Shown here piece after piece: positions 1 through 64,000 of a stretch of DNA of 64,000 bases (the first letter of the stretch is position 1; the number at the start of each line of letters is the position of its first letter). Both the position numbers and the translations under genes were made by a program. Below the pieces are notes generated by a model. The model was not told where the DNA came from and made no database searches. It saw nothing but the letters and a program-made list of their open reading frames with translations. Source of the stretch: Asanoa iriomotensis (lineage in GTDB: Bacteria > Actinomycetota > Actinomycetes > Mycobacteriales > Micromonosporaceae); contig NZ_BONC01000024.1 in the NCBI RefSeq assembly GCF_016862515.1, positions 1 through 64,000 of the forward strand, given 5' to 3'.

Positions 1-226
1 GGCGCGGCGGAAGCCCGCCGGTGCCGCCGGCTCGCGACCGGCCGCCAGCCGGCCACCGGCCGGCAAGCAGCGCAGGCGAGCCTCCGCACCGAAGCAACCG
101 GACGACTCCCCCGACGAAGGCAGGAGCGCGGAACCGCCCGCAACCGGCGACAGCCCACCACGGAAGGCGGCCAAACGACAAGCGAAATCCACAAAGGACG
201 ATACCCAGCCGCCCGCGGCCGGATAA
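1..226 (+). CDS. C-terminal tail of an upstream protein, probably an ABC ATPase (partial)
   Basis: An open frame enters from the left edge and stops at TAA, nine bases before the start of the following permease. The 74 visible residues are low-complexity: rich in Ala, Pro, Arg, Lys and Asp, with no fold-like hydrophobic pattern and no catalytic motif. Position suggests the end of the ATP-binding subunit that pairs with the next permease, since such exporters are usually ATPase then permease and actinobacterial copies can carry long basic Pro/Ala tails. That identity is inference from context only. The frame and stop are clear; the function is not. Confidence 0.5.
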   Translation, partial: ARRKPAGAAGSRPAASRPPAGKQRRRASAPKQPDDSPDEGRSAEPPATGDSPPRKAAKRQAKSTKDDTQPPAAG

Positions 227-235
227 GGGGTCCAT

Positions 236-2785
236 ATGTTCCGGTCCATGTTGCGTGGGCTGCTCACGCACAAGTTGCGGCTCGCGCTCTCCGCGCTCGC
301 GGTCGTGCTCGGCACCATGTTCATGTCTGGTGCGTTCGTGGCCGGTGACACCTTCGCCCAAGGGTTTACCGCGCTTTTCTCGACCGTCAATCAGAGCATC
401 GACGTCGAGGTCACCGCCAAGGACACCACGCCCGGCGGGCAGAACGCGCAGTTCAGCACCCCGACCGCCCTTCTCGGCCAGCAGGACGTCGATACCGTCC
501 GCGGTGTCGACGGGGTCGCGGGGGTCAGGCCCGGTGTCTACTCGGCGGGGGCGCGGTTGATCGGGTCCGACGGCAAGGTCGTCGGCGGGGCCGGGCCGCC
601 GCAGCAAGGGATCGCGTGGAACGGTGATCCGCTGCTTCAGCTCCGGCAGGGGCGGCCGCCGCAGGCCGATGACGAGATCGCTGTCAACCAAGGGCTTTCG
701 GACGCCAGTGGGTTCGGGATCGGGCAGACCGCCGACGTCATCACGTTGCAGCCGCGTACGCCGTACAAAATCGTCGGGATATTCGGATTTGCCGGGAACC
801 GGCCATCGCTTGCCGGTGAGACCACCGTCGCGTTCACCCTGCCCCAGGCCCAGCGGGTTCTGCTGAACGCGCCCGGCAAGTTCACTAGCATCGACGTCGC
901 CGCCGCGGGTGGGGTCAGCGACAGCACGTTGCGGGACCGCGTCGCGGCCGCTCTGCCGAACGACACCGTGCGTACCGGTGCGCAGGTCGCCGAGGAGCAG
1001 CAGAGCGCGACCTCCAGCTTCGTCAACATCCTCAAGACCGGGCTGGTCGTGTTCGCGCTGATCGGCATGTTCACCGGCGCTTTCCTGATCTTCAACACGT
1101 TCTCGATGCTGGTCGCGCAGCGGACCCGGGAGCTGGCCCTCTACCGCTCCTTCGGCGCGAGCCGCGGCCAGGTCAACCGGTCCGTCCTCCTCGAGTCCGT
1201 GCTGCTCGGGCTGGCCGCCAGCATCGTCGGGCTCGGGCTCGGCATCCTCGTCGGTTTCATCCTCAACAAGGCGCTCCAGGCGATCATCGGCGCGATGCTG
1301 CCGGTCAGCGGGGTGGTCGTCCGCGCGTACGCCATCCTCACGACCCTCGCCGTCGGCACCGCCTTCACGGTCGTGGCCGCGCTGATACCGGCGCTGCGCG
1401 CGAGCCGCGTCCCACCCATCGCCGCCATGCGCGAGGCGGTCACGCCCGACAAGCCCCTCACGAAGCTCACGAGCGCCGGCGGGGTCGTGCTCGGCGCCGG
1501 CGGGCTGCTGCTCGGTCTCGGCGTCGGCAAGGTCGGCGACATCCCGACCTGGCTCACCCTCGGCATCGGCGCCGGCCTGTGCTTCCTCGGCATGGCCATG
1601 CTCGCCCCGATCATCAGCCGCCCGTTGACCACCGCGGCCGGCAAGGCGTTCGCGTGGTCCGTGCCCGGGCGGCTCGGCGCCCGCAACACCGGCCGCAACC
1701 CGCGCCGGACCGCGGTCACCGCCGCCGCCCTGATGATCGGGGTCGCGCTGGCCACCGGCGCCGGCGTGTTCGCCCAGTCCGCGAAGGCCGGCATCACCAG
1801 CGCGTTCGAGCGGGACGTCAACGCACAGCTCGCCGTCACCACGAGCCTCAGCCAGGCTCCGGGCGCCAGCGTCGGCTTCCCACCGGAGCTCGAGCGGACC
1901 ATGGCCGCCCTGCCGGGGGTCACCTCGGCCGTCGCGCTGCGCGGCGACACCGTCAACCTCAACGGCAGCGACCGGTTCGTGCTGGCCGGCGACGCACAGG
2001 CCGCCTCGACGATCTTCAACCTGCGGCCGGTGGCCGGCAACGTGCGCACGCTCAACCCCGGGGAGGCCCTGCTCGACCAGCCCACCGCGGACGCCCTGCA
2101 CGTCGGCCCGGGCACCCGGGTCACGATGCGCACGGCGCGCGGCGCGCCGGTGACCCTCGACGTGGTGGGCGTGTTCAAGCCCAACCAGGCGATCTCCAGC
2201 TCGTTGATCAGCAGCGCGGACGCGGGCGGGTTCCGGTCGCCGTTCGCCCAGCAGGGGTTCGTGCAGGTGGCCAGCGACAGCCAGGTGCCGCAGGTGCGCG
2301 CCGAGCTGGACAAGCTGTTCGCGAACAACCCGGACGTCAGCGTCAACGACCAGTCGCAGCTCATCGGCCAGGCCAACAACTTCGTCGACATCCTGCTCGG
2401 CATCGTCAACACGCTGCTCGGCCTCACGATCGTGGTCGCGGTGCTCGGCGTGGTCAACACGCTGCTGCTGTCGGTCTTCGAGCGGACCCGGGAGCTCGGC
2501 CTGATCCGGGCCGTCGGGATGAGCCGGGCCATGGTCGGCCGGATGGTCACCGTCGAGTCGATCCTGATCTCGGTCTTCGGCGCGCTCCTCGGGATCTTCA
2601 TCGGCGTCGGCCTCGGCGTCGCGATCGTGGTGGCGCTCGGCGACGAGTTCCTGTCGCTGACCGTGCCGTGGGGCTACCTGTTGATCACGCTCGCCCTCTC
2701 GATCGTCGCGGGCTTGATCGCCGCTGTGCTCCCCGCCATACGGGCCGCACGCCTCAACGTCCTTCAGGCCATCGCGTACGAGTAA
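236..2785 (+). CDS. FtsX-like ABC transporter permease (first paralogue)
   Basis: An 849-residue integral membrane protein of the MacB/FtsX-like permease family, expected to work with a LolD-type ATPase to move lipids, lipoproteins or peptides outward by mechanotransmission. One membrane helix sits near residues 15-37 and is followed by a large extracellular domain to about 265. The first FtsX-type helix bundle spans roughly 265-390. Two central helices (about 413-465) lead to a second extracellular domain, and a second FtsX bundle covers about 725-842. Conserved RTRELALYRSFGA and RTRELGLIRAVG segments mark the ATPase-coupling loops. ATG follows an AGGGG ribosome site. A close paralogue lies downstream, so this looks like a local duplication. 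Substrate unknown. Confidence 0.9.
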   Translation: MFRSMLRGLLTHKLRLALSALAVVLGTMFMSGAFVAGDTFAQGFTALFSTVNQSIDVEVTAKDTTPGGQNAQFSTPTALLGQQDVDTVRGVDGVAGVRPGVYSAGARLIGSDGKVVGGAGPPQQGIAWNGDPLLQLRQGRPPQADDEIAVNQGLSDASGFGIGQTADVITLQPRTPYKIVGIFGFAGNRPSLAGETTVAFTLPQAQRVLLNAPGKFTSIDVAAAGGVSDSTLRDRVAAALPNDTVRTGAQVAEEQQSATSSFVNILKTGLVVFALIGMFTGAFLIFNTFSMLVAQRTRELALYRSFGASRGQVNRSVLLESVLLGLAASIVGLGLGILVGFILNKALQAIIGAMLPVSGVVVRAYAILTTLAVGTAFTVVAALIPALRASRVPPIAAMREAVTPDKPLTKLTSAGGVVLGAGGLLLGLGVGKVGDIPTWLTLGIGAGLCFLGMAMLAPIISRPLTTAAGKAFAWSVPGRLGARNTGRNPRRTAVTAAALMIGVALATGAGVFAQSAKAGITSAFERDVNAQLAVTTSLSQAPGASVGFPPELERTMAALPGVTSAVALRGDTVNLNGSDRFVLAGDAQAASTIFNLRPVAGNVRTLNPGEALLDQPTADALHVGPGTRVTMRTARGAPVTLDVVGVFKPNQAISSSLISSADAGGFRSPFAQQGFVQVASDSQVPQVRAELDKLFANNPDVSVNDQSQLIGQANNFVDILLGIVNTLLGLTIVVAVLGVVNTLLLSVFERTRELGLIRAVGMSRAMVGRMVTVESILISVFGALLGIFIGVGLGVAIVVALGDEFLSLTVPWGYLLITLALSIVAGLIAAVLPAIRAARLNVLQAIAYE

Positions 2786-2786
2786 G

Positions 2787-2952
2787 CCAGGTCGGATCGG
2801 TGGATCAGTGCGAGCCGAGACGGAGTCCAGGTGTCGCTCGGCGGTGGCCTGGGATTATCCGGATACCGGTGTCGTATCCAGGTGATCCCAGGACGCCGCC
2901 AGGCGGCGGCTGGGCCCGTCGCAGGCCGCGCTGATCCACCGATCCGACCTGG
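2787..2952. repeat. 166-bp imperfect palindromic element
   Basis: The outer arms, 2787-2808 and 2931-2952, are perfect 22-base inverted repeats. Inner arms 2848-2866 and 2874-2892 pair with three mismatches, and both sets share a centre near 2870. The segment therefore reads as one long, eroded palindrome. It starts two bases after the permease stop codon and lies between two genes on the same strand. No transposase or long frame is inside. It could be a MITE-like element, a large regulatory hairpin, or an attenuator between the two transporter modules. Confidence 0.75.
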
Positions 2953-3062
2953 GGGACAAACCCTGAGGTCAGGTACGGGGTACCCGCATCGGAAAATCCG
3001 ACCCTCCTCCGTCGTGGGACGGACGAAACTCGTTGCGACCGTCCGCCAGCATGGAAGATGCC

Positions 3063-3085
3063 GGCCGGACCGTCGTGGTCCGGCC
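3063..3085 (+). promoter_or_regulatory. Short perfect hairpin upstream of the ABC ATPase
   Basis: Nine-base arms GGCCGGACC and GGTCCGGCC surround a five-base loop, about 30 bases ahead of the ATPase start. There is no T-run, so a terminator is not obvious; it could be a leader hairpin or an operator. The rest of 2953-3116 shows no gene. Confidence 0.45.
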
Positions 3086-3116
3086 GGACCATGACCGGTT
3101 GACGAGGGGGAACCAG

Positions 3117-3872
3117 GTGACGGCCAGCGATCCGGTGGCGGCCCGCGCGGACGACGTGTGGAAGGTCTACGGCAGCGGCGAAGCGGAGGTGATCGCGCTG
3201 CGGGGGGTGAGCGTCACGTTTCAGCGTGGCGTCTTCACTGCGATCATGGGGCCGTCCGGCTCCGGCAAGTCCACGCTCATGCACTGCCTGGCCGGGCTCG
3301 ATTCCGTGACCCGGGGCGACGTGCACATCGGTGAGACGAAGGTCACGGGGCTCGGCGACGCCGGCCTGACCCGGCTGCGGCGCGACAAGATCGGCTTCAT
3401 CTTCCAGCAGTTCAACCTGCTGCCGACGCTGTCGGCCAAGGAGAACATCCTGCTGCCGTTGTCGATCGCCGGGCGCCGGCCCGACGACGAGTGGTTCGGC
3501 ACGGTGATCAAGACCGTCGGGCTGCAGGACCGGCTCGACCACCGGCCCGCCCAGCTCTCCGGCGGCCAGCAGCAGCGGGTGGCGTGCGCGCGGGCGCTGG
3601 TCGCCCGGCCCGAGGTGATCTTCGCCGACGAGCCGACGGGCAACCTCGACTCGAAGTCCGGCGCCGACGTGCTGGGCTTCCTGCGGGACTCCGTCAAGTC
3701 GCACGGGCAGACGATCGTGATGGTCACCCACGACCCGGTGGCCGCCTCGTACGCGGACCGGGTCATCTTCCTCGCCGACGGCTCCGTGGTCGACGAGCTG
3801 CACGACCCGACGCCCGACATGGTGCTCGACCGCATGAAGAAGCTCGACACGCCGGCCGAGGTGGAGCGCTGA
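3117..3872 (+). CDS. ABC transporter ATP-binding protein, MacB/LolD type
   Basis: A 251-residue cytoplasmic ATPase that drives the adjacent FtsX-like permease. Walker A GPSGSGKST is at about residues 45-53, the Q-loop at 97, the signature LSGGQQQR at 147-154, and Walker B VIFADEPTGNLD at 167-178 followed by an H-loop in MVTHD. The GTG start is preferred because GAGGGGG lies 6-12 bases before it. An in-frame start 84 bases upstream would add a poorly conserved leader that runs through a hairpin. The stop overlaps the next start in TGATG, so the permease is translationally coupled. The first permease may share this ATPase or use the one cut by the left edge. Confidence 0.93.
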   Translation: MTASDPVAARADDVWKVYGSGEAEVIALRGVSVTFQRGVFTAIMGPSGSGKSTLMHCLAGLDSVTRGDVHIGETKVTGLGDAGLTRLRRDKIGFIFQQFNLLPTLSAKENILLPLSIAGRRPDDEWFGTVIKTVGLQDRLDHRPAQLSGGQQQRVACARALVARPEVIFADEPTGNLDSKSGADVLGFLRDSVKSHGQTIVMVTHDPVAASYADRVIFLADGSVVDELHDPTPDMVLDRMKKLDTPAEVER

Positions 3873-6412
3873 TGCTGCGCGCCACTCTCAAGAGCCTGCT
3901 GGCCCGCAAGGTCCGCCTGATCCTGTCGGGCCTCGCGGTCATCCTCGGCGTGATGTTCGTGGCCGGCTCGTTCGTGCTCACCGACACCCTGTCCCGCTCG
4001 TTCGACTCGATCTTCTCGGACGCCTACTCGCAGACCGACGTGACCGTCGCCGGCAAGGCCAAGGTGGCCGTGTCGGAGATGGAAGGCGAGCAGGTGCCGG
4101 CCAACATCCCGCAGTCGGCGGTCACCACCGTGTCCGCGCTGCCGGGCGTGGCGCAGGCCCGCGGCGTGGTCGCCGCGGACGGCGCGACGATGATCGGCAG
4201 CAACGGCAAGGCGGTCGGCTCGTTCGGTCCGCCGCAGCTCGGCGAGAACTGGCTGGGCGAGAACGCGCTGACCCAGCTCCGTGAGGGTCGCGGGCCCACC
4301 GCGGACGACGAGATCGTGGTCAACGTCGGTCTCGCCACGGCCGGCAAGGTCAAGGTCGGCGACCGGGTCGGCGTGCTGACCCTCGACGCCAAGCAGCGTG
4401 AGTTCACGATCGTCGGCACGTTCGGCTACAGCGGCGACCGGGACAGCCTCGGCGGCGTCAACGAGATCGCGTTCACCGAGCCGGTGGCGCAGCGGCTGAT
4501 GCTCGGCGCGCCGGGCGTGTTCAGCAGCATCGACGTGAAGGCCACCGACGGCACGACGCCGGCGGCGCTCAAGGAGCGGGTCGCGGCCGCGCTGGGTGCC
4601 GACTACACCGTGCGTACCGGTGAAGAGGCCGCGGCCGACGACGCGGCGGGTCTCAAGGACAGCCTGAAGTTCTTCAACAACATCCTGCTCGGCTTCGCCG
4701 GCATCGCGCTGTTCGTCGGCATCTTCCTGATCATCAACACGTTCTCGATCGTGGTCGCACAGCGGACCAAGGAACTGGCGCTGCTGCGGGCCATCGGCGC
4801 GGGTCGCCGGCAGGTGATCGGCTCGGTGCTGACCGAGGCCGTGATCGTCGGCACGGTCGCCTCGGTGATCGGCGTCGGCGCCGGCATCGGGGTCGGCGCG
4901 CTGCTCGCGTTCCTCGCCGGCAAGTTCTCGGGCGGGTTGGAGCTGGCCGGGCTCGGCGTGCCGCCGGTCGCGCTCGTCGCCTCGTTCGTGGTGGGCGTGG
5001 TGGTCACCATCGTCGCCGCGGTGATGCCGGCGCTGCGCGCGTCGCGGATCCCGCCGGTGGCGGCCATGCAGGACGTGGCGACCCCCGACCGGCCGCTCAC
5101 GAAGATCACGGCGATCGGCGGTGTGATCACCGCGGCCGCGGCCGCGCTGCTCGGCGTCGGCCTGTACGCGGACGGCGGCCTCCTGCTGGTCGCGGGCGGC
5201 GTGCTGCTGGCGTTCGTCGGCGTGGCCCTGCTGACCCCGGTGCTCAGCCGCCCGGTGGTCGGGCTGCTCGGCCGGATCTTCGCCTGGTCGGTGCCGGGCC
5301 GGCTGGGCCGGCTCAACTCGGGCCGCAACCCGCGCCGCACGGCGATCACCGCGTCGGCGCTGATGGTCGGCATCGCGCTGGTCACCGGCGTCGGCGTGGT
5401 CGCGTCCTCGGCGAAGACCAGCATCGCCGGCGCGGTCGAATCGATCGACGCCCAGCTGATCATCCAGGGCACCCAGACCGGCCCCCGCGCGCCGACGTTC
5501 GCGCCGGGGGTGGTCGACGAGGCCAAGGCGGTGCCCGGCGTACGCGACGTCGTCGGTGTGGGCAGTGACGCCGCCACGGTCGACGGGCGGCAGCAGTGGG
5601 TCACGTCGGTGACCGACGCCGCGCCGCTCCCGGCCATCTACGGCAGCACGGCCGTGGCGGGCTCGATCTCGGCGCTGGGCCCCGACCAGGTGATCGTCAG
5701 CGACGAGACGGCGAAGGACCACAACTGGTCGGTCGGCTCGGTGCTGACGGTGCAGTTGTCCCGGGGCAACGAGCACCGCTACACGATCAGCGGCATCGCG
5801 CCGAAGGACAAGGCGATGGGCGAGGTCATGCTGCCGGCGGCGGCGATGCAGGACTTCGCGCAGCCCGCACCGTCACTCGGCCTCGTGCGGCTCGACGAGG
5901 GCACGCCCGTCGCGTCGGTGCAGCCGCAGATCGAGGCGCTGGTCGCCGACAACCCGCTGGTCTCGGTGATCGACCAGGCCGCCTTCACGGACCAACAGAC
6001 CGGCATGATCGACCAGGTGCTGGTCATGATCCAGATCCTGCTGGCGCTGGCGATCCTGATCGCGGTGCTGGGCATCGTCAACACGCTGGCCCTGTCGGTC
6101 ATGGAGCGCACCCGCGAGCTGGGCCTGCTCCGCGCGATCGGCCTGAGCCGCGGCGCGACGATGCGGATGATCACGGTCGAGGCGGTGGTCATCTCGGTGT
6201 TCGGCGCCCTGCTGGGTGTCGTGGTCGGCGGCGGCCTGGGTGCGGCGGTCGTCCGGGCGCTGCGCGACCAGGGCTTCACCGACCTGACGCTGCCGTGGTC
6301 GACGATCCTGCTCTACCTGGGCGTGGCGGCGCTGGTCGGCTGCGTCGCGGCGATCGTGCCGTCGATCCGGGCGGCACGGCTCAACGTGCTCGGCGCGATC
6401 GCGCACGAGTAG
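3872..6412 (+). CDS. FtsX-like ABC transporter permease (second paralogue)
   Basis: An 846-residue paralogue of the first permease with the same plan: N-terminal helix, extracellular domain to about 270, FtsX bundle at about 270-395, two central helices, second extracellular domain, and a terminal FtsX bundle. It opens with a matching basic segment followed by the first helix and ends in ARLNVLGAIAHE, close to ARLNVLQAIAYE of the first copy. The coupling loops RTKELALLRAIGA and RTRELGLLRAIGL are conserved. The start overlaps the ATPase stop by one base. A UUCG hairpin closes the unit downstream. Exporter of unknown substrate. Confidence 0.92.
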   Translation: MLRATLKSLLARKVRLILSGLAVILGVMFVAGSFVLTDTLSRSFDSIFSDAYSQTDVTVAGKAKVAVSEMEGEQVPANIPQSAVTTVSALPGVAQARGVVAADGATMIGSNGKAVGSFGPPQLGENWLGENALTQLREGRGPTADDEIVVNVGLATAGKVKVGDRVGVLTLDAKQREFTIVGTFGYSGDRDSLGGVNEIAFTEPVAQRLMLGAPGVFSSIDVKATDGTTPAALKERVAAALGADYTVRTGEEAAADDAAGLKDSLKFFNNILLGFAGIALFVGIFLIINTFSIVVAQRTKELALLRAIGAGRRQVIGSVLTEAVIVGTVASVIGVGAGIGVGALLAFLAGKFSGGLELAGLGVPPVALVASFVVGVVVTIVAAVMPALRASRIPPVAAMQDVATPDRPLTKITAIGGVITAAAAALLGVGLYADGGLLLVAGGVLLAFVGVALLTPVLSRPVVGLLGRIFAWSVPGRLGRLNSGRNPRRTAITASALMVGIALVTGVGVVASSAKTSIAGAVESIDAQLIIQGTQTGPRAPTFAPGVVDEAKAVPGVRDVVGVGSDAATVDGRQQWVTSVTDAAPLPAIYGSTAVAGSISALGPDQVIVSDETAKDHNWSVGSVLTVQLSRGNEHRYTISGIAPKDKAMGEVMLPAAAMQDFAQPAPSLGLVRLDEGTPVASVQPQIEALVADNPLVSVIDQAAFTDQQTGMIDQVLVMIQILLALAILIAVLGIVNTLALSVMERTRELGLLRAIGLSRGATMRMITVEAVVISVFGALLGVVVGGGLGAAVVRALRDQGFTDLTLPWSTILLYLGVAALVGCVAAIVPSIRAARLNVLGAIAHE

Positions 6413-6419
6413 GGGGTGA

Positions 6420-6447
6420 GGTGCCCGCTCCTTCGGGGGCGGGCACC
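6420..6447 (+). terminator. UUCG-tetraloop hairpin terminator after the ABC operon
   Basis: A GC-rich stem GGTGCCCGC... pairs with ...GCGGGCACC around a C(UUCG)G tetraloop, eight bases after the permease stop. No T-run follows, which is usual for intrinsic terminators in high-GC actinomycetes. Confidence 0.75.
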
Positions 6448-6511
6448 GCCGCATCAAACCGCGGACCTGGCAGCGCAGCGCAGCGGAGCGGTGTCTGGCG
6501 GGAGCGACGGT

Positions 6512-6556
6512 CGTGCCCACCGCGGACCCGAGTCCCTGGTTCAGGGGGTGGGCACG
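6512..6556 (-). terminator. Hairpin at the end of the HAD hydrolase gene
   Basis: Ten-base perfect arms CGTGCCCACC and GGTGGGCACG flank a 25-base loop that holds a small CCCTGGTTCAGGG hairpin. The structure spans the HAD stop codon, so it may end that transcript and also block read-in from the ABC operon on the other strand. Confidence 0.45.
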
Positions 6557-7233
6557 GCTCGTGCGGTGAGGGCCGCGAGCAGTGGCAGGTCCACGGTGGT
6601 CAGGCTGTCCGCCAGGTGTACGCCGCGGCGCGGGGCGACCGCCGCGTCGTGTGGTACGGCGATCACCGCCGCTCCCGCCGCGAGGGCGCTCGTGACGCCC
6701 ACCGGAGAGTCTTCGATGGCGACACAGCGCTCGACCGGCACGCCGAGGAGGCGGGCGGCCATCAGGTAAGGCTCGGGGTCCGGCTTGCCGGCGCTCACCT
6801 CGTCGCCGCAGACGACCGCGTCGAACCACTGCCGCCCGATCACCTCGATGGCGATCTCGACCAGCGCGCGGCCGGTGTTGGTCACCAGCGCGGCCGGAAT
6901 CCCGGCGTCGTGCACGGTCTTCAGCAGCTCCCGGGCGCCGGGCCGCCACCGCAGCTCGGTCTGGAACAGCTCGGCCATCCGGTCGACCAGCCAGGCCTCC
7001 GAGGCGGCCGGGTCGCGCCATTCCTGGCCGAGGTCGGCGTGCAGGATCGCCATCGAGCTCTCCATGTTGCCGCCGACCATCGCGAGCCGCGCTTCGTCGG
7101 ACAGCTCGCCGCCGTACTCCTTGGCAAGCTCGCGAAGCCCGATGTCCCAGACCTGCTCGCTGTCGAGGAGCGTGCCGTCCATGTCGAACAGCACCGCCGC
7201 GGGCCTGTCCGTGCCCTCCACCGTGTCCGTCAT
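6541..7233 (-). CDS. HAD-superfamily phosphatase, beta-phosphoglucomutase-like
   Basis: A 230-residue soluble hydrolase. Motif I, LFDMDGTLLDSE, places the nucleophile at Asp17 and the acid/base at Asp19. VTNTGRA supplies motif II, GKPDPEPY motif III, and AIEDSPVG motif IV. The cap is the helical C1 type of phosphoglycolate phosphatase, beta-PGM and sugar-phosphatase relatives, so the substrate is probably a small sugar or organic phosphate but cannot be named. The ATG 13 codons into the longest frame is chosen because the upstream residues are unlike the family. Single-gene unit facing the ABC operon. Confidence 0.85.
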   Translation of the reverse strand: MTDTVEGTDRPAAVLFDMDGTLLDSEQVWDIGLRELAKEYGGELSDEARLAMVGGNMESSMAILHADLGQEWRDPAASEAWLVDRMAELFQTELRWRPGARELLKTVHDAGIPAALVTNTGRALVEIAIEVIGRQWFDAVVCGDEVSAGKPDPEPYLMAARLLGVPVERCVAIEDSPVGVTSALAAGAAVIAVPHDAAVAPRRGVHLADSLTTVDLPLLAALTARAVPTP

Positions 7234-7419
7234 CAGGTCGAGTATCGCCCGGATGCGGCCCCCGCCCAGCATCCCCGCGCGGGCCGGTGGCGCACGTCAC
7301 GCGCGTTCGCGCGGCGTTCACCTGTTGTGCGCCGCAGTGACAATGGTGAGTGGTGAGGCGGTCGTTAAAGATCTTGCCGCGGGGGTAAACAGGGCCACCG
7401 GTCGAGAGGGGACGTCGCG

Positions 7420-8133
7420 ATGACCAGACCCGTACTGCTGCGGGTGCTCGGGGTGGTGACCGCCGGCGCGGTCGCCCTCGCATGCGGTTTGGGCGACCCG
7501 TCGTCACCTGCCGGGGAGCCACCGCCACCGGCGGCAACCGGTGCGTCCGCCGACGACGGCTCGATGACCGCCGAGGAGTTCGAGAGCGACATCGACGACG
7601 CGACCAAGTCGGCGGAGAGCTACTGGACGACGGTCTTCGACCAGTCCGGGGAACGCTTCCAGCCGGTGCGCCGGATCGTCAGCTACACCCGCGACGGCCA
7701 GATCGACTGCGCGGGCGAGCCGGTGCCCCGCAACAACGCGGTCTACTGCCCGGACGGGGACTTCATCGCATACGACGTGAACTTCGCCGTGGGCGCCTTC
7801 CAACAGGTCGGCGACGCGTTCCTCTACTACCTGCTGGGTCACGAGTACGCGCACGCCGTCCAGGCGCGCCTCGGCATCAGCCACCGGCTGACCATCGACC
7901 ACGAGCTGCAGGCGGACTGCATGGCGGGCGCCTATCTGGGCGACTCGGTCCGCGGCAAGTCGCTGACGATCGACAAGGGCGACCTCGACGAGTTCCAGAA
8001 GGGGCTGCTGGCGGTGGGCGACGACCCGAGCGTGCCGTGGTTCGCACCGGGCGCGCACGGCACGGCCGAACAACGCACAGAGTCGTTTTTCCTGGGGTAC
8101 GAGCGATCGCTGTCGGCCTGCGACCTCAACTGA
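7420..8133 (+). CDS. Putative zinc metallopeptidase lipoprotein
   Basis: A 237-residue exported protein. A short signal peptide ends in VALAC, a lipobox that predicts lipid attachment at about Cys22, followed by a Ser/Pro/Ala linker. The catalytic motif HEYAH gives zinc ligands His141 and His145 with general base Glu142. The downstream HELQADCMAGAYLG segment supplies the third ligand, as in the neutral zinc metallopeptidase (YpfJ-like) family. It probably acts at the outer face of the membrane; substrate unknown. GAGAGGGG precedes the ATG. It stands alone. Confidence 0.85.
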   Translation: MTRPVLLRVLGVVTAGAVALACGLGDPSSPAGEPPPPAATGASADDGSMTAEEFESDIDDATKSAESYWTTVFDQSGERFQPVRRIVSYTRDGQIDCAGEPVPRNNAVYCPDGDFIAYDVNFAVGAFQQVGDAFLYYLLGHEYAHAVQARLGISHRLTIDHELQADCMAGAYLGDSVRGKSLTIDKGDLDEFQKGLLAVGDDPSVPWFAPGAHGTAEQRTESFFLGYERSLSACDLN

Positions 8134-8207
8134 GCGGCACGTACCCGATAATGGCGGTGCGGCGAATGTCGGGTGATCAGGGTCCGGGTCGCCGCACCAT
8201 TGGCGGC

Positions 8208-8990
8208 ATGGATGACGCGACCTTGGTTTCCCGCTTCGTGCGCGACGGCTTCGTGAAGCTGGAGGGCGCCGTAGCGCCGCGCGTGGCCGCGGACTGCGCG
8301 CGGCTGTTGTGGCGGGAGACCGGCTGCGACCCGGACGACCCGGCGACGTGGACGCGGCCCGTGCACTGGGTGGCCGGCATGGCGCAGGGGCCGTTCGCCG
8401 CCGCTCCCAACTCCCCGTTCCTGCATCACGCGTACGACCTTCTCGTCGGCGCGGGCCGCTGGGAGCCGCGCTATTCGCTGGGCACGTTCCCGCTGCGTTT
8501 CCCGCACGAGGAGGAGCCGGACGACGCGGGCTGGCACATCGAGGGCAGCTATCTGCCGGAGGGCGAGACCTGGTACTTCACCAACCTGCGCTCCCGGGGG
8601 CGGGCGCTGTTGATGCTGTTCCTGTTCAGCGAGGTGGGTGAACAGGACGCCCCGACGCGGATCCGGGTCGCCTCGCACCTCGACGTGCCGAAGGTGCTGG
8701 AGGCATACGGGGAGGACGGGGCGAGCGGGCTGGCACTTGCCCCCGATCTGGTGGCGGCCTCCGACCACCGGGCGGTCGCCCTCGCCACCGGGTCGCCGGG
8801 CGACGTCTTCCTGTGCCATCCCTTCCTTGTGCACGCGGCGCAACCGCACCATGGGCAGCGGCCCCGCTTCATGGCCCAGCCGCCGCTGATGCCGGCGGCG
8901 CCGTACGAGCTGGAGCGGGCCGACGGCGCCTACTCACCCGTGGAGATCGCGATCCGCCAGGGCCTGGGACGGGCATGCTCGACCGGTTGA
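8208..8990 (+). CDS. Fe(II)/2-oxoglutarate-type (phytanoyl-CoA dioxygenase-like) oxygenase
   Basis: A 260-residue cytoplasmic protein with the double-stranded beta-helix pattern of phytanoyl-CoA dioxygenase-like enzymes. GWHIEGSY gives metal ligands His110 and Glu112; the more usual form is H-x-D. The distal ligand is His209 in LVHAAQ, and the 2OG-binding Arg is in QRPRF. Typical reactions are hydroxylations of small molecules; the substrate is unknown. The ATG is chosen at MDDATLVSRF, where family-like sequence begins; in-frame upstream ATG codons exist. The gene overlaps the following AraC regulator by 16 bases, implying co-transcription. Confidence 0.75.
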   Translation: MDDATLVSRFVRDGFVKLEGAVAPRVAADCARLLWRETGCDPDDPATWTRPVHWVAGMAQGPFAAAPNSPFLHHAYDLLVGAGRWEPRYSLGTFPLRFPHEEEPDDAGWHIEGSYLPEGETWYFTNLRSRGRALLMLFLFSEVGEQDAPTRIRVASHLDVPKVLEAYGEDGASGLALAPDLVAASDHRAVALATGSPGDVFLCHPFLVHAAQPHHGQRPRFMAQPPLMPAAPYELERADGAYSPVEIAIRQGLGRACSTG

Positions 8991-9895
8991 ACCAGGCCAT
9001 GGATCACATCGAGCGCCATCTCGACCAGGCTGTCGACGTGGCGGAGCTGGCCCGCATCGCGGCGACGTCGGAGTACCACCTGCGCCGGATGTTCTCGGCG
9101 CTGGCGGGCCTACCGCTCTCGGAGTATGTCCGGCGCCGCCGGCTCACTCTCGCGGGCGCGGAAGTGCTCGCGGGGCGTGCGACGCTGCTGGAGATCGCGG
9201 TGCGCTACGGCTACAGCTCGGGCGAGGCGTTCGCGCGGGCGTTCCGTGCCATGCACGGCGTCGGACCGGGCGAGGCCCGGCGCACCGGCGCGGCGCTCAA
9301 CTCCCAGTCCCGGATGGCCTTCCGCCTCACCATCGAGGGTGGCAGCAGCATGCGGTACCGCGTCGTGGACAGGGCGGGCTTCACCGTGGTCGGCTTCAAG
9401 ACCCGGGTGCCGCTGGTGCACGCGGGGCCGAACCAGGCGATCATCGACTTCGTCCGCGGGATCGACCCACGAACCTTGGAGCGCCTGGAGAAGCTGTCGG
9501 ACGGGGAGCCGCACGGCATCGTCTCGGTCTGCGACGGCTTGGACGCGAACCGCGCCGAGGGCACGGACCTCGACTACCACTACGGCGTGATCACCTCCGC
9601 GGCCGCGCTGGAGGGCACGACCACGTTGGCCGTCCCGGCCGGCACCTGGGCGGTCTTCACCACCTCGGGGCCGGCACCGCAGGCCATCCAGGAGCTGTGG
9701 CGGGACGTGTTCACCGAATGGTTCCCGTCGAACCCGTACCGCAGCCGCACCGGTCCCGAGATCCTGCGCACCCAGCTGTCACCGGACAAGACCGAGGCCG
9801 ACGCCGAACTGTGGCTCCCGGTGGAGCCCGAGCGTCAGGCGCGTGATTCGGTGCCGGGGCCTAGGACGTACTCGAGCAGGACCGCGCGCACGTAG
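8975..9895 (+). CDS. AraC-family regulator with GyrI-like effector domain
   Basis: A 306-residue Rob/SoxS-type regulator. Two helix-turn-helix motifs lie in residues 1-105 (HLDQAVDVAELARIAATSEY and the ATLLEIAVRYGYSSGEAFAR region). A GyrI-like/effector-binding domain spans about 115-290 and should bind a small hydrophobic ligand. The start overlaps the 2OG oxygenase, so the pair is probably one unit. The last about 20 residues (from EPERQARDS) look unconserved and run 61 bases into the convergent lipoprotein gene, which could reflect loss of an earlier stop. Confidence 0.88.
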   Translation: MLDRLNQAMDHIERHLDQAVDVAELARIAATSEYHLRRMFSALAGLPLSEYVRRRRLTLAGAEVLAGRATLLEIAVRYGYSSGEAFARAFRAMHGVGPGEARRTGAALNSQSRMAFRLTIEGGSSMRYRVVDRAGFTVVGFKTRVPLVHAGPNQAIIDFVRGIDPRTLERLEKLSDGEPHGIVSVCDGLDANRAEGTDLDYHYGVITSAAALEGTTTLAVPAGTWAVFTTSGPAPQAIQELWRDVFTEWFPSNPYRSRTGPEILRTQLSPDKTEADAELWLPVEPERQARDSVPGPRTYSSRTART

Positions 9896-11046
9896 CGCGG
9901 CTCGGTGGGGAGAGCGGCATGGCCAGCCGCGAACATCAGACTGCTGCCCGGTGTCCCGGTGATCCCGTGCAGGCTCATCCCGATCGCGTCCGGCGGTTGC
10001 GGCGCGGGTTGGCCGACCCACGCGCCGGCGCTGAAGGCGGCCAGACCCGTGCTCGGCGCGGTGGTGTTCTCGATCAACCACGGCCGCCCGGCCGGGTCGG
10101 TGGCCACGTCGGGCAGCAGGCCACCCGGCGCGTCGCGGAGCACGTCGAAGGATCCAGCGGCGCCGCGTACGGCCAGGCCGTGATCGCCGACCGCCCACAG
10201 CTCCGCGGACGAGCGCCCGCCGAGCGCGTTGAACGAGGTCTCCTGCTCGTTGATGCCCACCTGGACCGTGCGCCAGCCTGATCCGTTCCAATGGAACAGC
10301 AGCGGGCCCTTGAAGCCTTTCCACGCGCCGTTGCCGGCGGCCCAGACGTCGTTCGGGCCGAAGGCCTTGATGGCGGTGAAGGTGCAGAAGTTCGGCATGC
10401 CGCCGAAGGACGTGCCGCCGCTGCGGCATTCGGCGGGCGACTGGTGGGCCCGCCAGCCCGTGCCGTCCCACTGCTCGATGACCACGTCACTCTGGTGGTT
10501 GCCGACCAGCCACGTCTGTCCATTCCCCACGGTGAGACCGGTGATCAGCGAGTAGTCCTCGTTGACGCGCCGCGGCAACGACACCTCGCGCCAGGCCGTC
10601 CCGTCGAAGTGGAAGACGTGCGCCTCCTGGTCCTCCGGCGTCGGGGCGGCCTTGTTGCCGACCACCCAGACGTTTGCCGGCGAGTCGGCCGCGACCAGCT
10701 CGAACCCGCCGTACCACCCGATCTGCGGCAACGCCGCCCGGTCCCAGCGCGTCCCGTCCCACTCGAGGACCAGCGGGACGCCGGTGTCGTCGGGCTTCTC
10801 GGGCGAGTAGGCCTCCCGACCGACCGCCCACGCGTGCGTGGCGTCGACCGACGCGACGTCCCACAGCACGTTGCTGGGCCCGCGCAGCTCCGGCAACGTC
10901 GCCAACCGCCACACGGGCGGCGGAGCGGTGATGACGGTGGGCGTGGGCGAGGCGCCGGACGGTTCCGCTGGCCCGGCCGTGGTGCCTTCGCCCGTGCACC
11001 CGGAGAGCAGCAGGACAACCGCCAATGCCAGGGCGACCTTACGCAT
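9835..11046 (-). CDS. Secreted lipoprotein with beta-propeller-like repeats
   Basis: A 403-residue lipoprotein. Signal peptide MRKVALALAVVLLLSGC ends in a lipobox with Cys17 and is followed by a Thr/Pro/Ala linker. The rest carries recurring blades ending in motifs such as LEWDGTRWDRAALP, FHFDGTAWREVSLP, EQWDGTGWRAHQSP and FHWNGSGWRTVQV, with intervening VWVVGN / TWLVGN / DVWAAGN strands. This is the pattern of Kelch/YCF48-like propellers. No catalytic residues are evident, so a binding or scaffold role outside the cell is likely. The start is the ATG before the signal peptide; a 47-codon upstream extension is not plausible. Its 3' end overlaps the AraC gene. Confidence 0.8.
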   Translation of the reverse strand: MRKVALALAVVLLLSGCTGEGTTAGPAEPSGASPTPTVITAPPPVWRLATLPELRGPSNVLWDVASVDATHAWAVGREAYSPEKPDDTGVPLVLEWDGTRWDRAALPQIGWYGGFELVAADSPANVWVVGNKAAPTPEDQEAHVFHFDGTAWREVSLPRRVNEDYSLITGLTVGNGQTWLVGNHQSDVVIEQWDGTGWRAHQSPAECRSGGTSFGGMPNFCTFTAIKAFGPNDVWAAGNGAWKGFKGPLLFHWNGSGWRTVQVGINEQETSFNALGGRSSAELWAVGDHGLAVRGAAGSFDVLRDAPGGLLPDVATDPAGRPWLIENTTAPSTGLAAFSAGAWVGQPAPQPPDAIGMSLHGITGTPGSSLMFAAGHAALPTEPRYVRAVLLEYVLGPGTESRA

Positions 11047-11087
11047 GGCGCCGATGGTCGCAGAGCCCGGCCACCGTCGCCGCCCCG

Positions 11088-11549
11088 TTACGTCAGGCGG
11101 TCTGCCAGGTACGCCTGGCCCGGTGTGCCGGCCAGCGGGGACGCGTCCGTGTAGCGGACCTCGTACGAGCGTTCCGTGAACCGCCAACCGTCCGCCGTCC
11201 GGCGGTAACGGTCGTGGTAGATGGCGTAGTTGACGTGCGACGTGCCGTCCCTGAGGCGCCCGAGCTCGTGCATATGCGCCCGCCCCGACGCCTCCTCCCC
11301 CGTGACCGTCAGAGCCCCCTGGTGCGTGTTCTGGATGAAGAACTCCCAGAACCCCTGCAGCCGCTCGATCCCCGCCCGGATAGCGTCGCGGCCGACCAGC
11401 TCAACCCCCGCGTCCGGGATCCGCACCACCGCGTCCGGTGTGAACAGTGACGCGAAGCGGTCGTAGTCGCGCATGAACCCCGCGTCCGTGTACTCCGCCC
11501 GCAGCGCTTCGATCGAAACCCGGTCCGCGATTGCCTGGAAATCAGTCAT
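11088..11549 (-). CDS. SnoaL-like (NTF2-fold) protein
   Basis: A 153-residue single-domain protein of the SnoaL-like/NTF2 superfamily: the early segment VSIEALRAEYTDAGFMRDYD, a FTPDAVVRIPDAG strand, then H-rich strands (QGALTVTGEEASGRAHMHEL) and a closing WRFTERSYEVRY. Members are polyketide cyclases, isomerases, dehydratases or simple binding proteins; the reaction cannot be assigned. It is divergent from an ECF41 sigma factor whose own C-terminal domain has the same fold, so it is a good candidate target gene of that sigma. The upstream frame has no matching sequence, so the start is at MTDFQAIADRV. Confidence 0.8.
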   Translation of the reverse strand: MTDFQAIADRVSIEALRAEYTDAGFMRDYDRFASLFTPDAVVRIPDAGVELVGRDAIRAGIERLQGFWEFFIQNTHQGALTVTGEEASGRAHMHELGRLRDGTSHVNYAIYHDRYRRTADGWRFTERSYEVRYTDASPLAGTPGQAYLADRLT

Positions 11550-11584
11550 ACCCGGTACGACGACGCCCCGCCCGGGAATGTCAG

Positions 11585-11611
11585 GCTCACAGACAAGGCC
11601 CCTGTCTCGTC
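11585..11611 (+). promoter_or_regulatory. Candidate ECF41-type promoter
   Basis: The segment GCTCACA, a 16-base spacer, then CGTC lies 30 bases before the sigma-factor start. As I recall it, the published ECF41 promoter consensus is TGTCACA-N16-CGTC. Five of seven upstream positions, the spacer and all four downstream positions match. Autoregulation is inferred. Confidence 0.4.
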
Positions 11612-11640
11612 GGAAGAGCAAGGACGAGGGGAGACACACG

Positions 11641-12516
11641 ATGGCGGACCTGAGCGAGATCATGAGCGAGCGGCGGCAGCTGATCAACCTCGCGTACCGG
11701 ATGCTCGGCTCCCTGGCCGACGCCGAGGACGTCGTGCAGGAGACCTATGCCCGTTGGTACGCCCTGTCCCGCCAGCAACAGGAGGCGATCGACACACCGG
11801 CGGCCTGGCTGACCACCGTGGCGAGTCGCATCTGTCTCGACCAGCTCAAGTCGGCCCGGGCCAGGCGCGAGCGCTATGTCGGCGAGTGGATTCCCGAGCC
11901 CCTGCCCGAGGACACCGGCATCGTCGACCCGGCGGACCGAATCACGCTAGACGAGTCGGTCAGCATGGCCTTCCTCGTGGTCCTGGACTCGATGACGCCG
12001 GCCGAGCGGGTCGCGTTCGTGCTCCACGACGTGTTCCGCTACCCGTTCGACGAGGTCGGTCAGATCGTCGGCCGGTCGACCGCCGCCTGCCGCCAGCTCG
12101 CCTCTTCGGCCCGCAAGCGGGTCCGCGACGCCCAGCCGCCGACGACGCCCGACGCCGCCCGGCGGGCCGGTGTGGTGCGGGAGTTCAAGCAGGCCTGGGA
12201 GGCCCGCGACATCAAGGCCCTGGTCGGGCTGCTCGACCCGGAGACCACCGCGGTCGCCGACGGCGGCGGCCTGGTCAGCGCCGCGCCGCACCCGATCGTC
12301 GGCGCCGAGGAGATCGCGCGCTACTTCGTCGACCTGGCCCTGCGGGCGCCGGATCTAGAGCTCGTCGAGCGCACGGTCAACGGCCAGCCCGGCCTGGTCG
12401 TGCAGCAGCACGGCGAGCTCGGCGCGGTGATCGCGTTCGAGCTGGCGGGCGACCGGATCACGCACCTCTGGGCCGTGCGGAACCCGGAGAAGCTGCGCCC
12501 CTGGCGATCCGCATGA
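11641..12516 (+). CDS. ECF41-family RNA polymerase sigma factor (SigJ-like)
   Basis: A 291-residue sigma factor. Region 2 (LINLAYRMLGSLADAEDVVQ) lies in residues 15-80 and region 4 (PAERVAFVLHDVFRYPFDEV) in about 110-165. A fused SnoaL-like C-terminal domain spans about 175-290 and contains the DGGG motif (VADGGGLVSAAP) characteristic of group ECF41. In this group the C-terminal domain replaces an anti-sigma factor and tunes activity. A GAGGGGAGA ribosome site precedes the ATG. The divergent SnoaL protein is the likely target. The 3' end overlaps the convergent LysR gene by 59 bases. Confidence 0.92.
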   Translation: MADLSEIMSERRQLINLAYRMLGSLADAEDVVQETYARWYALSRQQQEAIDTPAAWLTTVASRICLDQLKSARARRERYVGEWIPEPLPEDTGIVDPADRITLDESVSMAFLVVLDSMTPAERVAFVLHDVFRYPFDEVGQIVGRSTAACRQLASSARKRVRDAQPPTTPDAARRAGVVREFKQAWEARDIKALVGLLDPETTAVADGGGLVSAAPHPIVGAEEIARYFVDLALRAPDLELVERTVNGQPGLVVQQHGELGAVIAFELAGDRITHLWAVRNPEKLRPWRSA

Positions 12517-13366
12517 ACCTGCGGGCGATCGGTCCCAGCGGTCGGTCGGTGGCGGTCGCGAGGGCGATGTCGTACGCCGGCCGGTCGCCCCGCACCCGCA
12601 CGAACCGCAGGTCCTCGGTCTGCTCGGCGAACGAGCGCGGGATGAACGCGACACCGAGCCCGAGCCGGACCAGGTCGACGATCGTCGAAAGGTCATTCAT
12701 CTGTACGGTGATCCGCCGGGTCAGGCCCGCCGCCCCGTAGGCCCGGTCGACCGCACTGCGCACGCCCCAGCCCGGCGGGAACTCGATGAACGCCTCGCCG
12801 GCGAGGTCGGCGAGGTCGACCTCGTCGTCGGGCAGCGGATGGTCGGGCAGGCACGCCAGCACCACCTCCTCGCTGGCCAGCACCTGCTGGTCGATGCCCG
12901 GCACCGGGCCGTGGGTGAGCACGACGGCCAGCTCCAGCGATCCCTCGCGCAGGCGCTCCAGGTGGTCGAGGGTGCCGCGCGGGCCCGGCGCGCTCAGCCA
13001 CAGCTCGACGCCGGGCAGTTCGGCGCGGAACGTGACCAGCGCCTCGCGTACCCGACCAGGGGTCAGGTTGTAGAGAATGCCCAGCCGCAGCCGGCCGCGG
13101 AGGCCCTGACCCACCTGCGTCACCGTCTCCCGGGCGGCCTCGACGGCCGCGAGGATGCGCAGGGCCTCCGGCAGCAGCGCGTGGCCCGCCTCGGTCAGCT
13201 CGACCCGCTGGGTGGTGCGGTCGAGCAGCGTCGTGCCGAGGTCGCGTTCCAGCGCCCGGATCGCGGTCGAGACGCCGGACTGGGCGGTGTGCAGCTTCGC
13301 GGCGGCGCGGGTGAAGCTGCGCTCCTCGGCGACCGTCGTGAAGACCTCGAGCTTGCGGATGTCCAC
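12458..13366 (-). CDS. LysR-family transcriptional regulator
   Basis: A 302-residue LysR-type regulator with a winged helix at residues 1-60 (KLEVFTTVAEERSFTRAAAK, then QSGVSTAIRALERDLGTTLL) and a periplasmic-binding-like effector domain from about 88. It is divergent from an MFS transporter that overlaps an amidohydrolase, so it probably senses the substrate of that pathway. The GTG at VDIRKLEVF is preferred because LysR proteins normally begin there; an ATG 11 codons upstream is possible but lies in the AT-rich promoter. A 6-8-6 palindrome in the intergenic region is a plausible operator. Confidence 0.88.
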   Translation of the reverse strand: MDIRKLEVFTTVAEERSFTRAAAKLHTAQSGVSTAIRALERDLGTTLLDRTTQRVELTEAGHALLPEALRILAAVEAARETVTQVGQGLRGRLRLGILYNLTPGRVREALVTFRAELPGVELWLSAPGPRGTLDHLERLREGSLELAVVLTHGPVPGIDQQVLASEEVVLACLPDHPLPDDEVDLADLAGEAFIEFPPGWGVRSAVDRAYGAAGLTRRITVQMNDLSTIVDLVRLGLGVAFIPRSFAEQTEDLRFVRVRGDRPAYDIALATATDRPLGPIARRFMRIARGAASPGSARPRGA

Positions 13367-13397
13367 GGAGCCAATTATTCCAAGATCCGATAAACAC

Positions 13398-13417
13398 ATC
13401 CAAACTTGATGTTGGAT
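13398..13417. promoter_or_regulatory. Candidate LysR operator
   Basis: ATCCAA and TTGGAT, perfect six-base inverted arms with an eight-base spacer, sit in the AT-rich divergent region between the LysR gene and the MFS transporter. The geometry fits a LysR-type box (T-N11-A-like). Confidence 0.5.
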
Positions 13418-13447
13418 CCCGATGGATCACCTGGTCAGACTCGGCTC

Positions 13448-14635
13448 ATGCCCCGCACCACCCACCGCGCCGGCTTCGCCCTGGTCGCCCTCGCCTACGC
13501 CGCCACCACCACGGGCGGCTCGGTGCCGACCCCGCTCTACGTCCTCTATCAGCACCGCGACCATTTCGGTACGACCATGATCAGCGTTGTTTTCGCTGTG
13601 TACGTCGTCGGCGTGGTCGCGGGTCTGCTCGTCGCGGGCGCCCACGCCGACCGGCTGCGGCGGCGCCCGGTGCTCGGCGCGGCACTGGCCCTGCAACTGC
13701 TCGCCTGCGCGGTGTTCCTGGCCTGGCCGGACCTGCCCGGCCTGCTGACCGCGCGGGTGTTCTCCGGGCTGTCCGTCGGCCTGCTGTCCGGCCCCGCCAC
13801 CGCCTACCTGATCGAGCTGCGCCGGCGGGCCGCGCCGGACGGCGACCCGCGGCAGGCGGAGGTCGTCGCCACCGCGGCCAACCTCGGCGGCATCGCGGCC
13901 GGCCCGCTGCTGTCGGGCGTGCTCGCCGAGTGGGCTCCCGCGCCTCTGCACCTGCCGTACATCGTGATCGGGATCGTCCTCGCGGCGGCCGCCGTGCTGC
14001 TGGCCGCGGTGCCGGAGACCGCCACGCCGTCCGGCGGGCCCGCCGCCCGCCCGCTGGCGTTGGTGGGCGAGCGGCGCTTCGTCGCCTCCTGCCTCGGCGG
14101 CCTCGTGGCGTTCGCGATGTTCGGTGTGTTCAGCGCGCTGAGCCCGACCTTCCTGTCGGGCATCCTCGGCTACCGGTCGCACGCGCTGGCCGGGCTGGTC
14201 GCCTTCCTCGGGCTCGGCGCCGGCGCCGCCGCTCAGGTCGGGCTGCGCCGGCTGCCGCCCCGGCCCGCCGTGGCCGCCTCCGCAGCGACGATGCCCGTCG
14301 GTCTGGGCCTCATCCTGCTCGGGGTCTGGGTCGGCTCGCTGAGCGCGTTCGTCACGGGCGGCGCGGTCACCGGTGCCGCCGCGGGCCTGCTGCTGCGCGC
14401 CTGCCTGACCACCGTGGTGCAGCTCAGCCCACTCGACCGCCGAGCCGGGACGCTGGCCACCTTCTTCGTCACCGGGTACGCCGGGCTGGCCCTGCCGGTG
14501 ATCGGGCTCGGCGTGCTCAGCGAGGTCGCCGGCACCCGCGCGGCGCTGACCGGGTTCGCGCTGGCCGGCCTTCTTGCCCTGGTCGCCGTCGCAGCCGTCC
14601 GGTTGCGGCCTGACTCATTGTTGGAGATCCCATGA
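13448..14635 (+). CDS. Major facilitator superfamily transporter
   Basis: A 395-residue membrane protein with about 12 hydrophobic helices. The DRLRRRPVLG loop after helix 2 is the MFS motif A, and a charged central loop (ETATPSGGPAARPLALVGERR) divides the two halves. It is probably a drug:proton or metabolite exporter-like MFS member. The start is at MPRTTHRAGF; the 14 codons before it in frame are unlike the family. Its TGA overlaps the amidohydrolase ATG (ATGA), so the two are coupled, which suggests that the substrate or product of the deaminase-like enzyme is transported. Confidence 0.88.
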   Translation: MPRTTHRAGFALVALAYAATTTGGSVPTPLYVLYQHRDHFGTTMISVVFAVYVVGVVAGLLVAGAHADRLRRRPVLGAALALQLLACAVFLAWPDLPGLLTARVFSGLSVGLLSGPATAYLIELRRRAAPDGDPRQAEVVATAANLGGIAAGPLLSGVLAEWAPAPLHLPYIVIGIVLAAAAVLLAAVPETATPSGGPAARPLALVGERRFVASCLGGLVAFAMFGVFSALSPTFLSGILGYRSHALAGLVAFLGLGAGAAAQVGLRRLPPRPAVAASAATMPVGLGLILLGVWVGSLSAFVTGGAVTGAAAGLLLRACLTTVVQLSPLDRRAGTLATFFVTGYAGLALPVIGLGVLSEVAGTRAALTGFALAGLLALVAVAAVRLRPDSLLEIP

Positions 14636-16008
14636 CCACCACCATCATCCGCGGCGCGCACGTCGTCACCATGGACGACGAACTCGGTGACCTGCGCCGC
14701 GCGGACATCCGCGTGGTCGACGGCGAGATCAGTGCTCTCGGCACCGATCTCGCCGTCGAACCCGGCGCGACGGTCATCGACGCGGCCGGAAAGGTGGCGC
14801 TGCCGGGACTCGTCGACTCGCACCGGCACGTGTGGCAGGGCGCGATCGGCGGCGCGGCCGGCGGCCAGTCCCTCGGCGGCTACTTCGGCGTGGTGCTCGG
14901 CGCGCTGGTCGACAAGTACTCGCCCGAGGATGTCTACGCCGGCGTGCTGTGGGGCGCGTTGAAGGCGCTCAACGCGGGCATCACCACGGTCGCCGACTGG
15001 TCCCACATCGTCACGACGCCGGCACACGCCGACGAGAACGTGCGGGCGCTGCGAGACTCGGGCATCCGCGCGGTGTTCCTCTATGGACCGCCGGTCGGCC
15101 AGGGCGTCGTGAAGTGGTTCGTCGAAAGCACCGAGCCTCACCCCGACGACGTGCGCCGGATGCGCGCGGAACTGGGCGACGACAGCGCGCTGGTCACCAT
15201 GGGCCTGGCCCTGCGCGGCCCGGAGTTCGCCTCACCGTCGACGACGGCACACGACTTCGGGTTGGCGCGCGAACTCGGCGTGCCGATCAGCATGCATTCC
15301 GGGATCCCCGGCTACCTGCGGAAATACCGGACGATCGACACGCTGAAGCGGCTGGACCTGCTCGGCCCGGACGTGCATCACGCACACGGCGCCCAGTTCA
15401 GCGACGACGACCTGCGCCGGATCGCCGCGACCGGCGGTGCGGTCACCCCGTGCCCGACGATCGACATGACGATGGCGATGGGCACGTTCCCGCTCGTGGG
15501 CCGCGCCCTGTCGCACGGCCTGCTGCCGTCGTTCGGCACCGACACGATCGCCGGTTCGGGTGCGGACCTGTTCAGTGAGATGCGTCTCGCACTCGCCGCG
15601 GAGCGGGCGCGGGCCAATGCCGCCGCGCTGGAGCGGGACGAGCCGCCGTCCACCGTGGAGCTCGACCAGCGCGACGTGCTCCGGTTCGCCACCGTCGGCG
15701 GCGCGGCGGCGTGGGGCATGCAGGACCGGATCGGCACGCTGCGGCCGGGCAAGCGGGCCGACATCATCCTCGTGGACGTCTCGGGGCCGCATCTGACGCC
15801 CTTGAACGATCCTGCGACGACTCTCGTGCTCAACGCGGGCTCGTCCGATGTGGATACGGTGCTGGTCGACGGTGTGGTGGTCAAGCGCGGTGGGCGGCTG
15901 GTCGGGCCGTTGGCGGAGCAGGCGCGGGAGCTGATCGAGTCGTCCCGGCTGCGGGTGCTCGGCCGCGCCAACCTCGCCGACGCCCTCGGGCCTTCGTGGG
16001 CGGTCTAG
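14632..16008 (+). CDS. Amidohydrolase (cytosine/guanine deaminase-like metal hydrolase)
   Basis: A 458-residue TIM-barrel amidohydrolase. DSHRHVWQG provides the H-x-H metal site near residue 64, SMHSGIPG the next His, HAHGAQFSDDD a further ligand, and SFGTDTIAGSG the catalytic Asp. These fit the ATZ/TRZ and cytosine-deaminase branch, which removes amino or halide groups from heterocycles. The N- and C-terminal strands form the usual small beta-sandwich (GTLRPGKRADIILVDV). Four-base overlap with the MFS gene and a divergent LysR regulator indicate a small catabolic or salvage operon. The exact substrate cannot be named. Confidence 0.87.
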   Translation: MTTTIIRGAHVVTMDDELGDLRRADIRVVDGEISALGTDLAVEPGATVIDAAGKVALPGLVDSHRHVWQGAIGGAAGGQSLGGYFGVVLGALVDKYSPEDVYAGVLWGALKALNAGITTVADWSHIVTTPAHADENVRALRDSGIRAVFLYGPPVGQGVVKWFVESTEPHPDDVRRMRAELGDDSALVTMGLALRGPEFASPSTTAHDFGLARELGVPISMHSGIPGYLRKYRTIDTLKRLDLLGPDVHHAHGAQFSDDDLRRIAATGGAVTPCPTIDMTMAMGTFPLVGRALSHGLLPSFGTDTIAGSGADLFSEMRLALAAERARANAAALERDEPPSTVELDQRDVLRFATVGGAAAWGMQDRIGTLRPGKRADIILVDVSGPHLTPLNDPATTLVLNAGSSDVDTVLVDGVVVKRGGRLVGPLAEQARELIESSRLRVLGRANLADALGPSWAV

Positions 16009-16021
16009 CTCGACCTCGGTC

Positions 16022-16549
16022 CTAGCCCGTTGGTCGCAGGCCGGCGAAGACGATGGCGAGCGTGCGGCGCTGCAGGTCGGGTGACCAGCCGCCGTGCAGG
16101 GCGCCCTGGGTGATGCTGGTCAGCAGAGCCATCGTCTCGGCCGTGCCCACCTCGGCGCGGACGGTGCCGGCCCGCTGACCCGCCGCCAGCAGGCCCGCGA
16201 CGGCGTCGGTGAAGCCGCGCAGCGGCTCGTCCACCGCGAGCCCGAGCAGTTCGACAACGGCCCGTTTGGCCGCCGCCTGGGCGACGAGGTGCTCGAAGAA
16301 CCGGAAGAGCGCTGCGCCGGGATCCGCTGCGGTCAGCGCGTCCACCTGTGCGTGCAGGCGGTCGAGCAGGTCCTTCATGACGGCCCGGAGCAGGTCGTCC
16401 TTTGTGGGGAAGTGCCGGAACACCGTGCCGACGGCGACGCCGGCCCGGCTGGCCACCTCTTCGGTCGACCCGGCCGCGCCACGCTCGGCGAACACCGCCT
16501 CGGCGGCGGCCAGGATGCGCGCCCGGTTACGCGCGGCGTCGGCCCGCAC
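16022..16549 (-). CDS. TetR-family transcriptional regulator
   Basis: A 175-residue TetR repressor. The helix-turn-helix is at residues 5-50 (RILAAAEAVFAERGAAGSTE followed by the VGTVFRHFPTKDDLL region) and the ligand domain follows. The GTG start is chosen because VRADAARNRARILAAA is where TetR proteins normally begin, and because a TATAGT hexamer lies seven bases upstream, a leaderless arrangement. It is divergent from the repeat-tailed membrane protein, which is the natural target. The longest open frame extends 59 codons upstream through that neighbour's promoter and start and is not believable. Confidence 0.85.
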   Translation of the reverse strand: MRADAARNRARILAAAEAVFAERGAAGSTEEVASRAGVAVGTVFRHFPTKDDLLRAVMKDLLDRLHAQVDALTAADPGAALFRFFEHLVAQAAAKRAVVELLGLAVDEPLRGFTDAVAGLLAAGQRAGTVRAEVGTAETMALLTSITQGALHGGWSPDLQRRTLAIVFAGLRPTG

Positions 16550-16556
16550 GACCCGG

Positions 16557-16562
16557 ACTATA
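16557..16562 (-). promoter_or_regulatory. TATAGT -10 box for leaderless tetR transcript
   Basis: TATAGT ends seven bases before the GTG of the TetR gene, so transcription would begin at or next to the start codon. No clear -35. Confidence 0.5.
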
Positions 16563-16602
16563 GATGGCCCGAACGGAGGAACCGGCGCGCCACGGCAGCC
16601 CG

Positions 16603-16608
16603 TAGGTT
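16603..16608 (+). promoter_or_regulatory. TAGGTT -10 box before the repeat-tailed membrane protein
   Basis: TAGGTT ends eight bases before the ATG, with no ribosome site between, consistent with a leaderless or very short leader transcript. Confidence 0.4.
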
Positions 16609-16616
16609 GGCGAGCC

Positions 16617-17843
16617 ATGACCATGATCACCGCCGATGCACCGCCCGCCGCCCGGCCGCCGCGCCCCACCACGGTGACCGTCGCGTTCTGGCTCCAGCTC
16701 GCGGCGGCCCTCCTCTTGTTCCTCATGGTCGGACTGACGGTGGCGTACGCCGTCTACTTCGACCAGCTGATCGACCGCGCGGTGGAACTGGTGCCCGACG
16801 TCGACCCGGCGGACGTGAGCAGCGAGCGCACCAGCAACATGGTCATGGCCGCGGTCGTCGGCAGCGTGTTCCTGGTGGGTTCACTAGCCTTCGCGGCCAC
16901 GGCGTGGCCGCTGCGCCGGGGCAGCAACGCGGCCCGGATCGTCACGTTCATCGTGTCGGGCCTGCACTTCGTGGCGTGCCTACTGCCCTGCGTCGGCAGC
17001 ATGGTGATCTTCCCGTTCTTCCTGACCGGCCCCGACATCGGGTACGTCGACCCGGAGGCCATGCCGTACGAGGAAGCGCGGTTCTTCGAGGTCCTGTACG
17101 AGCAGACGACATCGACCGAGGAAGCCTTCTTCGCGGGCCTGTCACTGGGCGGCCTGCTGGAGATGATCCTGGTCATCGCGATCGTGATCTTGATCGTGGT
17201 CCCGCCGGCCCACCGCTTCTTCGCTCCGCGCACACCGTCCCCGAACTGGCCGGTCGGCTCCTACCCGACCCTGATGCCCGGCCAGCCCTACAGCGCGTAC
17301 GCCGCGCCCATGCCTGGTCAGCCGTTCAGCGTCTACCCGGCGTCCGTGCCGGGCCAGCCGTTCGGCGTCTACCCGGCGTCCGTGCCAGGCCAGCCGTTCG
17401 GCGCCTACCCAGCGTCCGTGCCAGGCCAGCCGTTCGGCGCCTACCCGGCGACCGTCCCGGGCCAGCCGTTCGGCGCCTACCCGGCGACCGTGCCAGGCCA
17501 GCCGTCGGCGGCGGCCGCGGTGGACCCGACGTCGGTGCCTGCCTCCGGGGCGGACCCGGCGTCGATGCCGGGTGAGCAATCGGTGGTGGACCCGACGTCC
17601 GTGCCGGTTCAGCCGTCTGAGCCGCACCCGGCGTCGGTGCCGGCACAGCCTTCCGGAGCGGACCTGGCGTTCGTGCCGGGTCAGCCGGTCTTCGGCTACC
17701 CGATGCCCGGCCAGCCGTTCCCCGGCTACCCGCAGCCCATGCCCTACGTCATCTGCCCGGACCCTTCCGCACACGTCTCGCCGCCGCCACCGGCCACGCC
17801 CGAACAGCCGCCACCGGCCGGCGAGGGAAAGCTGGACGCGTGA
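16617..17843 (+). CDS. Four-helix membrane protein with Pro/Gln-rich tandem-repeat tail
   Basis: A 408-residue protein of unknown function. The first about 200 residues hold roughly four membrane helices: near 22-46 (VAFWLQLAAALLLFLMVGLT), 75-98, 105-130 and 172-197. The cytoplasmic or extracytoplasmic C-terminal half is low-complexity, with about six 12-residue units of the form (M/V)PGQPFGAYPA(S/T), then degenerate D-P-(T/A)-S-V-P units and a Pro-rich end. Similar Pro/Gln/Tyr tails occur in actinobacterial DUF-type membrane proteins and may be disordered binding surfaces. It is divergent from TetR and overlaps the next gene in GTGA. Confidence 0.75.
   Translation: MTMITADAPPAARPPRPTTVTVAFWLQLAAALLLFLMVGLTVAYAVYFDQLIDRAVELVPDVDPADVSSERTSNMVMAAVVGSVFLVGSLAFAATAWPLRRGSNAARIVTFIVSGLHFVACLLPCVGSMVIFPFFLTGPDIGYVDPEAMPYEEARFFEVLYEQTTSTEEAFFAGLSLGGLLEMILVIAIVILIVVPPAHRFFAPRTPSPNWPVGSYPTLMPGQPYSAYAAPMPGQPFSVYPASVPGQPFGVYPASVPGQPFGAYPASVPGQPFGAYPATVPGQPFGAYPATVPGQPSAAAAVDPTSVPASGADPASMPGEQSVVDPTSVPVQPSEPHPASVPAQPSGADLAFVPGQPVFGYPMPGQPFPGYPQPMPYVICPDPSAHVSPPPPATPEQPPPAGEGKLDA
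17274..17507 (+). repeat. 36-bp tandem repeats encoding PGQPFGAYPA(S/T)V units
   Basis: Six complete and one degraded 36-base units lie head to tail inside the membrane protein gene. Later units are nearly identical at the DNA level, while the first two vary at PYSAYAA and PFSVYPA. The length is a multiple of three, so copy-number change keeps the frame. Confidence 0.85.
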
Positions 17844-18235
17844 CGACGACCGGCACCCTGCACCACGTCGAGCTCTGGGTCCCCGACCTCAACCGCGCGG
17901 TGACCTCATGGGGTTGGCTGCTGACGGCCTTGGGCTACGAGCAGTTCCAGGACTGGCCGGCGGGCCGGAGCTGGCGCCTGGGCCCGACGTATGTGGTCGT
18001 GGAACAGTCGCCGGCCCTGAGCGCCGACACCCACGACCGCCTCCGCCCGGGCCTCAACCACCTGGCGTTCCACGTCGCCTCACGGGCGGAGGTCGACGCC
18101 CTGGTCGACGAGGCGCCGAAACACGGCTGGACGCTGCTCTTCCCGGACCGCCACCCCCACGCCGGCGGCCCGGACACCTACGCCGCCTACATGGAGGACA
18201 CGGACGGCTTCGAGGCCGAGCTCGTCGCTTCCTAA
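17840..18235 (+). CDS. VOC-family (glyoxalase/bleomycin-resistance fold) protein
   Basis: A 131-residue single-domain VOC protein. The two beta-alpha-beta-beta-beta modules begin at LHHVELWVPDLNRAV and at LNHLAFHVASRAEV; metal-site residues would be the N-terminal His pair, His75 and Glu near EAELVAS. Family members are lyases, dioxygenases or antibiotic-binding proteins. GTG overlaps the preceding stop as GTGA, implying translational coupling with the membrane protein. Substrate unknown. Confidence 0.8.
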   Translation: MTTTGTLHHVELWVPDLNRAVTSWGWLLTALGYEQFQDWPAGRSWRLGPTYVVVEQSPALSADTHDRLRPGLNHLAFHVASRAEVDALVDEAPKHGWTLLFPDRHPHAGGPDTYAAYMEDTDGFEAELVAS

Positions 18236-18334
18236 CAGGGGATTGCGGGCGGACATCGGCGCCCGCATCTCGCAACGTACGCCCGGCGGACCAGCGCCAT
18301 CGCGGCCATGACGCCGGTGTTTCATGATTCGGCG

Positions 18335-18766
18335 ATGGAATCCGTTGCGTTGGATCGGTCGTTTCGGTTGTGGAGTTACGGCATCGGCCATTCGCAGCTA
18401 CTGCTGCACGCCCGCGCTGAGGGAAATCACGATGAGCACCTCAACGTTCTGTTCGAAGGCGTCGTCGCGGTGAAAGTGCGGGCTTCGTGTCAGCCGCTGG
18501 TCCTTCAACGCGCTGACCACGACACCCGTGCCAGCGTTCTTGCCTTCGCGCAGGTGCCTGCCCGCATCCAAGCCCAAATCCTCTGCTTGGCTCTACCGTC
18601 GCCGTCGCCGTCGCCGTCGCCGCCGCAGGCCGAGGCCGGATTCGTCGCGTGTGCGCGAGCCACCGTCCTCGCCAACGCCAACAGCGACGACATGACGGCC
18701 GATCGGTGGAACGAGAACTCCCGAGTGCTCCACGTCCTTACCGCCTCGCCGGCTACTTCGCGTTGA
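18335..18766 (+). CDS. Conserved hypothetical actinobacterial protein
   Basis: A 143-residue protein without a recognised domain. The part MESVALDRSFRLWSYGIGHS and QLLLHARAEG...RLNVLFEGV-like strands resemble short actinobacterial proteins of about 150-200 residues that I recognise only as uncharacterised. A Ser-Pro run (SPSPSPSPP) interrupts it, encoded by a CCGTCG hexamer repeat. The C-terminal FVACARATVLANANSDD and WNENSRVLHVL look like further strands. An upstream in-frame ATG nine codons earlier is possible. The 3' end overlaps metH by 14 bases on the other strand. Function unknown. Confidence 0.55.
   Translation: MESVALDRSFRLWSYGIGHSQLLLHARAEGNHDEHLNVLFEGVVAVKVRASCQPLVLQRADHDTRASVLAFAQVPARIQAQILCLALPSPSPSPSPPQAEAGFVACARATVLANANSDDMTADRWNENSRVLHVLTASPATSR
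18596..18625 (+). repeat. CCGTCG hexamer repeat
   Basis: About five CCGTCG units inside the hypothetical gene encode the Ser-Pro linker. The six-base unit keeps the frame when the copy number changes. Confidence 0.6.
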
Positions 18767-21700
18767 AGTAGTTGGCTTCCGGGTGGTGGACGATGATCGC
18801 GTCTGTGGCCTGTTCCGGGGTTAGTTGGAACTCCTCCGACAGTGTTACGCCGATGCGGGACGCGTCCAGGAGGTCCACTACCTTCGCGCGGTCCTCCAGG
18901 TCCGGGCACGCCGGGTAGCCGAAGGCGTAGCGGCAACCCCGGTAGTCCGTGCGGAGCAGGCCCGCCAGCGTCGGCGGGTCCTCCGCGCCCACGCTTTCGC
19001 CCGAGGGGAGCGTCAGTTCAGAGCGGACCCGTTGGTGCCAATACTCGGCCAGCGCCTCCGTCAGCTGGACCGACAGGCCGTGGACCTCCAGGTAGTCGCG
19101 GTACTCGTTGCGGGCGAACAGCTTCGCCGTGTACTCGCTGATGGGCTGGCCCACCGTGACCAGTTGCAGGGCGACCACATCCTGGCCAGACGAGAAGAAG
19201 TCGGCCAGGCACAGGCGGCGTTCCTGGCGTTGGCGCGGGAACGAGAAGCGGGTCAGCTCCGACGCGCCGTCCGGCGACAGGACGATCAGGTCGTTGCCCG
19301 ACGAGCGCGCCGGGAAGTAGCCGTAGACCACCGACGCCTCCAGGACCTGGTCGGCGGCCAGGCGGTCCAACCAATAACGCAAGCGCGGGCGGCCCTCCGC
19401 CTCCACCAGCTCCTCATAGGACGGTCCCGAACCCCGGGCGCCGCGCAGACCCCACTGGCCCAGGAACAGGGCCCGCTCGTCCAGGAGCGCCGCGTACGAG
19501 GCCAGCGGCACGCCCTTCACCACCCGCGTGCCGAGGAACGGCGCCGTCGGGATGTCCACGTCCGTCGACACGTCCGAGCGCACCGAGGCGTCCTCCAGCG
19601 GCGGCAGGTTCTCCGTCACCGACGCGCGCTGCCGCTCCCGGCGGGCCCGCCGAGCCGCGAGCGCGGCCTCACGCGCTGGGTCGACCACGGGTGCACCGCC
19701 ACGCCGCGCCGTCATCACACGGTCCATCAGGGACAGACCCTCGAACGCGTCCCGCGCGTAATGGACCTCGCCGCCGACGAACAGCGACCGAAGGTCATCC
19801 TCCACATAGGAGCGCGTCAGTGCGGCGCCGCCCAACAACACCGGCCACCGAGTGGCCACACCGCGCGAGAGCATCTCCTGCAGGTTCTCCTTCATCACCA
19901 CCGTGCTCTTCACGAGCAGTCCCGACATGCCGATCGCATCCGCGTCTTGGGACTCCGCGGCCTCCAGGATCGACGCGATCGGCTGCTTGATGCCGATGTT
20001 GACGACCTCGTACCCATTGTTGGAAAGGATGATGTCGACCAGGTTCTTGCCGATGTCGTGCACGTCGCCCTTGACCGTCGCCAGGACGATCCGGCCCTTG
20101 CCCTGGTCGTCGTCCGCCTTCTCGATGTGCGGCTCCAGGTAGGCGACCGCGGTCTTCATCACCTCGGCCGACTGCAGCACGAACGGCAGCTGCATCTGGC
20201 CCGAGCCGAACAGCTCCCCGACCACCTTCATGCCGTCGAGCAGCGTGTCGTTGATGATGTCCAACGCCGTCCGGGACTCCAGAGCCGCGGACAGGTCGGA
20301 CTCCAGCCCCGACCGCTCCCCGTCGACGATCCGCCGCTTCAGCCGCTCGTCCAACGGCAGCGCCGCCAGCTCGGCCGCCCGCGACGCCCGCGCCGAAGCC
20401 ACGTCCACGCCCTCGAACAGCGCGATGAACTCCTGCACCGGGTCGTAACCCGGCCTGCGCCGGTCGTAGACCAGGTCAAGGGCGACGTCCCGCTGCCGCG
20501 AAGGGATCCTCGACATCGGCAGGATCTTGCTCGCGTGCACGATCGCGCTGGTCAGACCCGCGTCGACGCACTCGCTCAGGAACACCGAGTTGAGCACCTG
20601 CCGGGCCGCCGGGTTCAGGCCGAACGAGATGTTCGAGATGCCGAGCGTGAAGTTGACGCCGGGATACAGCGAGGCGATCTCCCGGATCGCGTTGATCGTC
20701 TCGATCCCGTCCCGCCGGGTCTCCTCCTGGCCCGTCGCGATCGGGAACGTCAGCGCGTCGATCAGGATGTCCGACCGCCGCATCCCCCACCGGCCGGTCA
20801 GGTCGTCGATCAGCCGCCGCGCGACGCGTACCTTCCAATCGGCTGTTCGGGCCTGACCCTCCTCGTCGATCAGCAGGGCGACGACCGCCGCGCCGTGCTC
20901 CCGGACGATCGGCATCACCCGCGCGTAACGGGACGTCGGCCCGTCGCCGTCCTCGAAGTTGACCGAGTTGACCACGCACCGCCCGCCGAGCATCTCCAGC
21001 CCGGCCTCGACGACGGCCGGCTCGGTCGAGTCCAACATGATCGGCAGCGTCGACGCGGTCGCGAACCGGCCCGCCAGCTCCTTCATGTCCACGGCGCCGT
21101 CCCGGCCGACGTAGTCGACGCACAGGTCGAGCAGGTGCGACCCGTCCCGCGCCTGCGACCGGGCCATCTCCACGCACGCCTGCCAGTCGCCGGCCAGCAT
21201 CGCCTCGCGGAACGCCTTCGAGCCGTTGGCGTTTGTCCGCTCTCCCACCATCAGCACGCCGGCGTCCTGCACGAACGGCACGTGGTGATAGATCGAGGAC
21301 ACTCCCGGCTCGTCGGTGGCCTCCCGGGTCGGGTGCTGCGCGCCCACGCCGAGCGCCGCGACCACGGCCGAGATGTGCTCGGGCGTGGTGCCGCAACACC
21401 CGCCGACCAGCGCGGCGCCGTAGTCGGAGACGAACGAACCCAGCGCGTCCGCGAGCTCGGCCGGGGTCAACGGGTAGTACGCACCGTCCGCGGTGAGTTG
21501 CGGCAACCCCGCATTGGGCATCACCGACAGGGGTACGCGCGAATGCTGCGCCAGGTACCGCAGGTGCTCGGTCATCTCCGCCGGCCCGGTGGCGCAGTTC
21601 AGCCCGATCAGGTCGACACCCAGGGGCTCGATCGCGGTCAGCGCCGCCCCGATCTCACTGCCGAGCAGCATCGTCCCGGTGGTCTCGACCGTCACGTGGG

Positions 21701-22262
21701 CGATCACCGGCACCTCGCGCCCCGCGCCGGCCATCGCCCGGCGCGCGCCGTTGGCAGCCGACTTGAGCTGCAGCAGGTCCTGGCAGGTCTCGATGATCAA
21801 AGCGTCGGAGCCGCCGAGCAGCAGACCCAGGGCATTCTCCTGGTACGCGTCGCGCAGCGTCCGGTAGTCCGTGTGCCCCAGCGTCGGCAGCTTGGTGCCC
21901 GGGCCCATCGACCCGAGCACGAACCGTGGCCTCTCGACCGTGGCGAACCGGTCCGCCGAGGCCCGCGCGATCCGGGCGCCGGCCTCGGCCAGCTCACGAA
22001 TCCGCGACTCGATCCCGTACTCCCCGAGGTTTCCGAGATTGGCTCCGAAGGTGTTGGTCTCCACGCAGTCGGCACCCGCCGCCAGATAGGCGTCGTGCAC
22101 CCCGCCGACCACCTCGGGCCGGGTCACGTTGAGCACCTCGTTGCAGCCTTCGTGCCCCTCGAAGTCGTCGAGCGTCAGGTCGGCGGCCTGGAGCATGGTG
22201 CCCATGGCGCCGTCGGCGATCAGGACCCGGCCGGCGAGCGCGTCAAGGAACGAAGTCGACAC
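18753..22262 (-). CDS. metH: Cobalamin-dependent methionine synthase
   Basis: A 1169-residue cytoplasmic enzyme that transfers methyl from 5-methyltetrahydrofolate via cob(I)alamin to homocysteine. The homocysteine/zinc domain covers residues 1 to about 300 (DGAMGTML at the start, zinc cysteines in GLNCATGP and GGCCGTTPEH). The pterin domain spans about 320-590. The B12 helical cap is at about 620-715, and the B12 Rossmann domain has the axial His in DVHDIGKNL near residue 733. The AdoMet reactivation domain ends the chain (YAFGYPACPDLEDR). Length is usual. GTG start, with TAGCCT six bases before it. No cobalamin riboswitch is recognisable in the 140 bases upstream. Confidence 0.97.
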   Translation of the reverse strand: MSTSFLDALAGRVLIADGAMGTMLQAADLTLDDFEGHEGCNEVLNVTRPEVVGGVHDAYLAAGADCVETNTFGANLGNLGEYGIESRIRELAEAGARIARASADRFATVERPRFVLGSMGPGTKLPTLGHTDYRTLRDAYQENALGLLLGGSDALIIETCQDLLQLKSAANGARRAMAGAGREVPVIAHVTVETTGTMLLGSEIGAALTAIEPLGVDLIGLNCATGPAEMTEHLRYLAQHSRVPLSVMPNAGLPQLTADGAYYPLTPAELADALGSFVSDYGAALVGGCCGTTPEHISAVVAALGVGAQHPTREATDEPGVSSIYHHVPFVQDAGVLMVGERTNANGSKAFREAMLAGDWQACVEMARSQARDGSHLLDLCVDYVGRDGAVDMKELAGRFATASTLPIMLDSTEPAVVEAGLEMLGGRCVVNSVNFEDGDGPTSRYARVMPIVREHGAAVVALLIDEEGQARTADWKVRVARRLIDDLTGRWGMRRSDILIDALTFPIATGQEETRRDGIETINAIREIASLYPGVNFTLGISNISFGLNPAARQVLNSVFLSECVDAGLTSAIVHASKILPMSRIPSRQRDVALDLVYDRRRPGYDPVQEFIALFEGVDVASARASRAAELAALPLDERLKRRIVDGERSGLESDLSAALESRTALDIINDTLLDGMKVVGELFGSGQMQLPFVLQSAEVMKTAVAYLEPHIEKADDDQGKGRIVLATVKGDVHDIGKNLVDIILSNNGYEVVNIGIKQPIASILEAAESQDADAIGMSGLLVKSTVVMKENLQEMLSRGVATRWPVLLGGAALTRSYVEDDLRSLFVGGEVHYARDAFEGLSLMDRVMTARRGGAPVVDPAREAALAARRARRERQRASVTENLPPLEDASVRSDVSTDVDIPTAPFLGTRVVKGVPLASYAALLDERALFLGQWGLRGARGSGPSYEELVEAEGRPRLRYWLDRLAADQVLEASVVYGYFPARSSGNDLIVLSPDGASELTRFSFPRQRQERRLCLADFFSSGQDVVALQLVTVGQPISEYTAKLFARNEYRDYLEVHGLSVQLTEALAEYWHQRVRSELTLPSGESVGAEDPPTLAGLLRTDYRGCRYAFGYPACPDLEDRAKVVDLLDASRIGVTLSEEFQLTPEQATDAIIVHHPEANYFNAK

Positions 22263-22268
22263 CCTCTC

Positions 22269-22274
22269 AGGCTA
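22269..22274 (-). promoter_or_regulatory. TAGCCT -10 box for metH
   Basis: TAGCCT lies six bases (GAGAGG) before the metH GTG. The GAGAGG touches the start codon, too close for a normal ribosome site, so a leaderless transcript is the simpler reading. Confidence 0.45.
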
Positions 22275-22391
22275 ATAGGTAGTCCGATTCGCGCAGGAAG
22301 CGATGATCCAACCCGATACGCGGCTGTGACGGAGGTCGCGTCGGACCACCCACCCGCGCCGCGCCGCCGAGCCCTGACTAGCGGGGCCACG

Positions 22392-22397
22392 TAGGCT
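22392..22397 (+). promoter_or_regulatory. TAGGCT -10 box upstream of the PAC2 gene
   Basis: TAGGCT ends six bases before a GTG that opens a 19-codon leader frame coupled to the PAC2 gene. Confidence 0.4.
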
Positions 22398-22403
22398 GGC
22401 TTG

Positions 22404-22463
22404 GTGAACGTGTGGACCACTAAGGCGACCGGAGCGACACGGTGGACGGAGGCGTTGGGATGA
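22404..22463 (+). CDS. Possible 19-residue leader peptide coupled to the PAC2 gene
   Basis: A GTG placed six bases after a TAGGCT hexamer opens a frame of 19 codons (MNVWTTKATGATRWTEALG). Its TGA overlaps the PAC2 ATG as ATGA. If transcription starts at this GTG, translating the leader would deliver ribosomes to PAC2. No homologue is recognised, and the frame may simply be the 5' leader. Confidence 0.3.
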   Translation: MNVWTTKATGATRWTEALG

Positions 22464-23329
22464 CCGAGTTCGACGGCCTGCCCGAGCTGCGCTCCCCCGT
22501 CGCGATCGCGGCGTTCGAGGGGTGGAACGACGCCGCCGACGCCTCGACGGCCGCGGTCGAACACCTCGAACAGGTGTGGGGCGCCCGCGAGATCGCGGCG
22601 CTCGATCCCGAGGACTTCTACGACTTCCAGGTCAGCCGGCCGACCATCACCATGGCCGACGGCGAGACCCGGCGGATCGAGTGGCCGACCACCCGGTTCA
22701 TGCGGGCGAGCATCGACGGCGTCGAGCGCGACGTCGTGCTGATCCGGGGCATCGAGCCGAGCATGCGCTGGCGCACGTTCTGCGAGCAGGTGCTCGAGCT
22801 GTGCCACAGCCTGGAGATCAACCGGGTGGTGCTGCTCGGCGCGCTGCTGGCCGACGTCCCTTACACCCGGCCCCTGCCGATCAGCGGCAGCGCGTCCGAC
22901 AAGGACGCCGCCGACCGCTACCAGCTCACCCCGACGCGGTACGACGGCCCGACCGGCATCGTGGGCGTGCTCCACGACGCCTGCCAGCGCGCCGAGGTCG
23001 ACGCGCTGAGTTTCTGGGTGCACGTGCCGCACTACGCCAACAACCCGCCCTGCCCCAAGGCGACGCTGGCCCTGCTGCACCGGGTCGAAGAGGTGCTCGA
23101 CCTGCCGGTGCCGATGGCCGACCTGGCCGAGGAGTCGGCGGAGTGGGAGCAGCGGGTGCGTGCCGCCGCCGAGCAGGACGCTGAGCTGGGCGAATACGTG
23201 CGCGAGCTGGAGGAGCGGGCCGGCGACGCCGGCATCCAGACGGTGAGCGGCGACGAGATCGCCCAGGAGTTCGAGAAGTACCTGCGCCGCCGCGGCGGTT
23301 CGGCCGGCCCGACCGCCGGCTCCTGGTAG
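22460..23329 (+). CDS. PAC2-family protein (proteasome-assembly-chaperone-like fold)
   Basis: A 289-residue soluble protein of the PAC2 family: LRSPVAIAAFEGWNDAADAS at the start, MRWRTFCEQVLELCHSLEIN, LLGALLADVPYTRP, GPTGIVGVLHDACQ, and a coiled, acidic C-terminus ending near residue 289. Archaeal and eukaryotic relatives help assemble proteasomes. The role of actinobacterial members is not established, though proteasomes are common in this phylum. The ATG is preceded by GGAGGCG. Its place beside metH matches the Mycobacterium tuberculosis order (Rv2124c metH, Rv2125), as I recall it. Confidence 0.9.
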   Translation: MTEFDGLPELRSPVAIAAFEGWNDAADASTAAVEHLEQVWGAREIAALDPEDFYDFQVSRPTITMADGETRRIEWPTTRFMRASIDGVERDVVLIRGIEPSMRWRTFCEQVLELCHSLEINRVVLLGALLADVPYTRPLPISGSASDKDAADRYQLTPTRYDGPTGIVGVLHDACQRAEVDALSFWVHVPHYANNPPCPKATLALLHRVEEVLDLPVPMADLAEESAEWEQRVRAAAEQDAELGEYVRELEERAGDAGIQTVSGDEIAQEFEKYLRRRGGSAGPTAGSW

Positions 23330-23400
23330 GGCGTGTCGCCGGGCGCGGCCTGGCGCGTGGTGGTGCATCCTAGGATCATCGCCACGCGGGAGGTCGCGCC

Positions 23401-24195
23401 ATGCAGAGCAACCCGGGTGCCGCCGAGGCGCCGCACCGCCAGATAGCCGAGCAGATCAAGGCCCAGATCCGCCGCGGTGACTGGGCGGCCGGCGAGCGGT
23501 TGCCGTCCATACCGGCGCTGGCCGAGACGTTCGGTGTCGCGAAGCAGACACTCCAGCGCAGCATCGACCAGCTGCGGGTCGAGGGCGTGCTGATCACCAA
23601 ACCTGGATCGGGTACGTACGTCCGCGGCACCAAACGCCGCCTCAACCGGCTGTCCCGGGGTCGCTACGGCGGCCACCGCGGCTACCACGCGGACCTGGCG
23701 GCGCGGTACCGGCAGCACCTCACGGAGGTCGGCCGGGCACCGGCACCACCGGAGGTCGCGGACGCGTTCGGGGTCGCCGACCACACCCCCCTGCTGGTCC
23801 GCCGGCACCTGGTGCGCACCGACGACGTGCCGGTCGAGATCGGTGCGGCCTGGTTCCGGGTCGAGGACGCGGCGGGCACGAGCCTGGAACGCTTCGAGGG
23901 CTTCGGCCGGCCGCTGTACCAGGAGGCCGAGGAGGCGCTCGGCCGCCGCTACGCGACCGCGACGGACGTGATCACCGCCCGCCAACCGGACCGCGACGAG
24001 GCCGAGATCCTCCAGATCCGCGGCGACACGCCGGTGCTGCATTTGCTGCACGTGGCCTACGACGACAAACACCGCGCGATCGAGGTCAGCCAGGCCACGT
24101 GGCCGGGCCCGATGACGACGCTCACGGAGAACTACAAGATCCCGGGCCCGGTCGAGGACGCACCGGACGACGAACCAGGGCTCGCCCTGGGTTAG
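23401..24195 (+). CDS. GntR-family regulator, HutC/UTRA subfamily
   Basis: A 264-residue regulator. The GntR winged helix is at residues 10-78 (RQIAEQIKAQIRRGDWAAGE, LPSIPALAETFGVAKQTLQR, GSGTYVRG). A UTRA ligand domain covers about 95-245 (TPLLVRRHLVRTDDVPVEIG; TPVLHLLHVAYDDKHRAIEV). UTRA proteins usually sense sugar phosphates, amino acids or other small metabolites. GGGAGG precedes the ATG. No structural gene follows on the same strand; instead a palindrome array begins at once, and copies of this gene's last codons recur inside that array. Target unknown. Confidence 0.88.
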   Translation: MQSNPGAAEAPHRQIAEQIKAQIRRGDWAAGERLPSIPALAETFGVAKQTLQRSIDQLRVEGVLITKPGSGTYVRGTKRRLNRLSRGRYGGHRGYHADLAARYRQHLTEVGRAPAPPEVADAFGVADHTPLLVRRHLVRTDDVPVEIGAAWFRVEDAAGTSLERFEGFGRPLYQEAEEALGRRYATATDVITARQPDRDEAEILQIRGDTPVLHLLHVAYDDKHRAIEVSQATWPGPMTTLTENYKIPGPVEDAPDDEPGLALG

Positions 24196-24478
24196 CGGTC
24201 GGCGCCCAGACCGGAAGACGCGGTTGCGGCGGTTGCCGCAACCGCTGGCTGTTCTTGAGGCAGCGCCCACCCCAGCGTTGCGGCAACCGCCACCCGGGTT
24301 GCGGCAACCCCCAGCGTTGCGGCAACCACTACGAACCAGGGCTCGCGCCGGTTAGCGGCACGAGCTCGGACAGGACGACGCCGTTGCGGCAACCCCCAGC
24401 GTTGCGGCAACCACGACGAACCAGGGCTCCCCTCGGTTCGCGGCCCGCGCCCGGACGGGAAGAGGCCGTAGCGGCGCG
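24170..24478 (+). repeat. Three dispersed copies of the gntR 3' end
   Basis: About 60-base segments starting at 24170, 24331 and 24416 share ACGAACCAGGGCTC followed by a related GGTTAGCGG-like and GACGGGAAGA-like stretch. The first copy encodes the last residues and stop of the GntR protein; the others are non-coding and lie between palindromes of the array. Confidence 0.65.
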
Positions 24479-24900
24479 TTGCCGCAACCGCTGGTCAGGG
24501 TTGGGGCAACCGCCAGCAGCGCGTCACCCCGACCGCCGCCCGATTCCGCCGGGCCGTCACCCGCCCATCGCCGCCACCCCGCCCGCGCGTTGCGCTGCCG
24601 CCACGAGCATTGCGGCAACCGCAGCCCGAGGCATCGTCGCAACCGCCGGCAGGATCGTTGCGGCAACCGCAGTCCGAGCGTCGCCGCAACCCCCGCCAAG
24701 AAGGTTGCGGCAACCGCCGGCGAGAGCGTTGCCGCAACCCCCGGGAAGACCGTTGCCGCAACCGCCGGCAAGAGCGTTGCCGCAACCGCCGGCAAGAGCA
24801 TTGCCGCAACCCCCGCCAAGACCGTTGCCCTAACCCCCGCCAAGACCGTTGCCGCAATCGCCGGCAAGAGCGTTGCCGCGACCGGCGGGTCGGGCGTTGC
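24232..24900. repeat. Array of GTTGC[C/G]GCAAC palindromes with a 24-bp period
   Basis: Perfect copies begin at 24232, 24277, 24298, 24316, 24383, 24401, 24478, 24657, 24704, 24728, 24752 and 24776. Copies with one or two mismatches begin at 24500, 24609, 24680, 24800, 24824, 24848 and 24872, and a half site begins at 24896. From 24704 to 24896 the spacing is exactly 24 bases. The array fills the 713-base gap between two convergent genes. No protein-coding reading survives across it, because the repeat changes frame at the 24657/24680 step. Confidence 0.9.
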
Positions 24901-24908
24901 GGTGTTCG

Positions 24909-25280
24909 TTAGGCCGCCCACGGTGGCTGGATGTGGTTGCCGCCGGCGGTGGCGGTGCTGCCCGCGGCGCTGGTGACGATTGCCGTAAGGCCGTCGGTCG
25001 CGTCGGCGGTGACCTGGCGTTCGAGGTCCGGGGCGAGCACCAGGCTGTCGCCCGCGCTGATTCGCACGTCGTCCGCGCCCAGGCGGACGGTCGCGCCGCC
25101 CGACAGCACCGTCCAGATCTGCTCCGTGTCGACCGTGTGGGTTGGGCCCGCGCCGCCCGGTGGCATCTCGACCCGCCAGAGCGGGCGGGTCGCGCCGCCC
25201 AGGGTCGGTGAGGCCAGCGTCGTCATCACTCCGGCGGGTGTCGTGAAGCGCCGCGTCTGGTCGTACCCGATGACAGTCAT
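24909..25280 (-). CDS. Small cupin-domain protein
   Basis: A 123-residue single cupin. PGGAGPTHTVDTEQIWTVLS and GDSLVLAPDLERQV correspond to the two cupin motifs, though only some metal-binding His/Glu positions (His48, Glu53) are present. Such proteins bind or isomerise small molecules or bind sugars; function unassigned. AGGAGG sits seven bases before the ATG, an unusually strong ribosome site here. It is divergent from a MarR regulator across a 61-base gap with two operator-like repeats, so MarR probably controls it. Confidence 0.82.
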   Translation of the reverse strand: MTVIGYDQTRRFTTPAGVMTTLASPTLGGATRPLWRVEMPPGGAGPTHTVDTEQIWTVLSGGATVRLGADDVRISAGDSLVLAPDLERQVTADATDGLTAIVTSAAGSTATAGGNHIQPPWAA

Positions 25281-25307
25281 GGGTTTCGCCTCCTAAGATG
25301 GTCAACG

Positions 25308-25341
25308 TGGTTGTCCAAAACGTAAACCTGGTTGTCTAACC
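25308..25341. promoter_or_regulatory. Paired MarR operator-like repeats
   Basis: TGGTTGTCCAAAA at 25308 and TGGTTGTCTAACC at 25329 are direct repeats 21 bases apart (two helical turns) in the cupin-marR divergent region. The second abuts the marR GTG. Confidence 0.5.
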
Positions 25342-25800
25342 GTGTCAACCGACGGGTTTCTGCTGCCGCTCAGGCTGTTCGTCGGCTTCCGGCAGCTCAT
25401 CGACGGCGTCCACGCCGAGCTCGCCCGCGAAGGGCACCCCGACGTGCGACCGCTGCACGGGTTCGTGTTCCAGGCGATCGGGCGCGACGGGACCACGGCC
25501 GTCGAGCTCGGGCGCCGGCTCGGCGTCTCGAAGCAGGCCGCCGGCAAGACCATCGACAACCTGGAGCGGCTCGGGTACGTCGAGCGGGCCACCGACCCCT
25601 ACGACGCCCGCCGGAAGCTGGTGCGGCTCACCGACCGCGGCCGCGAGGTGCTGATCAGATCCGCGCAGATCTTCGACGAGCTGCGTGCCGAATGGGCGGC
25701 CCAGATCGGCGCGGACCGGCTCCGCCAACTGGAGGCCGACCTCGTCACCGTGACCGGCGCGGAGGCCTTCCGCCTCGACGTGCCCGGCTGGTTCGGGTGA
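25342..25800 (+). CDS. MarR-family transcriptional regulator
   Basis: A 152-residue winged-helix regulator: GTTAVELGRRLGVSKQAAGK is the recognition helix region, and DPYDARRKLVRLTDRGREVL is the wing. These proteins are usually dimeric repressors released by small aromatic or oxidising ligands. The GTG start lies immediately after an operator-like repeat with no ribosome site, suggesting autoregulation. It is divergent from the cupin gene, the probable target, and convergent, with a five-base gap, to an aldo-keto reductase. Confidence 0.88.
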   Translation: MSTDGFLLPLRLFVGFRQLIDGVHAELAREGHPDVRPLHGFVFQAIGRDGTTAVELGRRLGVSKQAAGKTIDNLERLGYVERATDPYDARRKLVRLTDRGREVLIRSAQIFDELRAEWAAQIGADRLRQLEADLVTVTGAEAFRLDVPGWFG

Positions 25801-25804
25801 AGCG

Positions 25805-26776
25805 TCAGGCGTCGCGCTCGGGATAGCCGACCGGGATGGCGGAGACGTCGTCCAGGGCCGTTTCGATCTCCGACGGCAGGGTCATCGCCTCGACCTTGAG
25901 GGCGCCGAGGAGCTGGCCGACCGTGCGGGCACCCAGGACCGGCGCCACGACGCCAGGGCGGTCGCGGACCCAGGCCAGCGCGACCTCGAGCGGCGACACA
26001 CCGAGACCCCCGGCCGCGGTCGCCACGGCCTCGACGATCGCCGACGACTGGGAATCCAGATAAGTCGCGACAAATGGGCCGAAATGGGGTGACGCGGCGC
26101 GCGAGTCGGCCGGGCGGCCGTGGCGATATTTGCCCGTCAGGACGCCACGGCCCAGCGGCGACCAGGCCAGCACGCCCAGGCCCAACGCTTCGCAGGCCGG
26201 CAGCACCTCACGCTCGATGCCTCGCTCCAGCAGCGAATATTCGACCTGCGTCGCGACCACCGGCGTCCGCCCCGGCAGCGCCTGCTGCCAGGCCGCGGCC
26301 CGCGCCGTCTGCCAGCCTGAGAAGTTGGAGACCCCGGCATAGCGCACCCGCCCGCTGGTCACCGCATAGTCCAGCGCCGCCAGCGTCTCCTCCAGCGGCG
26401 TCGACTCGTCATAACCGTGGACCTGCCAGAGATCGACGTGGTCCGTGCCGAGCCGGCGCAGCGAGGCGTCCAGCGAGCTGAGCAGGTGCCCCCGCGAGCC
26501 GTCGCGGCGCCGGCCGCTGCCCGGGCGCAGGCCGCCCTTGGTCGCGATCAACAGGTCGTCGCGCGGGATCAAGGTGTCCAGCAGCGAGCCGATCACGGCT
26601 TCGGCCTCGCCGTCGCCGTAGACGTCGGCCGTGTCGACCAGGTTGCCACCCGCGTCGACGAAGCCCTTGAGCTGGGCCGCCGCGTCGTCGGTGTCGGTGT
26701 CGGCACCCCACGTCATGGTGCCGAGCGCGAGCCGGGAGACCGCGAGCCCGCTACGGCCGAGCGGTCGCTGCTGCAT
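25805..26776 (-). CDS. Aldo/keto reductase
   Basis: A 323-residue NADPH-dependent oxidoreductase with a TIM barrel. The catalytic tetrad is visible: Asp48 and Tyr53 in VDTADVYG, Lys80 in IATKGG, and His in VDLWQVHGYD (about 113). The C-terminal VAPVLGARTVGQLLGAL binds the cofactor adenosine end. It reduces carbonyls of sugars, steroids or aldehydes; the substrate is unknown. GGTGCACC lies just upstream, and a longer GGTGCAT-G-ATGCACC palindrome lies 50 bases further, both possible operators shared with the divergent LLM gene. Confidence 0.9.
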   Translation of the reverse strand: MQQRPLGRSGLAVSRLALGTMTWGADTDTDDAAAQLKGFVDAGGNLVDTADVYGDGEAEAVIGSLLDTLIPRDDLLIATKGGLRPGSGRRRDGSRGHLLSSLDASLRRLGTDHVDLWQVHGYDESTPLEETLAALDYAVTSGRVRYAGVSNFSGWQTARAAAWQQALPGRTPVVATQVEYSLLERGIEREVLPACEALGLGVLAWSPLGRGVLTGKYRHGRPADSRAASPHFGPFVATYLDSQSSAIVEAVATAAGGLGVSPLEVALAWVRDRPGVVAPVLGARTVGQLLGALKVEAMTLPSEIETALDDVSAIPVGYPERDA

Positions 26777-26822
26777 GGGTGCACCTTATGCCGCCGCGCC
26801 GCGCCCGGATAGCCGGCCAGTC

Positions 26823-26837
26823 GGTGCATGATGCACC
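26823..26837. promoter_or_regulatory. 15-bp palindrome GGTGCATGATGCACC
   Basis: A perfect palindrome in the divergent region between the aldo/keto reductase and LLM oxidoreductase genes. A shorter GGTGCACC occurs at 26778-26785 next to the reductase start codon. Operator candidates. Confidence 0.45.
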
Positions 26838-26920
26838 TAGGGTCCGTGCTCAGACGGGGCACGGGGGTTTCGTACCCTATTCGCGCGTCGCCCCTCACGG
26901 CGGCATTGGGGAGGGGCACG

Positions 26921-27973
26921 GTGAAACTCGGACTCAACCTCGGCTACCAGACCGCCTGGAGCTCGCCGGCGACGGACCTGGCGATGGCGCAGGAGGCGGA
27001 GCGGCTCGGCTATTCGGTCGTCTGGGCGGCGGAGGCCTACGGCTCTGACTCGCCGTCCACGCTCGCCTGGCTCGCCGGGCAGACGGAGACGATCGACCTC
27101 GGCGCGGCCGTCATGCAGATCCCGGCCCGCACCCCGGCGGCCACCGCGATGACCGCGACCACGATCGACGCCCTCTCCGGCGGCCGCTTCCGGCTCGGGC
27201 TCGGTGTCTCCGGCCCGCAGGTCTCCGAGGGCTGGCACGGCGTGCGGTTCGGCAAGCCGCTGGCCCGCACCCGGGAGTACGTCGACATCGTCAAGCTCGC
27301 CGTCGGCCGCAAGCCCGTCGAGTACGCCGGCGAGCACTACACCCTGCCGCTGCCCGACGGCCCGGGCAAGACGCTGCGCCTCGGCTTCCACCCGCCGCGC
27401 GACCACATCCCGATCTACCTCGCGGCGGTCGGCCCGAAGAACCTCGAACTGGCCGGCGAGATCGCCGACGGCTGGCTGGCCGTCTTCTACTCCCCCGAGT
27501 TCGCGGCCGAACAGCACGCCTCCGTCAAGACCGGCCGCGACAAAGCGGGCCTGCCGACAGCGGGCTTCGACGTCGTGCCCAGCGTGCCGGTCGTCGTCGG
27601 CGACGACGTCGCGGCGGCCGCCGAACTGGTCCGCTGGTACGCCGCCCTCTACGTCGGCGGCATGGGCAGCCGCAAGCAGAACTTCTACAACGATCTCGCG
27701 ATCCGGATGGGGTACGCGGACGCGGCCAAGACGGTGCAGGATCTCTATCTCGACAAGCGCCAGCGGGACGCAGCGGCCGCCGTACCCCTGGAGTTCATCG
27801 ACCGCACCTCGCTGCTCGGGCCGAAAGAGCGGATCGCGGACCGGATGAAGGCGTACGCCGAATCGGGCGTGACCACCCTGTCGGTGAACCCGTTCGTGGC
27901 GGACGCGGAGTCGGGTGTGCGGACGTTGCGTACGGTGGCGCAGGCATTGGACAAGGCGGGGGTCGGAGAATAA
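26921..27973 (+). CDS. LLM-class F420-dependent oxidoreductase
   Basis: A 350-residue luciferase-like monooxygenase-fold enzyme: [11 protein letters not shown] at the start, [37 protein letters not shown], and [19 protein letters not shown]. In actinomycetes such proteins mostly use coenzyme F420 for hydride transfer. GGGAGGGGC before the GTG fixes the start; an upstream ATG would add 31 unrelated residues. Its stop overlaps the uppP start by one base (TAATG), so it leads the uppP operon. Substrate unknown. Confidence 0.88.
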
Positions 27974-28806
27974 TGACGTGGACCGAGGCCATCGTGCTCG
28001 GCATCGTGCAAGGGCTCACCGAGTTCCTGCCGATCAGCTCGTCCGGGCACATGCGGATCACCTCGGCGGTGTTCTTCGGCGCGGACGCCGGGGCCTCGTT
28101 CACCGCGGTCACCCAGCTCGGCACCGAGGCGGCCGTGCTGCTCTACTTCGCCAAGGACATCTGGCGAATATCCAAGACGTGGGTCATCGGCATCTGGGAC
28201 AAGTCGGCGCGCAAGGAGTTCGACTACAAGATGGCGTGGTACGTCATCATCGGCTCGATCCCGATCGGCGTCATCGGCTTCGCGTTCAAGGACCAGATCC
28301 GCACCGCCGCCCGTAACCTCTGGCTGGTCTCGATCGTCCTCATCGTCTTCTCGTTCGTGCTCGCGTTCGCCGAGTACTTCGGCCGCCAGGCCCGCAACCT
28401 CGAGCGCTTCAAGATGCCGGACGCCGTCACGATGGGCTTCGCGCAGGCGCTGGCGCTGATCCCGGGCGTCTCCCGCTCCGGCGGCACGGCCAGCGCCGGC
28501 CTGTTCCTCGGCCTGACCCGCGAGGCGGCACTGCGCTTCTCGTTCCTCTTAGCCATCCCGGCCGTCGTCATGTCGGGCGTGTTCAGCCTGCCGGACGTCT
28601 TCGACAAGAGCGGCGGCGGCCTGGTGCCCTCGGGCGCCCAGATGGTGGTGGCGACGATCATCGCCTTCGGCCTCGGGTACGCGTCGATCGCGTGGCTGCT
28701 GAAGTATGTGTCGGCGCACACGTTCTACCCCTTCGTCCTCTACCGCGTCGCGGTCGGCGGCATCGTCCTCGCACTGCTCATAAACGGCACGATTTCGGCC
28801 ACGTAG
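27973..28806 (+). CDS. uppP: Undecaprenyl-diphosphatase
   Basis: A 277-residue integral membrane phosphatase (BacA/UppP) that converts undecaprenyl diphosphate to the monophosphate, recycling the lipid carrier for peptidoglycan. The first signature [14 protein letters not shown] lies at residues 15-28, and the second, [20 protein letters not shown], at about 160-180. About eight helices are seen. It overlaps the LLM gene by one base; the histidine phosphatase follows after ten bases. The uppP-phosphatase-DUF3090 order is widely conserved in actinobacteria. Confidence 0.96.
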
Positions 28807-28809
28807 GGT
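28804..28809 (+). promoter_or_regulatory. TAGGGT -10 box for the histidine phosphatase
   Basis: TAGGGT, sharing its TAG with the uppP stop codon, ends seven bases before the next GTG. This gives the phosphatase a private leaderless promoter as well as uppP read-through. Confidence 0.4.
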
Positions 28810-28816
28810 TGTCGGC

Positions 28817-29518
28817 GTGGCGACCCTTCTCCTCATGCGGCATGGCCGCACGACCGCCAACGCCGACGGTGGGCTGGCCGGGCGGCAGCCCGTCGAGCTC
28901 GACGAGACCGGGCGCGCCCAGGCCTCGGCGGTCGGCGCGCGGCTGCGCGGGCTGCCGCTGGCTGCGGTGGTCAGCAGCCCGCTGATCCGCTGCCGACAGA
29001 CGCTGGAGCTGGCCCTCCCCGACTCGGTGCCGAGCATCGAGGACGGGCTGGTCGAGTGCGGCTACGGCGACTGGGAGGGCCAGCCGCTCAAGAAGCTGGC
29101 CAAGGATCCGCTGTGGCCGGTCGTCCAGGTGCACCCGTCGGCGGCGGTGTTCCCGGGCGGTGAGGCCATGGCCGCCATGGCCGCCCGGGCGGTCGGGGCG
29201 GTCCGGCGCTGGGACGCCGAGGTGACCGCCGCGCACGGGCCGGAGGCGCTCTGGCTGGCCTGCACCCACGGCGACATCATCAAGGCGATCGTGGCCGACG
29301 CGTTGGGGCTCCACCTCGACCAGTTCCAGCGGATCGTCGCGGATCCGGCGTCGGTGACAGTGATCCGTTACACACCCACCCGCCCGTTCCTGCTGCGCCT
29401 CAACGACACCGGTGGTGATCTGGCCGGGCTGGTGCCGCCCAAACGCCGCCGCCGGCCTCGCAAAAGCGCCGCGACCTCGTCGGACGCGGTCGTCGGCGGC
29501 GGGGCCGGGCCAAGCTGA
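28817..29518 (+). CDS. Histidine phosphatase (MSMEG_4193/Rv2135c-type)
   Basis: A 233-residue histidine-phosphatase superfamily protein. LLMRHGRTTANADGG carries the RHG catalytic His (residue 9), the second Arg lies in SSPLIRCRQT, GLVECGYGDWEG gives the acid region, and CTHGDIIKAI the distal His. The C-terminus is basic (PPKRRRRPRKS). It belongs to the actinobacterial family often annotated as a putative phosphomutase, and it lies between uppP and DUF3090 as in mycobacteria. The physiological substrate is not known to me. Confidence 0.9.
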   Translation: MATLLLMRHGRTTANADGGLAGRQPVELDETGRAQASAVGARLRGLPLAAVVSSPLIRCRQTLELALPDSVPSIEDGLVECGYGDWEGQPLKKLAKDPLWPVVQVHPSAAVFPGGEAMAAMAARAVGAVRRWDAEVTAAHGPEALWLACTHGDIIKAIVADALGLHLDQFQRIVADPASVTVIRYTPTRPFLLRLNDTGGDLAGLVPPKRRRRPRKSAATSSDAVVGGGAGPS

Positions 29519-29596
29519 AATTCGCTCTGCGCGAACGTCGCTGATCCGCTCCCCACATTCGAGGCAGTGCGCTACGCGGGCGTACGCGTGGGCGGA

Positions 29597-29602
29597 TAGG
29601 GT
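29597..29602 (+). promoter_or_regulatory. TAGGGT -10 box for the DUF3090 gene
   Basis: TAGGGT ends six bases before the ATG with no ribosome site between them; leaderless arrangement. Confidence 0.45.
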
Positions 29603-29608
29603 CTTGTT

Positions 29609-30205
29609 ATGACCCACCAGGTGCACGCGTTCGAGCCGCCGGAGCGGTTCGTTGCCGGAACCGTGGGCCCACCCGGCGAGCGCAGCTTCTTCCTGCAGGC
29701 GCGCGGCGGCGGCCGCGTGGTCAGCGTCGCGCTCGAGAAGGTGCAGGTCGCCCTCCTGGCCGAGAAGCTGGAGGAGCTGCTCACCGAGGCGGCCCGCCGG
29801 TTCGGCGTCGACCTCGAGCTGCCGCCCGAGGAGCCCGCGGCGGGCTCCGACAACGAGCCGCTGGAGAGCCCGGTCGACGAGGAGTTCCGGGTCGGCACGC
29901 TGGGCCTCGCGTTCGACGTCGACTCGGCCACCGTGGTGATCGAGGCGATCGCGGCCGGCGAGGGCGAGCTCGACGTCGAGGACGCCGAGGCCGAAGCCGT
30001 CGAGGACGACGACGATGACGATGACGACGAGCCCGACGACGACCTCGACCGCCTGCGGGTGCGGTTGACCCCGCAGGCCACCCGTGAGTTCATCAGCCGG
30101 GCCCGGCGCGTGGTCGCCGCGGGCCGGCCACCCTGCCCGCTCTGTGGCCAACCGCTCGACCCCCGCGGCCACCTCTGCCCGCGCCACAATGGCTATCACC
30201 GGTGA
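29609..30205 (+). CDS. DUF3090-family protein
   Basis: A 198-residue soluble protein of the DUF3090 family: VHAFEPPERFVAGTVGPPGE, RSFFLQARGGGRVVSVALEK, and an Asp run (EDDDDDDDDEPDDD) near residue 135. The C-terminus CPLCGQPLDPRGHLCPRHNG carries CxxC and C/H residues likely to bind zinc. Function is not established. It overlaps the SCO1664-family gene by 17 bases, and the two are neighbours across actinobacteria, suggesting a shared task. Confidence 0.92.
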   Translation: MTHQVHAFEPPERFVAGTVGPPGERSFFLQARGGGRVVSVALEKVQVALLAEKLEELLTEAARRFGVDLELPPEEPAAGSDNEPLESPVDEEFRVGTLGLAFDVDSATVVIEAIAAGEGELDVEDAEAEAVEDDDDDDDDEPDDDLDRLRVRLTPQATREFISRARRVVAAGRPPCPLCGQPLDPRGHLCPRHNGYHR

Positions 30206-31031
30206 CGGCGCCGCGCCGGTGGATTCCCCGTCCCGGCTTCCTGAGCACGACGCGCTGACGCTGCTGCGCTCGGGCGAGATGGAGCTCGAGGGCCGGCTGG
30301 TCGACGCGTCCAACACGACCCTGCGGGCGTTCGTGTCCCTCGACGGGGTCACCGCGCGCTGCGTCTACAAGCCCATCAGCGGTGAGCGGCCGCTGTGGGA
30401 CTTCCCGGACGGCACGCTGGCCGGTCGCGAGGTCAGCGCCTATCTGGTGTCGGCCGCCACGGGCTGGGACCTGGTGCCGCCGACGCTGCTGCGTGCCGAC
30501 GGGCCGCTAGGCCCGGGCATGTGCCAGCTCTGGATCGACGAGCCGGAGGGGGCACAGCCGCTGGTCGGCTTCGTGCCGGCCCGCCAGCTGCCGACCGGCT
30601 GGAAGCGGATCGCGTCGGCACAGGACGAGGACGGCAACCCCTATTCGCTGGCCCACGCCGACGACCCGCGCCTGGCCCGCCTGGCGGTCCTCGACGTGGT
30701 CATCAACAACGCCGACCGCAAGGGCGGCCATGTGCTGGCGGGCCCGGACGACCGCGTGTACGGCGTGGACCACGGCGTGACGTTCAACGTGGAGTCGAAG
30801 CTCCGCACGGTCCTCTGGGGCTGGACAGGCGCGGTGCTGCCGGACGAGGCGATCGACGTGCTGGGCCGGCTCTCCAGCGACCTCCGGTCGTCGTTGGGCG
30901 CCGCGCTGCGCGAGCACCTCACGGGCGCCGAGGTGGCCCGTTTCCGGGGCCGCGTGCGCCGCCTGCTGGAGAACGCCTGCTTCCCGGAGCCGGGCACCGA
31001 CTGGCCGTCGGTGCCCTGGCCGCCGATGTAA
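30189..31031 (+). CDS. SCO1664-family protein (PI3/4-kinase-like fold)
   Basis: A 280-residue protein. LRAFVSLDGVTARCVYKPIS contains the probable ATP-binding Lys, LAGREVSAYLVSAATGWDLV follows, VLDVVINNADRKGGHVL resembles the catalytic loop with D-x-x-x-x-N, and VDHGVTFNVESKLRTVLWGW the metal-binding Asp. These are hallmarks of the PI3/4-kinase and HipA-like fold. It always accompanies DUF3090 and mshC in actinobacteria; the substrate is unknown. ATG overlaps the DUF3090 end, and the stop TAA runs straight into a palindrome array. Confidence 0.88.
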   Translation: MAITGDGAAPVDSPSRLPEHDALTLLRSGEMELEGRLVDASNTTLRAFVSLDGVTARCVYKPISGERPLWDFPDGTLAGREVSAYLVSAATGWDLVPPTLLRADGPLGPGMCQLWIDEPEGAQPLVGFVPARQLPTGWKRIASAQDEDGNPYSLAHADDPRLARLAVLDVVINNADRKGGHVLAGPDDRVYGVDHGVTFNVESKLRTVLWGWTGAVLPDEAIDVLGRLSSDLRSSLGAALREHLTGAEVARFRGRVRRLLENACFPEPGTDWPSVPWPPM

Positions 31032-31110
31032 GGAACGGTCCGTTCCTAACGCCTTCCGCATAGGAACGGACCGTTCCCATCGCTTTCCGCGTTTGGAACG
31101 GACCGTTCCT
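31031..31110. repeat. Three palindromes GGAACGGWCCGTTCC between convergent genes
   Basis: A perfect 17-base copy at 31031-31047 (flanked by A/T), 31063-31077 and 31095-31109 each have arms GGAACGG/CCGTTCC around one central A or T. The spacing is 31-32 bases, and the inter-repeat text (AACGCTTTCCGC-like) is itself similar. The array fills the 89-base gap between the SCO1664-family stop and the mshC stop. Confidence 0.88.
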
Positions 31111-31120
31111 AACGCTTCGC

Positions 31121-32380
31121 TCAGAGGGCGGTGGGCTGGAGCGTGATGCCGAGCAGGGCGTCGACCGTGTGTGCCATCAGCCGCGGTGCGTCCGGGTCGT
31201 CGCCCTCGCCGGCCAGGGCGGCGTCCGCCCAGGCGTCGACCAGGGCCAGGGCGCCGGGGGTGTCGAGGTCGTCGGCGACGCGGGCGCGTACCCCCGCAAG
31301 GAGGTCGGCTCCCGACGGCCCGGCGGTGGCCGACGCGGCCGCGCGCCAGCGGGCCAGGCGGTTCTCCGCGGTCTTGAGGAGGTCGTCGGTCCAGGTGCGG
31401 TCGCCGCGGTAGTGGTCGGCGATCAGGGCCAGCCGCAGCGCCATCGGGTCGACGTGGTCCGCGCGGAGGCGGGAGACGAAGACCAGGTTGCCGCGGGACT
31501 TCGACATCTTCTCGCCGTCGAGACCGATCATGCCGGCGTGCACGTAGTGCGAGGCGAACGGCGCCTTGCCCGTGAGCCGCTCCGCGTGGGCGGCGGAGCA
31601 CTCGTGGTGCGGGAAGATCAGGTCGTTGCCGCCGCCCTGCACGTCGATCGTGTCGCCGAGCAGGCCGAGGGCGATCACCGCGCACTCGATGTGCCAGCCG
31701 GGCCGGCCGGGGCCGAGCGGGCCGCCGGGCCAGGCGGGCTCGCCGTCGCGGGCGCCGCGCCAGAGCAGGGGGTCGAGCGGGTCGCGCTTGCCGGCACGCT
31801 CGGGGTCGCCGCCGCGCTCGGCCGCCAGCACGATCATCTCGTCGCGGCTGAGGTTCGACTCGTACCCGAAGTTGGGTGTCGTGGAGATGTCGAAGTAGAC
31901 GTCGCCGGTGCCGTCGTCGAGCACGTACGCGGCGCCGTCGTTGAGCAGCTCGACGACCCGGTCGACGATGGCGGGGATCGACTCGACCGCGCCGACGTAA
32001 TGCGCCGGCGGAATCATCCGCAGGGCTTCCATGTCCTCCCGGAACAGGGCGGTCTCGCGCATGGCGAGCACGACCCAGTCCTCGCCGTCACGCTCGGCCC
32101 GCTCCAGCAGCGGGTCGTCGATGTCGGTCACGTTCTGGACGTAGCGGACCGGGTAGCCGGCGTCGAGCCACGCCCGCTGCACCAGGTCGAAGGTGATCAT
32201 CGTGGCGGCGTGGCCGAGGTGGGTGGCGTCGTAGGGGGTGATGCCGCAGACGTACATCGTCGCCCCGGTCTCCCGGTCCGGGCTGGTCGGGTGAGCGCTC
32301 TGCCGCGCCGAGTCGAACATCACGGGAGGCTGACCGGTGCCCGGCAGCCGCGGCACGTCGTGCCCGGTCCAAGACTGCAT
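31121..32380 (-). CDS. mshC: Cysteine:1-D-myo-inosityl 2-amino-2-deoxy-alpha-D-glucopyranoside ligase
   Basis: A 419-residue ligase of mycothiol synthesis, joining cysteine to GlcN-Ins with ATP. It is a class I cysteinyl-tRNA-synthetase relative: zinc Cys45 in [16 protein letters not shown], HxGH at 54-57, further zinc ligands in HIECAVIAL and HHECSAAH, and the KMSKS loop near residue 290. It lacks a tRNA anticodon domain, and 419 residues is normal for MshC. TAGGCT six bases before the ATG suggests a leaderless mRNA. Convergent to the SCO1664-family gene. Confidence 0.96.
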
Positions 32381-32386
32381 TCCGCC

Positions 32387-32392
32387 AGCCTA
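32387..32392 (-). promoter_or_regulatory. TAGGCT -10 box for mshC
   Basis: TAGGCT lies six bases before the mshC ATG on the minus strand; no ribosome site is present. Confidence 0.5.
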
Positions 32393-32548
32393 ACCAGCGG
32401 CCCACGGAAGATCGCGGCGGCCATGGCAGCAAGATCAAAGAGAGCCGGTTCGTTGCTGGAGTGACCGGTGGGTCGGCCCGCGTCACACCGTTAGCTGGTT
32501 GGGGGAAGGGCTGGTGCCCGCGCACGCGGAGTGGGCAGGATAGGTGCT

Positions 32549-32740
32549 ATGGACTACGAATACGCGCCCCTGCGGTTACCGCCGAATGTCGACCGGTCGA
32601 CCGCAGAGGCGCAGCTCGCGATCCAGGCGGAGTTCTCCGGTTGGGAGTTGGCCCGGGTGCGCTTGTTCCGGGACGGCACGCGGCAGGTCATGCTGCGGCG
32701 CCGTCTGGTGAGCAAGCCGCAGCCGGGCCTCAGCTATTAG
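32549..32740 (+). CDS. DUF5703-family small protein
   Basis: A 63-residue protein: MDYEYAPLRLPPNVDRSTAE, FSGWELARVRLFRDGTRQVM and LRRRLV match the short DUF5703 pattern common in actinobacteria beside mshC and an M20 peptidase. Function unknown. An upstream in-frame start six codons earlier is possible, but family members begin at the YEY segment. It is divergent from mshC over 168 bases that hold no other gene. Confidence 0.82.
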   Translation: MDYEYAPLRLPPNVDRSTAEAQLAIQAEFSGWELARVRLFRDGTRQVMLRRRLVSKPQPGLSY

Positions 32741-32845
32741 GGAACCCCGGCAAGATCGTCCGGACGGCGATGCGGCCGCCCGGCGATAGTCCGGCGCCCG
32801 GCGCGACCCCGCCCCGGGCAGGAGCGAGGTCGCCGCGTCGGTGGA

Positions 32846-33538
32846 TCAGCCGCGGGGGTTGTCCTCGTCGTCGTCCTCGTCGCCCGACATCTCGCCGTCG
32901 AGGTCGCCGGGGAGGAACGGGTGTTCGTCCAGGCGGCCGACCAGGCGGTCGCTGCCGCCCGGCGTGAACGGGCCCGAGCTGTCGTGTTCCTCGAAGCTTT
33001 CCAGGTCGAGCGCCGAGGTCACCTCGCTGACCATGACCACGCCGTCCAGCGGGTCGAGCTCCGGGATGTCCAGCGCGCTCAGTGAGCCGTCGCCGGCCTG
33101 GAGGAGCTCCAGGACCGCCTCGCCGACCGTCTCGACCGGGCCGCCGGCCTCCTCCGGGCCCGTCTCGCTGCGGGCCTCCTCGGCGCGGCGGACCAGGGCC
33201 ACCACGCTCGGCACCCGGTAGTCGCGGCGCTGGCGCACCGAGATCACGTGCGGGTGGGCGTCGCGGTCGCCGTCGCCCTCGACGACCGTGGCCGCGCCGA
33301 GCTGGCCCTCGATCTCATCGGGGTCGATCGACTCCACGTCCCACGGCGTGACCTCGCCGAAGGCGTCCAGGAGCAGTTCGTCGTAGTGGTACGACGCGTT
33401 GTTGAGCGTCACGTACGCCTGCCAGACGTCGTCGTCGTCGACCCGCCCTTCGGCGGCCTTCACCGCGGCCAGGTGGACCCGGGCGGCGGTGATGACCTCC
33501 TCCAGCGCGGCGTCCAGGGCAGAGTGGTCGTCGGTCAT
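32846..33538 (-). CDS. Acidic conserved hypothetical protein
   Basis: A 230-residue acidic, soluble protein of unknown function. It has a helical N-terminal part (LDAALEEVITAARVHLAAVK; WQAYVTLNNASYHYDELLLD), a middle strand region (HPHVISVRQRRDYRVPSVVA), and an Asp/Glu-rich tail ending GDEDDDEDNPRG. GAGGGA lies 10-15 bases before the ATG; the longest frame extends 69 codons further into the M20 gene and lacks family character. It follows the M20 peptidase by 28 bases on the same strand, so the two are probably co-transcribed. Confidence 0.75.
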   Translation of the reverse strand: MTDDHSALDAALEEVITAARVHLAAVKAAEGRVDDDDVWQAYVTLNNASYHYDELLLDAFGEVTPWDVESIDPDEIEGQLGAATVVEGDGDRDAHPHVISVRQRRDYRVPSVVALVRRAEEARSETGPEEAGGPVETVGEAVLELLQAGDGSLSALDIPELDPLDGVVMVSEVTSALDLESFEEHDSSGPFTPGGSDRLVGRLDEHPFLPGDLDGEMSGDEDDDEDNPRG

Positions 33539-33566
33539 GGTGAAACCATCCCTCGGGGAGAAAAGA

Positions 33567-34883
33567 TCAGCAGGTACGCAGGAAGCGGTCGAGCACCCGC
33601 GCGCCGAAGCGCAGGCCCTCCACCGGCACCCGCTCGTCGATGCCGTGGAACAGGCTGGCGAAGTTGAGGTCAGGCGGGAGCCGCAGCGGGGCGAAGCCGA
33701 AGCAGCGGATGCCGAGTCGCTGCCAGGCCTTCGCGTCGGTGCCACCGGACAGCATGTAGGGCACGGCCCGCGCGCCCGGGTCCTCGGCCAGCAGGGCCGC
33801 CGACATCGCGTCGACCAGCGGGCCGTCGAACGTCGTCTCGACCGCCGGCTGGCGCTGGATGTGCGCGATGTCGATGTCGGGCCCGAGCAGGGCGCGGAGC
33901 TCGCCCAGGAACGTCTCGGCCTGGCCCGGCAGGGTGCGGCAGTCGATCGTGGCGGAGGCCCGGCTCGGGATCACGTTTTCCTTGTAGCCGGCCTCGAATC
34001 GGGTCGGGTTGGCCGTGTTGCGCACGGTCGCGCCCACGAAGCCGGCGATCGGGCCCAGCTTGGCGATCGTCACCTCGGGGTCGTCGGGGTCGAACTCGAT
34101 GCCGAGCAGCGCCGACACCTCGGCCAGGAACGCCTTGGCGGTGTCGGTCAGCACGATCGGGAAACGGTGCCGGCCGACCCGGGCGACGGCCTCGGCCAGC
34201 GCCGTGACCGCGTTGTCGTCGTGGATCATCGAGCCGTGGCCGGGCCGGCCGTGCGCCGTCACCCGCAGCCACTGGATGCCCTTCTCGGCGGTCTCGACGA
34301 GGTAGAGCCGCAGGTCCTCGGAGACCGTGAAGGAGAAGCCGCCGACCTCGCCGATCGCCTCGGTGCAGCCCTCGAGCAGGTCGGCGTGGTTGTCGACGAG
34401 GAAGTGGGCGCCGTAGTCGCCGCCGGCCTCCTCGTCGGCGGTGAACGCGAGGACCAGGTCGCGCGGCGGGCGCACGCCGGTGCGCTGCCAGTCGCGGATC
34501 ACCGCGAGCACCATGGCGTCGAAGTCCTTCATGTCGACGGCGCCGCGGCCCCAGAGGTAGCCGTCGCGGATCTCGCCGCCGAACGGGTCGACGGACCACT
34601 CCCCCGGGTCGGCCGGCACCACGTCGAGGTGGCCGTGGACGAGCAGCGCGTCGCGGGACGGGTCGGTGCCGGGGATGCGGGCGATCAGGCTGGCCCGGCC
34701 GGGCGCGGACTCGCGCAGCTCGGCCTCGACACCCACCTCGGCCAGCTTCGCCGCGACGTATTCCGCCGCCACCCGCTCGCCGGCCGAGGTGGCGTTGTCG
34801 CCGGTGTTGGTGGTGTCGATCCGGATCAGGTCACGGCACAGGTCGACGACCTCGTCGGCGGCGGAGAGCGCGGGGCTGGTCAT
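33567..34883 (-). CDS. M20/M25/M40-family metallohydrolase
   Basis: A 438-residue zinc-dependent amidohydrolase/peptidase. LLVHGHLDVVPADPGEW provides the first metal His and catalytic Asp, GRGAVDMKDFDA the bridging Asp, FTADEEAGGDYGA the Glu pair, and SGGTDAKAW and FHGIDERV the remaining ligands. The dimerisation domain (about 190-330) begins at RPGHGSMIHDDNAV. Relatives include DapE-like desuccinylases and carboxypeptidases. The second ATG is chosen because AAGGA lies at the right distance before it; the first ATG is four codons upstream. Conserved near mshC. Confidence 0.9.
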   Translation of the reverse strand: MTSPALSAADEVVDLCRDLIRIDTTNTGDNATSAGERVAAEYVAAKLAEVGVEAELRESAPGRASLIARIPGTDPSRDALLVHGHLDVVPADPGEWSVDPFGGEIRDGYLWGRGAVDMKDFDAMVLAVIRDWQRTGVRPPRDLVLAFTADEEAGGDYGAHFLVDNHADLLEGCTEAIGEVGGFSFTVSEDLRLYLVETAEKGIQWLRVTAHGRPGHGSMIHDDNAVTALAEAVARVGRHRFPIVLTDTAKAFLAEVSALLGIEFDPDDPEVTIAKLGPIAGFVGATVRNTANPTRFEAGYKENVIPSRASATIDCRTLPGQAETFLGELRALLGPDIDIAHIQRQPAVETTFDGPLVDAMSAALLAEDPGARAVPYMLSGGTDAKAWQRLGIRCFGFAPLRLPPDLNFASLFHGIDERVPVEGLRFGARVLDRFLRTC

Positions 34884-34947
34884 GCGGTCCTTCATACCAG
34901 CAGACCCCGCCCACCGGCCGACCGGGCACGCGCGCCTGTGGACATCG

Positions 34948-36195
34948 CTAGTGCCCCTCGGCGCGGGCCGCGTACAGCGACCGCTCGGCGTCGTTGCGCG
35001 TCAGCGACGCGGCGAGCGCGAACGCGGCGCGGGCATCGGCAGCGCGGCCCAGGCGGGCCAGGAGGTCGCCACGGACCGCCGGCAACTGTGGATAGTCCCG
35101 CAGCGACTTCTCCCCCGCCACCGCGTCGACCAGGGCCAGACCGCGAGCCGGATCACCGGCCATCCCGTACGCGACGGCCTGGTTGACCCGCAGCACCGGC
35201 GACGGTCGCAGATGGAACAGCACCTCGTAGAGGGCGGCGACCCGCTCCCAGTCGGTGTCGGCGTGGGAGCGCGCCCGGGCGTGGCACGCGGCGATCTCCG
35301 CCTGGACCGTGTACGCACCGCCACCCAGCGAGGCCGCCAGCGACAGCGCGGCCAGACCGCGCCGGATCAGCAGCCGGTCCCAGCGCCGCCGGTCCTGGTC
35401 GGGCAGCAGCACCGGCGACCCGGACGCGTCCTGCCGGGCCGGCAGCCGCGACGCCTGCAGCTCCATCAGCGCCGCCAGCCCGTGCACCTCGGCCTCCCTC
35501 GGCAGCAGCCCCTGCAGGAGCCGCCCCAGCCGCAATGCCTCGGAGGCCAGCTCGGGCCGCGCCCAGGATGACCCGCCCGTCGCCGCGTAACCCTCGTTGA
35601 AGATCAAATAGACCGTGGCCAGCACCGACGCGACCCTGGGGCCGAGGGAAGCGGCGGGCGGCAGCCCGAACTCCACGCCGCCGACGGCCTTCTTGGCCCG
35701 CGTGATGCGGGCCGCCATGGTCGGCTCCGGCACCAGGAACGCCCGGGCGATCTCGGCGGTGGTCAGCCCGCCCAGCAGCCGCAGGGTCAGCGCCACCCGC
35801 GACTCGGCCGGCAGCGACGGGTGGCAGACCGTGAAGATCAGCCGGAGCAGGTCGTCGCCGATCCGCCCTTCGTCGAGCACCGCGTCGTACCCGCCGTCAT
35901 CCGTCTCGACGACGTCCGTCGCGACCAGCCGCAGCTTCGCCGCGTAGTTCTGCCGCCGGCGGATCTGGTCGATCGCCCGGTGCCGCGCGGTGGCGAGCAA
36001 CCACGGACCGGGATCATCGGGTACGCCGTCGCGCGGCCACTGCTCCAGCGCCACCACCAGGGCGTCCTGGGCGATCTCCTCCGCGAGCGACACGTCGCCG
36101 GTCAGCCGGGCGACCACCGCGACGATCCGGGCGGCCTCGATCCGCCACACCGCCTCGACCGTGCGGCGCACCGTGGCAGGATCGGCGGCCCCCAT
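34948..36195 (-). CDS. ECF42-type RNA polymerase sigma factor
   Basis: A 415-residue sigma factor. Region 2 (ARIVAVVARLTGDVSLAEEI) and region 4 (TTAEIARAFLVPEPTMAARI) occupy the first about 185 residues. The long C-terminal part (DUF6596 plus TPR-like helices to RNDAERSLYAARAEGH) is diagnostic of group ECF42. These sigmas lack an anti-sigma factor and pair with DGPF/YCII proteins, and one lies directly upstream here. ATG 36195 is chosen, with GGGGGCG before it; a GTG six codons upstream is possible. Last gene of a three-gene operon. Confidence 0.9.
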   Translation of the reverse strand: MGAADPATVRRTVEAVWRIEAARIVAVVARLTGDVSLAEEIAQDALVVALEQWPRDGVPDDPGPWLLATARHRAIDQIRRRQNYAAKLRLVATDVVETDDGGYDAVLDEGRIGDDLLRLIFTVCHPSLPAESRVALTLRLLGGLTTAEIARAFLVPEPTMAARITRAKKAVGGVEFGLPPAASLGPRVASVLATVYLIFNEGYAATGGSSWARPELASEALRLGRLLQGLLPREAEVHGLAALMELQASRLPARQDASGSPVLLPDQDRRRWDRLLIRRGLAALSLAASLGGGAYTVQAEIAACHARARSHADTDWERVAALYEVLFHLRPSPVLRVNQAVAYGMAGDPARGLALVDAVAGEKSLRDYPQLPAVRGDLLARLGRAADARAAFALAASLTRNDAERSLYAARAEGH

Positions 36196-36222
36196 CGCCC
36201 CCGATCCTGCCACGCATGCTGA

Positions 36223-36588
36223 TCAAGAAGCGAAGTCCTCCGGACCCATCACCTTGATCACCGACGACTCGCCTTCCCAGCCCGGCCAGAGGTCGCGGTG
36301 GGCGCGCATGAAGCGGGACGTCCACTCCACGGCCTCGGCCTTGTCGCGCACGTCGTACACGGCGTAGCTGATCACCTCCTTGGCCTCGGCGAACGGCCCG
36401 TCGGTGACGGTCAGCTCCCCGCCGGCCACCCCGACCCGGGCGCCGAACGCGCTCGGCGAGAGGCCGGCCTGGTCGACCAGGACGCCCGCGTTGGTGGCGT
36501 CCTCGCCGAGCTTCATGATCGCCTCCATCAGCTCCGGCGGCGGCGGGGAGTCGGGACGGCTGGCGGTGAGTAGCGCGATGTAACGCAT
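36223..36588 (-). CDS. DGPF/YCII-domain protein
   Basis: A 121-residue YCII-related protein with the eponymous DGPF in LTVTDGPFAEAKEVISYAVY. The N-terminal MRYIALLTASRPDSP and central LSPSAFGARV complete the fold. DGPF proteins are standard partners of ECF42 sigma factors and are thought to act as targets or signal components; the activity is unknown. GAAGGGA precedes the ATG. It lies 13 bases after the DUF998 gene and 27 before the sigma gene. Confidence 0.9.
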   Translation of the reverse strand: MRYIALLTASRPDSPPPPELMEAIMKLGEDATNAGVLVDQAGLSPSAFGARVGVAGGELTVTDGPFAEAKEVISYAVYDVRDKAEAVEWTSRFMRAHRDLWPGWEGESSVIKVMGPEDFAS

Positions 36589-36601
36589 GATCGGATTCCC
36601 T

Positions 36602-37222
36602 TCAGACGGCGCGGTAGAGACGGACGGAGAGAACGGAGACCCACGCCGACACCAGCAGCACGCCGGCGGTGAAGGTCAGCAGGCCCCAGGCGGCGCCGCC
36701 GCTCGCGTTCATCGCCACGAACGAGGCGACGAAGAAGACGGCGACGGCCCGCGAGAACAGCGGGAACCCGGACGGCCGGGCCAACAGGAAGCAGGCGACG
36801 GTCAGCCCGACGAAGCCGACACCAGCGGCGCCGAGGTGGACAAGGCCGTGCCAGCTGACCGTGTCGGCGGCCCCGGCCGGGAAACCCCTGCCCGGGTCGG
36901 CGCGGAACAGCCCGGCCACGACCATCCCCACACCGTAGATACCCAGCGGCACGGCGCCGCGGCCGACGGCCCGCCGCACCCCGACGGCCGCCGCGACGAC
37001 CATCAGGCCGGAGACGATCAGGTTCGTCGTCTGGATCCACCCGAGCGAGCCGTTCTGCAGCATGCTCCAGGCGTGCCGGGTCGGATCGAAACCCTCCCGG
37101 GTGTACGCCTGAGCCAGCGAGACGGCGACGTACAGCGGCCCGGCGATGACGCCGTACCCGAGCAGGCTCTTGGTCACGCGATCGGCGAGCGCGGGCGTCG
37201 CGCAGGCGGTCGTGGCGGTCAT
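36602..37222 (-). CDS. DUF998-family membrane protein
   Basis: A 206-residue protein with about six helices, for example GYGVIAGPLYVAVSLAQAYT, TTNLIVSGLMVVAAAVGVRR, GLVHLGAAGVGFVGLTVACF and WGLLTFTAGVLLVSAWVSVL. The loop TREGFDPTRHAWSMLQNGSL is the DUF998 hallmark. The function is unknown. AAGGAG exactly six bases before the second ATG decides the start. It heads the operon with the DGPF protein and ECF42 sigma. A CTGTA-A-TACAG palindrome lies 86 bases upstream. Confidence 0.85.
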   Translation of the reverse strand: MTATTACATPALADRVTKSLLGYGVIAGPLYVAVSLAQAYTREGFDPTRHAWSMLQNGSLGWIQTTNLIVSGLMVVAAAVGVRRAVGRGAVPLGIYGVGMVVAGLFRADPGRGFPAGAADTVSWHGLVHLGAAGVGFVGLTVACFLLARPSGFPLFSRAVAVFFVASFVAMNASGGAAWGLLTFTAGVLLVSAWVSVLSVRLYRAV

Positions 37223-37307
37223 GTCGATCTCCTTCATGGTCCCGTTCTGGTCTGTCACCCGTAGCTCGAACGGGGCCCGCCGGATTCGACACATGGCCCG
37301 AGTTTTT

Positions 37308-37318
37308 CTGTAATACAG
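37308..37318. promoter_or_regulatory. CTGTAATACAG palindrome in a divergent promoter region
   Basis: A perfect 11-base palindrome in the AT-rich stretch between the DUF998-sigma operon and the divergent LysR gene; operator candidate for the LysR protein. Confidence 0.4.
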
Positions 37319-37353
37319 ATATCAAGGTCTTCCGATGGATCGCCCCAGAGTCA

Positions 37354-37359
37354 TACGGT
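37354..37359 (+). promoter_or_regulatory. TACGGT -10 box for the LysR gene
   Basis: TACGGT ends six bases before the ATG; leaderless pattern, no ribosome site. Confidence 0.35.
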
Positions 37360-37365
37360 CACGCT

Positions 37366-38349
37366 ATGAACCTGGAGCTGCGGCACCTCAGGGTGGTCAC
37401 CGCGATCGCGGAGACCGGCAGCGTGACCAAGGCCGCCTCCATGCTCGGTCTCGCCCAACCGGCCCTGACGGCCCAGCTCCAGCGGATCGAGCGGGCGCTC
37501 GGCGGCCCGCTGTTCGAACGCGACCGGCGCGGCGCCCGGCCCACCGCGCTCGGCGAGCTCGTCCTCGACCGGGCCCGGGTGCTGCTGCCGGCGATGAAGG
37601 GCCTGCAGGACGAGGCCGCCCGGCTGGCCGGCGGCGACGCGGCGCTGAGCCGCTACCGGCTCGGCGGTGTCAACAGCCCGCTGCTCGGCCGGCTGGTCCT
37701 GCGGCTCACCGCCGACCAGCCCGCCGCGCAGATCAGCACCTACGCGAGCTGGTCCGTCGACGAGCTCGCCCGGATGGTGCTGGCCGGCCGGCTCGACTAC
37801 TCGCTGTGCGGCGTGTGCGGCGACGCCGTGCCCAGCGCCGAGCTGGGGCTGGCCTGGCGGGTGCTGGCGATCGACCCGGTCTGGGTGCTGCTGCCCGAAG
37901 GCCACCCGCAGGCCGCCCACGCCGAGGTCGACCTGGCCGACCTCGCGACCGAGCGCTGGGTGGCCGCACCCGGCGACGGCTGCTTCGCCGACTGCTTCGC
38001 GGCCGCCTGCGCCCGCTCGGGCTTCACACCGCGCAAGGTCTACGAGACCGACCTCAAGGGCAGCATCGACCTGGTCGAGGCCGGCGAGGCGATCGCGCTC
38101 TGCCAGGCCACCTTCCGACCGGTGCCGGGCCTGGTCGCGCGGCCGATCAAGGGTGCGCCGCTGCGCTGGCGGCTGCTGCTCGGCTGGCACGCGGAGGCGC
38201 AGGCCGCGGCGTTCGCCGACCTGATGGTCAAGCACGCGGCGGGGGCCTACACCGACATCCTCGACCGCAACCCGGGCTACCGCTCGTGGCTGTCCACCCA
38301 CCCGGCCTTCGGCGCCCAGGTCACCACGGAGTTCGAGCCGGTCGTATGA
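37366..38349 (+). CDS. LysR-family transcriptional regulator
   Basis: A 327-residue LysR regulator: winged helix at residues 1-62 (LRHLRVVTAIAETGSVTKAA, LAQPALTAQLQRIERALGGP), effector domain from about 95. The effector part is rich in Cys (SLCGVCGD, CFADCFAAACARSGF, IALCQATF), which might make it redox-sensitive; this is inference. It is divergent from the DUF998-DGPF-sigma operon and upstream of a secreted protease, so either may be its target. An 18-base palindrome follows its stop. Confidence 0.87.
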   Translation: MNLELRHLRVVTAIAETGSVTKAASMLGLAQPALTAQLQRIERALGGPLFERDRRGARPTALGELVLDRARVLLPAMKGLQDEAARLAGGDAALSRYRLGGVNSPLLGRLVLRLTADQPAAQISTYASWSVDELARMVLAGRLDYSLCGVCGDAVPSAELGLAWRVLAIDPVWVLLPEGHPQAAHAEVDLADLATERWVAAPGDGCFADCFAAACARSGFTPRKVYETDLKGSIDLVEAGEAIALCQATFRPVPGLVARPIKGAPLRWRLLLGWHAEAQAAAFADLMVKHAAGAYTDILDRNPGYRSWLSTHPAFGAQVTTEFEPVV

Positions 38350-38352
38350 GCC

Positions 38353-38370
38353 AGGTGGTATATACCACCT
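38353..38370. promoter_or_regulatory. 18-bp perfect palindrome upstream of the secreted protease
   Basis: AGGTGGTATATACCACCT lies three bases after the LysR stop and 60 bases before the protease start. The AT centre and lack of loop favour a protein-binding site over a terminator. Confidence 0.6.
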
Positions 38371-38430
38371 TCGATCGTTCACGTTTACGTTGACGGTGCT
38401 TTCCTTCTCCACACCCCCGAGGAGCGCACC

Positions 38431-39909
38431 GTGAACCGATTCCTCGCCGGCCTCGCCGCAGCAACCCTGCTGCCAGCCGGCATCACAGTCGCCGTGGCGG
38501 CACCCGCCATGGCGAAACCCGCGCCGGCACCCGCACCCGCGCCCGCCGAGGCCGCCTCACCCGAGATGCTCGCCGCGATGCAGCGTGACCTCGGCCTGAC
38601 CGCCGACCAGGCCAGGGTCCGGATCGCCAAGGACGACGCCGCCTCCCGCACCGAACTGCGCCTGCGCAAGACGCTGGGCGGCTCGTTCGGCGGCGCGTAC
38701 CTGACCCGCGACGGCTCGTTCGTCGTCAACGTGACGTCGGCCGCGAAGGCCGCCGAGGTGACCGCGGCCGGCGCGACCGCCAAGGTCGTCAGCCGCAGCG
38801 AGAAGGCCCTCGACGCGATCAAGGCCAAGTTGGACAAGGCCGCCGCACAGGCGCCGGCCGCCAGCATCCCCGGCTGGTACGTCGACGTCACCACCAACCG
38901 CGTCGTCGTGCTGGCCAAGGGCGGCACGGCCGCCGCGCAGCGGTTCGTCCGCGCCAGCGGCGCCGACGCCTCGGCCGTGTCGGTGGTCGCCAGCAACGAG
39001 ACCCCGCGCACGCTGTACGACGTCCGCGGCGGCGACGCCTACTACATGGGCGGCGGCCGCTGCTCCGTCGGCCTGTCGGTCAACGGCGGCTTCGTCACCG
39101 CCGGCCACTGCGGCACCCCCGGCACCTCGACGCAGGGCTACAACCAGGTCAGCCAGGGCACGTTCCAGGGCTCGTCCTTCCCGGGCAACGACTACGCCTG
39201 GGTGTCGGTCAACAGCAACTGGACACCGCAGCCGTGGGTCAACAACTACAGCGGCGGCAACGTGACCGTCGCCGGCTCCACCGAGGCCGCGGTCGGCGCG
39301 TCGATCTGCCGCTCGGGCTCCACCACCGGCTGGCACTGCGGCACGATCTCCGCGAAGAACCAGACCGTCAACTACTCGCAGGGCTCGGTCGGCGGCCTGA
39401 CCCGCACCAACGTCTGCGCGGAGCCCGGCGACTCGGGCGGCGGCTGGATGAGCGGCCAGCAGGGCCAGGGCGTGACCTCCGGTGGTTCCGGCAACTGCAG
39501 CAGCGGCGGCACGACCTACTACCAGCCCGTCAACGAGATCCTTTCGGTGTACGGCCTGACGCTGCGCACCTCCGGCGGCACCGAGCCGCCGCCGACCGGG
39601 TGCTCGGGCAAGGAGTTCACCGTGAGTGGCTCGCTGTCCTCGGGCGGCAGTGTCTACCAGCCGAACGGCAGTTACTACTACTCGTCGCTGTCGGGCAACC
39701 ACAGCGCCTGCCTCGACGGCCCGAACGGCACGGACTTCGACCTGTACCTGCAGAAGTACAGTGGCTCGACCTGGGTCAACGTCGCGCAGGGCATCACGGC
39801 GAACCCGGACGAGACGATCTCCTACAACGGCACCGCCGGCTACTACCGCTACCGCGTCCACGCGTACAGCGGCTCCGGCAGCTACACGCTGGGTTACTCG
39901 AACCCGTAA
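38431..39909 (+). CDS. Secreted S1-family serine protease (streptogrisin/alpha-lytic type)
   Basis: A 492-residue preproenzyme. A signal peptide (to about residue 28, ending APAMA) and an Ala/Pro linker precede an alpha-lytic-type pro-domain (about 40-200) that acts as a folding chaperone. The chymotrypsin-fold protease carries the triad His227 (TAGHC), Asp about 253 (GNDYAW) and Ser about 334 (GDSGGGW). After EPPPTG a C-terminal pre-peptidase-like beta domain (about 390-492) may bind substrate. GAGGAG before the GTG fixes the start. A strong hairpin follows. Confidence 0.95.
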   Translation: MNRFLAGLAAATLLPAGITVAVAAPAMAKPAPAPAPAPAEAASPEMLAAMQRDLGLTADQARVRIAKDDAASRTELRLRKTLGGSFGGAYLTRDGSFVVNVTSAAKAAEVTAAGATAKVVSRSEKALDAIKAKLDKAAAQAPAASIPGWYVDVTTNRVVVLAKGGTAAAQRFVRASGADASAVSVVASNETPRTLYDVRGGDAYYMGGGRCSVGLSVNGGFVTAGHCGTPGTSTQGYNQVSQGTFQGSSFPGNDYAWVSVNSNWTPQPWVNNYSGGNVTVAGSTEAAVGASICRSGSTTGWHCGTISAKNQTVNYSQGSVGGLTRTNVCAEPGDSGGGWMSGQQGQGVTSGGSGNCSSGGTTYYQPVNEILSVYGLTLRTSGGTEPPPTGCSGKEFTVSGSLSSGGSVYQPNGSYYYSSLSGNHSACLDGPNGTDFDLYLQKYSGSTWVNVAQGITANPDETISYNGTAGYYRYRVHAYSGSGSYTLGYSNP

Positions 39910-39919
39910 CCCGTCATCG

Positions 39920-39955
39920 GTGAACGCCCCGCCCCGGGCCTGGCGGGGCGTTCAC
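39920..39955. terminator. Bidirectional hairpin terminator
   Basis: Fourteen-base perfect arms (GTGAACGCCCCGCC and its complement) enclose an eight-base loop between the convergent protease and hydrolase genes. The right arm contains the stop codon of the hydrolase. Confidence 0.85.
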
Positions 39956-41337
39956 TGTGTCGTCTCGGCTCGCACCCGCGTCAGCGCGTCGACGAACCGG
40001 TCCGGCTGTTCGAACAGCGCGCGGTGGCCTGCGTCGTCGAGGACGAAGAGGCGTTTCGTCGGTGCGCCGAGTTGGGCGTACCACTGTGCGAAGGGCTCGG
40101 CCAGGCCGCGCATCTCCTGGGCGCCCTGCACGAAGTAGGCCGGGACGGCCAGCCGCGGGACGTCGGTGCGGAGGTCGACACGCTGCATGTCCGGGTACTG
40201 GGCCTGCCAGGTGTCCATCATGGCGTTGAGCGTGTGCAGCTTGTCGAGGAGCGTGTACTCCGCGACGTCGAGGTCGTCGACCGAGCCCGCCCCGTCCTGC
40301 CCGTACACGGCGGCGGTGTTGGTCACGATCGGCTCGTAGGAATAGAAGTCCTGGTACGGCGGCGGGCCGAGGTCGACGAGTCGGCGCTCCAGCTTGTTGT
40401 TTCCGGTCGCGCGGGCCCAGGACAGGATGTCGTCGTAGAAGATGCCGTCCGTCTCGGGGAGGTCGACCGCCTGGCCCGTGCCGACGTAGGCCGCGTAGAG
40501 CTCCGGGTGGCGGGCCGCGGCGAGGGCGCCGAGCAGCGAGCCGCCCGAGTGGGCCAGCAGGTAGATGCGGTCCTGGCCGAACCGCTCGCGCAGGTAGTTG
40601 GTGGCCGCGACGGTGTCCGCCACCCCGGTGTCGAGGCTGACGGGCGGGCTCCCGTCGAGGGCCGGATAGGAGGCGCCGCCGCCGCGGCGGTCCATCGTCG
40701 CCACGACGAAGTGGTCCTCCAGGGCACTCAGGTGGCGGCGCATCGCGCCCATCTCCATTCCGCCGGGTGCGCCAGGCACGAAGAGCAGCACCGGTGCTGA
40801 CGGGTTCCGGCCGCGGATCAGCACGCCCAGGCGGTAGCCGCCGGCGTCGACGGTCACCAGATCGGCGACGCCGCCGGGGATCGGGGCGGTGCGGGCCGGG
40901 ATCGCCGCGGCGACGGCGACCAGGACGACGGCGGCCGCCCCGGACGCGACGCCGGCTCGCCGGACAAGGCTCCCGCGTTGGTCGCGGGTCATGCCCGCGC
41001 CGCACGCCGCCGCGACGATCATCGGCAGCACCGACAGCAGTCCGTGCAGGCCACGCCCGGTGATGAGCGCGACCAAGCCGAACATGGACAGGTGCGGGCC
41101 GTCGACCGACGGGCCGTCGGCCGTCGCTCTGGCGAGCTCGACTGCCGCGACGAACGCGGCCGGCGCGAACAGCATCGCCCAGCGCGACCGGCTCAACCAA
41201 CCCGCCGCGAGGCCGACCGCGACGCTCAGCGCGATCGACCACAGTGCCTCGCCGGGGGTCAACGGACCGCGCGGGGTCCAGAAGCCGGCGCCGATCCCCC
41301 ATCCCACCGGCGCCAGCACCGCCATCACTCTTCGCAT
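39952..41337 (-). CDS. Alpha/beta hydrolase with N-terminal membrane domain
   Basis: A 461-residue protein. The first about 150 residues contain four to five helices (VMAVLAPVGWGIGAGFW, ALWSIALSVAVGLAAGW, MLFAPAAFVAAVELARA, GLLSVLPMIVAAACGAGM and AGVASGAAAVVLVAVAAAIP). The hydrolase domain has VLLFVPGAPGGMEMGA as oxyanion region, nucleophile Ser in LAHSGGS, and His in LDDAGHRALF. The catalytic domain should face outside. It resembles proline-iminopeptidase-like hydrolases; substrate unknown. The start is the ATG at MRRVMAVLAP; a longer in-frame extension is polar and improbable. Confidence 0.85.
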   Translation of the reverse strand: MRRVMAVLAPVGWGIGAGFWTPRGPLTPGEALWSIALSVAVGLAAGWLSRSRWAMLFAPAAFVAAVELARATADGPSVDGPHLSMFGLVALITGRGLHGLLSVLPMIVAAACGAGMTRDQRGSLVRRAGVASGAAAVVLVAVAAAIPARTAPIPGGVADLVTVDAGGYRLGVLIRGRNPSAPVLLFVPGAPGGMEMGAMRRHLSALEDHFVVATMDRRGGGASYPALDGSPPVSLDTGVADTVAATNYLRERFGQDRIYLLAHSGGSLLGALAAARHPELYAAYVGTGQAVDLPETDGIFYDDILSWARATGNNKLERRLVDLGPPPYQDFYSYEPIVTNTAAVYGQDGAGSVDDLDVAEYTLLDKLHTLNAMMDTWQAQYPDMQRVDLRTDVPRLAVPAYFVQGAQEMRGLAEPFAQWYAQLGAPTKRLFVLDDAGHRALFEQPDRFVDALTRVRAETTQ

Positions 41338-41434
41338 GGCGCCGAGCGTGCGGTCCGCCGCTCGGCCCGCACATCCGGCATCGGTCGGGGCGGAAGCACG
41401 ACTTTGGTAGGGGTTTCCTGTCGTACCGGCGCCG

Positions 41435-41440
41435 TACGCT
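41435..41440 (+). promoter_or_regulatory. TACGCT -10 box for the histidine kinase operon
   Basis: TACGCT ends six bases before the kinase ATG; leaderless pattern. Confidence 0.4.
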
Positions 41441-41446
41441 CTGCGC

Positions 41447-42583
41447 ATGTCCGGTCTGCTGTTCGCGTTGCTCGTGCCCGAGCCGCCGGGCAGCGCGGGG
41501 TCGCGCACGCGGGACAGGCTGGCCGACGGTCTCGCGGTCGGGGTCGCGCTCGCCTACGGCGGCCTGATGCTGTCCATCGGCGACGCGACCCGGCCCGGAG
41601 CGTTCGTGCCGTGGCCCGTCGACGTCGCGATCGGCGTGCTGGCCTGCCTGGCCCTGCTGGCGCGGCGGCGCTGGCCGGTCGCGGTCGCCGCCGCGCTGCT
41701 GCCGGTGACCGCGGTGTCGGTGATGGCGACCGGCGCCGCGATCGTCGCGCTCTTCACCGTGGCCGTCCGCCGCCGGGCGCGGGTCGCGTCGCTGCTCGGC
41801 GCCGGCTACGTCGCGGCCGGCCCGATCTATTTCCTCCTGCACGACCGCCCCGAGTTCCCCGTGTGGATGGACGTCGTGGCGCGGGCCGGGCCGGTGCTGG
41901 CGGCGATCGGCTGGGGCCTGTTCGTCGGTGCCCACCGGCGGCTCACCGGGTCACGGGTCGACCAGGCACGGCTGACCGAGCGGGCCCGCATCGCCCGTGA
42001 GATGCACGACGTGCTCGCCCACCGGATGTCGCTGGTCAGCCTGCACGCGGGCGCGCTGGAGGTGCGCACCGACGCACGGCCCGAGGAGATCTCGGTGGCC
42101 GCCGCGGCGATCCGCGGGAGCGTCCACGACGCGTTGCAGGAGCTACGCACGGTCATCGGCGTGCTGCGCGAGGGTGCGGTCGGCCGGCCGGAGCCGCCGC
42201 AGCCCGGGCTGGCCGACCTGCCGGAGCTGGTCGACGGCGCCCGGGCGACGGGGATGGCCGTCACCTACACCTACCGGGTCCCGTCGCCCGAGCCGGCCGC
42301 GGTGCTGGGCCGCACGGCCTACCGCGTCGTCCAGGAAGGGCTCACCAACGCCCGCAAGCATTCCCCCGGCGCGGCGGTCGACGTGCTCCTCGACGGCGCC
42401 GCCGGTGGCGACCTGCGGATCCGGATCACCAATCCGGTGCCGGTGGGTGCGGCGCCCGGCTCCGGCGGCGGCCTGGGCCTCGTCGGGATCGGCGAGCGGG
42501 TGGCGCTGGTCGGCGGTCGCGTCGAACACCGCGCCGCGAGCCACGAGTTCCGCCTCGAGGCGTGGCTACCGTGGCCGGGGTGA
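41447..42583 (+). CDS. NarL/DesK-type sensor histidine kinase
   Basis: A 378-residue membrane kinase. Four to five helices in residues 25-165 form a short sensor without an extracellular domain. The HisKA_3 segment has phosphoacceptor His187 in REMHDVLAHRMSLV. The ATPase domain (about 280-375) shows VVQEGLTNARKHSP (N box) and GLGLVGIGERV (G box). It should sense membrane state or an intramembrane ligand. GTGA overlap couples it to the response regulator. Confidence 0.92.
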   Translation: MSGLLFALLVPEPPGSAGSRTRDRLADGLAVGVALAYGGLMLSIGDATRPGAFVPWPVDVAIGVLACLALLARRRWPVAVAAALLPVTAVSVMATGAAIVALFTVAVRRRARVASLLGAGYVAAGPIYFLLHDRPEFPVWMDVVARAGPVLAAIGWGLFVGAHRRLTGSRVDQARLTERARIAREMHDVLAHRMSLVSLHAGALEVRTDARPEEISVAAAAIRGSVHDALQELRTVIGVLREGAVGRPEPPQPGLADLPELVDGARATGMAVTYTYRVPSPEPAAVLGRTAYRVVQEGLTNARKHSPGAAVDVLLDGAAGGDLRIRITNPVPVGAAPGSGGGLGLVGIGERVALVGGRVEHRAASHEFRLEAWLPWPG

Positions 42584-43239
42584 CCCGGCCGATCCGGCTC
42601 GCGATCGTCGACGACGACCCCATGGTCCGCACGGGCCTGCGGATCCTGGTCGGCGGCTCGCCCGACATCGAGGTGGTCGCCGAGGGCGCCGACGGCACCG
42701 AGGTCGACGCGTTGGCCGACGCGCACTGGCCCGACGTGGTCCTGATGGACATCCGGATGCCCAAGGTGGACGGTCTGGTCGCCACGCAACGGCTGCGCGC
42801 CCGCAGGTCGCCGCCACACGTCATCGTGCTGACCACGTTCAACGCCGACGAGCACGTGCTCGACGCCCTGCGTGCCGGCGCCAGCGGATTCCTGCTCAAG
42901 GACACGCCGCCGCTGGACATCATCGCCGCGGTCCGCACGGTCGCGGCCGGCTCGGCCACGCTGTCACCGGCGGTGATCCGCCAGCTCATCGACCACGTCG
43001 CCGACCCGGCGGCCGCACCGCGCCGCCGCACCGCCCGGGCCCGCCTGTCCCGCCTCACCGACCGCGAGCACGAGGTCGCGGTGGCGCTGGGCCGAGGCTG
43101 GTCCAACGCCGAGATCGCCGCCGGGCTGTCGATGTCGGTGCCCACGGTGAAGGGCCACGTCTCCCGACTGCTCACCAAGCTCGACCTCAACAACCGAGTC
43201 CAGGTCGCGCTCCTGGTGCACGACGCCGCACTCCTGTAA
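42580..43239 (+). CDS. NarL/LuxR-family response regulator
   Basis: A 219-residue regulator. The receiver domain (1-120) has acidic residues in IVDDDPMV, phosphoacceptor Asp57 in VLMDIRMP, Thr in VLTTFN and Lys in LLKDTPP. The LuxR-type helix-turn-helix (about 150-215) has LTDREHEVAVALGRGWSNAE and MSVPTVKGHVSRLLTKL. GTG overlapping the kinase stop is the preferred start; another GTG lies six codons upstream. It may control itself or the Tat-exported phosphoesterases downstream. Confidence 0.92.
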   Translation: MTRPIRLAIVDDDPMVRTGLRILVGGSPDIEVVAEGADGTEVDALADAHWPDVVLMDIRMPKVDGLVATQRLRARRSPPHVIVLTTFNADEHVLDALRAGASGFLLKDTPPLDIIAAVRTVAAGSATLSPAVIRQLIDHVADPAAAPRRRTARARLSRLTDREHEVAVALGRGWSNAEIAAGLSMSVPTVKGHVSRLLTKLDLNNRVQVALLVHDAALL

Positions 43240-43326
43240 CGCCCGATGTCATCGGTTGTCCGGGCGCCGGTCGGCTCCCGGCAACCCGTGCGGCGTTGGC
43301 TCGGTGTCCACGCTGGAGGGAGTGGT

Positions 43327-44793
43327 ATGGCTACCGTCAACCGACGTCAGCTTCTGCTCACCGCGGTGTCCGCAGGCGCGGCGTCCGTGGTGCTCGACCC
43401 CGTGAGCTTCGCGTCCGCCACGGGTCCCGGGCCGCAGACCAGGACGCTGTCGGGCACCATCGCGTACGGGGCGCCCGACTGGGTCTACATCCCCGTCGAC
43501 GTCCCGAGCGGGGTCAACCGGATCAGCGTCACCTACAGCTACGACCGGCCGGCGCCGCCACCCGGCTACGAGGGCAACGCGCTCGACATCGGCGTCTTCG
43601 ACGGCGACGGCTTCCGCGGCTGGTCCGGCGGCTTCCGGGACAGCTTCACCGTCAGCGCGTCCGACGCCACGCCCGGCTACCTGCCCGGGCGGGTCAAGCG
43701 TGGCCGGTGGCACCTCATCCTCGGGCCCTACCGGGTCGTGCCGCAGGGCCTGCGGTGGACCGCCACCGTCACCCTGGAGTTCGGGCCGGACGGACCCGCC
43801 TTCACGCCCAGGCCCGCTCCGCACAAGGCCGCCGGCCGCGGCCGGGCCTGGTACCGCGGCGACATGCACCTCCACACCGTGCACTCCGACGGCCGGCGCA
43901 CGCCCGCCGAGGTGGCCGCCGGTGCCCGGGCCGCAAAGCTCGACTTCATCGTCTCCACGGAACACAACACCTCGAGCGCGTCGGGCGTCTGGGGCGCGTA
44001 CGCCGGCCCGGACCTCCTGATCATCGACGGTGAGGAGATCACCACCCGCAACGGCCACTACACGGCGCTCGGGCTGCCGGCCGGCACCTGGATCGACTGG
44101 CGCTACCGGGCCGCGGACGGCTCCCTCGACCGGTTCGTGCGGGACATCCACCAGGCGGATGCGCTCGCGGTCGCCGCACACCCGCTCGCGCCGTGCGTCG
44201 GTTGCGGGTGGAAGTTCGGCTACGAGGGGCTCGACGCGGTCGAGGTGTGGAACGGGCCCTGGACGCTCGACGACGAGGCGGTGCTCGCCAACTGGGACAA
44301 CCTGCTGGTCGAGGGCAAGCGGTGGATCCCGGCGGTCGGCAACAGCGACGCGCACAGCGAGCCACAGGTGATCGGGCTGCCGCAGACGGTCGTACACGCC
44401 GATGGTCTGGATCGGAAGTCGATCCTCGCGGGCGTCCGCGCGGGGCGCTCCTGGATCGCGGAGTCCGCCGCGGTCGAGGTCAGCTTCATCGCGAGCACGG
44501 TGCGCGGGCGCACCGCCGGCATCGGCGAGCGGCTCGACGTCGACGACGACACCCCGGTCACCGTGGACCTCACGGTCAGCGGCACGCCCGGCTGTGTCGC
44601 CCGAATCGTCACCGACCAGGGCCAGCGCCTGCTCGCGCCGCTGCCGGCCGACGGTCAGGGCACCGTCTCGTGGACGACCACGCCGCGCAACTCGCGGTAC
44701 GTGCGCGCCGAGATCCGCCGCCCGCAACCGACCGCGACGACCGCGGACACGATGGTCGCCCTCACCAATCCGATCTTCCTCGGCAACGCCTGA
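43327..44793 (+). CDS. Tat-exported CehA/McbA-type PHP-fold metallohydrolase
   Basis: A 488-residue secreted protein. NRRQLLLTAVSAGAAS is a twin-arginine signal. A beta-rich N-terminal domain (about 40-175) precedes the PHP domain: YRGDMHLHTVHSDGRRTP (metal ligands), STEHNTSS, and IPAVGNSDAHSE. A further beta domain closes the chain (from about 400). CehA/McbA relatives hydrolyse carbamates or phosphoesters. GGAGGGAG before the ATG sets the start. PhoD follows after 17 bases, so both are likely co-expressed outside the membrane. Confidence 0.85.
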   Translation: MATVNRRQLLLTAVSAGAASVVLDPVSFASATGPGPQTRTLSGTIAYGAPDWVYIPVDVPSGVNRISVTYSYDRPAPPPGYEGNALDIGVFDGDGFRGWSGGFRDSFTVSASDATPGYLPGRVKRGRWHLILGPYRVVPQGLRWTATVTLEFGPDGPAFTPRPAPHKAAGRGRAWYRGDMHLHTVHSDGRRTPAEVAAGARAAKLDFIVSTEHNTSSASGVWGAYAGPDLLIIDGEEITTRNGHYTALGLPAGTWIDWRYRAADGSLDRFVRDIHQADALAVAAHPLAPCVGCGWKFGYEGLDAVEVWNGPWTLDDEAVLANWDNLLVEGKRWIPAVGNSDAHSEPQVIGLPQTVVHADGLDRKSILAGVRAGRSWIAESAAVEVSFIASTVRGRTAGIGERLDVDDDTPVTVDLTVSGTPGCVARIVTDQGQRLLAPLPADGQGTVSWTTTPRNSRYVRAEIRRPQPTATTADTMVALTNPIFLGNA

Positions 44794-44810
44794 ATCCCAT
44801 GGAGGAAACC

Positions 44811-46403
44811 TTGTCCGATCTCACCGTCAGCCGCCGGCAGGTGTTGGCGACGGCCGCCGTCGCCGCCGGCGCCCTCGTCGCGGCCGAGTCACCGGCCGCC
44901 GCACACGGCTCGCACGACACCGCGGAGCCGTTCCCGCTGGGCGTGGCCAGCGGCGACCCCACCGCGTTCAGTGTCATCCTGTGGACCCGGCTCGCCCGCG
45001 ACCTCTACTCGGTGGAGGGGCTGTCGCGCCGCTCCGTCGAGGTGGGCTGGGAGGTCGCCACCGACGAGCGGTTCCGGCGTGTGGTGCGGCGCGGCAAGGT
45101 TCTGGCCCGGCCGGAGTTGGCGCACTCGGTGCACGTCGACGCGGTCGGGCTCTCGCCAGGGCGTGAGTACTTCTACCGCTTCAAGGCGCTCGGTGAGGTG
45201 AGCCCGGTCGGGCGCACGAAGACCGCGCCCGCGGCCTGGGACAACCCGCGCTCGCTGCGCTTCGCGATCGCCAACTGCCAGGACTTCCAGAACGGCTACT
45301 GGCCGGCGTACGACGCGCTCGCCGCCGAGGACCTCGACCTGGTCGTGCATCTCGGCGACTACATCTACGAGTACGACCCGGACAGCCGCTTCGCCGACCG
45401 CAGGCACGTGGCGCCGCAGACGCTCGGCCTCGACCAGTTGAGCACCCTGTCCGACTACCGCAACCGGCACGCGCAGTACAAGACCGACCCGGCCCTGCGC
45501 GCGGCGCACGCGGCGTTCCCGTGGGTGGTCACCTGGGACGACCACGAGACGGAGAACAACTACGCGTCGCTGATCGACGAGGCGGACACCGGCGAGCGCC
45601 ACCAGACGCCGGCCGAGTTCGCCAAGCAGCGGGCGGCCGCCTACCAGGCGTACTACGAGCACATGCCGATCCGGGCCAACCTGCGGCCGGGCAGCCCCGA
45701 CCTGCGGATCTTCCGCCGCTTCGACTACGGCCGGCTGCTGCGGCTCAACGTGCTCGACACCCGGCAGTACCGCACCGACCAGCCGGGCACCGCCGACTTC
45801 GGCCCGGTCGAGGCGGGCCTGGGCAACACGACCGGCACGCTGACGGGCCGTGACCAGGAGCGCTGGCTTTCATCGCAGCTCATCGGGTCGCCGGCCCGCT
45901 GGAACGTCATCGCCCAGCAGGTGATGATGAGCCGGACGCTGTTCCCGAACCCGGCGCTGGTCCCGCCGACGATGGCCAACCTCGACCAGTGGGACGGTTA
46001 CGCACCGCAGCGGGCGCGCCTGCTGGGCATGCTCGCCGACCACCGGGTGGCCAACCCGGTCGTGCTGGCCGGCGACATCCACTCGACGTGGTTCAGCGAG
46101 CTGCACGAGAACTTCGACCGGCCGGACATCGCGCCGGTCGCGGTCGAGTTCGTCTCGACGTCGATCAGCTCCGACTTCCCGGCGGCCTTCGACGCACCGG
46201 TCAAGGCGGCGAACCCGCTGTTCAACCCGCACGTGAAGTACTTCGACGGTCTCAAGCGGGGCTACCTGCGGTGCGCGGTGGACCGCCAGGTGTGGCGCAC
46301 GGACGTCCGGACTGTGGACTCGATCGAGACCCGCACGTCGCCGATCCGCACGCAGGCGTCGTACGCGGTCGCCGCCGGCACGAACCGCATCCTCCCCGCC
46401 TGA
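44811..46403 (+). CDS. PhoD-like alkaline phosphatase/phosphodiesterase
   Basis: A 530-residue Tat-exported metallophosphatase. The signal is VSRRQVLATAAVAAG. An Fn3-like N-terminal domain (FPLGVASGDPTAFSVILWTR) leads to the catalytic domain with metal ligands in IANCQDFQNGYW, HLGDYIYEYD, TWDDHETENNY and LAGDIHSTW. PhoD enzymes need calcium and iron and release phosphate from mono- and diesters. TTG is preferred because GGAGG lies five to six bases before it; an ATG four codons upstream would place GGAGG inside the gene. Terminator follows. Confidence 0.9.
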   Translation: MSDLTVSRRQVLATAAVAAGALVAAESPAAAHGSHDTAEPFPLGVASGDPTAFSVILWTRLARDLYSVEGLSRRSVEVGWEVATDERFRRVVRRGKVLARPELAHSVHVDAVGLSPGREYFYRFKALGEVSPVGRTKTAPAAWDNPRSLRFAIANCQDFQNGYWPAYDALAAEDLDLVVHLGDYIYEYDPDSRFADRRHVAPQTLGLDQLSTLSDYRNRHAQYKTDPALRAAHAAFPWVVTWDDHETENNYASLIDEADTGERHQTPAEFAKQRAAAYQAYYEHMPIRANLRPGSPDLRIFRRFDYGRLLRLNVLDTRQYRTDQPGTADFGPVEAGLGNTTGTLTGRDQERWLSSQLIGSPARWNVIAQQVMMSRTLFPNPALVPPTMANLDQWDGYAPQRARLLGMLADHRVANPVVLAGDIHSTWFSELHENFDRPDIAPVAVEFVSTSISSDFPAAFDAPVKAANPLFNPHVKYFDGLKRGYLRCAVDRQVWRTDVRTVDSIETRTSPIRTQASYAVAAGTNRILPA

Positions 46404-46412
46404 CCGGTCCGG

Positions 46413-46444
46413 CCTACCGCGCCCACCCACACGGGCGCGGTAGG
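46413..46444 (+). terminator. Hairpin terminator after phoD-like gene
   Basis: Twelve-base perfect arms CCTACCGCGCCC and GGGCGCGGTAGG with an eight-base loop. The right arm supplies part of the TAGGTT promoter hexamer of the next gene. Confidence 0.8.
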
Positions 46445-46446
46445 TT
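46441..46446 (+). promoter_or_regulatory. TAGGTT -10 box for the small protein gene
   Basis: TAGGTT ends seven bases before the ATG and overlaps the terminator arm, so terminator and leaderless promoter are interlocked. Confidence 0.4.
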
Positions 46447-46453
46447 GCGGGTC

Positions 46454-46669
46454 ATGACCGATCGTGAAAACGCGCGCCGCGCGGCCGCCGCGCACACCGA
46501 GGCGTCCCGCGAGCTGGAGGCGTTCCTGCGCCGGGTGCCCGAGGTGCCGGCACCGGAGCACGTCGCCGAGTTCGCGACGCTGCTGGCCCGCGAGGAGGAG
46601 ATCCGCGCGGAACGGCAGGACGCCCTGGACGCGTTCGGCCTGAGCGCGCCGAGCATCGACGAGCCCTGA
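46454..46669 (+). CDS. Small helical hypothetical protein
   Basis: A 71-residue, charged, mostly helical protein (RRAAAAHTEASRELEAFLRR; HVAEFATLLAREEEIRAERQ) without a recognised domain. It precedes the NYN-like gene by 13 bases and the phosphotransferase-like gene on the same strand, so these form a small operon. Codon use matches its neighbours. Function unknown. Confidence 0.65.
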   Translation: MTDRENARRAAAAHTEASRELEAFLRRVPEVPAPEHVAEFATLLAREEEIRAERQDALDAFGLSAPSIDEP

Positions 46670-46682
46670 GGCCGGGCCCGCG

Positions 46683-47063
46683 GTGACCGCACCGCTGGTG
46701 GTGGTCGACGTCGCCAACGTCATCGGCGCCCGCCCGGACGGCTGGTGGCGCGACCGCGCGGCCGCGGCCACCCGCCTGCGCGACGAGTTGGCCGCCGCGG
46801 TCGCCGCCGGCCAGCCGATCGGCGACATCCCGCCGCCGGTCGACCTGGTGCTGGTCGTCGAGGGCCGCGCGAGCGGCGTCGGCCCGGTGCCGGGCGTCGA
46901 GGTGCTCGCCGCGCCCCGCTCGGGCGACGACACGATCGTCGAGGTGGTCCGGGACCGCGCCGGCGACCGCCCGGTCGTGGTGGTCACCGCCGACCGCGAG
47001 CTGCGGGGCCGCGTAGCCGCCCTGGGCGCCGTCACCCACGGCCCGCGCTGGCTCCGCCCCTGA
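46683..47063 (+). CDS. PIN/NYN-like domain protein (often annotated NTP pyrophosphohydrolase)
   Basis: A 126-residue protein. VVVDVANVIGARPDGWWRDR at the start, APRSGDDTIVEVVRDRAGDR in the middle and VVVTADRELRGRVAALGAVT at the end place conserved Asp residues as in NYN/PIN-like nucleases of the YacP type. The 'NTP pyrophosphohydrolase' label sometimes given to this family is not supported by a visible MazG or Nudix motif. GTG start. The next gene begins two bases after the stop. Confidence 0.7.
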   Translation: MTAPLVVVDVANVIGARPDGWWRDRAAAATRLRDELAAAVAAGQPIGDIPPPVDLVLVVEGRASGVGPVPGVEVLAAPRSGDDTIVEVVRDRAGDRPVVVVTADRELRGRVAALGAVTHGPRWLRP

Positions 47064-47065
47064 TT

Positions 47066-47923
47066 GTGAAGGCGGAGTTGGTTTCGCGTGGGATGGCCGC
47101 GGCGACGGCCTTGGCGGCGCGGCTGCATCTGCGGGTCGACGACGTGCTCGTGATTCAGAATTCGAACAAGCTCGCTCTGCGTCTGTTGCCGTGTGACGTC
47201 TTCGCCCGAGTGGCACTGATCGGCGAAGAGGTAGCCGCGTTCGAGGTTGACCTGGCTCTGCGACTCGCGGGGACCGCGAGCCCCGTGGCCGCGCCGGCGC
47301 CCGGCGTCGAGCCGCGGGTCTACGAAAGCGACGGCTTCGCCGTGACCTTGTGGACCTACTACGAGGCCGTGGTTCCCGACCAGGACTGGCCAGACGCGTA
47401 TGCAGACGCGCTCCACCGCTTGCACACGCGCATGCGGGGCGTCGAGATCACAACCCCGCACTTCCTGGACCGAGTCGGCGAGGCCGAACGACTGGTCACC
47501 CGAAGAACGGAGACGCCCGCACTCGCCGAGGCCGACCGACATCTCCTCCTCACCACGCTGCAGAACGCTCGTGAACGCATCCACGGCCGCGGCGCCGCCG
47601 AGCAGCCGCTGCACGGAGAACCGCATCCCGGCAACCTCCTCAACACCCGCAACGGCCCGCTGTTCATCGATTTCGAGACGTGCTGCCGCGGACCCGTCGA
47701 GTTCGACGTCGCCCACGTGCCGGAGGACGTCAGCGCACGCTATCCGGGCATCGACCAGGTTCTGCTCGCGGAATGTCGACGGCTCGTGCTCGCGATGGTC
47801 GCGGCTTGGCGCTGGGACGTCCGCGACGAGTTCCCCAACGGGCACCAGCACGGCCGAAACATCCTTACCCTGCTCCGCCAAGGTCCCCCGTGGCCCGCAC
47901 TCGGCACCCTCGCCACCGAGTAG
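47066..47923 (+). CDS. Aminoglycoside phosphotransferase-fold protein
   Basis: A 285-residue kinase-fold protein. The N lobe carries NSNKLALRLLPCDVFARVAL with a degenerate ATP Lys. The catalytic loop reads LHGEPHPGNLL, where the usual H-G-D has Glu instead of Asp, followed by the metal motif FIDFETCCRGPVEFDVAHVP. I have seen the HGE form in a family of actinobacterial homologues, so it may be functional, but substrate and activity are unknown. GTG immediately after the NYN stop is used; ATG nine codons later is the alternative. Confidence 0.75.
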   Translation: MKAELVSRGMAAATALAARLHLRVDDVLVIQNSNKLALRLLPCDVFARVALIGEEVAAFEVDLALRLAGTASPVAAPAPGVEPRVYESDGFAVTLWTYYEAVVPDQDWPDAYADALHRLHTRMRGVEITTPHFLDRVGEAERLVTRRTETPALAEADRHLLLTTLQNARERIHGRGAAEQPLHGEPHPGNLLNTRNGPLFIDFETCCRGPVEFDVAHVPEDVSARYPGIDQVLLAECRRLVLAMVAAWRWDVRDEFPNGHQHGRNILTLLRQGPPWPALGTLATE

Positions 47924-47957
47924 GAGACGGAGACCCGGACCGGTGAGTGCCCAGCAG

Positions 47958-47963
47958 TAGTAT
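47958..47963 (+). promoter_or_regulatory. TAGTAT -10 box, leaderless pattern
   Basis: TAGTAT ends six bases before the GTG of the next gene, without a ribosome site. Confidence 0.45.
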
Positions 47964-47969
47964 CCGCCG

Positions 47970-48323
47970 GTGCAGCGAATCGAGGTGACCGACGAGGGGA
48001 TCACCGTGACGTCGGTGGCCGAGCCGCTGATGTCGGCGTATGGCCGGGAGATGCGGCCGGGCGCGACCAGTGTCTACGCGCTGCCGTGGGATGAGATCGA
48101 CGGCGTCTCGCTCTCAGCGATGCTGCTGCCGCCCGACGGCGAACGCTGGGTCGACCTGACGGTCGACGTCATTTCAGGCGAATATGTCGAGGTACACGAA
48201 GACGCCGAAGGCTTCACCGACGCGGTGCGGAAGCTCTGCCGGTTGTCCGGGCTCCCGGTGCCCGACTCGGCGGCATTGACGACGGACGGGCTGGTGATTT
48301 GGCCACCATCCGGCCCATCCTGA
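47970..48323 (+). CDS. Hypothetical protein
   Basis: A 117-residue soluble protein, predicted mostly beta in its first half (RIEVTDEGITVTSVAEPLMS; VYALPWDEIDGVSLSAMLLP; WVDLTVDVISGEYVEVHEDA) with a helix near FTDAVRKLCRLSGL. The pattern resembles PH-like or immunity-type small proteins, but no family is recognised. GTG start six bases after TAGTAT. Confidence 0.65.
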   Translation: MQRIEVTDEGITVTSVAEPLMSAYGREMRPGATSVYALPWDEIDGVSLSAMLLPPDGERWVDLTVDVISGEYVEVHEDAEGFTDAVRKLCRLSGLPVPDSAALTTDGLVIWPPSGPS

Positions 48324-48363
48324 ACCTTTCGCCGGTGTGACGACGAGGCGCTGCACCTGCATC

Positions 48364-48981
48364 CTAGTGGAAATCGTCGGCGGCTCGTGCGGCGATGGCC
48401 GCGTACTTGCGGTCCGGGCGTTCCGGGAACTGCTGTTGCAGGCGCTCGAGCTCGACGAAACCGGCCCTTGCCAGGCGGGCTGAGAGTTCGTCCACCGGCC
48501 AGCGGTACGCCGTGAGGACCTTGTGGTCGAACTCGGCCACCTCGTCGTCGCTGTCGAAGAAGCCGATCACCACGCTCCCGGAAGGCGTCAGGATCCGGCG
48601 GAACTCGGTGAGGACTCGGTCCAGCTCGGGCGGCGGCAGGTGGATCGTCGAATACCAGGAGAGGATGCCGGCCACCGAATGGTCCGAGATGTTCAGTTCG
48701 GTCATCGAGCCCAACCGGAACTCCGGCCCAGGAAAGGTCGCCCGCGCGTGGTCGATGAAATCGGGGACCAAGTCGATGCCGGTCACATCGGCGCCGAGCG
48801 AGTACAGGTAGGCGGTCCAATGCCCCGGTCCGCAACCGAGATCGAGCACCGGGCCGTCCAGGCCGGCGAGGTGGCGCCGAACGAGGGCCGTGTCGTCCAC
48901 ATGGGACTCCCAGTCACCGTCGAACAGGGCGATGTACTGCTCTGACACCGACGAATAGGCATCACGTACGCGTTGGCTCAT
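48364..48981 (-). CDS. Class I SAM-dependent methyltransferase
   Basis: A 205-residue methyltransferase. Motif I VLDLGCGPGHWTAYL binds SAM, TGIDLVPDFIDHA is motif II, and SVAGILSWYSTIHLPP and LTPSGSVVIGFF complete the Rossmann core. The acceptor is unknown. ATG overlaps the stop of the upstream GNAT gene in ATGA, so the two modifying enzymes form a coupled pair. Confidence 0.88.
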   Translation of the reverse strand: MSQRVRDAYSSVSEQYIALFDGDWESHVDDTALVRRHLAGLDGPVLDLGCGPGHWTAYLYSLGADVTGIDLVPDFIDHARATFPGPEFRLGSMTELNISDHSVAGILSWYSTIHLPPPELDRVLTEFRRILTPSGSVVIGFFDSDDEVAEFDHKVLTAYRWPVDELSARLARAGFVELERLQQQFPERPDRKYAAIAARAADDFH

Positions 48982-49568
48982 GCGGGGTTGACCGTCTTCA
49001 CCATGACGCAGTTCTTCAGCCCTTTGGGCCGGTCGTAGGTGAAGCCGAGCCGCTCGTAGAGGCGGCGGGTGCCGTTGTAGAGGAACGACGACGACATCTT
49101 CCTGGTCTGGTCGGTCAGGTCGTGGGGATAGCTCTCGACCCGCCCGCCGCCGGCCTGTGCGATCAGGTCGAGCGCACCGGTGATCGCCAACTCCGTCACG
49201 CCCTTTCGCCGATGGCGCTTGTCGACGAAGACGCAGGTGATCCGGTAGTCGGGGTCCGCGGTCTTGGTGGCGTCGTACTGCTTGCGGTGGTGGAGGGTCG
49301 GCAACTCGACCGGGGTGCCGTACTCAGCCCACGCGATGGCGTCGTCGCCGTCCATCACCAGTGCGGCATGCGCCTTGCCCTGCTCGACGTAGGCCTTCTT
49401 CAGCGCCCGGTTGGCCTCCGCGCCCTGGCCGCGCTCGGGACCGTCAGGGTGGAACCAGATGCACCAGCAGCCCCCGAAGATGCCGTTGTGCCGCTGCACC
49501 AGCGCATCAAAGGCGGACCAGGTCTCAGGGCTCAGAGGCGCGACGGTGTACGACGACTCGGTGGCCAT
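48978..49568 (-). CDS. GNAT-family N-acetyltransferase
   Basis: A 196-residue acetyltransferase. YRITCVFVDKRHRRKGVTEL is the beta4-alpha3 acetyl-CoA pyrophosphate loop, and RRLYERLGFTYDRPKGLKNC the C-terminal motif. GGCWCIWFHPDGPERGQG near residue 33 is typical of a subfamily with a Trp/Cys-rich insert. ATG is preferred over a GTG three codons upstream. A 16-base palindrome (ATACGGTTCACCGTAT) covers the start region. First gene of a pair with the methyltransferase. Confidence 0.83.
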   Translation of the reverse strand: MATESSYTVAPLSPETWSAFDALVQRHNGIFGGCWCIWFHPDGPERGQGAEANRALKKAYVEQGKAHAALVMDGDDAIAWAEYGTPVELPTLHHRKQYDATKTADPDYRITCVFVDKRHRRKGVTELAITGALDLIAQAGGGRVESYPHDLTDQTRKMSSSFLYNGTRRLYERLGFTYDRPKGLKNCVMVKTVNPA

Positions 49569-49582
49569 ACGGTTCACCGTAT
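49567..49582. promoter_or_regulatory. 16-bp palindrome over the GNAT start codon
   Basis: ATACGGT and ACCGTAT flank a two-base centre. The left arm contains two bases of the GNAT start codon. Binding here would block initiation on the minus strand. Confidence 0.4.
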
Positions 49583-49615
49583 TCGAACCCGCGGGCCGTG
49601 CGCGACGATCGTCCG

Positions 49616-50107
49616 GTGCAACGTTTCGACAGCGTCGCCGGCGGCCTGGTGGTGGGCACTGCCGTCCGCGCGACGATCATCAGCCACGAGCGGTGGGGAG
49701 TCATGGCCCAGGTTCTGGGACATGAGTCGGTGGGCGCGTCGGTCGACGGCGGCTACATCGACAGCCCATCGGGCTCATCGCGGGCGCTGCCCGCGGAGTA
49801 CCCGCCAGTCGGGGCGCAGGTCGGCGCGCTCGTCGTGGAGGTCGACCGCTACCACCCGCCCATCTGGATACGTCTCACGACCCGTGCCGCGGACCTGCGT
49901 GAGTTCAGCCGGCCGTGCGGATGTTGCGGCCGGCCCACCAACCTGAGCCCCGGCGGCGACGGCGTCACCGTCGATGTCCGCAGCAGCGACGGGCCCGGAT
50001 GCGCCTCGTTCGTCGCGCACCGCTCCTGTCTGGCCGACCGCCTCAACCCGGATTTCAACGGCGACCGCGCGCGGGTCAATGCGGTGGGACACCACCAGCC
50101 GCCGTAA
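49616..50107 (+). CDS. Hypothetical protein with a Cys-rich segment
   Basis: A 163-residue protein without a recognised family. The first half is beta-rich (GGLVVGTAVRATIISHERWG; GAQVGALVVEVDRYHPPIWI; an S1/OB-like feel), and the second half has CGCCGRP and later HRSC, which could bind a metal. GTG start; it is divergent from the GNAT gene across about 50 bases. OB-fold is only a guess. Confidence 0.6.
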   Translation: MQRFDSVAGGLVVGTAVRATIISHERWGVMAQVLGHESVGASVDGGYIDSPSGSSRALPAEYPPVGAQVGALVVEVDRYHPPIWIRLTTRAADLREFSRPCGCCGRPTNLSPGGDGVTVDVRSSDGPGCASFVAHRSCLADRLNPDFNGDRARVNAVGHHQPP

Positions 50108-50180
50108 GCACCGCTCGAACAGCAGGCCTCCCCCGGGACGAACCCTCGCGCCCTTGACCCGCCGTCGCGCTCTGTGGTGG

Positions 50181-50506
50181 TCAGGCGGCCGTGAAGGCTA
50201 GGACTTTCGGCCAGGTGTCGATGCGGGCCGCGGCGTCAGCCTGGCGGGTGCCGCCCAACGCCCGGACGCCGAAAGAGGTGCCGGCGGCGAGGTACGGGAA
50301 GCTGCCGACTCCGTGGCCCGCCTCCGGATAGATCAGGGCCTGGTGTGCGGCGGTGCCGTCGGCGTCGGCGAGGCGCCGGGGCTGAACCAGGCCACCTCCG
50401 ATCGCCGGTCGCCGTCGCCGTCGGCCTCGACGGTCGCCTCCGCGCTCCAGCGCTGGCCGTGGCGGTCGGTCGCCCGCGCTGCGACCGTGACGGTCTCGCC
50501 GGCTCG
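50181..50506 (-). pseudogene. Decayed acyl-CoA thioesterase (BAAT-like) remnant
   Basis: Directly after the fucosidase stop codon the minus strand reads AGETVTVAARATDRHGQRWS, then AEATVEADGDGDRRSEVAWF, the look of a BAAT/acyl-CoA thioesterase N-terminal domain. In another frame it then reads ALIYPEAGHGVGSFPYLAAG, then GGTRQADAAARIDTWPKVLA and a stop, which is the C-terminal end of the same family, including its His. The central alpha/beta-hydrolase core with the nucleophile is missing. The two ends were therefore joined by an internal deletion and the 5' end lost. Confidence 0.7.
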
Positions 50507-52627
50507 CTACTGGACGACGACGTCGAAGCGGTCCACGAGCATGTACGTGCCCGATCGTTTGACGCCGCGCAGCGTGTGTGAGCCCGACGGCAGGCCGCGG
50601 ACCGTGTAGATGACCTGCTGAGTCAGGCGGGTGCTGCTGGTGGTGTCCACTGTGGCCCGCAGGACGCCGTCCAGGTAGATGTCCACCAGACCCTGGTCGG
50701 AGTAGCGCTCCGACAGGAAGTCGATGCCGGTGCCGTTGAAGGTGTAGGTGAACGAGCCGCCGTTGGTGGTGGTGTAGTGCACGTCGTCGTTGTAGTCGCC
50801 GAAGCCGCGGGCGCTGCTGACCGACCAGCCGCTGCTGTACGTCGCCACGTTGTCGTTGAAGCGCTGCACCGTGCCGGCGGCCGGGTAGAGCTGTGACGGC
50901 GGCACGATCTGCGCCGGCGTGTTGGGGCTGCTCCAGATGAGCTTCAGGTAGGCCTCGCCGCCCTGTTCGGTCTGTTCCAGGCGGATGTCGTGCCGGCCGG
51001 CGGTGAGTGTGACGCTGCCCTGGTCGATCGTCGGTCCGTGTGGCGTGGTGTTGTCGATGACGAGTTGGCCGTCGATCCACAGCCGGACCGTGTCGTCGGA
51101 CACGGTGGTGAACGTGTACCTCTCGGAATACCGTGGCTCGATCGAGCCGGTCCACCGGCTGGCGAAGTTGTCGGTGCCGATCGACGGCGCGGGGGATCCG
51201 CTGAACCGCCAGGCGTAGTTGACGGTCGGGTCCGTGCGGGTCACCGTCGGCGCGCCGCTGAAGGTGGTGTTGTTCCAGAACTCGGCTTTGAGGCCCGCGC
51301 CGGTGCCGACCGCCGTCGGTGCGGGTGTGGTGATGTCGGCCTCGATGACGGTGGCGATGGCGTTGGTGGCGCCGCCGCTGGGCAGGAAGTCGTAGCCGTC
51401 GCCGGCGGCGCGCACGCTCACCGGTGACGCACTGCCGAGCACCCGCGCGCCCGTGACCGTGAACGGCGACCGCTGACTAATGTGGAGAGTCGTGGCCCAG
51501 CTGTTGACGACGAGGTAGAGCTTGTTGCCCTTGCGGGTCACCTTGCCCCAGGCGGGTTGGGCGACCAGGCCCGTGTAGCCCGCGCCGGTGATGGCCGCGC
51601 CGTTGGTGGTCATCCAGTTTCCGACGCCGTTCAGGGCACCGGACTGCCCCGCCGTGACCGCCCCGGTGGGCGTGGGGCCGATGTTGAGCAGCAGGTTGGC
51701 GCCGTTGCTCGTGAGGTTGGCCAGATCGCGTACGAGCTGGGTCGGCGTCTTGAAGCTGGTGTCCCAGGCCGCGTACCCCCACGTGTTGTTGATGGTCATG
51801 CAGGTTTCCTGCAGCTGCGCCGAGGGCGGTGAGCCGGCGAGGGCCTGTTCGGGGGTGCCGTAGTCGCCGTCGACCGGGCGGCGCTTGCCGATCCGGTTGT
51901 TGGTGACGATCTGGGGCGAGATGCCGCGGACGAAGCGCTCGAGATCCTCGCCGTTCTGCTCCGACCACGGGTTGGTGGGGTTGGTCTCGGTCCACTCGCC
52001 GTCGAACCACAGCAACGCGGGGTCGTAGTCGGTCACGAGCTCCTGGAGCTGTGCCTTCATCTTGGTGACGTAGGCCGGGAAGTTGGCGACGAAATCCGGG
52101 TCGTGCCAGTCCCAGATCGAGTAGTAGAAGCCGAGCCTGATGCCGTTGGCGGTCGCGGCGTCCTTGAGCTCGCGCAGGAGGTCGCGGGAGAAGCCGGCGT
52201 GGTCGCGCAGGTTCCACCGGTTGACCCGGGTCGGCCACATGGCGAAACCGTCGTGATGCTTGGAGGTAATCACGATGTACTTCTGACCTGCCTGCTTGGC
52301 CATCTGCACGATCGCGTTCGCGTCGAACGACGCGGGGTTGAAGGTGGCCGCCCTGGCCTCGTAGTCGCTCCACGGAATGTTGCACTGCCGCTTGATCCAT
52401 TCGGCGTCGCGGCAGGTGCCGTATTGACCCTGATAGACGGCGTACGGCCCGAAGTGGATGAACATGCCGAAGCGGGCCTCGTCGAACCAGCGGGTGCGCG
52501 GCCCACTCAACGCGTCGTCGACGACGTAGTTGTCGCCCGGCGCGGCGGCGACGGGCGCCGACGGGATGACGATCGCGGCCGCGGCCGCGATAAGCAGCGA
52601 CAGTCCGATCCGAAGCGTTGCTCGCAT
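50507..52627 (-). CDS. Secreted GH29 alpha-L-fucosidase with PA14 domain
   Basis: A 706-residue exported glycosidase. Signal peptide ends near residue 28 (PSAPVAAAP). The GH29 barrel (about 30-340) has FDEARFGMFIHFGPYAVYQG, VITSKHHDGFAMWPT, and the nucleophile region LLWFDGEWTE. A beta domain follows, then a PA14 module (about 430-580: AEFWNNTTFSGAPTVTRTDP; RYTFTTVSDDTVRLWIDGQL). A C-terminal carbohydrate-binding-like domain ends the chain (FTYTFNGTGIDFLSERYSDQ). GAGGGGG precedes the ATG. It cuts fucosyl residues from external glycans. Its stop adjoins thioesterase debris. Confidence 0.92.
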   Translation of the reverse strand: MRATLRIGLSLLIAAAAAIVIPSAPVAAAPGDNYVVDDALSGPRTRWFDEARFGMFIHFGPYAVYQGQYGTCRDAEWIKRQCNIPWSDYEARAATFNPASFDANAIVQMAKQAGQKYIVITSKHHDGFAMWPTRVNRWNLRDHAGFSRDLLRELKDAATANGIRLGFYYSIWDWHDPDFVANFPAYVTKMKAQLQELVTDYDPALLWFDGEWTETNPTNPWSEQNGEDLERFVRGISPQIVTNNRIGKRRPVDGDYGTPEQALAGSPPSAQLQETCMTINNTWGYAAWDTSFKTPTQLVRDLANLTSNGANLLLNIGPTPTGAVTAGQSGALNGVGNWMTTNGAAITGAGYTGLVAQPAWGKVTRKGNKLYLVVNSWATTLHISQRSPFTVTGARVLGSASPVSVRAAGDGYDFLPSGGATNAIATVIEADITTPAPTAVGTGAGLKAEFWNNTTFSGAPTVTRTDPTVNYAWRFSGSPAPSIGTDNFASRWTGSIEPRYSERYTFTTVSDDTVRLWIDGQLVIDNTTPHGPTIDQGSVTLTAGRHDIRLEQTEQGGEAYLKLIWSSPNTPAQIVPPSQLYPAAGTVQRFNDNVATYSSGWSVSSARGFGDYNDDVHYTTTNGGSFTYTFNGTGIDFLSERYSDQGLVDIYLDGVLRATVDTTSSTRLTQQVIYTVRGLPSGSHTLRGVKRSGTYMLVDRFDVVVQ

Positions 52628-52835
52628 GGTGCCCCCTCGCCGGCTAAGAGATTGAAATAGCTCGATAATACTCCCGAAACATCGGACGTCCGTCAATCAC
52701 CTGAGGGCGAAATCCAAGGACGAAGCCCAAACTATGGTGGATTGATCGGATGACCTCTTGGACCTCGGTCTTGATCTCAGTTGCGCGTCGAGGAGCGTCC
52801 GGTTCAGTCTTCGACAACCAACTCGAGGAGGTCGC

Positions 52836-53393
52836 ATGACGACCCTGGCCGACCGGCCCAACTCCGCGCTGCTCGTCATCGACGTCCAGAACGGGGCCGT
52901 CGTCGAGGCGCACGACCGCGACCGGGTGATCGCGAACATCAACGCCGCCGTCGACAAGGCGCGGGCGGCGGGCGTACCCGTGATGTGGGTGCAGCATTCC
53001 GACGACGAGCTCCTGCCGGGCACCCAGAGCTGGCAGTACGTGCCGGAACTGACCCGTCGCGACGGCGAGCCGGTGGTGCACAAGCGCTACGGGGACGCGT
53101 TCGAGGAGACCGAGCTGGAAAGTCTGCTCGCGCAGCTGCGGGTGGGCCACCTGGTCCTCACCGGGGTCCAGACCGACATGTGCATCCGCTCGACGTTGCA
53201 CGGCGGCTTCGCCCGCGGCTACGACGTCACGCTGGTCGCCGACGCGCACACGACCACGGACCTCACCTCGCGCGGCGCGCCGCCCCCGGCGCAGGTGATC
53301 GCGCACACCAACCTCTGCTGGCACGAGCAGCGCGCACCCGGGCGCCGGGGACGGACGGTGGAGGCGGCGCACCTCGACTTCAGCGTGGAGTGA
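52836..53393 (+). CDS. Isochorismatase-family cysteine hydrolase
   Basis: A 185-residue hydrolase. The catalytic Asp is in LLVIDVQNGAVVE (about residue 18), Lys in VVHKRYGDAFEET, and the nucleophile Cys in GVQTDMCIRSTLHGGF with the usual non-proline cis-peptide neighbourhood. Relatives include nicotinamidase, ureidoacrylate hydrolase and other amidases. GAGGAGG before the ATG fixes the start. Its 3' end overlaps the convergent RlaP gene by 14 bases. The 208 bases upstream are a promoter region with no gene. Confidence 0.88.
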   Translation: MTTLADRPNSALLVIDVQNGAVVEAHDRDRVIANINAAVDKARAAGVPVMWVQHSDDELLPGTQSWQYVPELTRRDGEPVVHKRYGDAFEETELESLLAQLRVGHLVLTGVQTDMCIRSTLHGGFARGYDVTLVADAHTTTDLTSRGAPPPAQVIAHTNLCWHEQRAPGRRGRTVEAAHLDFSVE

Positions 53394-54192
53394 GTCCGGC
53401 CGTCCAGCCCCAGAACTCGCGATGGGCGTCGACGGCCCACGCCGAGATCGCGGCCAGGTCCGGGTGCGCCGGCAGCGGCGTGCGACCGGTGTCCAGGTGG
53501 TCCTGCACGGTCGCCTGGACCTGTTCGATCTCGGCCAGCACCGCGGCCAGGTCGCGGACCTCGCCCCGTTTGACCCGCAACACCCGCTCGCGCTCCGGCT
53601 CCGGCATCGGCAGCGTCAGCCGCCCGTCGCGGACGATCTCCCATCCCTGGTACGCGAGCCGCAGCGCGTGGGACGCGTACTTGACGTCGTAGCCGTAGCG
53701 CGCGACCAACTCCGGCCGGTTGGGCATGTCGCTGCGCCGGCCGCGACCCAGCAACCGGTCCCGCTGGCCGTTCATGTAGCCGAGGAACCGGTGCACCGCC
53801 TGCTGCGAGAGCAGCGCCGGGGCGAGCGCACGCAGCTGCCGGCCCAGCGGCCGGCACACCAGCACCGCGTCCTCGGGGGCGTAGAGCGGCAGCAGCACGG
53901 TCGGGTTGCCCACCGTCGCGAGGCGCAGGTAGCGGCGCAGCGAGTACATGACCAGGTCCGTGTCGCCGGGTCCGCTGCGGGCGCCCTCGGGCTGGGTCCG
54001 CCACACGTAGTGGCTCGCCGGGGCGTGCAGGCCGATGACGTGCTCGGGCGGCTCGACGTACACACCCAGCTCGTCGTGGTCGTCGGTGCCCTCGATCGCG
54101 ATGCCGTGCACCCCGGACCCGACCACGGTCCGCAGGATCTCGCCGGAGAGGGCGACGTCCCGGTCGCCGTACTCAGCCTGAAGGGCGGTCAT
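53380..54192 (-). CDS. RlaP-like predicted nucleotidyltransferase
   Basis: A 270-residue protein of the polymerase-beta-like RlaP family. VVGSGVHGIAIEGTDDHDEL gives the G-S and D-x-D metal residues, followed by GVYVEPPEHVIGLH, TDLVMYSLRRYLRLATVGNP, and helical QQAVHRFLGYMNGQRDRLLG and YGYDVKYASHALRLAYQGWE. RlaP was first noted beside RNA ligases in phages; no ligase is present here. The start overlaps the stop of an XRE-type regulator gene (ATGA), so it is the second gene of a regulator-nucleotidyltransferase pair. The target is unknown. Confidence 0.83.
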   Translation of the reverse strand: MTALQAEYGDRDVALSGEILRTVVGSGVHGIAIEGTDDHDELGVYVEPPEHVIGLHAPASHYVWRTQPEGARSGPGDTDLVMYSLRRYLRLATVGNPTVLLPLYAPEDAVLVCRPLGRQLRALAPALLSQQAVHRFLGYMNGQRDRLLGRGRRSDMPNRPELVARYGYDVKYASHALRLAYQGWEIVRDGRLTLPMPEPERERVLRVKRGEVRDLAAVLAEIEQVQATVQDHLDTGRTPLPAHPDLAAISAWAVDAHREFWGWTAGLTPR

Positions 54193-54584
54193 CGCATGAT
54201 CATGCGCGGCGAACCACGATCACGCACCGGCATTAAGGCCGCGGAGGACGGTCTCCGCGTGGTCGTCGGCGCGGCGAATCCGTGCGGGTGCAGGGCCGCC
54301 CGGAACAGGTTGGTCGGTTCGCCGCGCACGTCCACGGGAATGCCCGCGACCAGCCGGCGCGCCGCGTAGCCCGCCGCCAGCAGCCAGTCGTTGCGCTCCC
54401 GCAGCGGCAGGTCCAGCTCTTCGGCGATCCTCGTCAGCAGGCCCGCGCTGGGCTTCGACTTGCCCAGCTCGACGAAGCTCAGGTGGCGCGGCGAGACGCC
54501 GATCTCGTGCGCCAGGTCCAGCTGGCTGCGCCGGGCCAACGTCCGTTGCCGGCGGATCAGGTCGCCGACGGTGGCATCTGTCAC
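54189..54584 (-). CDS. Truncated XRE/MmyB-like transcriptional regulator
   Basis: A 131-residue protein. The helix-turn-helix is intact (VGDLIRRQRTLARRSQLDLA; HEIGVSPRHLSFVELGKSKP). After WLLAAGYA the chain jumps to ARRLVAGIPVDVRGEPTNLF, then RAALHPHGFAA, which in full-length relatives (about 270-290 residues) lies some 40-50 residues later, and the end is unrelated. It looks like an internal deletion in the MmyB-type ligand domain plus a frameshift. GTG start. Overlap with the RlaP gene is four bases. It may be a constitutive DNA binder or decaying. Confidence 0.7.
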   Translation of the reverse strand: MTDATVGDLIRRQRTLARRSQLDLAHEIGVSPRHLSFVELGKSKPSAGLLTRIAEELDLPLRERNDWLLAAGYAARRLVAGIPVDVRGEPTNLFRAALHPHGFAAPTTTRRPSSAALMPVRDRGSPRMIMR

Positions 54585-54603
54585 AGAAAACCACGATAAC
54601 GAG

Positions 54604-54616
54604 TACCTCCCAGGTA
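54604..54616. promoter_or_regulatory. TACCTCCCAGGTA inverted repeat
   Basis: Five-base arms with a three-base centre in the divergent region between the XRE gene and the patatin gene; operator candidate for the XRE protein. Confidence 0.35.
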
Positions 54617-54678
54617 TTCGCCTTCGTGTCCGTCCAGCACGCAGGATGGCGAGGTGCTCAGAAGTATGGAGGTGGACA

Positions 54679-55620
54679 GTGGCCGTCGAGGTCCTCGAGC
54701 TGCTGCGTGACCGTATGCGGCAGGAAAGCGCGCCCGGCCGGCGCAACGACGACGCCCGCCTGGTCCTGCTGATCGAAGGGGGCAGCTCGCGCGGTGCGTA
54801 CTCCAGCGGCATGGCCGTCGCGATCGAGCAGCTCGGGCTGTTGTCGATGTTCGATGCCGTCTACGGGAGTTCCGCGGGCGCGCTCAACGGCGCGTGGCTG
54901 CTCTGCGGTCGCGCCGAGCGCACCATGCACGCCTGGTGGGACCGGACAATCATGCGGACGACCATCGACCCGCGGCGCGCGCTGCTCCGGCAGCCGGTCG
55001 TGGACACGCGCTTCCTGATACACACGGTCTACACCGAGATCATGCCGATGGGGTTCCAGGAGATCCTGGACAGCCCGGTCGAGTTCCACCCGATCGCCAC
55101 GCACGCCGGCACGGGCGAGGCGGTCGACCTGCACGCGCACGTCCGTGACCAGTCGAGCCTGCAGGCGACGCTGCGCGCGTCGACCGCGATGCCGCTGCTC
55201 GCGGGCGAACCGGTCGAGATCGACGGGCAGCGGTACGTGGACGCCGGAGTCAGCGCGGCGGTGCCGGTGCGGACGGCCCTCGCTCAAGGAGCGACGCACC
55301 TGGTCGCGCTGCGGACCCGGCGCGTCGACGAGAAGGCGTCGGCGCCCTCCCGCGGCGAACGCCTGTTGCTGTCCCGTTGGTTCGCCCGGCAGGCACCGGG
55401 CGCCTACGAGACCTGGCTGCGCCGTGCGACGCTGCGGGCGGAGGAGGAGCGCCTGCTGGCCACCCACCCCGCGACCCTGCAGATCCGCCCTCCGCTCGGC
55501 AGCGCACGGATCGGCCGCACCGAGCGACGCCCGGGCCCGCTGCGCGCGGCCGTCGACGCGGGCCGACTGGCCGCATCGCACGCGCTACAAACCGACTTCA
55601 CGAGTCTCGCCCCGAGCTGA
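54679..55620 (+). CDS. Patatin-like phospholipase (bacterial, YjjU-like)
   Basis: A 313-residue lipid acyl hydrolase. The oxyanion loop is IEGGSSRGAYSSG, nucleophile Ser in YGSSAGALNG, and the dyad Asp in YVDAGVSAAVPV. The sequence order matches bacterial patatins of the YjjU type. GGAGG six bases before the GTG supports the start. The last 36 bases overlap the convergent MerR gene. It probably acts on phospholipids at the inner membrane face. Confidence 0.88.
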   Translation: MAVEVLELLRDRMRQESAPGRRNDDARLVLLIEGGSSRGAYSSGMAVAIEQLGLLSMFDAVYGSSAGALNGAWLLCGRAERTMHAWWDRTIMRTTIDPRRALLRQPVVDTRFLIHTVYTEIMPMGFQEILDSPVEFHPIATHAGTGEAVDLHAHVRDQSSLQATLRASTAMPLLAGEPVEIDGQRYVDAGVSAAVPVRTALAQGATHLVALRTRRVDEKASAPSRGERLLLSRWFARQAPGAYETWLRRATLRAEEERLLATHPATLQIRPPLGSARIGRTERRPGPLRAAVDAGRLAASHALQTDFTSLAPS

Positions 55621-55983
55621 ACCGGCCACTCTGCGCTCGTAGTAGCGGATCTTCCCCTGCAGGTGCTCGTGCTGCTGGTCGAGCAGGCGCATCTGTTCCT
55701 GTACGCGGAGCGCGTGGTCGCGGAGCAGGGCGAGGCGGTCCGTCTCCGTCTCGGTGCCGGCCCGGGACATCTCCGCGAACACGCACATCTGCGCGATCGG
55801 CATGCCCGTGTCGCGCAGGCAGCGCAGCACGCTGAGCCAGTCCAGGTCGTCGTCGGTGAAGACGCGCTGGCCGCCGCGCGTGCGGTCGATGTCGGCCAGC
55901 AGGCCGATCTTCTCGTAGTAGCGCAGTGTGTCCAATGTGAACCCACTGCGCCGGGCCGTCTCCGCCGGGGTGTAGACCGTCAT
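55585..55983 (-). CDS. MerR-family transcriptional regulator
   Basis: A 132-residue MerR regulator. The winged helix occupies 1-70 (YTPAETARRSGFTLDTLRYY; RVFTDDDLDWLSVLRCLRDT), and a C-terminal coiled coil follows (DRLALLRDHALRVQEQMRLL). There is no metal-binding Cys cluster. It is divergent from an aldo/keto reductase across an operator-like palindrome, a common actinobacterial pair. The ATG at MTVYTPAET is used; the longer frame extends through the shared promoter and is rejected. Confidence 0.9.
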   Translation of the reverse strand: MTVYTPAETARRSGFTLDTLRYYEKIGLLADIDRTRGGQRVFTDDDLDWLSVLRCLRDTGMPIAQMCVFAEMSRAGTETETDRLALLRDHALRVQEQMRLLDQQHEHLQGKIRYYERRVAGSARGETREVGL

Positions 55984-55997
55984 CACCGGAACATACC

Positions 55998-56019
55998 TTG
56001 ACCTGGAGCGCACTCCAGA
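55998..56019. promoter_or_regulatory. MerR-type promoter/operator
   Basis: TTGACC is followed by CTGGAG-CGCA-CTCCAG, an inverted repeat overlapping and filling the long spacer, in the merR-AKR divergent region. The wide spacing and the dyad are typical of MerR-activated promoters. Confidence 0.6.
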
Positions 56020-56035
56020 CCCCAGGCTGAATGCC

Positions 56036-57019
56036 ATGACGACGACACGAGTCCTGGGACGCAGCGGCATCGAGGTTTCCGCGATCGGCATGGGTTGTTG
56101 GGCGATCGGCGGGCCGTTCTTCGGTGGCGACGGCGAGCCCTACGGGTGGGGCGAGGTCGACGACGACGAGTCCGTCCGCACGGTCCACCAGGCGCTGGAC
56201 CTCGGTGTGACGCTGTTCGACACCTCCAGCAACTACGGCGCCGGGCACAGCGAGCGCATCCTCGGCCGCGCGCTGGCCGGGCGGCGCGACCAGGTGGTGA
56301 TCGCCAGCAAGTGGGGACACACGTTCGACGAGTCCCGCCGGCTGATGCTCGGCACCGACAGCTCGCCGGACTACCTGGTCCGCTGCCTCGACGGGGTCCT
56401 CGACCGGCTCCGCACCGACTACCTCGACCTCTACCAACTGCACCTGAACGACCTGCCGGTCGACGACGCGCTGGCCCTGGTGGACACGCTCGAAGATCTG
56501 GTGACCAAGGGCAAGATCCGCGCGTACGGGTGGAGCACGGATCACCCGGCCAAGGCGGAGGCGTTCGCCAAGGCGGGCACCCACTGCGCGGCGATCCAGC
56601 ACGACCAGTCGGTGCTCAACGACAACGCCGACATGATCGCGGTGTGCGAGGCGCAGGACCTGGCGAGCCTGGCCCGCGGCCCGCTGGCGATGGGGCTGCT
56701 GACCGGCAAGTACCACGGCCGCACGACGGCGACCGCCGCTGACGACGTGCGTACCCTGTCGCCCGAATGGTTGCCCTGGTTCGACAAGGGCATCGCCTCG
56801 CCGGAGTGGACACGGCGGGTCGACCAGCTCAGGGCGGCGTTGACCGCCGACGGCCGGACCCTGGCGCAGGGCGCGCTCGGCTGGCTGATGGCCCGCAGCC
56901 CGGCGATCGTGTCGATCCCAGGCGCGCGGACGCCGGCGCAGGCGATGGAGAACTTCGCGACCCTGGCGAAGGGTCCGCTCCCCGCCGACGCGATGGCCGA
57001 GATCGATCGTCTTCGGTGA
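56036..57019 (+). CDS. Aldo/keto reductase
   Basis: A 327-residue TIM-barrel oxidoreductase. Catalytic Asp and Tyr lie in LFDTSSNYGAGHSE, Lys in VIASKWGH, and His in DLYQLHLNDL. The cofactor end is IVSIPGARTPAQAMEN. It probably reduces reactive aldehydes or quinones under MerR control. Start at ATG 14 bases after the operator region. Distinct from the other aldo/keto reductase in the window (which has the DTADVYG motif). Confidence 0.9.
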   Translation: MTTTRVLGRSGIEVSAIGMGCWAIGGPFFGGDGEPYGWGEVDDDESVRTVHQALDLGVTLFDTSSNYGAGHSERILGRALAGRRDQVVIASKWGHTFDESRRLMLGTDSSPDYLVRCLDGVLDRLRTDYLDLYQLHLNDLPVDDALALVDTLEDLVTKGKIRAYGWSTDHPAKAEAFAKAGTHCAAIQHDQSVLNDNADMIAVCEAQDLASLARGPLAMGLLTGKYHGRTTATAADDVRTLSPEWLPWFDKGIASPEWTRRVDQLRAALTADGRTLAQGALGWLMARSPAIVSIPGARTPAQAMENFATLAKGPLPADAMAEIDRLR

Positions 57020-57080
57020 CCTGCGGCCTCCCGGCTGCCATGCTGGACGGAAGGGAGGAAGCGGACACGAGAGGATGGTC

Positions 57081-57671
57081 ATGATCGACCTATCGGGGGA
57101 CCCGCCGTCCGCGGTGGCGCCGCCTGGCTCGGCCTTCACGCGCATGTCCCGGCGGCAACTGCTGCTGGCCGGCCTTTGTGGACTGGCCGGTGGCGCCGCC
57201 GGGGCGTACGCCGTCATGTCTCTGACCCACAGCGACGATCCGGACACGGCGGCACACAGCGTCACCACCGTCGACCCGGCCGGCGATCCAGAGCAGTTCG
57301 TCGACCTGGCGACGCTCGGCCCGGCGGTCACGGTGGCGATCCGGGCGTCGGGGCGGTGCGCGGTCACCGTCGGGGCGACCATCGCGTACGGCTCGGCCGA
57401 CGTCGACGTGCTCTCGCAGGCCGGCGCGATGTCGTTCGAGGCGAGCGGGGCCAACGAGCTCCCGCCGAGCCTGGAGCGGGCCGCGCGGTCGTCGCTGTCG
57501 CTGGGTGGTGTGGGGGTGCCGTTCACCGTCACGCAGCCGGTGGCCTCGACCACGATCCTCGACGACCTGCGGCCGGGGCGCACGACCTTCACGGCGAAGT
57601 ACCGCGTCGAGGGTGGCTCCCCCGTGCCGGTGTTCTTCAGCTACCGCTCGATCATGGTCACGCCTCTCTGA
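57081..57671 (+). CDS. Tat-type exported or anchored hypothetical protein
   Basis: A 196-residue protein. SRRQLLLAGLCGLAGGAAGA near residue 23 is a twin-arginine signal or anchor. The remainder is beta-rich (VTVAIRASGRCAVTVGATIA; TTFTAKYRVEGGSPVPVFFS) and resembles no family I recognise. The second ATG is preferred, as GAGAGG lies about eight bases before it. The 3' end overlaps the convergent membrane-protein gene by 31 bases. Confidence 0.65.
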   Translation: MIDLSGDPPSAVAPPGSAFTRMSRRQLLLAGLCGLAGGAAGAYAVMSLTHSDDPDTAAHSVTTVDPAGDPEQFVDLATLGPAVTVAIRASGRCAVTVGATIAYGSADVDVLSQAGAMSFEASGANELPPSLERAARSSLSLGGVGVPFTVTQPVASTTILDDLRPGRTTFTAKYRVEGGSPVPVFFSYRSIMVTPL

Positions 57672-58069
57672 CGCGGGCGGGCGTCGCGGATCAGCGTCAG
57701 CACGATGACGGCCAGCCCCAGCAGCGCGACGACGGCGTTGGCCGTCGTGAGGAAGACCGCCTGGCCGACGGTGGCGTGCGCGAGGTGGCTCAGGTGGAAG
57801 AAGAAATGCGGCACGGCGAAGACGGAGTACGCCGCGGCGGCGGGGATCGTGAACACGGCCCGCGGCTTGACCAGCGCGATGCCCAGCAGGAGGGCGAGGC
57901 CGAGGGTCGCGCCGCCGAAGTCGCGCGCGTAGTGCTCGCTGAACGGCGGCGTGAGCGTGACGGTCGGGAAGTGGTCGTAGAAGCTCCTGGGAAAGACCTG
58001 GTTCCAGAACCCGACGACCAGTTCGTCGAGGAACAGGATCGCGAGGGCGATCCGGATCAGCAGGGTCAT
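57641..58069 (-). CDS. Four-helix membrane protein of unknown function
   Basis: A 142-residue protein with about four helices: LLIRIALAILFLDELVVGFW, ATLGLALLLGIALVKPRA, VFTIPAAAAYSVFAVPHFFF and AVFLTTANAVVALLGLAVIV. The short periplasmic loop has PRSFYDHFPTVTLTPPFSEH. No name can be given. It is divergent from an ECF41 sigma factor across a 65-base palindrome, making it a candidate target of that sigma. No ribosome site is seen before the ATG. Confidence 0.7.
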   Translation of the reverse strand: MTLLIRIALAILFLDELVVGFWNQVFPRSFYDHFPTVTLTPPFSEHYARDFGGATLGLALLLGIALVKPRAVFTIPAAAAYSVFAVPHFFFHLSHLAHATVGQAVFLTTANAVVALLGLAVIVLTLIRDARPRQRGVTMIER

Positions 58070-58072
58070 GTC

Positions 58073-58137
58073 AGGTGGACCGAGCGACAGCGGAATTCGT
58101 GACGGCGTCACGAACGGCGTGGCTGCTCGGTCCACCT
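58073..58137. repeat. 65-bp palindromic element in the divergent ECF41 promoter region
   Basis: Outer arms 58073-58085 and 58125-58137 are perfect (AGGTGGACCGAGC and its complement). An inner palindrome TTCGTGAC-GGC-GTCACGAA occupies 58096-58114. Both share the centre 58105. It starts three bases upstream of the membrane-protein ATG. Confidence 0.75.
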
Positions 58138-58196
58138 GGTGAGCACCGACCCGGGCCGGGTACCTGCCTAGGCGTGCGGCGGTACAGGTCACGACG

Positions 58197-59087
58197 ATGG
58201 TGCGGGCGGTGATGGTGGGGCAGGAGAGGGCCTTCGCGGCGTTCGAGGCGGTCCGGCCGAGGCTGTTCGGCATCGCGTACCGGATGCTCGGCAGCGTCCC
58301 GGACGCCGAGGACGTCGTGCACGACGCCTGGCTGCGCTGGCAGCAGGCCGACCGCGACCGGGTGCGGGACCCGGACGGGTTCCTGATCACCACGACGTCC
58401 CGCCTGGCGATCAACGCGGCCACGTCGGCGCGCGCCCGGCGCGAGGTCTATCCAGGACAGTGGCTGCCCGAGCCCGTCGACACCGCCGCTGACCCGCTGC
58501 TGCGCCTTGAACGGGACGAGTCGGTCGAGCTGGCGATGCTGTTGCTGCTGGAGCGGCTGTCGCCGGCAGAGCGCGCGGTGTACGTGCTGCGCGAGGCGTT
58601 CGACTACCCGTTCCGGCAGATCGGCGAGGTGCTCGGCACGACCGAGGCGAACGCGCGGCAGATCGGCCGCCGGGCCCGCGCCCACGTGGCCGAGGAGCGG
58701 CACGACCCGGTCGCGCGCGCCGACCACGGCCGGCTGCTGCGGTCGTTCCTCGCCGCCGCCCGGACCGGCGACCTCGACCAGCTCGAAACCCTGCTGACCG
58801 AGACGGCGATCTCGTACGCGGACGGCGGCGGCACCGTCCGGGCGGCCCCGATGCCCATCTACGGCCGGGAGAACGTGGCGCGGTATCTCGTCGGCCTGAT
58901 GGCGAAGTTCGGCCACGACCTCACCTTCGAGATCGTGGAGTCCAACGGCCAGCCGGCGATCCTCGCGTCGCGGCACACCGCGGCGGCCGCACTGATCGCC
59001 ATCGAAGTCTCACCCGACGGCATCGAACGGGTCCTGATCACCCTCAACCCCGCGAAGCTGGCCCGTTTCCAGCGACGGGAAGCCTAG
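58197..59087 (+). CDS. ECF41-family RNA polymerase sigma factor (SigJ-like)
   Basis: A 296-residue sigma factor with region 2 (RPRLFGIAYRMLGSVPDAED), region 4 (PAERAVYVLREAFDYPFRQI, then EVLGTTEANARQIGRRAR), and a fused SnoaL-like domain (about 175-290) containing the DGGG motif in SYADGGGTVRAAP, as in group ECF41. It is a paralogue of the sigma at 11641. ATG codons at 58197 and 58212 are both possible. The stop overlaps the stop of the convergent patatin in CTAG. Confidence 0.91.
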   Translation: MVRAVMVGQERAFAAFEAVRPRLFGIAYRMLGSVPDAEDVVHDAWLRWQQADRDRVRDPDGFLITTTSRLAINAATSARARREVYPGQWLPEPVDTAADPLLRLERDESVELAMLLLLERLSPAERAVYVLREAFDYPFRQIGEVLGTTEANARQIGRRARAHVAEERHDPVARADHGRLLRSFLAAARTGDLDQLETLLTETAISYADGGGTVRAAPMPIYGRENVARYLVGLMAKFGHDLTFEIVESNGQPAILASRHTAAAALIAIEVSPDGIERVLITLNPAKLARFQRREA

Positions 59088-59920
59088 GGCTGCCAGACGT
59101 CGCCGAGCTCGCCGGCGAGTGAGCGGCCCTGTGCGGTGGCGGCCTCGATCGCCGGCTCCCAGCGGCCCGCGTCGAGCACGTTGGGGCCGAGCGCGCGCAG
59201 GACGTCGTCGTCGGGCGCGACCAGGGCCACCCTGGACCGTTGCCGCAACGCGTCGAGCTCGGCGGCCGGGGCGCCGCGCATCCTGATGGGTGCCAGGGGT
59301 GCGAGCACGACGACGGTCGCGGCCTCGGCGGCCAGGTCGGCGTTCGTGCCCGACCGGACGCCGCCGTCCATGTAACGGACCCCCTCGATCGTCACCGGCG
59401 GGAAGACGCAGGGCACCGCGCAGCTCGCCGCCACCGCGCGGTGGAGCGGGACCCCGGAGCGGTCGTCCCAGACGACCGGGGTGCCCGACTCCGCGTCCAC
59501 GGCGGTGACCAGCAACCGGCGGCCGGGCCAGCCACCAGGCGGCAGGCGGCGGCGCAGGGACTCGACATACGGCTCCTCGGCGCCGACCTCCGCCGCCAGC
59601 GCCAGTTCGCCGACGCGGGCCCGTACCTCTGCCGGGTCGCGGGTGTCGTCCCCGAGCAGGGCGAACACCTCGCTGCCACGGGCCCATTCCGGACGGATCG
59701 GCGGGTCGTCGGCGCCCAGCCGTGACTCGATCTTCGCGGCGTCGACGGGGTCGAGGCCGGAGGCGAGGAGAGCGCCGGTGACGGAGCCGGCGGAGGTGCC
59801 GACGATCAGGTCGGCGTCCGTGAGGTCGACGCCGACCTCGCGAAGTCCGATGAGGAGCCCGAGCTGCCAGGCGATGCCGGTTATGCCGCCGGCGCCCAGC
59901 ACGAGTGCGGAGTCGACCAC
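59084..59920 (-). CDS. Patatin-like phospholipase (RssA-type)
   Basis: A 278-residue acyl hydrolase. Oxyanion motif GAGGITGIAWQ, nucleophile Ser in VGTSAGSVTG, and dyad Asp in YMDGGVRSGTNADL. This is the compact RssA-like patatin form, different from the patatin at 54679. GTG start. It is convergent to the ECF41 gene with a four-base overlap of stops. Expected at the inner membrane face; lipid substrate unknown. Confidence 0.88.
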   Translation of the reverse strand: MVDSALVLGAGGITGIAWQLGLLIGLREVGVDLTDADLIVGTSAGSVTGALLASGLDPVDAAKIESRLGADDPPIRPEWARGSEVFALLGDDTRDPAEVRARVGELALAAEVGAEEPYVESLRRRLPPGGWPGRRLLVTAVDAESGTPVVWDDRSGVPLHRAVAASCAVPCVFPPVTIEGVRYMDGGVRSGTNADLAAEAATVVVLAPLAPIRMRGAPAAELDALRQRSRVALVAPDDDVLRALGPNVLDAGRWEPAIEAATAQGRSLAGELGDVWQP

Positions 59921-59951
59921 GGCACCATGGTTATCACGCCTGCGTGAACTG

Positions 59952-60401
59952 TCACTTCTCGAGCGCGTCGAGCAGGTCCTGCAGCGCGCGCGTCATCGCG
60001 GTGAAGCGTCGGTCGCCGATCAGGTCGGCCCAGTGCCGCTCGATCTCGGCGACCCGGTCGCCGGCGTCGGCCAGGGCGGCCCGGCCGCGGGCGGTCGGGA
60101 CGATCAGCTTGGCGCGGCCGTCCTGCGGGTCGGGCTGGCGTTCGAGGTAGCCGAGGCGCTGCAGGTCGTTCACCAGCTCCGACGTGGCGGCCAGGCTGAG
60201 CTGGGCGCGGGCGGCCAACTCCGTGAGCCGGGCGCCGCCGTAGATGTTGCCGAAGATCTGCAGGTGCGGCTCGCGCAGGTCGCGGTAGCCGGACGCCGCG
60301 GCCGGCTCGAACATCTCGGTCCGGAACTGGCGCAGCAGGCGGACCAGGAGCTGCCCGACGGCAGCCCGGTCGGTCGGCAGGTCACTTGACGTCGGCTTCA
60401 C
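59952..60401 (-). CDS. MarR-family transcriptional regulator
   Basis: A 149-residue winged-helix regulator: LTELAARAQLSLAATSELVN is the recognition region and LERQPDPQDGRAKLIVPTAR the wing. The GTG at VKPTSSDLP is chosen; a longer frame runs back through the operator. It is divergent from the alpha/beta hydrolase gene, with two adjoining 15-base sites between them, and is probably its repressor and its own. Confidence 0.87.
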   Translation of the reverse strand: MKPTSSDLPTDRAAVGQLLVRLLRQFRTEMFEPAAASGYRDLREPHLQIFGNIYGGARLTELAARAQLSLAATSELVNDLQRLGYLERQPDPQDGRAKLIVPTARGRAALADAGDRVAEIERHWADLIGDRRFTAMTRALQDLLDALEK

Positions 60402-60412
60402 GACGGGATGAT

Positions 60413-60444
60413 ACTTCGGAAACCGAAGCTTTGGGTTCCGAAGT
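60413..60444. promoter_or_regulatory. Double MarR operator
   Basis: CTTCGGAAACCGAAG at 60414 and CTTTGGGTTCCGAAG at 60429 adjoin. The whole is framed by perfect nine-base arms ACTTCGGAA and TTCCGAAGT. It sits between the MarR gene and the hydrolase gene. Confidence 0.65.
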
Positions 60445-60460
60445 AATTCTTGGAGGGGCA

Positions 60461-61258
60461 ATGGCGACCGTGGCCACCCGGGTGGGCCGGCTCAACGTGG
60501 CGGTCGAGGGTTCCGGACCGCCCGCGGTGCTGTGGCACAGCCTGTTCGTCGACTCGACGACGTGGGCGCGGCTGCGCCCGTCGCTGGCCGCGACGCGGAC
60601 GCTGGTGCTGATCGACGGGCCGGGACACGGCCGCAGCGGCGCGGCGCCGGGCCCGTACACGTTGTCGGACTGCGCCGTCGCCGCCCGCGAGGTTCTGCAC
60701 GGCCTGGGCGTGACCGGCCCGGTGGACTGGCTCGGCAACGCGTGGGGCGGCCACGTCGGCGTCTACTTCGCCGCGGAACACCCGGACGCCTGCCGCAGCC
60801 TGACTACGATCGCCACACCGATCCACGCGCTGCTGCCGGCCGACCGGCGCTCGGTCCGGCTGCTCTACACGCTGCACGGCCTGGCCGGCCCACGCCCGGT
60901 GGCGGGCATCCTGACCGACGCGCTGCTGGGCAAGGGCTACGGCAGGAAAGACCCGGAAGCGGCAGCGGTCGTACGCGCGTCCTTCGTCAACGCGGACCGG
61001 CACGGCATGCGCCAGGCGATCCACTCGATCAGCCTGAACCGCCCGGACGCGACGCCGTTGCTGGGCCAGGTGAAATCCCCTGCTCTGCTCACCACGGGTG
61101 CTGACGATCCGATGTGCACACCGACCGACACGGCGACGTGGGCGGCCCAGATCCCGGACGGCCGGTCACTGACACTGCCGGGCGGGGGCCACCTCGCGCC
61201 GCTGTTCGACCCACACACCGCCGACGTCATCACCGACTTCTGGACGAACTGCCGCTAG
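60461..61258 (+). CDS. Alpha/beta hydrolase-fold protein with Ala at the nucleophile position
   Basis: A 265-residue alpha/beta-fold protein. The oxyanion segment (AVLWHSLFVDSTTW), LVLIDGPGHGRSG, a late Asp in TTGADDPMC and a His in LPGGGHLAP are present. The nucleophile elbow reads WLGNAWGGHVG, where the G-x-S-x-G Ser is Ala (codon GCG). This predicts loss of esterase activity, or a binding role or cofactor-free reaction not needing the Ser. GGAGGGG before the ATG. Regulated by the divergent MarR gene. Confidence 0.85.
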   Translation: MATVATRVGRLNVAVEGSGPPAVLWHSLFVDSTTWARLRPSLAATRTLVLIDGPGHGRSGAAPGPYTLSDCAVAAREVLHGLGVTGPVDWLGNAWGGHVGVYFAAEHPDACRSLTTIATPIHALLPADRRSVRLLYTLHGLAGPRPVAGILTDALLGKGYGRKDPEAAAVVRASFVNADRHGMRQAIHSISLNRPDATPLLGQVKSPALLTTGADDPMCTPTDTATWAAQIPDGRSLTLPGGGHLAPLFDPHTADVITDFWTNCR

Positions 61259-61605
61259 CGGAAGCAGGGGATTCGTACCCGGTGATCGCGCAAAGCTGGC
61301 TTGGGGTCTTCGACGTCTGCAGGTGCATCAGCACCGCTGCGCGCACCGGTCCGACGAGCCGGCTCAGCGCCGATGGTGCGACCGTGCCGGCCGGATCGAC
61401 GAGGAGGCCCGCACATGGGTAGACCACGACGTAACGGTGCGGCGCGAACAGGCACAGCCAGCCGTCGCGCGACAGCGTCGGGATGAAGGAAAGCCGCGCC
61501 TCGGTCAGGTCGACTCCCACACCCAGGTGAGCAGGTCGGCCGTGCGGTCGACTACGACGCCTTCGCCGCCAGCGGCCCAAGCTGACTGATCGGGCCAGGA
61601 GCGGT
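61259..61605 (-). pseudogene. Remnant of an ArsR-like (DUF5937-type) regulator
   Basis: Two frames on the minus strand join into one recognisable protein. AWAAGGEGVVVDRTADLLTW ends at a stop at 61505-61507, and the sense continues one frame over with DLTEARLSFIPTLSRDGWLC, LFAPHRYVVVYPCAGLLVDP and RLVGPVRAAVLMHLQTSKTP, then breaks off after SQLCAITGYE. The order, including the start of an ArsR helix-turn-helix, matches actinobacterial DUF5937/ArsR regulators. The N-terminus and most of the DNA-binding domain are missing, so it is inactive. Confidence 0.65.
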
Positions 61606-61607
61606 GG

Positions 61608-62321
61608 TCAGGTCGCTTTTCGCGCGAGCAGCAGCCGGCACCGGGGGCTGCCGTCGCTGTGGCGGCCCAGGGTGTCCAGGTCGATGGCTGACGCCGTGAA
61701 GCCTGCGGCCGTCAGGTCGGCGAGGACCTCGGGTGTGCGGTTGGTGCGGTAGTACATGACGAACGGCGGGCGCCACACCGCGTTGCGGGCGCGCATGGTC
61801 AGGTCGAACCCCAGCGTGACCCAGTGCGCGACCGAGGTCGCCGGCGGCACGGTGCCCACCGGGAAGGCGAACAGCCCGCTGGGGCGCAGCGCGCGGTGGA
61901 CCCCGGCGAACAGCGCCGGCCGTTCCGCGGGCAGGAAGTGGCCGAGCGCGCCGAAGCTGACCGCGAGGTCGAAGCCGTTCGCGAACGGCAGGGCCCGGAC
62001 GTCGGCCCGCACCCAGGTCGCGTCCGGATGGGCGTCGCGCGCCCGGGCCAGCATGCCGTCGCTGAAGTCGACCCCGGTGATCTGCCCGCGGCACAACGAC
62101 CGCAGCACCGGCAGGCCCGCGCCGGTGCCGCAGCACACGTCGAGCCCACGGCCGAACGGGCCGTGCTCGGACAGTGCCGCCGTCGTCGCGTCGAGAATGC
62201 TTTCAGGCGTGCGAAACGGTGTGTAGTCGAACTTCGGCGCCAGCAGGTCATAGCCGCCCTCGACCGACGAGAGCGCCTGGACACACAACTCACGCAGCGA
62301 CGGCCCGCGGGGTGAGAACAC
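61608..62321 (-). CDS. Class I SAM-dependent methyltransferase
   Basis: A 237-residue methyltransferase: motif I GLDVCCGTGAGLPVL, ITGVDFSDGMLARARDAHPD, ADVRALPFANGFDLAVSFGA and LRPSGLFAFPVG. The insert VYYRTNRTPEVLADLTAAGF-like region is typical of small-molecule methyltransferases. The GTG start is uncertain, but no better start lies downstream before motif I. It sits between the ArsR-like pseudogene and a membrane-anchored protein. Substrate unknown. Confidence 0.85.
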   Translation of the reverse strand: MFSPRGPSLRELCVQALSSVEGGYDLLAPKFDYTPFRTPESILDATTAALSEHGPFGRGLDVCCGTGAGLPVLRSLCRGQITGVDFSDGMLARARDAHPDATWVRADVRALPFANGFDLAVSFGALGHFLPAERPALFAGVHRALRPSGLFAFPVGTVPPATSVAHWVTLGFDLTMRARNAVWRPPFVMYYRTNRTPEVLADLTAAGFTASAIDLDTLGRHSDGSPRCRLLLARKAT

Positions 62322-62331
62322 CCCACCGAGG

Positions 62332-62751
62332 TTAGTCGAGGCGGATGTTCACCAGGCCGGCGGTCAACTGCTCCTCCGAGTAATTGCGGACGTCCTGGCC
62401 GCCGATCATGACCACGTAGGTGCCCTCCCCCGCCGGCACGTCGTTGACGGAGAACGAGAACCGGCAAGTTCCGTCGTCTAGCGCCTGCGATACAGCGAGT
62501 TCTCCGCCGCCGAACCCGGCACCAGCGGTCACGACGACCACCGCGGCTCCCTCGACGACGTCGGCGTGGGTTCCGGTGCCGGCACAGCCACCCTGGTCGT
62601 CCTTGGTGAACGACGAGCCGAGCACCACCGCCCCGGACACCACGAAGCTACCGCTGCTCGGGCGATCCGCCACGGCGGGCGTGGGCGGTTGGTTTCTGTT
62701 GAGGAACATGTTGACGGCGAGCGCGAGCCCGGCAACGGCACCGACCCACAT
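62332..62751 (-). CDS. Membrane-anchored hypothetical protein
   Basis: A 139-residue protein: one N-terminal helix (MWVGAVAGLALAVNMFLN), then an extracytoplasmic beta domain with GGCAGTGTHADVVEGAAVVV, SQALDDGTCRFSFSVNDVPA and a C-terminal YSEEQLTAGLVNIRLD. Two Cys could form a disulfide. No family recognised. The frame stays open for another 33 codons upstream, to the stop of the JmjC-like gene. That stretch (KINDPRRHFRSCSPLEPFEP) looks protein-like but has no ATG or GTG, so the true start may be upstream and unusual. Confidence 0.65.
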   Translation of the reverse strand: MWVGAVAGLALAVNMFLNRNQPPTPAVADRPSSGSFVVSGAVVLGSSFTKDDQGGCAGTGTHADVVEGAAVVVVTAGAGFGGGELAVSQALDDGTCRFSFSVNDVPAGEGTYVVMIGGQDVRNYSEEQLTAGLVNIRLD

Positions 62752-62850
62752 CCAGATCGGCCGCCGTGCGGGCGGCGACGGCTCGAACGGCTCCAGCGGG
62801 CTGCACGACCGGAAGTGTCGTCGTGGATCGTTGATCTTCGCAACCCCGCT

Positions 62851-64000
62851 CTACGCCGGGACAGCGACCGCTTCGCGGAGGAGGCGGCGGGCCAGGACCA
62901 GGCGGGACTCGTCGTCGTCCAGGCCTGGTAGGTCCGCGACCAGCGTGACCGTGCCGTCCAGGAAGGCGCGCAGGGCCTGCGCGCAGCCCGTCGGGAACGT
63001 CACCGAACGGTCGAACAGCCGCAGGCGGATCTTGTCCGTGTCCAGCGGTTCCAGGCGCCAGCGCAGGCCCGGGCGCGGCACGATGCGGTCGGCGGCCGTC
63101 AGCGCCGTGGCCGCCGCCGCCTGGGCCATCGGGCGCAGCGGGGCCGGGCGCGTCGCCGGCCACGTGCGCCGGCGCAGCCGCTCGGCCACCGCGACCGGGG
63201 ACGCCGTCTCCAGCCACGAGCGCAGCGCCGCGACCGTTTCCGTCAGCTCCGGCTCCAACTGGTCCGGGTCGCTCACGTCCAGCGCGTACGGCAGGCTCGC
63301 CCGCAGCCGAGGTGCCTCCGCCGCCTCGGACAGCAGCGCCTCCACCAGGGCGTACCGCGTCAAGGCCCGCACGCCGACCGTCAGGTGCAGCGACGAGTCG
63401 TCCTGCGCGGTCGCGCTGTGCAGCCAACCGCGCGGCAGGTACAGGGCGTCACCGGGTGCGAGGACCACGTCCATCGCCGGTTCGCCCGCCGCCGTGGCCG
63501 AGACCTCCTCGGCGCGGCCGCCCCAGGCCTGCCGTTCCAGCGGCGCCTCCAGCACCGGCGGGTGGATCCGCCAGCGCTTGCGGCCGTCGACCTGCAGCAC
63601 GAAGACGTCGTGCGTGTCGTAGTGGGTCGAGAAACCCTGGTTGCCGGGTGGCGTCAGATAGGCGTTGATCTGCAGCGGCTGGCCGAGCGCCGCGCTCAGC
63701 TCGCCGGCGAAGTCGATCAGCGGCGGCCACGTCCGGTGCAGTGCCTGCAGCACCAGGGTCGCGCCGTCCGCGTACAGGCCGAGGATCTTCTCGTCCAGGA
63801 CCTGGTCGTCGATCTCGGCGCCCGCGCCGCCGCCGCCCGTGTACCGGCTCGTCGGCACCAGCGCGCCGTCCTTGGCGATGCGCAGGAAGGGCGTACGCAG
63901 GCCGCGCCGGCTCAGCAGCTCGTCCGCGTCCGCGGGCGAGAGAAGATCCATGAACCCCTCGGGACCGGCCAGTTCCGCCGCGCGCGACAGCAAGGGCGCC
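62851..64000 (-). CDS. JmjC/ROXA-like cupin oxygenase (5' end beyond the window)
   Basis: At least 382 residues of a cupin-4/JmjC-type 2OG oxygenase related to ribosomal oxygenases. GNQGFSTHYDTHDVFVLQVD supplies the H-x-D iron ligands, YLPRGWLHSATAQDDSSLHL the distal His, and LQINAYLTPPG the preceding strand. The C-terminal half (from about 230) is a winged-helix-like region. The start lies past the right edge, as the frame is open to the last base. Homologues hydroxylate ribosomal protein residues or act on peptides; the substrate is inferred only. Confidence 0.85.
   Translation of the reverse strand, partial: APLLSRAAELAGPEGFMDLLSPADADELLSRRGLRTPFLRIAKDGALVPTSRYTGGGGAGAEIDDQVLDEKILGLYADGATLVLQALHRTWPPLIDFAGELSAALGQPLQINAYLTPPGNQGFSTHYDTHDVFVLQVDGRKRWRIHPPVLEAPLERQAWGGRAEEVSATAAGEPAMDVVLAPGDALYLPRGWLHSATAQDDSSLHLTVGVRALTRYALVEALLSEAAEAPRLRASLPYALDVSDPDQLEPELTETVAALRSWLETASPVAVAERLRRRTWPATRPAPLRPMAQAAAATALTAADRIVPRPGLRWRLEPLDTDKIRLRLFDRSVTFPTGCAQALRAFLDGTVTLVADLPGLDDDESRLVLARRLLREAVAVPA

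Follow-up and report, generated by a model that had tools for sequence, protein, structure and literature searches.

The 11-bp word GTTGCSGCAAC is strongly over-represented in an Asanoa genome (G000, an 8.57-Mb draft), in which 161 exact sites were found compared with 3 for the reversed pattern, which served as the control in the same genome for exact-site counts. The word is over-represented in its exact form, has only S (C or G) at its centre, and uses codons that the genome otherwise avoids when it lies within genes; those of its dense arrays that were compared with sister species had no equivalent there. We propose, with a probability of about 0.42, that it is the exact recognition site of a putative specific DNA-binding or DNA-processing protein that would act chromosome-wide, with sites concentrated towards the origin, in a manner similar to Noc, SlmA, MatP or parS systems. 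A more specific form of this proposal is doubtful, namely that Asanoa has a chromosome-organising system of its own, specific to this lineage and biased towards the origin, with a putative protein that reads the exact 11-bp pseudo-palindrome, and for whose recruitment synonymous codons would have been rewritten and arrays grown.

The window (the whole 64,000-nucleotide stretch of DNA that was analysed, on contig C24 of G000) contains one such array in a 713-bp convergent gap (24196–24908) between GntR/UTRA and cupin genes (Table 1). A preliminary description of this DNA had claimed a palindrome array between convergent genes, and this array is real and larger than was noted then. The whole window has 41 matches within two mismatches, compared with 24.3 ± 4.3 in shuffles, and 0.65 kb holds 20 of these 41. 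The exact 24-bp run of nine sites was also correctly described, but not its range of 24704–24896, since the full sites start at 24680 to 24872 and position 24896 holds a half site. Outside this nine-site grid the spacing is irregular, and the sites intermingle with the 85-bp duplication. Tandem units of 24, 48, 72 and 85 bp were detected by TRF, so that the window DNA has the head-to-tail organisation of minisatellites. The statement that reading frames are not kept holds for the gap, which has 1–4 stops in each of the six frames, but not for the regular part of the array, which is open in one frame (ORF 24479–24976, encoding VAATAGKS octapeptides). No known RNA, including rRNA, was matched at the arrays in an Rfam search of 128,002 bases, and a search for a plasmid origin gave no match.

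Table 1. Positions of the array, its flanking genes and single sites in the window
Feature	Position	Strand	Remarks
GntR/UTRA-family regulator gene	23401–24195	+	left flank of the array
Palindrome array	24232–24882	.	20 sites with at most two mismatches to GTTGCSGCAAC, 12 of them exact; every centre C or G
85-bp tandem duplication	24298–24475	+	2.1 copies; contains exact sites as well as repeated gntR 3'-end text
Regular part of the array	24680–24882	.	nine sites at exact 24-bp spacing, starts 24680 to 24872
Half site	24896–24902	.	GTTGCGG, tenth position on the 24-bp grid, not counted among the 20
Cupin-domain gene	24909–25280	−	right flank of the array, convergent with the GntR/UTRA gene
Single exact site in metH (18753–22262, − strand)	21497–21507	.	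kept in G001 and G003; changed in G002, G004 and G005
Single exact site in predicted gene 59084–59920 (− strand)	59239–59249	.	codons TTG CGG CAA

Within G000, 61 of the 161 exact sites belong to five arrays and 100 are located elsewhere, and all 30 exact pairs with spacers of 4–34 bases fall inside these five arrays. Genome-wide clustering had been predicted, with an even scatter as the outcome that would speak against it; the arrays bear out the first, whereas the other 100 sites are scattered. Asanoa belongs to Micromonosporaceae, and we counted the word in 61 genomes of this family and its order, including G000. Counts were raised in A. hainanensis (G003; 61 vs 4 for the control), A. ishikariensis (G001; 52 vs 7) and a further Asanoa genome, G002 (25 vs 8), and were not clearly raised in two others (11 vs 7 in G005, 7 vs 2 in G004). 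The 55 genomes outside the genus had 0–17 sites, mostly near the control; the genome with the largest count (17) had 18 for the control, and moderate excesses over the control were seen in a few others (e.g. 15 vs 7, 12 vs 6, 11 vs 5, 9 vs 3 and 7 vs 2). Three spaced copies occurred in only 10 contigs of a set of 84,980 species, from which records near the genome of the window were possibly excluded; two of these contigs were from Asanoa. Six viral contigs had two spaced copies, with 2–5 exact copies each.

When odd 11-nt palindromes with 8 or more occurrences were ranked in an 893-kb sample of G000 from which arrays had not been removed, the word came first, with 83 occurrences compared with 0.93 under an order-3 model. 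When the five arrays were masked, 25 exact sites were present vs 0.9 expected (~27-fold) in 994,463 bases, a sample that includes stretches picked for holding sites; the whole-genome count of 161 is free of such choice. In the same masked sample, one-arm single-mismatch versions occurred 33 times vs 33.1 expected, the inner TTGCSGCAA outside the 11-mer 4 times vs 2.0 expected, and GCSGC alone had an observed/expected ratio of 0.94. Scaled from this sample, the whole-genome expectation is ~8 sites, compared with the 100 outside arrays, which correspond to a density of ~12 per Mb. Contigs C1 and C3 (605 kb), which were likewise selected with the site list already known, carried 9 exact sites. 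The restriction of the centre was equally strict: no single site had A or T at this position in 888 kb (0.59 expected), 137 of 137 sites in nine arrays were centred on C or G, and S was retained through a C-to-G swap between C7:233978 of A. ishikariensis and C38:60601 of A. hainanensis. Flanks of single sites were unremarkable, with no conserved letter beyond the 11 bp.

A first sample comprised 22 single exact sites outside arrays. With genes predicted by a home-made codon model, 19 were located in genes and 3 between genes, and the in-gene sites occupied codon phases 2, 1 and 0 in 10, 3 and 6 cases, respectively. A role at the DNA level, as suggested in the preliminary description, is supported by this use of all three frames and by differences from relatives that are synonymous where a frame is predicted. 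Leu-(CGG/CCG)-Gln was spelt TTG..CAA in 10 of 71 cases vs 0.3 expected under independent codon choice, in a sample that includes stretches chosen for holding sites.

Comparison with sister species showed which words occupy the orthologous places. Sisters carry GCTGCSGCAGC at the orthologues of the G000 sites L001, L002 and C29:11436, and GTCGCSGCGAC at those of L011 and C29:18791; similarly, a site shared by A. ishikariensis (C7:233978) and A. hainanensis is GTCGCSGCGAC in G002 and G004. The change to the word is synonymous at L001, L002, C29:11436 and C29:18791; no frame was predicted at L011, and C7:233978 does not fall within a predicted gene. At L003 to L006, L015, the metH site (window 21497) and C29:52049, one change separates the word from at least one sister. 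It appears that single sites have a constant product and different starting words, with the direction of change judged from the states of other species. The word is absent from the nearest relatives at L001, and a more distant match (72–73% identity) has it in four species. A site in a divergent SDR/MmyB-like gap (C7:30999), considered as a clue to autoregulation, was missing from all five relatives compared, and this candidate was rejected.

Only 6 of 17 single sites of G000 (ten loci, metH and six on C29; L009 and window 59239 were left out) were also present at the orthologous position of one or more sisters, namely L004, L005, L006, metH, C29:52049 and C29:66330. This indicates high turnover, which counts against a reader protein. 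Between A. ishikariensis and A. hainanensis, 7 of 8 sites were retained vs 3.9 expected from their flanks (P 0.026), or 5 of 6 vs 2.9 (P 0.08) when two sites fetched for looking conserved were removed. These numbers hint at some maintenance of single sites above flanks in this species pair.

The five G000 arrays are located on C24 (the window), on C13 at 8.5, 43 and 58.5 kb, and on C29 at 72.6–73.3 kb. Clustering between convergent genes, predicted from the window, applies to three of them (C24, C13:58 kb and C29), but not to the C13:8.5 kb array, which lies between divergent genes, nor to the C13:43 kb array, which lies within an open reading frame. Nine arrays from three species have the 11-mer in common and differ in period. 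The 24-bp period of the window is partly reused at C13:8.5 kb, but the other arrays use different ones; periods besides 24 bp were 24/27, 34–35, 19/25/26, 30, 42, 18/34 and 54 bp, and TRF gave a 105-bp unit for the C13:43 kb array. As had been proposed, the half sites are the constant part: in none of the pairs among the nine arrays were shared spacer 9-mers more than 4 s.d. above the mean of single-base shuffles. Array spacings showed a weak concentration at 10–10.5 bp (R 0.25–0.20, nominal p 0.0006–0.01). However, the nominal p is inflated because duplicated spacings are not independent, and with so weak a concentration a fixed helical phase is not established. BLAST joined parts of arrays at 68–77% identity through motif-rich stretches, including the window array and C29 (73% over ~160 bp, E 2e-11) and an array on C22 of A. 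hainanensis and C29 (71% over 228 bp). As judged from these alignments, some common descent among arrays is possible.

A comparison with sister strains, recommended in the preliminary description, showed that none of five relatives carries an equivalent of the window array in this gap. The orthologous gntR/cupin gaps of G002, G003, G004 and G005 contained no site within two mismatches, and that of A. ishikariensis has a 6.6-kb gene-bearing insert with three two-mismatch matches at least 600 bp apart and none closer to the word. The DNA that fills this gap varies between species: an unrelated long inverted repeat in G002 (L184, ~8,080,000), GC-rich repeats of its own in G005 (L183, C43 ~35,200), and inserted genes in A. 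hainanensis and A. ishikariensis. No exact array was detected at the position of the C29 array in the stretches of G002, G003 and G004, and no exact sites at the positions of the C13 43- and 58-kb arrays in the corresponding stretches of A. ishikariensis and G002. An array at C7:205 kb of A. ishikariensis and a matching pair in A. hainanensis are partly shared. As separate observations, C7:190–205 kb of A. ishikariensis is inverted relative to C29:9.3–41 kb of G000, and ~17 kb of G000 (C29:22.4–39.5 kb) was unmatched in the sister stretches compared.

With regard to chromosomal position, C13 represents the origin region of G000: it carries candidate DnaA boxes (by match to the consensus), yidC, jag, rsmG, parA and parB, together with six parS sites that match the canonical word exactly. 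The interval between rsmG and parA is 3.8–4.9 kb in G000, A. ishikariensis and G002. In the complete genome G002, parB is located at 2.43 Mb, the flanks of C13 at 2.41–2.47 Mb, recR (beside dnaX) at 2.63 Mb and tilS at 2.69 Mb. By synteny to G002, four of the five G000 arrays are within ~0.3 Mb of parB, as are the clusters on C7 of A. ishikariensis and C38 of A. hainanensis. The window array maps to 8.08 Mb on G002, on the terminus side and ~3.4 Mb from parB, and is therefore not explained by an origin bias. Other far arrays were at ~4.83 Mb in A. hainanensis and, within a gene of A. ishikariensis, at ~8.5 Mb (placed from synteny anchors). When single sites and collapsed arrays were counted, with sites on unplaced contigs taken as far, 8 of 38 sites in A. 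ishikariensis (P 0.003), 12 of 52 in A. hainanensis (P 0.0002) and 4 of 25 in G002 (P 0.08) were within 300 kb of parB, a limit set after looking and applied to sister species that share some sites. In G002 the mean distance to parB was 1.60 Mb (P 0.005). Sites and arrays lean towards oriC, which is supported statistically and in part after the fact.

In the explanation that we favor, a putative, highly sequence-specific protein of Asanoa would recognise exact GTTGCSGCAAC and act along the whole chromosome, with its sites denser towards the replication origin. Selection or drive, acting on point changes that within genes are mostly synonymous, would make and keep the ~100 single sites, and local tandem duplication would multiply a site into dense landing pads. 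Dense arrays, including that of the window, would be young, largely species-specific and fast-evolving minisatellites. The exact S-centred word, the avoided codons and the arrays in varied contexts argue for something that reads the word, and a chromosome-organising protein would fit how many sites there are, their occurrence in both genes and gaps, and the origin bias. Evidence against such a reader is that array spacing has no common period and that versions with one mismatch show no enrichment, although most DNA-binding proteins accept some mismatches in their binding sites. By annotation, no candidate reader gene stands out among 20 genes at the C7 hot spot of A. ishikariensis, which include dnaX, ybaB, recR and yqeY. 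The earlier suggestion of an array for a partition or nucleoid protein may still apply, but not in the form of ParB/parS as such, since parS sites with the canonical word are located beside parAB. A ParB/parS pair of changed specificity was likewise rejected, as the six exact sites on C13 are canonical.

Several features of the single sites would also be expected if a DNA-modifying enzyme together with biased repair made and kept the palindrome without a selected function: the over-representation is exact and all-or-none, substitutions from different starting words converge on one product, and S is told from W at the axis, a discrimination that GCSGC-type enzymes make. Such drive has been proposed for cyanobacterial HIP1 and GCsGC words, and for one exceptional published HIP, GCsGC, a methyltransferase that matches the word is predicted (PMC4390886). 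We consider this explanation rather unlikely for GTTGCSGCAAC, whose density outside arrays is ~100-fold below that of published HIPs, given as generally 1000–2000 per Mb (PMC4390886); moreover, GCSGC itself is not enriched, and neither of the two methyltransferase families searched, PF00145 and PF01555, tracks the motif count. PF00145 had no match in G000, A. ishikariensis and G002 and had matches in the motif-poor G004 and G005 and the motif-rich A. hainanensis, and PF01555 matched G000 once and in part, did not match G002 and matched G004 and G005 better. Both a C5-methyltransferase HIP model (PF00145) and an N4/N6 methyltransferase (PF01555) were set aside on this basis. The arrays, in turn, might come from a recombinogenic word, at which a site-specific nick or break leads to local tandem duplication and rearrangement, with single sites as seeds. 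The tested arrays are missing from sisters and differ in spacers, the C29 array is an 867-bp insertion at a place where the tilS and AraC-type stop codons abut in A. ishikariensis, and the A. ishikariensis C7:205 kb array and its A. hainanensis pair are located at one end of the inversion relative to G000. However, this is a single breakpoint, and a breaking or mutating site is expected to be lost rather than gained ~100 times, often by two changes. A recombinogenic role fits the arrays and not the gain of single sites, and it is unlikely as an explanation of the whole.

The same arrays could be neutral minisatellites, with single sites that arose from something unrelated. Tandem repeats containing the 11-mer do occur in unrelated genomes, as six of the eight non-Asanoa contigs with three spaced copies were regular tandem copies that happened to contain the word; the window array shows internal decay, and the BLAST similarity of some arrays leaves room for common descent. 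Neutral growth is quite improbable, however, in that it would not be expected to settle on one 11-mer, always with an S centre, in all nine arrays, nor to yield the excess of sites outside arrays over the ~8 expected. That the arrays encode VAAT-type disordered peptide repeats is suggested by the C13:43 kb array, which is in frame within a 1876-aa ORF ending in ParA with part of its extension conserved, by an A. ishikariensis array in frame within a predicted PfkB-family gene, and by 72 of 116 spacings below 60 bp being multiples of 3. On the other hand, spacings in the C29 array include 19, 25, 26 and 20, all frames of the window gap contain stops and single sites use all codon phases, which makes a coding repeat very improbable. 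The ORF itself (L062:5453–11083, G000 C13:41452–47082) has a long Ala/Ser/Arg-rich extension before ParA, of which the ParA-adjacent part is ~71% identical in A. ishikariensis and G002. A multi-hairpin transcript end, also raised in the preliminary description, would agree with the three arrays in convergent gaps and with the regular part of the window array folding better than shuffles (z −3.1). It is highly improbable, given that a palindromic repeat folds well by construction, that arrays also occur in an ORF and a divergent gap, and that hairpins at RNA ends do not fit single sites scattered through coding sequence (19 of 22 within predicted genes).

In the portions of the literature covered by our searches, the motif strings gave chance matches only, in articles about plants or about the uptake of sucrose by E. 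coli, and no such element was described for Asanoa or its family. Within one genus, with counts from 7 to 161, gains of the exact word can be followed, both through synonymous substitutions and through the growth of arrays at new places. This offers testable questions on what makes and keeps over-represented palindromes and on how chromosome-wide binding codes arise, and the word could be used as bait for its reader. If the more specific form of our proposal is true, the emergence of a new centromere-like or nucleoid-organising code could be watched across sister species.

Two other kinds of repeats were observed. A second palindrome, AACGGWCCGTT, occurred 14 times vs 0.21 expected, with pairs and triples mostly 30–32 bp apart in a longer element (window 31034–31107; G000 C1:34803, 221760 and 266613; C3:139805 and 162246); a 120-kb stretch of G004 had 2 copies, and the other sister stretches examined had none. 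This looks like a separate interspersed repeat family. In addition, window 17249–17732 contains 36-bp and 30-bp tandem repeats, whose periods are divisible by 3 and which are possibly a coding repeat.

Comparison with known systems placed the element outside several classes. A CRISPR array was rejected, as the 11-bp sites are irregularly spaced with duplicated spacers, whereas CRISPR repeats are long and identical and are separated by unique spacers of constant length; REP/BIME elements (interspersed imperfect palindromes of 20–40 nt, in which conservation extends past 11 bp) were rejected because the flanks of single sites are unrelated to one another and show no conserved letter past 11 bp. 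Bacterial minisatellites and VNTRs share with the Asanoa arrays local tandem units that differ between species, but here differing periods share one 11-mer, and spacer words are not above chance. Similar to parS, the palindromic sites are enriched near oriC, and one motif array is a few kb from parS; however, the parS word is GTTTCACGTGAAAC, which is different, its six exact canonical copies on C13 are separate from the motif and lie beside parAB, and motif arrays also occur far from the origin. HIP1 of cyanobacteria (GCGATCGC and alternates) is likewise an exact GC-rich palindrome enriched in one lineage, in genes and gaps, through point changes, and gross over-representation of one palindrome is found here as well (161 vs 3). 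The Asanoa word differs in having 11 bp with a degenerate axis, dense arrays and an origin bias; it is ~100-fold rarer (161 in 8.57 Mb, compared with ~1000 per Mb), one-off versions biased to the ends are not common (33 vs 33.1), and the richest genome, G000, is without a PF00145 C5 methyltransferase match. Noc, SlmA and MatP act at short palindromes, from some tens up to roughly a hundred, that lie in genes and gaps with a chromosomal bias. Near matches to the Asanoa word are not enriched, it forms dense many-site arrays and its reader is putative, in which it differs from these systems; it shares with them the tens to about a hundred short palindromes over genes and gaps and a non-uniform chromosomal distribution, as seen in the mean distance to parB in G002 and with the 300-kb limit chosen after looking.
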